Positions 1 to 20,979 of a stretch of 20,979 nt of DNA are shown here, piece by piece. The DNA comes from a virus. Positions within the stretch are counted from its first letter, which is position 1; each line of letters starts with the position of its first letter. The stretch covers positions 1 to 20,979 of the IMG/VR virus record IMGVR_UViG_3300017713_002800. One strand, written 5' to 3'. Under the pieces are notes generated by a model, which ran no database searches, was not told the origin of the DNA, and saw nothing but the letters and a program-made list of their open reading frames with translations. The position numbers and the translations under genes are program-made.

Positions 1-63
1 ATCTTTTAGGATGTACTTACCATTTTTTACTTCTACTTCTAAATAAACAAATTTCTTTTTCAT
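1..63 (-). CDS. Small protein, 3' end cut off by the window
   Basis: An ATG at 63 opens a frame that stays open for 21 codons to the window edge. The visible residues are MKKKFVYLEVEVKNGKYILK and one more. They alternate charged and hydrophobic residues, as in a beta strand. I do not recognise the family. The gene lies directly downstream of one copy of the repeated promoter-like element (105-162), as does its neighbour at 169-336, which supports a real gene. The stop codon is outside the window. Confidence 0.5.
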   Translation of the reverse strand, partial: MKKKFVYLEVEVKNGKYILKD

Positions 64-104
64 ACTATAATTTTTGGTGATTACTATTTTTTATTTCTTA
101 TTTC

Positions 105-162
105 TTATACTTAAAGATAAGGATAATATTTCAATTAACCTAATTTTTTTCAAGCTTTTTTT
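105..162 (-). promoter_or_regulatory. Repeated promoter-like element, copy 1
   Basis: One of three near-identical elements in the window. Read on the minus strand it carries an A-tract with AGCTT, then TTAGGTTAATTGAAA, then CTTATCTTTA. Two readings fit. A Bacteroidota-type promoter would use TTAGG (-33), 19 bases, then TATCTTTA (112-119, compare TAnnTTTG). A sigma70-type promoter would use TTGAAA (129-134) and a weaker GTATAA-like -10. This copy lacks the TATATA word of the other two, while TATCTTTA is kept in all three, which favours the first reading. It precedes the partial gene at 1-63. Confidence 0.5.
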
Positions 163-168
163 CAACTT

Positions 169-336
169 TTATATATATCTTTCGCCGGCATACTTTTGCT
201 TCATTTTGATTTCTGAAGTAAGTTCTCTAACTACTTTACGGTTTTCTGGATTAGGATTACAATCATGCTCTATAATAGCATAATTCAATTTACTAATCAA
301 TCTCTTTACATTACTTGGTACTTGGCTCATTTTCAT
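169..336 (-). CDS. Small charged protein, 55 residues
   Basis: An ATG at 336 opens a 55-codon frame ending in TAA at 169-171. The product starts MKMSQVPSNVKRLISKLNYA, is rich in Lys, Arg and Glu, and looks helical and soluble. No family is recognised. A second Met at residue 3 is an alternative start. A copy of the repeated promoter-like element ends about 17 bases upstream of the ATG (354-410), and another copy follows the stop codon. The gene is therefore bracketed by two copies of the same regulatory block, like a small mono-cistronic unit. Confidence 0.65.
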   Translation of the reverse strand: MKMSQVPSNVKRLISKLNYAIIEHDCNPNPENRKVVRELTSEIKMKQKYAGERYI

Positions 337-353
337 ATTTTTAACTTTTTATT

Positions 354-410
354 TATATATAAAGATAAGAAATATCTTTCAATTAACCTAATTTTTTTCA
401 AGCTTTTTTT
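354..410 (-). promoter_or_regulatory. Repeated promoter-like element, copy 2
   Basis: This is the best-formed copy. On the minus strand TTAGG (387-391) is followed after 19 bases by TATCTTTA (360-367), matching a Bacteroidota -33/-7 layout. TTGAAA (377-382) is also followed after exactly 17 bases by TATATA (354-359), a sigma70-like layout. A short A-rich leader leads to the ATG at 336. TATAAATA, the T4 late-promoter word, also occurs here, but not in the other copies. The element sits between the T9SS-type gene ending at 421 and the 55-residue gene. Confidence 0.55.
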
Positions 411-420
411 AGAAAAGTTT

Positions 421-1524
421 CTAATAAAATACTGAAACATATCCATTCATTTCATATACTTCCATGGGGTTATATTTGATAGCTTTGATGGTATAAACAT
501 ATACACCTGTTGCAACATCTGCATCCCATTCATCTAATGAACTTGTACTAATCCAAACAAGTCCACCCCATCTATTGTATATTCTAACCTCCCACATATC
601 CCAACAACTATCTGCTATTACTTGCCAAGTATCATTCCAACCATCTGCATTTGGTGTTACTGCATTTGGTGCATATATAGATGTTTCATCACATTCGCTT
701 TGAGAACAAGGCAATCCAGTAATACAATCTATGTATTGAGTTAGAGTATGATATTCTGTAATAGTATCTACTTGATAAATATATTCATATACAACGTATT
801 CATTATAAATAGTATCAGTAATGAACTCGGTTATTATAATAGTATCTACCTCTGTTATAGTAATAGTATCTGTCTCTGTTATGATATCTGTTATAGTAAT
901 AGTATCTGTAACATATTCTATAATTTCAACATCTACATATACCGTATCACATGCAGGTGGAGCACAAGTAATAACTAAATTATTGTTTAGATTTACATCC
1001 GGATAGTTCTGAGTTTGATTTCCGATATTCGGGTTTACTGCCCATCCTCCCATATCTGTTGTAGCAGTTTGTGATAAGTTAATTTGCCATATAACTAACT
1101 CCATACATAGAGTATCATTAGCAAGCATTTCAGACCAGCAATCATTTGTTAAACTACCGTAATCATAGACATTAGCGCTCCAACTGTCCCCGCCTTCTAA
1201 TACCTGATTACCAAAAAGAGTAGCTACTTTAAATGACCAACCTGGATGATTAGTTGTTCCAGTACATCCCCAATTATAATCTAGGCCTGGTGAGTGCAGT
1301 CCTAAAACTATATGACTAACAGTTGTGTTATTATTTATATGAGGGCTAGCACTATTCTCGCACGTGTTACCTTCATTTGTAAATTCATTGCATCCGCAAT
1401 TTTCGCTATTAATTGCTTCAATAGTAATATCTCCAGTTGCTGCATTCCAGCTACTGATCTCTACATCACATTGTGCAGATGTCATTGGCGCCCATAAGGC
1501 TAGTAAGTAAATTAATTTTCGCAT
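421..1524 (-). CDS. Exported protein with T9SS type B (gliding-motility-associated) C-terminal domain
   Basis: The 367-residue product has a signal peptide (residues 1-18, MRKLIYLLALWAPMTSAQ). A Cys-containing N-terminal domain follows (about 19-190), then a low-complexity Thr/Ile/Asp/Glu spacer (193-262) built of DTITIT-like words, then a C-terminal domain (282-367). That last domain has the hallmarks of the CHU_C / T9SS type B sorting family: APNAVTPNADGWND, then VRIYNRWGGLVW, then TGVYVYTI and a final hydrophobic strand. In Bacteroidota this domain sends proteins across the outer membrane by the type IX system and can anchor them at the surface. The start overlaps the end of the upstream exported protein by 13 bases, so the two are probably co-translated. 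The N-terminal function is unknown. Confidence 0.9.
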   Translation of the reverse strand: MRKLIYLLALWAPMTSAQCDVEISSWNAATGDITIEAINSENCGCNEFTNEGNTCENSASPHINNNTTVSHIVLGLHSPGLDYNWGCTGTTNHPGWSFKVATLFGNQVLEGGDSWSANVYDYGSLTNDCWSEMLANDTLCMELVIWQINLSQTATTDMGGWAVNPNIGNQTQNYPDVNLNNNLVITCAPPACDTVYVDVEIIEYVTDTITITDIITETDTITITEVDTIIITEFITDTIYNEYVVYEYIYQVDTITEYHTLTQYIDCITGLPCSQSECDETSIYAPNAVTPNADGWNDTWQVIADSCWDMWEVRIYNRWGGLVWISTSSLDEWDADVATGVYVYTIKAIKYNPMEVYEMNGYVSVFY

Positions 1525-1883
1525 TGCGTTCCATAATTTTGTAAGATTAATAATAAATCATTCAAATCAGTTGTACCGTTCTGATCTATATCAGTTGGGC
1601 ACTCTATTTGAATACAGGAAGCATAGGCAGGGTGTTCTGTTAGTAATGGATAAACAAATCCATCTCCATTTAGAACAAATGCTGTACCGATGTCGGCACA
1701 TAATATTATGGTGTAACCACCAATTGGCAAATTGAACCAATGTAAAAGACCTTCACAGTCTTGATATTGGTATTGAGTATATTCTGTAGCTCCAACTGAA
1801 GTAAATACATGTTGGTTGCATTGTGAGAATATGTGTGATTGTATATTAGCTAATAATACTATTAGCATTATTTTTATATTCAT
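1512..1883 (-). CDS. Small exported protein with a dockerin-like calcium loop
   Basis: The 123-residue product has a signal peptide (residues 1-20, ending HIFSQ) and six or more Cys in the mature part, suggesting disulfides. Its C-terminus carries an EF-hand/dockerin-like loop, DIDQNGTTDLND (98-109), with acidic or amide ligands at positions 1, 3, 5, 9 and 12, followed by LLLILQNYG. This tail is a common ending of secreted Bacteroidota proteins. It overlaps the type B sorting-domain gene by 13 bases, and the pair may act together outside the cell. No sorting domain is seen on this one. Its biochemical role is unknown. Confidence 0.85.
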   Translation of the reverse strand: MNIKIMLIVLLANIQSHIFSQCNQHVFTSVGATEYTQYQYQDCEGLLHWFNLPIGGYTIILCADIGTAFVLNGDGFVYPLLTEHPAYASCIQIECPTDIDQNGTTDLNDLLLILQNYGTQCEN

Positions 1884-1920
1884 ATTGGTAATATAAAGAC
1901 GGACTGTCGTAAATCCTAAT

Positions 1921-2136
1921 TTATTTGAAGAATTGTTTTAGTTCTTTCTCGCCAGGCCAGCCGAGAACTTTACTACAACTTTCGCAAACATACCTTACGG
2001 TAAAACTACTTTCATCTGCTACTTGTTTTATAACTTGTTTTTCATGTTTACAATCTTGCTGGAGTTTATTGATTTGATCGTCAATGTTCCGTTTTTCAGA
2101 AAGTAATTTTTCAACCTCCTGGCGTTTCGCATCCAT
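1921..2136 (-). CDS. Small zinc-finger coiled-coil protein
   Basis: I start this at the ATG at 2136, giving 71 residues (MDAKRQEVEKLLSEKRNIDD...). The frame is open further up to 2220, but that extension overlaps the upstream gene by 59 bases and reads as its shadow. The first half is a heptad-like coiled coil. The second half carries C-K-H, then VCESC, then LGWPGEKEL, a likely zinc site (Cys/His plus CxxC). Small proteins ending in 'CxxC...LGWP' occur in marine T4-like phages, but the role is not known to me. It is probably a small nucleic-acid or protein-binding factor. Confidence 0.75.
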   Translation of the reverse strand: MDAKRQEVEKLLSEKRNIDDQINKLQQDCKHEKQVIKQVADESSFTVRYVCESCSKVLGWPGEKELKQFFK

Positions 2137-2161
2137 ATCAATAAATATGGACCCGGAGATG

Positions 2162-2482
2162 TTAAGATTGGAGTCTATCGATAAGTTCTTTGATCTCTTG
2201 ACATTTTTCATAGGCTTCAACTTCTATGAAGTATTCCATTGACATCTGCAAATTATCAATCCATACATCTGGAGGACATCCTAATATAGTATCTTCATCA
2301 TTTAAAAATGCTATAGTGATCTCCTCATTGAATTTGGTATCATGAGCATATTTGATTGCATATAACGTTCTCATATGGATCGCATGTGCATTGTCTGATA
2401 ATGCTTTATGGAACTCCATATCTGTTTCAAATTTTAACATTGGAGGCTGAGCTCCTTTTGGTATTGGTATATAATCCATCAT
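2162..2482 (-). CDS. Small phage protein with UVR-like C-terminal motif
   Basis: The 106-residue product (MMDYIPIPKG...) ends in YFIEVEAYEKCQEIKELIDR, a helical hairpin resembling the UVR motif of UvrB/UvrC, a protein-interaction element. A second gene in the window, at 5127-5369, has the same ending (YFIDKEEYEKCAILQGII), so the two are distant paralogues over this segment. The start ATG overlaps the stop of the upstream 55-residue membrane protein (ATGA-like junction at 2479-2482), indicating translational coupling. A second ATG immediately follows. Function unknown. Confidence 0.85.
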   Translation of the reverse strand: MMDYIPIPKGAQPPMLKFETDMEFHKALSDNAHAIHMRTLYAIKYAHDTKFNEEITIAFLNDEDTILGCPPDVWIDNLQMSMEYFIEVEAYEKCQEIKELIDRLQS

Positions 2483-2646
2483 TGTTTTTTAATATCATTT
2501 GTTATATGATTAATCCATAATCTTACTAAAGACATAAATGCTAAAAATATAGCCATTATATAGTTTCCAGATTCAAAACTGTAACTAGCTATAATTAGTA
2601 AATATAAAGGTACTTCTAATATTCTTATCATTTGGTTAAATTTCAT
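2479..2646 (-). CDS. Small two-helix membrane protein, 55 residues
   Basis: An ATG at 2646 lies inside the 3' end of the HNH-like gene and opens a 55-codon frame. Its TGA overlaps the ATG of the next gene at 2482. The product begins MKFNQMIRILEVPLYLLIIA, continues with a short polar turn (SFESGNY), and has a second hydrophobic stretch (IMAIFLAFMSLVRLWI) before a charged tail. Overlaps at both ends and the hydrophobic profile make this a convincing gene filling what would otherwise be a 153-base gap. It could be a holin-like or regulatory membrane peptide. No family is recognised. Confidence 0.7.
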   Translation of the reverse strand: MKFNQMIRILEVPLYLLIIASYSFESGNYIMAIFLAFMSLVRLWINHITNDIKKQ

Positions 2647-3163
2647 AACTATTTTTCATTCTACCACCTAAAGGATTTCCTACTTCTTGATAGTAACAAT
2701 TATAACATAATAATCTTAAATTGTCTCTCATATGATTTGTTCTATCTCCATCTAACCAATCTAATAGTAATGGAACTGTATAATCATTAACTCTTCTTTC
2801 ACAATATCCACATGAATCACATTTTTCTTCAAGTATAGCATTTTTAAGTAATCTAACTTTCAATCTACTATGCGGATAATTAGGATACTTCCCATCCAAT
2901 ATATCCAACAAACCATAATGACCTCTCAATCTAGGCTTAGTTGCTCTTGGAATTCCCTTTCCGGCTTTGTTCTTATGTATTTCAAATAAAGTTTTACCTT
3001 TCTCTGAATCAGTATATAACTTAGCATATTTTCTAAATGCTTCGTACGATACTTTTAAGAATCGAGCTGCTCCAGCACAAGATTGAGTATTTGCCATTGC
3101 ATACCGAATCTCTGATTCAGATATGTTCATTGGTGGTCTACCTTCTCCTGGTCTGAATGGCAT
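2636..3163 (-). CDS. HNH-like zinc-finger protein with degenerate catalytic motif
   Basis: The 175-residue product has an N-terminal helix-turn-helix-like region (about 15-50: SEIRYAMANTQSCAGAARFL) and a C-terminal treble-clef zinc domain. The latter has C115-x2-C118 and C153-x2-C156 around LLLDWLDGDRTNHMRDNLR and LLCYNCYY. In active HNH nucleases the equivalent sites read 'HH' or 'DH' (here D135-W136) and 'CPNCH' (here CYNCY), so the expected catalytic histidines are missing. The fold and zinc site remain. I infer a DNA-binding or regulatory protein rather than a nuclease. An A/G-rich ribosome site (AAAAGGATAAG) lies before the ATG, three bases after the upstream stop. Confidence 0.85.
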   Translation of the reverse strand: MPFRPGEGRPPMNISESEIRYAMANTQSCAGAARFLKVSYEAFRKYAKLYTDSEKGKTLFEIHKNKAGKGIPRATKPRLRGHYGLLDILDGKYPNYPHSRLKVRLLKNAILEEKCDSCGYCERRVNDYTVPLLLDWLDGDRTNHMRDNLRLLCYNCYYQEVGNPLGGRMKNSYEI

Positions 3164-3166
3164 TAC

Positions 3167-3475
3167 TTATCCTTTTAGTAATGTCTTTGAATTATTGTCA
3201 ACCAATCCTCTTTTTGCATAATACTCATCGCGAGCTTTTTGCCTCCTTTCTTCACAATATGCCTTTTCACTATTTGATAATGACTCCCAGAATGCTGCAA
3301 ATTCGCCGGCTTTAGTATTCATATATCTATCATATACATCTTCCTTTGTTTCATTCAGATGTTTAGATAAAATGGTTCCTAATATTGTAGATGCCTTTGG
3401 TTGAACAGAAATTTTATTCTTTTCCATTTCTGCATACCATTCATTCATTATTTCTACTACTTGATCTTTACTCAT
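3167..3475 (-). CDS. Small soluble protein of unknown function
   Basis: The 102-residue product (MSKDQVVEIMNEWYAEMEKN...) is charged and mostly helical, with no signal peptide or membrane segment. Its central part (YMNTKAGEFAAFWESLSNSE) resembles no family I can name. AAAAGGAAT upstream of the ATG serves as ribosome-binding site. It is the first gene downstream of the permuted tmRNA and is followed after three bases by the HNH-like gene. It may share a transcript with the tmRNA precursor. Confidence 0.85.
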   Translation of the reverse strand: MSKDQVVEIMNEWYAEMEKNKISVQPKASTILGTILSKHLNETKEDVYDRYMNTKAGEFAAFWESLSNSEKAYCEERRQKARDEYYAKRGLVDNNSKTLLKG

Positions 3476-3499
3476 AACTTATTCCTTTTAATATTAATA

Positions 3500-3733
3500 C
3501 CTCCATCCTCCGGGTTATTTAACGACCTTTACCCTTTTATGGCCGGTGGTTCTGGGGACTTAATTAAGCCGCCATTGCCATTTCAACATGTTCGCCTGTT
3601 AAACGTGATCTTCATTATACCCTTACTTACTGTCAATTCCATAACATCCCCATATTGTAAGTTGTCACTTGGTGGAGATGCTGGGATTCGAACCCAGGTC
3701 CATATAAGCAGCTAATATAACTACTAGCGATCA
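3500..3733 (-). ncRNA. ssrA: Circularly permuted (two-piece) tmRNA
   Basis: Read on the minus strand, the tRNA-like 3' half comes first: a canonical T-arm CTGGG-TTCGAAT-CCCAG (3681-3697), acceptor strand CATCTCC (3674-3680), discriminator A and encoded CCA (3670-3672). After 18 spacer bases (3652-3669) the tRNA-like 5' half starts: GGGGATG (3645-3651), pairing over 7 bp (one G-U) with CATCTCC, then ATGGAATTGACAG, the usual tmRNA D-region. A long P2 helix joins the pieces (3626-3630 with 3704-3708; 3614-3620 with 3715-3721). A tag frame (3564-3596) and an H-type pseudoknot follow (CGGCC 3541-3545 with GGTCG 3523-3527; GGGT 3531-3534 with ACCC 3512-3515). A plain tRNA is excluded because no 5' half precedes the T-arm. 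Outer ends are approximate. Role: ribosome rescue by trans-translation. Confidence 0.88.
3564..3596 (-). other. tmRNA tag reading frame (GEHVEMAMAA)
   Basis: Within the tmRNA, GGC at 3594-3596 opens a ten-codon frame, Gly-Glu-His-Val-Glu-Met-Ala-Met-Ala-Ala, ended by TAA at 3564-3566. The Ala-Met-Ala-Ala end fits the ALAA/AMAA degron read by ClpXP, and A stands at -4 from the resume codon, as is usual. From memory, Bacteroidota tags begin Gly-Glu, which this one shares. The resume codon is inferred from these features. Confidence 0.75.
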
Positions 3734-3734
3734 T

Positions 3735-4082
3735 TTATAAATATACTTCTGCACCATTCTCATCATCTTCAAAGACTGATACATATACGCATTTAAACTC
3801 TTCCATAATTTCTTTTGCTAACATTTCACAACTCTTAGCTCCGAACTCATGTGTTCTAGATTCAAAGTTAAAGTACTCATGTTCTAGATATTCTATAATA
3901 TCTCTCTTGAACATAATAAACTCTACATCTCTATCATCATGATTAACTTGCTTCTTAGCTGTAATAAACCATTTATGTCTATGCATATGTGATAGGAACC
4001 CTACTTCTGGAAATACCTTATCAGCTGCTGGCCAATTATGTAATCCTTCTATTTCTAATTTTGCTATAACGTTTGTTTTCAT
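3735..4082 (-). CDS. Possible 6-pyruvoyl-tetrahydropterin synthase/QueD-like T-fold protein
   Basis: The 115-residue product resembles the T-fold of the 6-pyruvoyl-tetrahydropterin / 6-carboxy-tetrahydropterin synthase family. An early His (GLHNW, H15) and a SHMHRHKWF segment (31-39) recall the zinc-binding His and HGHNY motifs. VEFIMFKRDIIEYL recalls the family's D-F-x-x-L-K segment, and the C-terminal VSVFEDDENGAEVY recalls its final E-T-x-x-x-x-A-x-Y. Length matches QueD. The first step of queuosine-type base synthesis would be the expected role, but the motifs are not exact and no other queuosine gene is present. Treat it as fold-level similarity only. The stop codon abuts the 5' side of the tmRNA gene. 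Confidence 0.85.
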   Translation of the reverse strand: MKTNVIAKLEIEGLHNWPAADKVFPEVGFLSHMHRHKWFITAKKQVNHDDRDVEFIMFKRDIIEYLEHEYFNFESRTHEFGAKSCEMLAKEIMEEFKCVYVSVFEDDENGAEVYL

Positions 4083-4105
4083 ATTATTAATATATAAAAT
4101 TTATT

Positions 4106-4651
4106 TCAACTATCCAAATGATCTTGTACCTTATTCCAATAATACACTGTTGCATCTTTATGCATACCCCTTGGTCCACCATTCCAACATCTTGCAATTT
4201 CTTCCGGCTCTGTTAAATTGTAATGATCACAATATATTTCAAACATCATGATTGATTTTTGTCTAGACCATCTATCGTTATATGCAAACTCATATTCCTT
4301 TCCTTGTCTCTTTAATATTCTATTTACATCATCAACCATTGTTTTTCTAATCTGTAAACAGCCTACAGCATCTTCTCCAACTGCATGGGCAGAATCATTA
4401 TTTCTACTTTCAACCATCATTAATGCTGATAATAAAAATGTTGCATCCTTTTCTATTTGATCAAATATTTCATTTTCCCATTGCAATGTATCAATACATT
4501 GAATCAAACTATCTATATAATTTTGTTGGTCTTCTACTTCACATTCTAATATTTCTACTTGTTTCTCATAATGAACTATTGTTGATATGACATAAATTGA
4601 ACTTAAAAATATTAATGCTATCCATAAAAATGTTTGTACTGAATCTTTCAT
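4106..4651 (-). CDS. Membrane-anchored SLT-type lytic transglycosylase
   Basis: I start at the ATG at 4651, one base after the ClpS-like gene's stop, giving 181 residues with a membrane anchor at the very N-terminus (FLWIALIFLSSIYVISTIV). The frame is open to 4717 but would overlap upstream by 65 bases. A coiled-coil stalk follows, then a goose-type/SLT lysozyme domain: LLSALMMVESRNNDSAHAVG with the likely catalytic Glu (residue 81) in VES, GCLQI for the family's G-x-x-Q-I, and ARCWNGGPRG for the Y-N-G-G motif. It would cleave the glycan strand of peptidoglycan outside the inner membrane. The likely role is host lysis or local wall opening. Confidence 0.88.
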   Translation of the reverse strand: MKDSVQTFLWIALIFLSSIYVISTIVHYEKQVEILECEVEDQQNYIDSLIQCIDTLQWENEIFDQIEKDATFLLSALMMVESRNNDSAHAVGEDAVGCLQIRKTMVDDVNRILKRQGKEYEFAYNDRWSRQKSIMMFEIYCDHYNLTEPEEIARCWNGGPRGMHKDATVYYWNKVQDHLDS

Positions 4652-4652
4652 A

Positions 4653-4943
4653 TTATTTACGTTTTGGTTTATATTCTCTAATTTGTACTTGTAATCCGGC
4701 TTTTTGAAATGTTGCAAATATCATGTATATCTCTGGTGCAAATCCCGAATAGATGCTACATTCGCCGGTATTATGTACTATCATTGCAATTTGTTCTGCA
4801 CGCAATGAATTACATAACGGAATAAAGGATGTTAAAGAATCTATTACATACTCAAATGAATGTACATCATCATCAAGTAAATAAAGTTTCATTCTTTTAC
4901 GTCTACGCCTTCGTATATTCCCAGATAATTTCGATGTCTCCAT
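4653..4943 (-). CDS. clpS: ClpS-like N-degron adaptor
   Basis: The 96-residue product matches ClpS through most of its length. YLLDDDVHSFEYVIDSL (21-37) aligns with the family's 'VNDDYTPMEFVIDVL', where the D-D pair and preceding residue bind the N-terminal amine of substrates. QIAMIVHNTGECSIYSGF (51-68) aligns with 'LMLAVHYQG...G', keeping the substrate-binding His (H57), and PEIYMIFATFQKAGLQVQI (70-88) aligns with the family's C-terminal half. ClpS delivers N-degron substrates to ClpA/ClpC with ClpP. A basic stretch (RRRRRKR, 11-17) precedes the domain, and Met18 is an alternative start. It lies just upstream of the transglycosylase, and the tmRNA gene begins 0.9 kb further downstream. Confidence 0.85.
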   Translation of the reverse strand: METSKLSGNIRRRRRKRMKLYLLDDDVHSFEYVIDSLTSFIPLCNSLRAEQIAMIVHNTGECSIYSGFAPEIYMIFATFQKAGLQVQIREYKPKRK

Positions 4944-4972
4944 ATGTTGTTGATTGTGTCCACATAACTTTA

Positions 4973-5182
4973 TTACTCATGTTCTATTTTATTTATACCT
5001 TGAGATTCATATTTTTCTATGAATTCTTTTGTAACTTCTGTTCTATGGTTTATACCATATGCTTCTTTGGCTTCTATATTGTTACCAGACCCATCTCTAA
5101 CATATACTAAATATATAGGTTGGTGATCAGTTTGGCTCAACTCTGCCGTGTCTATCTGTTTGCTTATTATTTTCCAATCCAT
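4973..5182 (-). CDS. Small protein of unknown function
   Basis: A 69-residue product from the ATG at 5182 (MDWKIISKQIDTAELSQTDH...). The distinctive part is PIYLVYVRDGSGNNIEAKEA, beta-rich, followed by a helical charged tail. The start is uncertain. An ATG at 5215 overlaps the upstream gene by 89 bases, the chosen one by 56, and an in-frame TTG at 5140 by only 14. I do not recognise the family. It precedes the ClpS-like gene by 29 bases. Confidence 0.7.
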   Translation of the reverse strand: MDWKIISKQIDTAELSQTDHQPIYLVYVRDGSGNNIEAKEAYGINHRTEVTKEFIEKYESQGINKIEHE

Positions 5183-5369
5183 TGATGATCCCTTGTAAGA
5201 TTGCACATTTTTCATATTCCTCTTTATCTATAAAATACTTAATCATGGAGTTGATGAATTTTATTTTTTTATCTTGATCAAAGGAAGGAGGCCATACATT
5301 GATGTTTGATATAACATCATAGACTTCTTCAATCGTTAGATCCAGATAATTTTCCACTGCTATCTCCAT
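5127..5369 (-). CDS. Small phage protein with UVR-like C-terminal motif
   Basis: The 80-residue product (MEIAVENYLDLTIEEVYDVI...) is helical. It carries MIKYFIDKEEYEKCAILQGI, the same UVR-like helical hairpin as the gene at 2162-2482, suggesting distant paralogues. Ser/Pro/Trp (NVWPPSF) sits just before it in both proteins in similar form (PPDVWIDN in the other). A 14-base promoter-like word (5380-5393) lies 10 bases upstream of the ATG. Function unknown; UVR-type hairpins usually bind protein partners such as Clp ATPases or UvrA. Confidence 0.8.
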   Translation of the reverse strand: MEIAVENYLDLTIEEVYDVISNINVWPPSFDQDKKIKFINSMIKYFIDKEEYEKCAILQGIINGLENNKQTDRHGRVEPN

Positions 5370-5379
5370 TTACTTCTTA

Positions 5380-5393
5380 TTTAATATAAATAT
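5380..5393 (-). promoter_or_regulatory. Recurrent 14-base promoter-like word, copy 1
   Basis: On the minus strand this reads ATATTTATATTAAA, 10 bases before the ATG at 5369. The identical word occurs at 15515-15528 and a one-mismatch form at 7741-7754, each just upstream of a gene that follows a short gap. A sigma70-like TTACGG lies 17 bases before TATATT in this copy only. Confidence 0.35.
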
Positions 5394-5435
5394 AAGAAAA
5401 ATATTCCGTAATAACAAATAATTTGATGGCTAATT

Positions 5436-5858
5436 TTAGTCGAGTGACCCCATCTCACCACGGCTCATTCTATCACCAAAATCATCTTTGGCTTTAGTTT
5501 TCAAGCTGATATAGAATTTATTTTCTGCTGGTGTTCTGTTACCTAATGTCCCAAAATATGATCTTAATTCATATTGATATATAGGATCTTTCTTTTTCTT
5601 GAATTCTATAGATAAATCTCTTATGATTTTAATCACTTTTGCTTTATCTGCAGATGTAAATTTATTTTTGAATTCAACATCATCTGCACTAGTAGTAAAA
5701 GATAATGTGCTATTGGTAACTTTGATTGAACCTATTTCTTCTGGCAAGTTCTTGATATGTGTAGCAAACTCTTGCATTGAATTTGTTGTTCCTTGAATTT
5801 GATATTCATCGCCTTTGGCAAATTCAAATCTTTCGTATAGGTCTTTTAATTTAATCAT
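5436..5858 (-). CDS. Unknown protein with internal-head-type N-terminal leader
   Basis: The 140-residue product begins MIKLKDLYERFEF, a variant of the shared leader M-I-K-L-K-x-[IL]-L-x-E found on at least five other proteins here. The rest is a soluble alpha/beta protein with an acidic-basic middle (EFKNKFTSADKAKVIKIIRD) and a C-terminal segment with a basic-acidic tail (DRMSRGEMGSLD). No family is recognised. It follows the neighbouring leader-bearing gene at 5863-6213 by four bases. I infer a structural or co-packaged phage protein. Confidence 0.88.
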   Translation of the reverse strand: MIKLKDLYERFEFAKGDEYQIQGTTNSMQEFATHIKNLPEEIGSIKVTNSTLSFTTSADDVEFKNKFTSADKAKVIKIIRDLSIEFKKKKDPIYQYELRSYFGTLGNRTPAENKFYISLKTKAKDDFGDRMSRGEMGSLD

Positions 5859-5862
5859 TTTA

Positions 5863-6213
5863 TTACTTTTTTAAGTATTGTTTCCACTGACTATATTGTG
5901 GTACTTGAGAAGTATTAGTATACTCATTATCTTTCAATTTATCTTGAGAACCTAACCAAGTTCTTCTACCACCCGTTAATGCAAATGCAAACTTCTCTTT
6001 CATATTGACAGCAAATAATCCTCCTGGCAAACCTATTAAGAATGTGCCTTTAGGAACTTTTGTATGTCCTTGACTAGTAGTTTGAAATCCAGACCCCGGC
6101 ACGCCCATACCACTAGCACGATTATTTGATGTTACCAATGCATCTTTTGTTAAAACAATTGAAAATTCTACACCTTCTGTAAGGTATTGTCTAAATTTAT
6201 ATAGTTCTTTCAT
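5863..6213 (-). CDS. Unknown protein with LTE-type leader
   Basis: The 116-residue product begins MKELYKFRQYLTEGVEFSIV. Residues 1-14 resemble the T4 internal-protein leader (MKTYQEFIAE-like), with L-T-E followed by Gly as a candidate prohead-protease site. The body is Gly-rich (GMGVPGSGFQTTSQGHTKVP, then GTFLIGLPGGLFAVN) and beta-prone, ending in a polar tail. No enzyme motif is seen and I do not know the family. It sits in a run of small phage genes separated by 3-4 bases. Confidence 0.87.
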   Translation of the reverse strand: MKELYKFRQYLTEGVEFSIVLTKDALVTSNNRASGMGVPGSGFQTTSQGHTKVPKGTFLIGLPGGLFAVNMKEKFAFALTGGRRTWLGSQDKLKDNEYTNTSQVPQYSQWKQYLKK

Positions 6214-6217
6214 TATA

Positions 6218-6646
6218 TCACTTCTTTAACATATTTTTAACTGCATCTGGCCCTGACCACATTCTACATGACCAATATCCTGCTGTTGTTCTATCTTTCT
6301 TTTGATCACATTTGTGTCTTGCTTTGAAAGATTTTCTTTTCACAGGGTCTTTTGTTTTAATACTAAGACCTGTATTATCTCCAAATGAAACCTTTTTAAC
6401 ATTTCCTGTCTTTGGATTGTTAACATATACATAGAACTTTCTAGATCCACCTCTCTTAACTTTACCTAACTTCACTTTCTTTCCTTGGTATTCTGCTTCA
6501 TGGAACATTACTGGTTGACTATGTTCCCATATCTCTATACCTAATGCTTCATTTACTTTGACACATTTGTCTTTACCATCTTTGGTTCCTGCATATCTAT
6601 AACCATCCCAACATGCCTTTCCATCTATACCTTTCTTCTTAGCCAT
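6218..6646 (-). CDS. Conserved phage protein with basic Cys/Trp C-terminal motif
   Basis: Started at the ATG at 6646, which shares its A with the upstream stop (TAATG), giving 142 residues. The longer frame to 6691 needs a TTG and reads as upstream shadow. Features: KKKGIDGKACWDGYRYAGTK near the N-terminus, a middle EAEYQGKKVKLGKVKRG, and a basic C-terminal motif KRKSFKARHKCDQKKDRT followed by YWSCRMWSG. The 'RRKSF.ARH.C...YWSC..W' pattern is familiar from marine podoviruses and T4-like phages, where it sits in small structural-region proteins of unknown role. The conserved Cys/His may bind metal. Confidence 0.88.
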   Translation of the reverse strand: MAKKKGIDGKACWDGYRYAGTKDGKDKCVKVNEALGIEIWEHSQPVMFHEAEYQGKKVKLGKVKRGGSRKFYVYVNNPKTGNVKKVSFGDNTGLSIKTKDPVKRKSFKARHKCDQKKDRTTAGYWSCRMWSGPDAVKNMLKK

Positions 6647-6870
6647 TATTTCTTCCCAGCAAATTTTTCTAATCCTGCAATACCAAAACAACCTAATACA
6701 ACAAGTGTGAAGGAGTCATATATAAATTCATTGATAACTAAATCTTTCCCTACATAACCTGTAATAAGGTCTAAAGAGGCAAATAGAACCATTACTAGGA
6801 ATGCAATAAACCCTACTACATTCTTTTCATTCCATTCATTGTTATTTTTGAATATATTGAACATACTCAT
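6646..6870 (-). CDS. Two-helix membrane protein, holin-like
   Basis: Started at the ATG at 6870, just after the upstream stop and a GGGAGA ribosome site, giving 74 residues. It has a polar N-terminus, a first membrane helix (about 18-40: VGFIAFLVMVLFASLDLITG), a short loop (KDLVINEFIYDS), a second helix (TLVVLGCFGIAGL) and a basic end (EKFAGKK). Small size, two membrane segments and a charged tail fit a class II-type holin, which would time lysis with the lytic enzymes in the window. This is by topology only, as no holin family is recognised by sequence. It is coupled to its downstream neighbour by TAATG. Confidence 0.85.
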   Translation of the reverse strand: MSMFNIFKNNNEWNEKNVVGFIAFLVMVLFASLDLITGYVGKDLVINEFIYDSFTLVVLGCFGIAGLEKFAGKK

Positions 6871-6871
6871 A

Positions 6872-7174
6872 TTATCTCCCAGCTGTTTTAGATTCACCCT
6901 CTGCGAAGTTCATCATCAATTTTAATGCATCTGCTAAATCTTTACCCATTTCTGCTCCACTTGCTTGAACTGATGCTCCTATCCATTGTCTCATATCATC
7001 CATCATTGTATCTGTACTATCCCATTTCTGATCAATATTAGATTTAAGTTTCATTGTTGAATAATCAACTTCATTGATTGTGTTATGCTTTTTAACTACA
7101 TCTTTCAATGTCGGTAATGCCTTTCCTGGTTCTCTTTCCCAAGCATAGCCTTCTAGTAATTTTTTTAATTTCAT
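6872..7174 (-). CDS. Unknown protein with internal-head-type N-terminal leader
   Basis: Started at the ATG at 7174, four bases after the upstream stop, giving 100 residues beginning MKLKKLLEGYAWEREPGKAL. The upstream TTG at 7192 would only add shadow residues. The leader K-L-K-K-L-L-E-G fits the shared pattern, with L-L-E/G as a possible prohead-protease site. The rest is helical and acidic-basic, with a Met-rich segment (DTMMDDMRQWIG) and a C-terminal amphipathic helix (DLADALKLMMNFAEG). No family is recognised. A small internal-core or co-packaged role is inferred from the leader. Confidence 0.85.
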   Translation of the reverse strand: MKLKKLLEGYAWEREPGKALPTLKDVVKKHNTINEVDYSTMKLKSNIDQKWDSTDTMMDDMRQWIGASVQASGAEMGKDLADALKLMMNFAEGESKTAGR

Positions 7175-7178
7175 GATA

Positions 7179-7730
7179 TTATCTTCTTTCAATTTCTTTT
7201 AATGTTTTTGCACATGCTTCCTTAAACATGTTTAAAAACTCATCAGCTTTTTCTAAATCTTCAATACTTTTTGCATCCTCTAACCAATCAATTGCATTAC
7301 CTAGATCTGCTCCTTCTGTATGATAATTAACATCTGTAAATGATGCATGTAAATCGTTTAGCATCTTAATATATTTAGGATCGGTTGTTCCTGACATATA
7401 TGTAGTTCCACCTTCTGGTATCTCTAAACTAGCACCATATTTTAACATACCAACATAATCAAAATCATTAGACCACATATCACCTGGCTGAAATGGTTTA
7501 ACTGGTTTAACCTTATCTTCTCTCAATCCTCCGGCATATACATCGTTACCATCTTTATCCTTTTCAATTGCCAAATCATTTTCAGCACCTCTCTTGATGT
7601 CTACTTTATCTGCTTTCTTATCATCTACCTTTGTAGTATGTAATAAATCTTTAAGTGCTACCTTTTCATTTTTTTCATGGATCGCCATTTTATATTTCTT
7701 GATCCATTGTCCGTGATTAAATTCTGCCAT
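7179..7730 (-). CDS. Unknown phage protein, 183 residues
   Basis: The product (MAEFNHGQWIKKYKMAIHEK...) has a helical N-terminus, a degenerate form of the shared leader inside it (VALKDLLHTT, about residues 24-33), a Lys/Asp-rich disordered stretch (35-80), and a C-terminal helical domain with EGGTTYMSGTTDPKYIKMLN and DLEKADEFLNMFKEACAKT. No enzyme motif is seen. A promoter-like word (7741-7754) lies 10 bases upstream of the ATG, and AAAGGGAAA serves as ribosome site. It begins a tight run of five or more small genes downstream. Function unknown. Confidence 0.88.
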   Translation of the reverse strand: MAEFNHGQWIKKYKMAIHEKNEKVALKDLLHTTKVDDKKADKVDIKRGAENDLAIEKDKDGNDVYAGGLREDKVKPVKPFQPGDMWSNDFDYVGMLKYGASLEIPEGGTTYMSGTTDPKYIKMLNDLHASFTDVNYHTEGADLGNAIDWLEDAKSIEDLEKADEFLNMFKEACAKTLKEIERR

Positions 7731-7740
7731 TGTTTTTCCC

Positions 7741-7754
7741 TTTTATATAAATAT
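7741..7754 (-). promoter_or_regulatory. Recurrent 14-base promoter-like word, copy 2
   Basis: On the minus strand ATATTTATATAAAA, one mismatch from the copies at 5380-5393 and 15515-15528. It lies 10 bases before the ATG at 7730 and touches the end of the thioredoxin-fold gene. No clear -35 is visible. Confidence 0.3.
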
Positions 7755-8137
7755 TAGAAGTCCTCCATTAGGATCTCGTCTATTGACCCCTGAACGTCTT
7801 TTTTTGTTGCTTCCATTTCCATCATAATATTTGCTTGAAATCTTGCAACCTCTTCGCCTCCTTTATATATTACAATTGTAGGCACTACTACTATTTTATA
7901 TGTACCAGCTGCCTTTGTATCTGTTGCTATATCAATTTGCTTAATTGAACAGTCAGATAATTTATCTAACCAATCAACACTCTTTGCAGCATTCCATCCA
8001 GCATTAAATTGTACTACACATAATTTATCTCCACAAGGTGACTGTGCATTTGCTGAACTACATGCTACTAATGCTATTAGAAATATTATATATCCTGTTA
8101 GCAATTTCATTGATGAGTCCCATAAATAATTTTTCAT
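7754..8137 (-). CDS. Exported thioredoxin-fold protein lacking the CxxC motif
   Basis: The 127-residue product has a signal sequence with a lipobox-like LVAC (residues 23-26) and an SANAQ signal-peptidase-like site (28-32). The mature part follows the thioredoxin pattern: CVVQFNAGWNAAKSVDWLDK for strand and active-site helix, IKQIDI for 'vDvd', VVVPTIVIYKGGEEVARF for the cis-Pro loop (P86) and final strands, then a helix. The redox WCGPC is replaced by GWNAAK (47-52), so no dithiol is possible there. C35 and C40 near the mature start could form a disulfide. An AGGAG ribosome site inside the upstream gene's end supports this start. The role may be protein binding in the periplasm. Confidence 0.87.
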   Translation of the reverse strand: MKNYLWDSSMKLLTGYIIFLIALVACSSANAQSPCGDKLCVVQFNAGWNAAKSVDWLDKLSDCSIKQIDIATDTKAAGTYKIVVVPTIVIYKGGEEVARFQANIMMEMEATKKDVQGSIDEILMEDF

Positions 8138-8139
8138 AA

Positions 8140-8421
8140 CTATCTCCTGTCTAGTTTCTCCTCAATTCGTTGCAGGTCTTCTTTTATCTCTGAAACGTCT
8201 TGTTGAGTCGTCATTATTGTCTGACGTATTAATTGATCCTTCATATCAAATTCCATTCTAGTAACATCTGGTGGAGGAGCAATTGGCAATTCTTTTGCCT
8301 CTTGTATATCTGCTTGAAGTGCAAACCACATTCCAACAATTGTTGCTATTAATACTGCTATACCCCCTAGGGTCTTTATACTTACTTGTACATTCGAGTC
8401 TTCTGATAATTCTTTAGCCAT
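8140..8421 (-). CDS. Membrane protein with C-terminal coiled coil
   Basis: The 93-residue product has a polar N-terminus, a single membrane helix (about 16-36: TLGGIAVLIATIVGMWFALQ), a Pro-rich hinge (PIAPPPD) and a long coiled coil (55-93) ending QRIEEKLDRR. GGAGAGAG precedes the ATG. The topology (one anchor plus an extracytoplasmic or cytoplasmic coiled coil) fits i-spanins or other lysis accessory proteins, and the gene lies in a cluster with envelope-directed products, but no family-level match is claimed. Its 3' end contains the ribosome site of the downstream thioredoxin-fold gene. Confidence 0.85.
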   Translation of the reverse strand: MAKELSEDSNVQVSIKTLGGIAVLIATIVGMWFALQADIQEAKELPIAPPPDVTRMEFDMKDQLIRQTIMTTQQDVSEIKEDLQRIEEKLDRR

Positions 8422-8434
8422 TTGTCTCTCTCCT

Positions 8435-9523
8435 TTAGAAAATTACATAATTGGCGCCAACGCTAAAATTGTGCCAATTTCTATTCCAATACTTATTATA
8501 TTTTCCTTCAATAAAACATCCTAGGTGTTTATTTAATTTATATCCAAATATCAATCCTCCGGAATAATCTAACCACTGCCCTTCATTATATGCATGATAT
8601 GAAAACTCACCTCCATCATCATAATGATATGGCATAACATTACCCCATGAATGTACCCAAAATGTTTTTGTATAATGATAATAATCAAATCCAATTACTA
8701 TCGAATGTTGCAATGTATTATCTAATTGATCTCTTTTTCTTTCTGTATAGTCAGCTAACATTGTTGGTATAACAACTCCTTCCCATATTTGTGTATTTTC
8801 TGCTACTAAATTACCAGATGGATTAAAATATTCTATACCACCTTGTCCATCAAACTGTATTGAATATCCTTCTTGTATTGCTAACTCCGTATAATGTAAA
8901 TTTCCATTTGATAATAACCATTCTTCTAAAGGATCATATCCATATGGTTCAGCTAATCTTTGAACTGCTCCTATATTAAATGAAAGCTTATTTCCTATTT
9001 TATATCTATATCTCTCTGATGCTTCAAAATATTCTATATCAGCAAACCCATCTTGTAAGTATTCAACTTTAGCAATCCAATCATCTGCTACATATCTTAA
9101 AAAATGATTTTGATTTAAGAATTTTGTTCCTTGTTGTCTTGAAAAATCTCCTTCAAACAAAAATTCAAATCCTTTTACCTTTCCAATTGTTGCTGCATCA
9201 CTAAATGAATTCTCTGTACCGTTGTAAAATGTATTTGCTCTATTTTCATATCCTAATCTAGCAATTTTTCTTACACCAAATGTAATAGAATAATCAAATG
9301 GTGTTGCAATTGTTTGAGTAGACAATCCATTGTTTACTGAAAATATATCTACATCTGAAACTGAATTACCTCCATTAATTGCTCCATAAAATGTTGCAAA
9401 CTTAAATGTCTTCTTAAGACTCTGTTTAAACTTATCTACTTTAGTTTCTTGTGCACAACACTCTTTTGGAGCGGCACATGATGCTAATAATATTAATCCT
9501 AAAATGTATAATATTCTTTTCAT
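8435..9523 (-). CDS. Beta-rich outer-membrane-type lipoprotein
   Basis: Started at the ATG at 9523 (MKRILYILGLILLASCAAPK), since AAAGGG lies about 10 bases before it but is too close to the ATG at 9532. The signal peptide ends in a lipobox LASC, giving a lipid-anchored Cys at residue 16 of this start. The body of about 345 residues alternates polar and aromatic residues, as in a beta barrel (FGVRKIARLGYENRANTFYN, then FDYYHYTKTFWVHSWGNVMP), and ends in aromatic VGANYVIF, the C-terminal Phe typical of outer-membrane barrels. I have a sense of close relatives in marine phage metagenomes but can name no family. It could be a host-surface modifier or a virion protein. Confidence 0.88.
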   Translation of the reverse strand: MKRILYILGLILLASCAAPKECCAQETKVDKFKQSLKKTFKFATFYGAINGGNSVSDVDIFSVNNGLSTQTIATPFDYSITFGVRKIARLGYENRANTFYNGTENSFSDAATIGKVKGFEFLFEGDFSRQQGTKFLNQNHFLRYVADDWIAKVEYLQDGFADIEYFEASERYRYKIGNKLSFNIGAVQRLAEPYGYDPLEEWLLSNGNLHYTELAIQEGYSIQFDGQGGIEYFNPSGNLVAENTQIWEGVVIPTMLADYTERKRDQLDNTLQHSIVIGFDYYHYTKTFWVHSWGNVMPYHYDDGGEFSYHAYNEGQWLDYSGGLIFGYKLNKHLGCFIEGKYNKYWNRNWHNFSVGANYVIF

Positions 9524-9542
9524 TGTATTCATTCCCTTTTAC

Positions 9543-12500
9543 TTACTGTTTAATAACCCTTTTAGTTATTCTTAACTCATCATAAAGTATGACCATATTA
9601 TATATACCATCTGGTACACTTGTAAAATCAATTCTATTAGAATTTTGTTCTGTAAACATTAATTTACCCATTATATCATATACCTGTACATCAATATTTA
9701 ATCTAGTATCTATATTTAATATATTTCTTGTTGGATTAGGATATACAACTATTCCCTGTCCTCCCAACTCATCTATTGAAGTTGGCCAACCTAATTGGCA
9801 ATAGTCATACATTGATTGACAACTTGCATCCCAATCATTTGTACAACAATAGTCATCTACATCAATTACCCAAGCATAGCATCCATCATTTAACCAATAA
9901 GGAACTCCTGGACCTCCATAACATCCTGCATTATATAAACAAGATGTCGAATCTGATACATTTGCTAATGGATCATAATTCCATGCACTTACATCGGTAC
10001 ATCCTATCACTATATCAATACAACTTCCATCATCAAAACAAGCATCCGGATCATAATTTAATGACCAATCTTGGGTACATCCTGCAATATAACAACATGA
10101 ATTATCTAATGTATTTGCTAATGGATTAAAGTTTAATGATGTATTATCAGTACAACCATATACATATGCCTCACATGTTCCGTTGTCTGTATTTGCAAGT
10201 GGATCATAATTAAATTGAGTTGAATCTGTACATCCATAAATAAATGGTATACAATTACCTGATGATGTATTTGCTAATGAATTATAGTTCCACATTGTAA
10301 CATCCATACAACCAATTACAACCGGTATACAAGAATTATCATTTGTATTAGCTAATGGGTCATAATTAAATTGAGTAGGATCTGTACATCCATAAATAAA
10401 TGGCACACAACTACCATCATCTGTATTTGCAGTTATACTATAATTGTACATGGTAGAATCTGTACATCCATATACATAAGGATCACAAGTACCATCATCA
10501 TCTGTAGCTAAAGGATTAAAATTAATTGATAAAGGGTCTGTACAACCTGCAATCTCTAACTCATCACAAACACCATCTGCATCTACATCATTTATACATG
10601 CGCCATAACAATCATAATATTGAATTGGATATGTACAACCTCCGTTATCTACATTTGCAATTGCATCATAGTTACATGCGGTAACATCTGTACAACCTAA
10701 ATAAATACAAGATAAGTCATCAACATTTGCTAATGGATTATAATTATATCCTGCCGTATCTGTACAACCATTAACAATTGGAATACATGAATTATCATCT
10801 ACAGTTGCTAATGAATCATAATTAAGAGCAAATTCATTTGTACATCCATATATAATAGGAATACATGAATTATCATCTACATTAGCATTTGGATCATAAT
10901 TAGCTGATGTTGAATCCATACATCCTAACACTGTTGGTATACAATATGTTCCACAGAATGGTATTGCTGTATATTTTGTAAAGAACGGAGAATCAAATCC
11001 TTGAAGTGCTCCTTGTCCATTATTTGCAAAAGGATTCTGTCCCTCATACATTAGTTCAACACCATTAGCATTTGTCAACTTAAATGAATTGTGCCAAGTC
11101 TGAAATTGTACTTCTTGTGGTGGTTGTTGTGGTCCACCTACTTCAAAATAGAATACTTCTACTGGCACACCAGGATCTAATATTATATTCCATGTTTGTT
11201 GATAATTTCCTGGCCCCATTGTATACGTTCCTAAGTCTATACCATTTTGATATACACCTATATAAGAATTACCCCAGCCATCACCTCCAGCATCTCCTAT
11301 CCATAATTCATAGTTACAATCTGGTACTAGGTCCATTATTGTTGCATTAGGATCATAATTAAATGCATTAGGATTAGTACAACCATATATATGTAAATTG
11401 GTACAAGACCCATCATCATTATTTGCTAATGGATTAAATTCTTGATAATCATCATCTGTACATCCGTCTATTGTTGGAATTGTAGGACATGGTGTTCCAA
11501 CTTGTGCTCCTGAATATAAAGTATTTCCAAATCCTGGATTGTCCATAAACCAAATAGTATCTCCTGCACAATCATAAATAACAATTGAACCATCCATTGT
11601 ACCACCTGATGTAGAACCTGCCATACCATCACCAAAGTCATCATTAACTATTAGTTCAAATCCTGCATTTTGATCTATACAGAAGTTATATGTATATGTT
11701 TGTCCTATATCATTAAAATCATATTCACCTACAAGTACTGAATCAATAACTCCTAAGCTATTCATTAACCAAGATGTTTCTCCTGGCCAATTATCTAATG
11801 TAATTTCCATTGTTATTTGGTATTCGGTTGTTGTATCACATACAGTTCCTGCACAACTACCATCATCATTAGTTGCCCATGGATTATAAGATACTTGAGT
11901 TGGATCTGTACAACCATCAATACATGGAGTAGGAGTATAAGTAATAGTATCAGACATAGTACCATCTGCAAACTCTACTTGTAAATAATGCTCTACTGAC
12001 CAATTAGGTGGCATTTGTCCGTTACCTGCATTTACTGCAAAATTAGTTGCATTAGGACCAACACCATATTGATATGGACCGACACCTTCTGCATTTGTAT
12101 ACCATACCTTAACTGTTTCGCATGATGGATTATATGCTTCTGTTGTCCATTCAAATATAATTAAGGCTTGTCCTCCTGGGTAACAATTTTGATATGCATT
12201 AGATGTTAAAATCCCACCACAGGCAGGATAAGTACAACTACCATCATCAATAGTAGCTAGTGAGTCAAAATTTAATGCATTTGTATCTATACATCCTGGC
12301 ACATCTGGTGCAGGTGGAGCACAAGGTGCAATTATTAATGTATCTGTATATAAAGTTCCAAAGTCTCCTGCTACATACATAATTGTATCTTGACAATCAT
12401 TTTGTATAAGGAACCATCCTTCCGGTGAACCATTAAATCCTCCTAAGCCATCACCATATTGATCATATAAATTAACAATAATAGTTCCACCTAGATCAAT

Positions 12501-12692
12501 TGTTGTATCATATAGAGTTTGGCCAGTCATTATAGAATCAGATTGTGCAATAATTGGATATCCGCCTGGAGGTGTTATTGTCCAAGAAGTTTCTGATGCA
12601 TAATCATCTGTTAATAATTGTATGTTTATCCAACTATTCTGTGCTAATAACATTGTTGGCAATAATGCCAATACTAATAATAACTTTCTCAT
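9543..12692 (-). CDS. Giant exported GCTD-repeat protein with T9SS type A sorting domain
   Basis: The 1049-residue product has a signal peptide (1-17, MRKLLLVLALLPTMLLA). Three N-terminal beta domains (about 18-580) carry WxI/SW...GG...D-x-Y-G-D-G motifs. About 16 copies of a Cys-paired repeat follow a pattern GC-[TM]-D, then N-[YF]-[DN]-P-L-A, then DD-[GN]-SC. Four are scattered in the N-terminal half and about 12 form an array (about 588-920). A Cys-rich CCTNDWDASCQ segment follows. The last ~70 residues are a type A T9SS sorting domain: VYPNPTRNILNID, VQVYDIMGKLMF, DGIYNMVI and a final basic KRVIKQ. In Bacteroidota such proteins are secreted and attached to the surface. The start overlaps the upstream 49-residue gene by ATGA. 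Role unknown; adhesion or surface shielding are guesses. Confidence 0.93.
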   Translation of the reverse strand: MRKLLLVLALLPTMLLAQNSWINIQLLTDDYASETSWTITPPGGYPIIAQSDSIMTGQTLYDTTIDLGGTIIVNLYDQYGDGLGGFNGSPEGWFLIQNDCQDTIMYVAGDFGTLYTDTLIIAPCAPPAPDVPGCIDTNALNFDSLATIDDGSCTYPACGGILTSNAYQNCYPGGQALIIFEWTTEAYNPSCETVKVWYTNAEGVGPYQYGVGPNATNFAVNAGNGQMPPNWSVEHYLQVEFADGTMSDTITYTPTPCIDGCTDPTQVSYNPWATNDDGSCAGTVCDTTTEYQITMEITLDNWPGETSWLMNSLGVIDSVLVGEYDFNDIGQTYTYNFCIDQNAGFELIVNDDFGDGMAGSTSGGTMDGSIVIYDCAGDTIWFMDNPGFGNTLYSGAQVGTPCPTIPTIDGCTDDDYQEFNPLANNDDGSCTNLHIYGCTNPNAFNYDPNATIMDLVPDCNYELWIGDAGGDGWGNSYIGVYQNGIDLGTYTMGPGNYQQTWNIILDPGVPVEVFYFEVGGPQQPPQEVQFQTWHNSFKLTNANGVELMYEGQNPFANNGQGALQGFDSPFFTKYTAIPFCGTYCIPTVLGCMDSTSANYDPNANVDDNSCIPIIYGCTNEFALNYDSLATVDDNSCIPIVNGCTDTAGYNYNPLANVDDLSCIYLGCTDVTACNYDAIANVDNGGCTYPIQYYDCYGACINDVDADGVCDELEIAGCTDPLSINFNPLATDDDGTCDPYVYGCTDSTMYNYSITANTDDGSCVPFIYGCTDPTQFNYDPLANTNDNSCIPVVIGCMDVTMWNYNSLANTSSGNCIPFIYGCTDSTQFNYDPLANTDNGTCEAYVYGCTDNTSLNFNPLANTLDNSCCYIAGCTQDWSLNYDPDACFDDGSCIDIVIGCTDVSAWNYDPLANVSDSTSCLYNAGCYGGPGVPYWLNDGCYAWVIDVDDYCCTNDWDASCQSMYDYCQLGWPTSIDELGGQGIVVYPNPTRNILNIDTRLNIDVQVYDIMGKLMFTEQNSNRIDFTSVPDGIYNMVILYDELRITKRVIKQ
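9939..10923 (-). repeat. In-gene tandem array of about 12 GCTD repeats
   Basis: This is the coding DNA for the repeat array of the 1049-residue exported protein. Units of roughly 26-30 codons recur with conserved ATCTGTACATCC- and GCTAATGGATCATA-like words on the plus strand, diverged enough that few units are identical. Each unit encodes two Cys about 17-18 residues apart, likely one disulfide per unit. Boundaries are approximate. Confidence 0.8.
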
Positions 12693-12838
12693 AATTCAAA
12701 CCCCAAATTAAATAACATGAATCTAAATTTCTTAGATTCCCATTTTAGTTCTATTATTGTAAAAGTACCTAACCTAAATTGTAAGTAGTACTTTTCTTTT
12801 TTATTACCGGCGTCAAAACCGTTTATCCAATTTATCAT
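12689..12838 (-). CDS. Small protein, 49 residues, coupled to the repeat protein
   Basis: An ATG at 12838 opens a 49-codon frame (MINWINGFDAGNKKEKYYLQ...) whose TGA overlaps the ATG of the giant repeat protein (ATGA, 12689-12692). AAGGGATAAG precedes the start and lies in the end of the thermonuclease gene. The product alternates aromatic and basic residues (FRLGTFTIIELKWESKKFRF) and looks like a small beta-sheet protein. No family is recognised. It fills the only 149-base gap in this stretch. Confidence 0.7.
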   Translation of the reverse strand: MINWINGFDAGNKKEKYYLQFRLGTFTIIELKWESKKFRFMLFNLGFEL

Positions 12839-12841
12839 AAC

Positions 12842-13231
12842 TTATCCCTTAAATATTTGTTTTTTACCACCATGGTATTCATATGCATGGCCTTCTAGCT
12901 TCAGTTGTTCATTAATACACATCTGCTCACCATTTACATCTTGTATAAAGATCTCTCCTAGTACTCTACCATATTTACCTACGCCATGAGACTTAAGTCT
13001 AAAATAGCCAGGTTTAGAACTTACCGTTTCAATAAGTTCTTTATTTCTTGCCTTTGCTGCTAGGCCTTTTTTCTTTTCATCTAAATCTCTAGTTCTAGAT
13101 TCCCAAGTATCGATTCCCATATATCTGATTCTTCTTTTTATCCAGATATCGAAACCTACATCGATCATAGCATCAATAGTATCACCATCAACAACTCGAT
13201 CTAGTTTTGCTCTGTAAATATACTTATCCAT
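12842..13231 (-). CDS. Thermonuclease (staphylococcal-nuclease family)
   Basis: Started at the ATG at 13231, which overlaps the upstream stop by 8 bases, giving 129 residues. The longer frame to 13309 would overlap 86 bases of the upstream gene. The SNase OB-fold signature is complete: VVDGDTI (D15/D17), RYMGIDTWE with R36, D41 and E44 matching Staphylococcus R35, D40 and E43, and GKYGRVLGEIF with R89 matching R87. These residues bind Ca2+ and cut the phosphodiester backbone of DNA and RNA. No signal peptide is present, so it should act in the infected cell, for example in host DNA breakdown or anti-defence. The family is known from marine phages. Confidence 0.92.
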   Translation of the reverse strand: MDKYIYRAKLDRVVDGDTIDAMIDVGFDIWIKRRIRYMGIDTWESRTRDLDEKKKGLAAKARNKELIETVSSKPGYFRLKSHGVGKYGRVLGEIFIQDVNGEQMCINEQLKLEGHAYEYHGGKKQIFKG

Positions 13232-13541
13232 TACAACAAGTGCCGCTAGTGCTATTAACTTTACAAGCTTTACATTTACATACTTGCCAATAAGCCCATG
13301 CCACTGCACCTAATAAGAATGATGTAGCTGCTATAGTATTAACACCAAACAAACATCCAGCACCTACTGCTAGTACATATCCACCGTAACATTTAATGTA
13401 ACATAAGATTTTATTATATAGACCTCTGTTCTCATCTATATTTTCCATTATCTTTTCGTCGATTGTCGTTGAATCTAAAACTTTCTTCACAACTTTCTTT
13501 GCAGTTTTCTTGACTGCTTTCTTAACTGTTTTTTTAGCCAT
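13224..13541 (-). CDS. Lys-rich histone-like membrane protein with Cys-rich tail
   Basis: The 105-residue product opens with an alternating KKTVKKAVKKTAKKVVKKVL (3-22), like histone H1/HU-tail sequences. An acidic linker follows, then two hydrophobic segments (about 53-72, GYVLAVGAGCLFGVNTIAAT, and 73-85, SFLLGAVAWAYW), and a Cys-rich end (VCKCKACKV, TCCNG). The basic repeat could bind nucleic acid or lipid headgroups; the Cys could bind metal. The combination of a nucleic-acid-type tail on a membrane protein is unusual. No family is recognised. The 3' end overlaps the thermonuclease start by 8 bases. Confidence 0.82.
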   Translation of the reverse strand: MAKKTVKKAVKKTAKKVVKKVLDSTTIDEKIMENIDENRGLYNKILCYIKCYGGYVLAVGAGCLFGVNTIAATSFLLGAVAWAYWQVCKCKACKVNSTSGTCCNG

Positions 13542-13555
13542 AATAATTTTCCTTT

Positions 13556-13897
13556 TTATTCTTCTGGTTTATAATGATATTTTAATATTGCTTTCTTAAC
13601 AGACTTGCCTTTTGAAGTTCCATCTGCTATTAATTCTGATGGTACAATATTATCAGGAGTTCCATACCAATATTGCATTTCATATCCTTTACCATCTGTC
13701 CATTTAACAATCAAACCACGTTTTTCTTCTGTATCTGCTTGTAATACCATTTCTTGTTTTGCTGGTAATATTAAATCAACTGGCTTCTTGCCACCCTTTT
13801 CTGCATCACCTGTTTCTGGACTAAATATCTTTTTTGGAATTTCTATAAATCCTGACCCTTTAACTAGGTCTGCTAATTTAATTTTTTTGTCTGCCAT
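13556..13897 (-). CDS. Unknown protein with leader-like N-terminus, 113 residues
   Basis: The product begins MADKKIKLADLVKGSGFIEI; residues 6-13 (IKLADLVK) echo the shared leader but lack the Glu. The remainder is a small beta-rich domain with KPVDLILPAKQEMVLQADTE, then LIVKWTDGKGYEMQYWYGTP, ending in a basic strand (AILKYHYKPEE). No enzyme motif is recognised. It lies four bases after the core-like acidic protein's stop and 14 bases before the Lys-rich membrane protein. A structural role in the particle is a guess from context. Confidence 0.85.
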   Translation of the reverse strand: MADKKIKLADLVKGSGFIEIPKKIFSPETGDAEKGGKKPVDLILPAKQEMVLQADTEEKRGLIVKWTDGKGYEMQYWYGTPDNIVPSELIADGTSKGKSVKKAILKYHYKPEE

Positions 13898-13901
13898 TAT
13901 A

Positions 13902-14681
13902 TTACCCTATATTTTGTATTGGTTCTAATTGATCAACTGTTTTTGTTAAACTATCTCCTGGCCTATATGTTGTACCTGTATTCATTACTGTATAGATTGC
14001 AACCGTACCCATCTCATTAGGTAGTGTCATTATCTTTTTAACAACACCTATTGATCCGTGATGTGGACATGAACCATTTTTATTTTTAACTATGTCACCA
14101 ACACCAAATGTATATTCCTGATCTTCTTTAATAACGCCATCATCAATTGGTTGTGACTTTGCAGCTTTAATTTTTTCTTTTGATGTTTTAATAGTATTCT
14201 TCATAGATGCCTGAGCTGCTTTCAATTTTGCTTTTGCAGCATCCATTGCTGCTTCAGCACCTTCTACTTCAGCATCGACTTCTTCTTGACTTATTTCTTT
14301 AAGTAGATCGAACATTGCAAACTTTGGCATACGATGATCTTTCATTTGAGCTGCTGCATCATCTTTCTTTTCATCATCCTTTGGCTCTTCCTCTTTTGGT
14401 TCCTCAGCCTTTTCTTCTCCGCCACCAAATTTGGCTTCCATACCTTTATTATATGTTTCCAAATCAACTACATTTCCTGATACTGATAATTGCATTACAT
14501 TCCTATAATCAAATCTTTGCATATCTCCATCTTCATCCATACCAAAACCAAATGTAGGATCTTCTACATCATCTGCATCAGTTATAGTTAGATATCTACC
14601 ACCCACATACACTTTAGTTCGTAGGCCTGTTAATGAAAATTGTCCTATAATAACGTTATTGAAATATTTTGCTGGTCCCAT
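13902..14681 (-). CDS. Acidic coiled-coil phage protein, core-like, with KOW-like end
   Basis: The 259-residue product has three parts. The N-terminal domain (1-85, MGPAKYFNNVIIGQFSLTGL...) includes VYVGGRYLTITDADDVEDPT, a pattern I associate with marine T4-like phage proteins. The middle (86-185) is very acidic then Ala/Lys-rich (EEPKEEEPKDDEKKDD; EAAMDAAKAKLKAAQASMKN), a long coiled coil like prohead core proteins. A leader-like MFDLLKEISQEE sits inside at about 123-134. The C-terminus (190-255: FGVGDIVKNKNGSCPHHGSI, GVVKKI) resembles a KOW/SH3-type small barrel. The start shares its A with the upstream stop (TAATG). Confidence 0.9.
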   Translation of the reverse strand: MGPAKYFNNVIIGQFSLTGLRTKVYVGGRYLTITDADDVEDPTFGFGMDEDGDMQRFDYRNVMQLSVSGNVVDLETYNKGMEAKFGGGEEKAEEPKEEEPKDDEKKDDAAAQMKDHRMPKFAMFDLLKEISQEEVDAEVEGAEAAMDAAKAKLKAAQASMKNTIKTSKEKIKAAKSQPIDDGVIKEDQEYTFGVGDIVKNKNGSCPHHGSIGVVKKIMTLPNEMGTVAIYTVMNTGTTYRPGDSLTKTVDQLEPIQNIG

Positions 14682-15493
14682 TATTCTTGTCCCGAATTTC
14701 CTAGGGCGTTCCCTATTGTTCTTAATACTGGTATTGCAATCTTAATATCTAAATCAATAAATGTAACTTCCAATTTAGCTTTTGGATTAGCTAACATTGC
14801 AGCTGCCCATCTATGATGACCATCTAAAATATAATTACCCTTAACAACAATAATATCATTAGGATTCATTCCTGATACCACACCTTTTCTTGCTTGATCA
14901 CCCACTTGACCAAAAACACCACCAATTGCTTTTTCAAGATAAATAGCTGATTGACTCGGTTTTAACAAATTAGCTGCTAACTTTGTATCTTTACTTTTAA
15001 CTATATCAGCATTACCACCTTCTTCACCATCCTCAGTTCCTTTTGTCAAAAAGTCTTTATCGTTCATGTATGTAGAATCTGCACCACTTTTTGAAAATTG
15101 GTCTTTATTAAATTTACCTTTTCCGTCTTCAGATCCATCAACATCATCTCCATATGGTCCAAATACATCATACTCACCTTTTATAATTGCTTGTTGAACT
15201 ATTTCAACTTGGTCTGAAGTAATTACTGGCATATCAATACGTTTTGGAGCTCCTGATGGAGGTGATATAGATGCTAATTTATCCACTCTTGCTTGGAATC
15301 CTTCTTCACCACCCATATCAGCTAAAAACTCTGCAGCTCTTTCATCTGTCCAATTTAATTTATATGCCTTTAATCCTTTTCCGGTTTGTAACATATTTAA
15401 TGCTTCACTCTCTCCTCCGTAAACACTTGTTAGTTCTGATATTAGTTTACGAAAACTTTTAGTTTCCATCAGTAATGGTTTTAGTTTTAACAT
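14681..15493 (-). CDS. ParB/Srx-fold protein with internal-head-type leader
   Basis: The 270-residue product begins MLKLKPLLMETKSFRKLISE, carrying the shared leader with L-M-E as a candidate protease site. The C-terminal part has the ParB/sulfiredoxin signature: IIVVKGNYILDGHHRWAAAM with D224-G-H-H-R-W229, preceded by LKPSQSAIYLEKAIGG (177-192). In ParB this segment binds CTP or catalyses related nucleotide chemistry, and in other family members it is a nuclease or kinase active site. No helix-turn-helix follows, so DNA partitioning is unlikely. The middle (110-170) is acidic and probably disordered. The leader suggests packaging in the head and delivery into the host. Confidence 0.88.
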   Translation of the reverse strand: MLKLKPLLMETKSFRKLISELTSVYGGESEALNMLQTGKGLKAYKLNWTDERAAEFLADMGGEEGFQARVDKLASISPPSGAPKRIDMPVITSDQVEIVQQAIIKGEYDVFGPYGDDVDGSEDGKGKFNKDQFSKSGADSTYMNDKDFLTKGTEDGEEGGNADIVKSKDTKLAANLLKPSQSAIYLEKAIGGVFGQVGDQARKGVVSGMNPNDIIVVKGNYILDGHHRWAAAMLANPKAKLEVTFIDLDIKIAIPVLRTIGNALGNSGQE

Positions 15494-15514
15494 AATTTTT
15501 CCCTAGTTTATTAT

Positions 15515-15528
15515 TTTAATATAAATAT
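15515..15528 (-). promoter_or_regulatory. Recurrent 14-base promoter-like word, copy 3
   Basis: On the minus strand ATATTTATATTAAA, identical to 5380-5393. It lies in the 46-base gap before the ParB-fold gene, 21 bases from its ATG. An AGGGAAAAA ribosome site follows. No convincing -35 is seen. Confidence 0.35.
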
Positions 15529-15539
15529 GCTATTGCTAC

Positions 15540-15884
15540 TTATTTCCATAGTATTTGAATAGCAACTAATGCTGTTGCTAGAATTAATGATATCAATGTT
15601 TTAGTATTGATACCTTCATTCATATAAAAGCTTGTTAATATTGCAAATGATATTATTCCTGTCGCAAATCCTATAAATCTACCTGGCCATAATGAGCCGT
15701 CAAAATACTGAACAACATAAGTAGTTGCTATAATAAATGCATATGATATTGGTATTGAAAATATACATGCAATTGCGAATGGATGTTCTTCGAACCACTT
15801 CCATTTGAACTGTCCATTTGTTTGATACCAAATTAATATCTGACCAAATAGATATAATAATATTCCTACTAATAATTTATTCAT
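15540..15884 (-). CDS. Four-helix membrane protein
   Basis: Started at the ATG at 15884, two bases after the upstream stop, giving 114 residues; the frame to 15899 needs a TTG. It has four hydrophobic segments: MNKLLVGILLYLFGQILIWY, FAIACIFSIPISYAFIIATT, FIGFATGIISFAILTSFYMN and LISLILATALVAIQILWK, with polar loops FKWKWFEEHP and DGSLWPGR. Similar small membrane proteins occur in marine phages by my recollection, without assigned function. It lies between the zinc-finger protein and the ParB-fold gene. A transport or superinfection role cannot be told from sequence. Confidence 0.87.
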   Translation of the reverse strand: MNKLLVGILLYLFGQILIWYQTNGQFKWKWFEEHPFAIACIFSIPISYAFIIATTYVVQYFDGSLWPGRFIGFATGIISFAILTSFYMNEGINTKTLISLILATALVAIQILWK

Positions 15885-15886
15885 AT

Positions 15887-16450
15887 TTAATGTTTCCAAT
15901 TTTTAAATGCATGCAAAATTTCCTCATCTACATGTACTTGTTCTACTTTCTTTTCTATTACTTTAGGCGTTGGTTTGAATACTTCAAGAATTTCTAAAGC
16001 TCTTCTACGTTGAATGCCTGATATTGTTTCTTCTTTATGAGCCTTTTCGATCTTTTCAATCGCATAATTTTTATCATGATCTAACCAATCCATAGCTTCT
16101 CCTAACACTTTCTCAAAATTAGCCTGACTATATTCCGGCTTCTTTCTTGCTACTCTAGTACCTAATGATAATGAAGATGATTTTGGACTAGGCTCATTCT
16201 TACTTGCTCTATATAACATAGAACCAAAACCTTGTCTACCTTTACTATCTAAGTTTCGTAAATATTCTTTTGTATCTTTATTCTTAATAACCTCTACTTC
16301 AGAATATGTAGTCTTACCGGAGATAATTGTTCTAACATAATTACGTTCTACCGAAGAACATCCAACACATTCTCTTGTATTTGGTAAAGCTTTCAATCTA
16401 GCTTTTGGTATAGGCTTATGACATTTACGACAACCTCTCATATAACTCAT
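15887..16450 (-). CDS. DksA/TraR-type zinc-finger protein
   Basis: From the ATG at 16450 the product has 187 residues (MSYMRGCRKC...). The N-terminus carries CRKCHKPIPKARLKALPNTR followed by ECVGC, the four-Cys zinc finger of the DksA/TraR family (C-x2-C, I-P-x-A-R-L-x-A-x-P, C-x2-C), which in the family acts at the RNA polymerase secondary channel. The C-terminal two-thirds is helical (EKVLGEAMDWLDHDKNYAIE, KAHKEETISGIQRRRALEIL) and unknown. Phage members may modulate host or phage transcription, but the typical DksA coiled coil with its acidic tip is absent here. A Met three codons later is an alternative start. The gene overlaps the esterase end by about 26 bases. Confidence 0.87.
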   Translation of the reverse strand: MSYMRGCRKCHKPIPKARLKALPNTRECVGCSSVERNYVRTIISGKTTYSEVEVIKNKDTKEYLRNLDSKGRQGFGSMLYRASKNEPSPKSSSLSLGTRVARKKPEYSQANFEKVLGEAMDWLDHDKNYAIEKIEKAHKEETISGIQRRRALEILEVFKPTPKVIEKKVEQVHVDEEILHAFKNWKH

Positions 16451-16961
16451 TTGTTTGATTAATACCTGATTCAAAATGATTAAATATATATTTGAATTGT
16501 TCTACTGGAGTTCTATGGCCATATGCACCTCTTCTGATATTATTAGCATTCCAATCTAATTTATCATTTTCGTTCAACCAATCTACCGTCTTTGAAGGGG
16601 CAATAACATCATCCATATTTCCTAATGCTAAAAATACCTTTGAACCTTTCTTTTCTTCTCCTACCCACTCTCCTATGATAGGATTAACTGATCTACTATG
16701 TAATGCCGGATTCAATAACAATACAGGAACTCCTAATTCTTTACCTAAGTTCCATGCAAACCATCCACCCATAGATGAACCTACAATAACATCATAATTG
16801 TTATGTCTAATTAATTTATAAATTCTTTCGTATGATTTATCATCATGATAATCTATCTGAGGACTCTGGACTGAATGTCCTTGATCTTGTAACCATTTTA
16901 CCTTTTGGCAATTAGGTTGACTTTCTAACCCATGTAAAAACAATATTCGCATCTTTCTCAT
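16425..16961 (-). CDS. YqiA/YcfP-like alpha/beta-hydrolase (esterase)
   Basis: The 178-residue product matches the small UPF0227 alpha/beta-hydrolases. An oxyanion-type ILFLHGLESQPNCQK lies near the start. The nucleophile elbow is VIVGSSMGGWFAW with S63, the acid is ALGNMDDVIAP (D118), and the base His is in GAYGHRTP (H149). Order and spacing agree with an intact catalytic triad. Such enzymes hydrolyse short acyl esters in vitro; the phage substrate is unknown. It is the first gene after promoter-like element copy 3, only about ten bases from its TATATA word, so the leader would be very short. AAAAAG precedes the ATG; Met4 is an alternative start. Confidence 0.9.
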   Translation of the reverse strand: MRKMRILFLHGLESQPNCQKVKWLQDQGHSVQSPQIDYHDDKSYERIYKLIRHNNYDVIVGSSMGGWFAWNLGKELGVPVLLLNPALHSRSVNPIIGEWVGEEKKGSKVFLALGNMDDVIAPSKTVDWLNENDKLDWNANNIRRGAYGHRTPVEQFKYIFNHFESGINQTNELYERLS

Positions 16962-16970
16962 CTTTTTTAT

Positions 16971-17025
16971 TATATATAAAGATAAGAAATATATTTCAAA
17001 TAACCTAATTTTTTAGGAGCTTTTT
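16971..17025 (-). promoter_or_regulatory. Repeated promoter-like element, copy 3
   Basis: On the minus strand CCTAAAAAATTAGG (a potential 5-bp hairpin with a four-A loop) leads into TTAGG-N19-TATCTTTA (TATCTTTA at 16977-16984), and TTGAAA (16994-16999) followed after 17 bases by TATATA (16971-16976). It is the same arrangement as copy 2 at 354-410. It fills the gap between the Cys-His-Asp protein gene and the esterase gene. Confidence 0.55.
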
Positions 17026-17470
17026 ATAAAAATGTTTGGATTTTATTTAAGATGTCATTAGGTATTTTCATATCTTGTTTACCTATTTCAGGCTTTGCAT
17101 TTGGTATATCTTCTGCCATTACTACATCACCAGACATTTCCCATGGACCCCAATGACCTTTATCTACCATAAACTTTGCTGATTCTTCTGGAGTATAGTA
17201 TTTACATTCCTTTGGATCAACTCTACCCAATGCATAATATACTTGTTTTGGTATTTCCAATTTTCTTCCATTGGAATGATCTAATACTGTATCTCTTGAT
17301 TCTACCCAACAATGTCCATACCTCATTCCTTCTAATGCACCTTGACCATTTACCATACCATGTACTAGTTTGTGTTCTTTATCTCCAAAGAATTCCATTA
17401 TAAGTCTTCCACCAGCTGGGTAGCAATCGCCTAACTTGCCTTCTAGTAATATTTGTTTTAGTTTAATCAT
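17024..17470 (-). CDS. Probable papain-fold Cys-His-Asp protein with internal-head-type leader
   Basis: The 148-residue product begins MIKLKQILLEGKLGDCYPAG, a textbook copy of the shared leader with L-L-E/G. After it, C16 (GDCYPAGGR), H53 (MRYGHCWVES) and D60 or D64 (RDTVLDHSNG) are ordered as in NlpC/P60, transglutaminase-like and other papain-fold enzymes: Cys at a helix start, His on a strand, then an acidic residue. This could be an amidase, deamidase or transglutaminase-like activity on a host target. Fold assignment is by motif only. If the leader is cut after L-L-E, the Cys would lie six residues from the new N-terminus. The start overlaps the GNAT stop by ATGA. Confidence 0.88.
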   Translation of the reverse strand: MIKLKQILLEGKLGDCYPAGGRLIMEFFGDKEHKLVHGMVNGQGALEGMRYGHCWVESRDTVLDHSNGRKLEIPKQVYYALGRVDPKECKYYTPEESAKFMVDKGHWGPWEMSGDVVMAEDIPNAKPEIGKQDMKIPNDILNKIQTFL

Positions 17471-17883
17471 ATTCTATCTATCTGCATGTAGTATGTTCCA
17501 TCCTTCTCTCCTAGCACTTTCCCACCCAGCTTCTTCCAGAAGCCTATTGCTTGATCTGTTGTGTATAGTGCTATGTGTTGTATGTTTGGATTATCTTTGA
17601 AGATTGTTTGTATCACTTGTCTTCCTATTCCTTGACCTGATTGCATTATTGCCATCCCTCCAAACATGAAGATTGTATTGTTTAGTGATGGTCCTTTGCC
17701 TTTTTGTTTGATCTTATCCATTGGATCAAATTCGATGGTGCCTACCTCTTTTACATGAAACATTCCGATCTTCTGACGTCCTGAGAATACAAAGTGAGCT
17801 CCAATACCTAACTCTTTCTTTTTAGTGGTATCGTTCTTGTAGCTGATCGTAGCTTCAAATAATATGTCTTTAAGCTTTATCAT
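17467..17883 (-). CDS. GNAT-family N-acetyltransferase with internal-head-type leader
   Basis: Started at the ATG at 17883, with GGAGATAA as ribosome site six bases upstream; an ATG at 17895 is too close to it. The 138 residues begin MIKLKDILFEATISYKNDTT, carrying the shared leader. The GNAT core follows: strand and P-loop motif A at GGMAIMQSGQGIGRQVIQTI (75-94; Q-x-x-G-x-G for acetyl-CoA pyrophosphate), then IQHIALYTTDQAIGFWKKLG for motif B, and a final strand YYMQIDRI. It would transfer an acetyl group to an unknown protein or small molecule. Codon usage looks somewhat GC-richer by eye than its neighbours. Delivery with the DNA is inferred from the leader. Confidence 0.9.
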   Translation of the reverse strand: MIKLKDILFEATISYKNDTTKKKELGIGAHFVFSGRQKIGMFHVKEVGTIEFDPMDKIKQKGKGPSLNNTIFMFGGMAIMQSGQGIGRQVIQTIFKDNPNIQHIALYTTDQAIGFWKKLGGKVLGEKDGTYYMQIDRI

Positions 17884-17885
17884 TC

Positions 17886-18122
17886 TTATCTCCATGGTAG
17901 CATTGTCATGCCTATTTTATTTAATATATATTCCATAATAACTACAAATGTTATACCTCCTACTATTTGCCAAGCCCAATACTTCCAACCTGTCAATCCT
18001 TCTTGCCATTTACGAAATCTACTTTTCTTTGCCCACTCATACAATCCTAATTTAGAATTGATCTTATCTGCCCACCAACTCACATCAAATATGTTTCCTA
18101 ACATTTTGTAGAATTTTAACAT
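17886..18122 (-). CDS. Small single-helix membrane protein
   Basis: Started at the ATG at 18122, which shares its A with the upstream stop and is spaced well from AGGAG, giving 78 residues. The N-terminal half is Trp-rich and amphipathic (MLGNIFDVSWWADKINSK, KWQEGLTGWKYWAWQ), followed by one membrane helix (IVGGITFVVIMEYILNKIG) and a short end. No family is recognised. It is linked to the zinc-ribbon gene upstream by TAATG. A small inner-membrane protein active in infection is the most that can be said. Confidence 0.83.
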   Translation of the reverse strand: MLKFYKMLGNIFDVSWWADKINSKLGLYEWAKKSRFRKWQEGLTGWKYWAWQIVGGITFVVIMEYILNKIGMTMLPWR

Positions 18123-18310
18123 TATTCCCATCTCCTGTTATATTTCTTTCGTTGATCAATAAGGACATATTCAACACTATCATGTTTACCACAATGTGGG
18201 CATCTTAACTTATCTAAATCCTTAGCCTCATTAATTTTCCATTCTTCTTTACATTTATTATTACTACATTTGTATATGTAAGTATGTCTAATAAATACTT
18301 GGTGTCCCAT
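18122..18310 (-). CDS. Small zinc-ribbon protein, 62 residues
   Basis: The product has YKCSNNKCKEEWKINEAKDL followed by DKLRCPHCGK, that is C-x4-C and C-x2-C about 18 residues apart, a rubredoxin-like zinc ribbon. A basic tail (DQRKKYNRRWE) follows. Such ribbons bind nucleic acid or protein. It is coupled at both ends by TAATG: its ATG shares the A of the stop at 18310, and its own stop overlaps the next gene's ATG. It may serve as a small transcription or assembly accessory. No specific family can be named. Confidence 0.87.
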   Translation of the reverse strand: MGHQVFIRHTYIYKCSNNKCKEEWKINEAKDLDKLRCPHCGKHDSVEYVLIDQRKKYNRRWE

Positions 18311-19170
18311 TATACCTTCCCAATCAATGTTTTAGTTACTTCTTTACCACCAATCTTTCTAGTATACCACCCATTGCCAGGCTTGTTACCTTTTGGGTGT
18401 TTTCCATGGAAGGTTGTTTCTGCAGCTCTTCTAGAACCCAATACTTTTTTGATCGTCTCTTCATCATCTATAGTAGGAACATTACCTTTCTTAACAAATG
18501 AATCGAATGCGCCTCCACTTACTTCTACATAATTCCCTGGCCTTTTTAATTCTGCCGACTTCTTGATAAGTAAGTTTTTGATATTTGGTTTTTCTCCATC
18601 ATGTCCTATCCCAGTATGTTTAATTCCAAATGGAGTTTTCTTTCCAAAATAAACAACATCTATCTCAGGGTCTGAATCTATATCAGCTATTCTCCAATAC
18701 TTTAAATCTGGATTTTTTATATCATCAGGCGACTTGAATTTAAGATGTCCTCCAATTGGAGCATATGCTGTTTGAATTAGATTAAATAATGTTTGTTTTA
18801 AATTATCTAACTCTGTCTGTGATGGATTAACATACTTATTTTTTGGAATTCCTAATTCTTCTGCAGACCTATCTTCTTTAAGTATTGACATTAAAGACAT
18901 CCTAGACTCATTTGGTAATCCAAACTCATGACTTATCTCATTATCTAAGTCTGTTTCATCTCCGCCTCCTACTGCTTCATACCCAGGAGTGATATCATCA
19001 GCTGTATCTAGTGTATCTAAATCGACGCCTGCTGATGGAGATGGCGACCCTGACCCATCTTGTAATCCATGATGGTCTGCAAATGTAACATCTAATTCAC
19101 TGTTATTAATATCTACTGTACTTAGCAAATCTTTTAATTTGATAGGCAAATCTTCTTTTATCTTTTTCAT
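18310..19170 (-). CDS. Conserved phage protein with duplicated leader motif
   Basis: The 286-residue product begins MKKIKEDLPIKLKDLLSTVD, an extended version of the shared leader. An acidic, Gly/Ser/Pro-rich linker (28-80) leads to a second leader-like MSLMSILKEDRSAEELGIPK at 91-110. The C-terminal domain (115-286) carries TAYAPIGGHLKFKSPDDI, YWRIADIDSDPEIDVVYFGK, KHTGIGHDGEK and GNGWYTRKIGGKEVTKT. I recognise this last domain from marine phage proteins, without known function; its layout could be an alpha/beta transferase fold. Cutting at I-L-K-E would release the domain. The start overlaps the HAD stop by ATGA. Confidence 0.88.
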   Translation of the reverse strand: MKKIKEDLPIKLKDLLSTVDINNSELDVTFADHHGLQDGSGSPSPSAGVDLDTLDTADDITPGYEAVGGGDETDLDNEISHEFGLPNESRMSLMSILKEDRSAEELGIPKNKYVNPSQTELDNLKQTLFNLIQTAYAPIGGHLKFKSPDDIKNPDLKYWRIADIDSDPEIDVVYFGKKTPFGIKHTGIGHDGEKPNIKNLLIKKSAELKRPGNYVEVSGGAFDSFVKKGNVPTIDDEETIKKVLGSRRAAETTFHGKHPKGNKPGNGWYTRKIGGKEVTKTLIGKV

Positions 19171-19718
19171 GTGGTACTTTCTTTTATCAATTTTACTATT
19201 GATTTAACTTTTGGATATCGTCTTAACATTTTCTGCACAGCCTTTGTATTTTTTGGACTATCATCCATAAAGTAAACTGTATCATATCCATTATTGATTT
19301 GTTTCTCTATCCAATCTGCTTTTACTTTTGGATCTGAACTTCCTACTGGTACTACATATGCATTTATGCCTAATGATTTTAAAAAGCTGGTTACTGGTAG
19401 TCCTAATCGTCTCGCAGTTAATATGGTCACCTTTCTAGCACCTCTAGAAGATCGTCTTGCTTTATCTAATTGTTTCTTCAACAATTCTATATTTTGTTTG
19501 ATTACTCTAGGATTCTGTAACTTCTTATCAAAATCTTTAAAGTCAAATGTCTCGCCAGGATTCTGATCATATACTGCAAATTCAGCCGGATCTAACTTTT
19601 TGATAGTTCTGCCACCCTTTTGGACATATATCCATGCATCAGCTTTAGCTAATGTATCATCAAAATCAAATACTGATAATACCCTTCGTTCTTTTAGTAT
19701 ATCTGTTAGTTTAATCAT
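19167..19718 (-). CDS. HAD-superfamily phosphatase with internal-head-type leader
   Basis: The 183-residue product begins MIKLTDILKERRVLSVFDFD. The leader runs straight into HAD motif I, VFDFDDTLA, with nucleophile D18 and acid/base D20. Motif II is VTILTAR (T101). The Lys of motif III is probably in SSDPKVKADW (131-133), and motif IV is YFMDDSPKN (D152/D153). A short insert between motifs I and II suggests a small cap, as in polynucleotide-phosphatase-like or acid-phosphatase-like HADs. Substrate could be a nucleic-acid end or a nucleotide. The leader's I-L-K-E would be only eight residues from the nucleophile. The start is coupled to the upstream stop (TAATG). Confidence 0.92.
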   Translation of the reverse strand: MIKLTDILKERRVLSVFDFDDTLAKADAWIYVQKGGRTIKKLDPAEFAVYDQNPGETFDFKDFDKKLQNPRVIKQNIELLKKQLDKARRSSRGARKVTILTARRLGLPVTSFLKSLGINAYVVPVGSSDPKVKADWIEKQINNGYDTVYFMDDSPKNTKAVQKMLRRYPKVKSIVKLIKESTT

Positions 19719-20473
19719 TATATTAATCTCCCGCCGTCTAGATTCACAGCTCTTACAAATTCAGCTCTATCTCTAAATCTACCAACTACTTTAAAGTTTT
19801 CTAACAATTCTTCTCCGTGCCTTCTTACAAAGTTAGCAACTGCCCGGGCACCTTCAATTAGATACTTTTGATCTGCCGGTCTTAAAGCTCTAAACCATGA
19901 AGTCTCCTGAGGTCCTTTATATTTCACATTAGCATCTGCTTCAGCGATACCAGTATCCATTGCAACTCTTTTATAACTCTGCATCTTGATAACGTTACCT
20001 TTTCTATCAACTCCCATTCTTGAGCCGGTTGTATCTGTTAGTTTTGCTAATGCTAAACTTGCACTTAATGTTCTGCCTCCTACTATTTTAGTAGCAAAAG
20101 CAGCATCCGGTGTTGCTGCCACTCTATAGCAAAAAGATTGAGTTACCTCATTAATTAGATCAATTGATTCACTACACATTGCTTCTGGACGTATGCCATA
20201 CTTAAATGCCTTAGCTGAAAATGCCGCAGTCGCTTCATCCGTATCTAGTAATCCTCTACGTTTATAAGATTCAGAAACTTCTATTATTTTATCAGTAATT
20301 TTTTTAGTTGTAACATTATTATCATCCTTATCTTTGATAGTAATTGATCTAGGATCATTATCTGCTTTAACAGTAATCTCAGATATATGAATATCTCGAA
20401 CCTTTTCTCCACAATGTTCGCAGACTTCTTCAAAAATCTGTTGACTACCGCTAAATGTTGCCCTCATTACCAT
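19718..20473 (-). CDS. Unknown phage protein with N-terminal CxxC
   Basis: The 251-residue product (MVMRATFSGSQQIFEEVCEH...) has a CEHCGEKV knuckle at about 18-25, which could bind zinc, and is mostly helical after residue 60. Notable segments are AATPDAAFATKIVGGRTLSA, SLALAKLTDTTGSRMGVDRK and the basic FVRRHGEELLENFKVVGRFR. No enzyme motif is recognised. It follows the YkuD-like gene through TAATG and precedes the HAD gene through the same kind of junction, so it is translated with both. Met3 is an alternative start. Structural or assembly functions are possible but unsupported. Confidence 0.88.
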   Translation of the reverse strand: MVMRATFSGSQQIFEEVCEHCGEKVRDIHISEITVKADNDPRSITIKDKDDNNVTTKKITDKIIEVSESYKRRGLLDTDEATAAFSAKAFKYGIRPEAMCSESIDLINEVTQSFCYRVAATPDAAFATKIVGGRTLSASLALAKLTDTTGSRMGVDRKGNVIKMQSYKRVAMDTGIAEADANVKYKGPQETSWFRALRPADQKYLIEGARAVANFVRRHGEELLENFKVVGRFRDRAEFVRAVNLDGGRLI

Positions 20474-20979
20474 TATGCTATATCTTTACTCTCTAGCAAT
20501 GTATATGAAAATGAATTTCCATGTATTTCTCTTGCAGACTGACATATATCTAAAAATTCATGCCAATCGTCATTATGAGCTATGACTTGACATCCTGCTG
20601 ACCATTTATCGACTCTTGTAGACTTCCTTCCAGCTCTACCAGTAGCTCTATGGATGTTGATTCCAAATAAACCTGTTTGAGTATTATTATCATCTAAATC
20701 ATATACACCATCTCTATTATTGTCTCTATAAACAGTGACATCCTTTTTCTGTCCTAAAGCTAAATATTTTCCTTGATGTAATCTTAATTTATGAGAACCT
20801 CTATACTGTCCTTCTTTAAGTACAGCAACTCCTTCTTTTCTCATAATATTTTCTACCCAATGTGTTCCTGGGTCTGTTGTGCAAGCAAATTCATGATATT
20901 GCCATTCACAATTTTCATCTTTATATGAAATTGTTATTAAGTCATCAAATGCATTTGTGACTCTACCTTTTGTTTCTGA
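20473..20979 (-). CDS. YkuD-like peptidoglycan enzyme, 5' end beyond the window
   Basis: The frame is open to the window edge, so 168 residues are visible and the start is missing. An ATG at 20844 is internal, since conserved sequence precedes it: ACTTDPGTHWVENIM, which belongs to this phage family. The catalytic part is GLFGINIHRATGRAGR with His110 (visible numbering) and VDKWSAGCQVI with Ser127 and Cys130, matching the H...SxGC core of YkuD L,D-transpeptidases. VTVYRDNNRDGVYDLDD lies between. Phage members act on peptide cross-links of peptidoglycan and are annotated as endolysins or L,D-transpeptidase-like hydrolases. With the lytic transglycosylase it could attack both glycan and peptide bonds of the host wall. 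Confidence 0.9.
   Translation of the reverse strand, partial: SETKGRVTNAFDDLITISYKDENCEWQYHEFACTTDPGTHWVENIMRKEGVAVLKEGQYRGSHKLRLHQGKYLALGQKKDVTVYRDNNRDGVYDLDDNNTQTGLFGINIHRATGRAGRKSTRVDKWSAGCQVIAHNDDWHEFLDICQSAREIHGNSFSYTLLESKDIA

Follow-up and report, generated by a model that had tools for sequence, protein, structure and literature searches.

We identified a circularly permuted (two-piece) tmRNA gene on the minus strand at 3500–3733 of the window, as we call the whole 20,979-base stretch analyzed, a viral fragment recorded in IMG/VR. The transcript is predicted to run from 3733 down to approximately 3500, and by its tag start, resume context and D-loop the molecule is of Bacteroidota type. 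We consider it very likely that the phage encodes a functional two-piece tmRNA of this type: the permuted order, a conserved acceptor with G3–U70, a P2 helix joining the two pieces, a tag frame and a pseudoknot are all recognizable in the sequence. The initial annotation had proposed a permuted tmRNA in a phage of a probable Bacteroidota host; the Bacteroidota-like sequence itself, which it did not mention, is the more interesting part.

ARAGORN predicted a permuted tmRNA at 3473–3765 on the minus strand, and the Rfam family RF04321 (tmRNA_permuted) matched at 3564–3722 with 67.2 bits (E 1.1e-12; gathering cut-off 47 bits), the sole family over its cut-off in the stretch scanned. The best clan match, RF00023 at 32 bits, stayed under its cut-off, in line with what a permuted gene should give. 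No above-cut-off match was listed for the lineage models RF01849-51 (alpha, beta and cyano) in an output that suppresses overlapping weaker clan matches.

Between the genes at 3735–4082 and 3167–3475, the minus strand reads P2 strands, T-arm, CATCTCC-ACCA, spacer, GGGGATG-TTATGGAATTGACAG, P2 partners, tag frame and pseudoknot, which agrees with the initial description of tRNA-like halves in swapped order, T-arm, CATCTCC and CCA preceding GGGGATG across an 18-base spacer. The acceptor piece (3670–3733) consists of the P2 strands, the T-arm and the acceptor 3′ strand CATCTCC with an encoded ACCA (3670–3680), its 5′ end being placed by the P2 pairing of GATC (3729–3732) with GATC (3607–3610); the P2 helix is built of three segments. 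The T stem-loop CTGGG-TTCGAAT-CCCAG (3681–3697) is supported by the RF04321 alignment, and its stem pairs vary among CG, AU, GC and UA over 32 homologues. The spacer (3652–3669), presumed to be excised, carries a small AAGU-GACA-ACUU hairpin that starts at the A of CCA and is kept in close relatives, while spacer length in wider relatives varies from 4 to 110 nt. On the other side of the spacer, the acceptor 5′ strand GGGGATG (3645–3651) forms 7 bp with CATCTCC, including the G3–U70 pair, which is the alanine identity element; the alignment pair concerned (77/106) is U–G in 32 of the 32 homologues. The D-loop-like segment TTATGGAATTGACAG (3630–3644) has the T before GAC that a motif census found for the Bacteroidota type.

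The tag reading frame GGC...TAA (3564–3596) encodes GEHVEMAMAA and is conserved in nine homologues. Its resume codon GGC lies in the loop of a stem AACA/UGUU (also given as AACU/AGUU; 3585–3600) that is 100% paired over the 32 homologues, with one compensatory change, and an H5-like helix found by RNAalifold and covariation surrounds the stop codon (3556–3570). An H-type pseudoknot follows 3′ of the tag (3512–3545), with S1 CGGCC/GGUCG and S2 GGGU/ACCC; both the tag frame and this pseudoknot had been noted from the letters alone. No convincing case was found for PK1, the upstream pseudoknot that two-piece tmRNAs typically have; a weak CGC/GCG was seen by eye in some homologues. The resume-codon stem was not seen in the few Bacteroidota one-piece genes that we viewed by eye.

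The gene upstream of the tmRNA (3735–4082, minus strand) belongs to phrog_17812, of unknown function, with relatives in Cellulophaga and Chryseobacterium phages, and the downstream gene (3167–3475, minus strand) is likewise of unknown function. No promoter or terminator stood out around the tmRNA gene, which starts directly after the stop codon of the upstream gene, so that cotranscription of the two is likely. No smpB was seen within the 21-kb fragment.

To find homologues, we performed pattern scans of 2.9 million viral contigs, which gave the close relatives L004-L014, L036, L048 and L212 first and later 71 more stretches. From nine sequences and with no structure given, RNAalifold recovered the acceptor, the T-stem, the three-segment P2, the resume-codon stem, the stop-codon helix and one pseudoknot stem. 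Across 32 distinct viral homologues, 95.2% of the cells of a 48-pair structure (P2, T-stem, acceptor, stop-codon helix and H-type pseudoknot) can pair; members of the set served to draw this structure, a circumstance that favors the percentage and not the count of double-sided changes. Such compensatory changes occurred at 24 of the 48 pairs (154 cells), and none of 500 shuffled controls was as high in pairing, double changes or covariation score; controls with slid partners paired at only 35–46%. The seven acceptor pairs (P1), the P2 helix and the pseudoknot claimed initially are thus upheld by covariation, and the two outcomes named as counting against the claim, no tmRNA-model match and pairings not kept by compensation, were looked for and the opposite was found for both. 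For the pseudoknot the support comes from the homologues: a search with the window sequence by itself was weak, 16 of 60 shuffles being as good, whereas S1 and S2 (helices 8 and 9 of the 32-sequence structure) both vary by compensation, S2 appearing as GGGAU/AUCCC, GAGGU/ACCUC, GAAGC/GCUUC, GGGAC/GUCCC and GGGU/ACCC.

The tag most likely starts at GGC, one codon before the GAA chosen by ARAGORN, and does so in all homologues. All nine close homologues share the pattern GGC-(GAA/GCA)-...-GCN-ATG-GCN-GCN-stop, with synonymous third positions, an -AMAA ending and TAA, TAG or TGA as the stop, and the tags in relatives include GEQVEMAMAA, GEQVEYAMAA, GESVEMAMAA and GTQVEMAMAA. In total, at least 42 viral contigs carry a tag of the G-x-x-V-x-x-AMAA type: 13 with a complete tag from the first scans, among them the window, and 29 from the two final scans. 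Many relatives (L275-L323) end in CTCCAC and do not encode CCA; the window type does, so that within the group CCA is sometimes encoded and sometimes added. Six further contigs (L276, L288, L296, L307, L339 and L341) have Bacteroidota-type permuted TLDs with no convincing tag frame and are possibly tag-less or have an unusual tag.

The assignment to the Bacteroidota type draws on the motifs, a log-odds profile and a tree. Bacteroidota one-piece genes have tags GE(N/T/S)NYALAA; their D-loop mostly has T ahead of GAC, and their resume codon is GGC (93 of 114 distinct sequences). The phage clade has the GGC resume codon in 8 of 8 distinct rows and the D-loop T likewise in 8 of 8, while other viral permuted tmRNAs resume at GCA or GCC (33 of 37) and have TTCGAC in all 36 readable rows; because several search patterns included the D-loop base, it is the resume segment and the tag, both outside any pattern, that carry the weight. 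T before GAC alone is not decisive, since four new matches with AND-type tags and this T scored negative. In the log-odds profile, the clade scored +18.5 to +37.7 bits toward Bacteroidota one-piece genes and away from other permuted tmRNAs, with +11.6 to +16.0 bits from the resume segment alone; the window scored +19.8 bits, 15.9 of them from the resume segment. Other permuted genes all scored below -14 when left out one at a time; on a recount with a larger one-piece set their leave-one-out maximum reached +3.5, and 16 of the 106 one-piece genes scored negative. The margin by which these sequences lean toward the Bacteroidota type is real, not absolute. In the tree, the phage clade and a prophage copy described below group with 71 Bacteroidota one-piece genes (support 99/90), and the E. 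coli one-piece gene groups with the other permuted genes, indicating that the split tracks phylum and not gene form.

Nearly all sampled Bacteroidota have only the one-piece form, in agreement with the initial annotation: in an even sample of 395 genomes, 362 had a one-piece tmRNA over the cut-off and one had a permuted tmRNA. A sample of one order (396 genomes, overlapping the first) returned the same single genome, and a survey of a second phylum through L094 (G413), not Pseudomonadota, gave 1 of 284 over the cut-off and serves as background only. The permuted copy (G252:C1:986035-986308, L177) lies on a Bacteroidota contig of 1.6 Mb on which T9SS genes are found too, in a genome that has its own one-piece tmRNA. 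By eye, its neighbors are tRNA-Met, tRNA-Ile, a DNA polymerase/exonuclease, a helicase and other phage-like genes, and the region G252:C1:976200-996100 (L177 / L211) is an apparent prophage. Its tmRNA resembles that of the window in being permuted, in its Bacteroidota-type TLD and in its phage context, but has the tag GKVIQMNNAPVRLAA of another family, a spacer of ~100 nt and no encoded CCA. Tags related to GKVIQMNNAPVRLAA are found in the viral contigs L272, L306, L312, L326, L328, L331-L333 and L336.

Split tmRNAs are known from three bacterial lineages and from mitochondria, and phage copies have been read as borrowed from those. The sequence type points elsewhere: a one-piece gene of Bacteroidota was probably permuted within the virus line, in an event separate from those of the alpha-, beta- and cyanobacterial lineages. 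With moderate confidence, we propose a fourth, independent origin of split tmRNA, in Bacteroidota phages and not in a cellular lineage, which would extend over two or more tag families in viruses (G-x-x-V-x-x-AMAA and GKxI...AP(V/L)R) and be compact enough, at ~230 nt with one clear pseudoknot and the resume codon in a small hairpin, to serve as a minimal working tmRNA. Alternatively, the phage line may have captured a permuted gene of alphaproteobacterial, betaproteobacterial or cyanobacterial origin that became Bacteroidota-like later, by selection or by recombination with the host gene. Phage-to-phage transfer of permuted tmRNAs has been proposed from phylogeny (PMC9004378), the phage Melnitz offers a precedent from SAR11-type phages, and AU tests did not reject a single clade of phage and other permuted genes (p 0.138, 0.088 and 0.261; 0.048 with the prophage copy added). 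Yet a captured gene would have needed replacement of its 5′ TLD half, its resume region and its tag, and both profile and tree put the molecule with Bacteroidota one-piece genes, the grouping of the E. coli gene again following phylum rather than gene form; we regard capture as possible but rather unlikely. Independent permutation is the favored explanation over one clade, while the topology test, with only 64 alignable columns, falls short of proof (p 0.05–0.26).

The probable Bacteroidota host named initially is well supported, short of proof. Two minus-strand genes of the window encode proteins with T9SS sorting domains, one of type B (CHU_C) at 421–1524 (PF13585, 54.9 bits; TIGR04131, 36.4 bits) and one of type A, in a protein of 1049 aa, at 9543–12692 (PF18962, 40.2 bits; TIGR04183, 42.2 bits). 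The T9SS is a secretion system of Bacteroidota. Four related contigs with a tmRNA share the type A protein, and L311 has a different one, of 1504 aa; these T9SS-sorted proteins would be cargo for the type IX secretion system of the host. One T9SS-sorted phage protein has many CTDPxxxNYDPxAxxDDGSC repeats. A scan of genomes with the 1049-aa protein gave no confirmed relative, and DNA relatives among isolated phages were limited to short T-arm matches. The terminal lysis-type protein of the window resembles proteins of Bacteroides and crAss-like phages, lysozyme-like and DksA-like genes are common to the window and its sister contigs, and in the sister contig L004 a run of genes is collinear with Flavobacterium phage immuto, among them one for a baseplate wedge protein that is 42% identical over 98% of its length. 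Immuto, the nearest isolate relative, has no tmRNA. Given the T9SS type A and B proteins, the synteny of the sister contig with immuto, the phage relatives and the GE- tag, a marine bacterium of the Bacteroidota is the most likely host, and very probably the true one. The structure could be right and the host another, with T9SS-like tails acquired by chance: the host is deduced from gene content only, and a sister contig has one baseplate protein that lies close to a Microcystis phage as well. Against this, the two T9SS proteins are of different type, relatives occur in Flavobacterium, Cellulophaga, Chryseobacterium and Bacteroides phages, the tag is of GE type in a Bacteroidota resume context, and a Bacteroidota prophage carries the same RNA type, so that we consider a host outside the phylum improbable.

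Known two-piece tmRNA biology (PMC3985003; PMC11915505) suggests how the molecule would work. A single precursor, probably cotranscribed with the upstream gene, would be cut by tRNA-processing enzymes of the host, with removal of the spacer: RNase P would cleave at GGGG, and the 3′ end would be formed by trimming at CCA or, where this is not encoded, by CCA addition. The acceptor and coding pieces would be held together through the acceptor and P2 pairings, AlaRS would load alanine, and host SmpB and EF-Tu would deliver the tmRNA to stalled ribosomes. Translation would resume at GGC, appending Ala-GEHVEMAMAA, and Clp-type proteases would degrade the tagged chain; the phage may gain by maintaining ribosome turnover while host and phage mRNAs are degraded.

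The RNA could instead act mainly as a decoy that sequesters SmpB, AlaRS or tagging capacity and so inhibits trans-translation in the host, a role suggested for the TLD-only tmRNA of mycobacteriophage DS6A; a TLD-only phage tmRNA expressed in E. coli inhibits the host tmRNA (PMC11915505, PMC4131195). For such a role the TLD alone would suffice, and the conservation of the tag frame, the stop-codon helix and the pseudoknot makes it quite unlikely. That the gene is a nonfunctional remnant, an attachment-site copy left by integration or a fragment from imprecise excision, is scarcely credible: tmRNA genes are often used by integrases and fragments are found in prophages (PMC9004378), but a fragment of a host one-piece gene would not be permuted, constraint extends across all 9 helices and the tag, and the gene is present in at least 42 contigs. 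A chance match, a pseudogene or a misread tRNA is ruled out by the Rfam score and the covariation.

Functional tagging by a Bacteroidota-type RNA remains our preferred reading, and the initial suggestion of a new combination holds in part: a Bacteroidota-type permuted tmRNA in a phage with a Bacteroidota host looks new, while two-piece tmRNAs in phages as such had already been published (PMC9004378). In that study, 53 of 133 phage tmRNA structures were called two-piece, 50 of these from marine or aquatic phages, and a tmRNA database holds 11,946 permuted sequences and 79 phage entries (PMC11915505). Among the papers searched, we found no report of a Bacteroidota-type permuted tmRNA, and an unlabelled entry in the supplementary tables of these two papers is possible. 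The window gene shares with the known permuted tmRNAs of RF04321 the permuted order, the two-piece TLD, the acceptor and T-arm placed before the coding piece, and the tag frame, but differs in its Bacteroidota-type D-loop, GGC resume codon and GE...AMAA tag, and its coding piece is very short, with a single clear pseudoknot. The two-piece tmRNAs of Methylophilales phage Melnitz and further marine phages (PMC9004378) are similar in that a T4-like marine phage carries a complete permuted ssrA; the Melnitz molecule belongs to the alphaproteobacterial type (tag ANDNYVPVDYALAA, TTCGAC), has a long spacer and is linked to a glutamine riboswitch, whereas the window has the Bacteroidota type, an 18-nt spacer and no riboswitch match in the stretch scanned. 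The one-piece genes of Bacteroidota, for instance those of Alkalitalea, Marinilabilia and Mangrovibacterium, resemble it in the TLD bases, the resume context TTTAACTGGCGAA and the GE- start of the tag, but are unpermuted and 350–400 nt long, the phage gene being permuted and ~230 nt.

If correct, the occurrence of a Bacteroidota-type split tmRNA in viruses and of the one-piece form in their hosts would mean that phages can be the place of origin of the rearrangement. It would also provide a natural comparison of two RNAs in one cell, host one-piece and phage two-piece, and a very small tmRNA for asking about the role of pseudoknots and the resume context.

Two minor observations concern the surroundings of viral tmRNAs. 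A ClpP-family protease gene (PF00574, 105–114 bits) is present at L289:5695-6342, L013:7310-7930 and L212:3999-4658 and in about ten further contigs; where the spacing was worked out, it lies ~2.5–4 kb downstream of the tmRNA on the same strand. A protease of this family near a degradation-tag RNA could form a functional pair with it, or could be a prohead protease there by chance. Finally, in the viral contigs L043 (3554-3992) and L045 (2715-3153), a permuted tmRNA prediction with the tag ANDYDLAIAA overlaps a tRNA-Asn and adjoins a tRNA-Gly.
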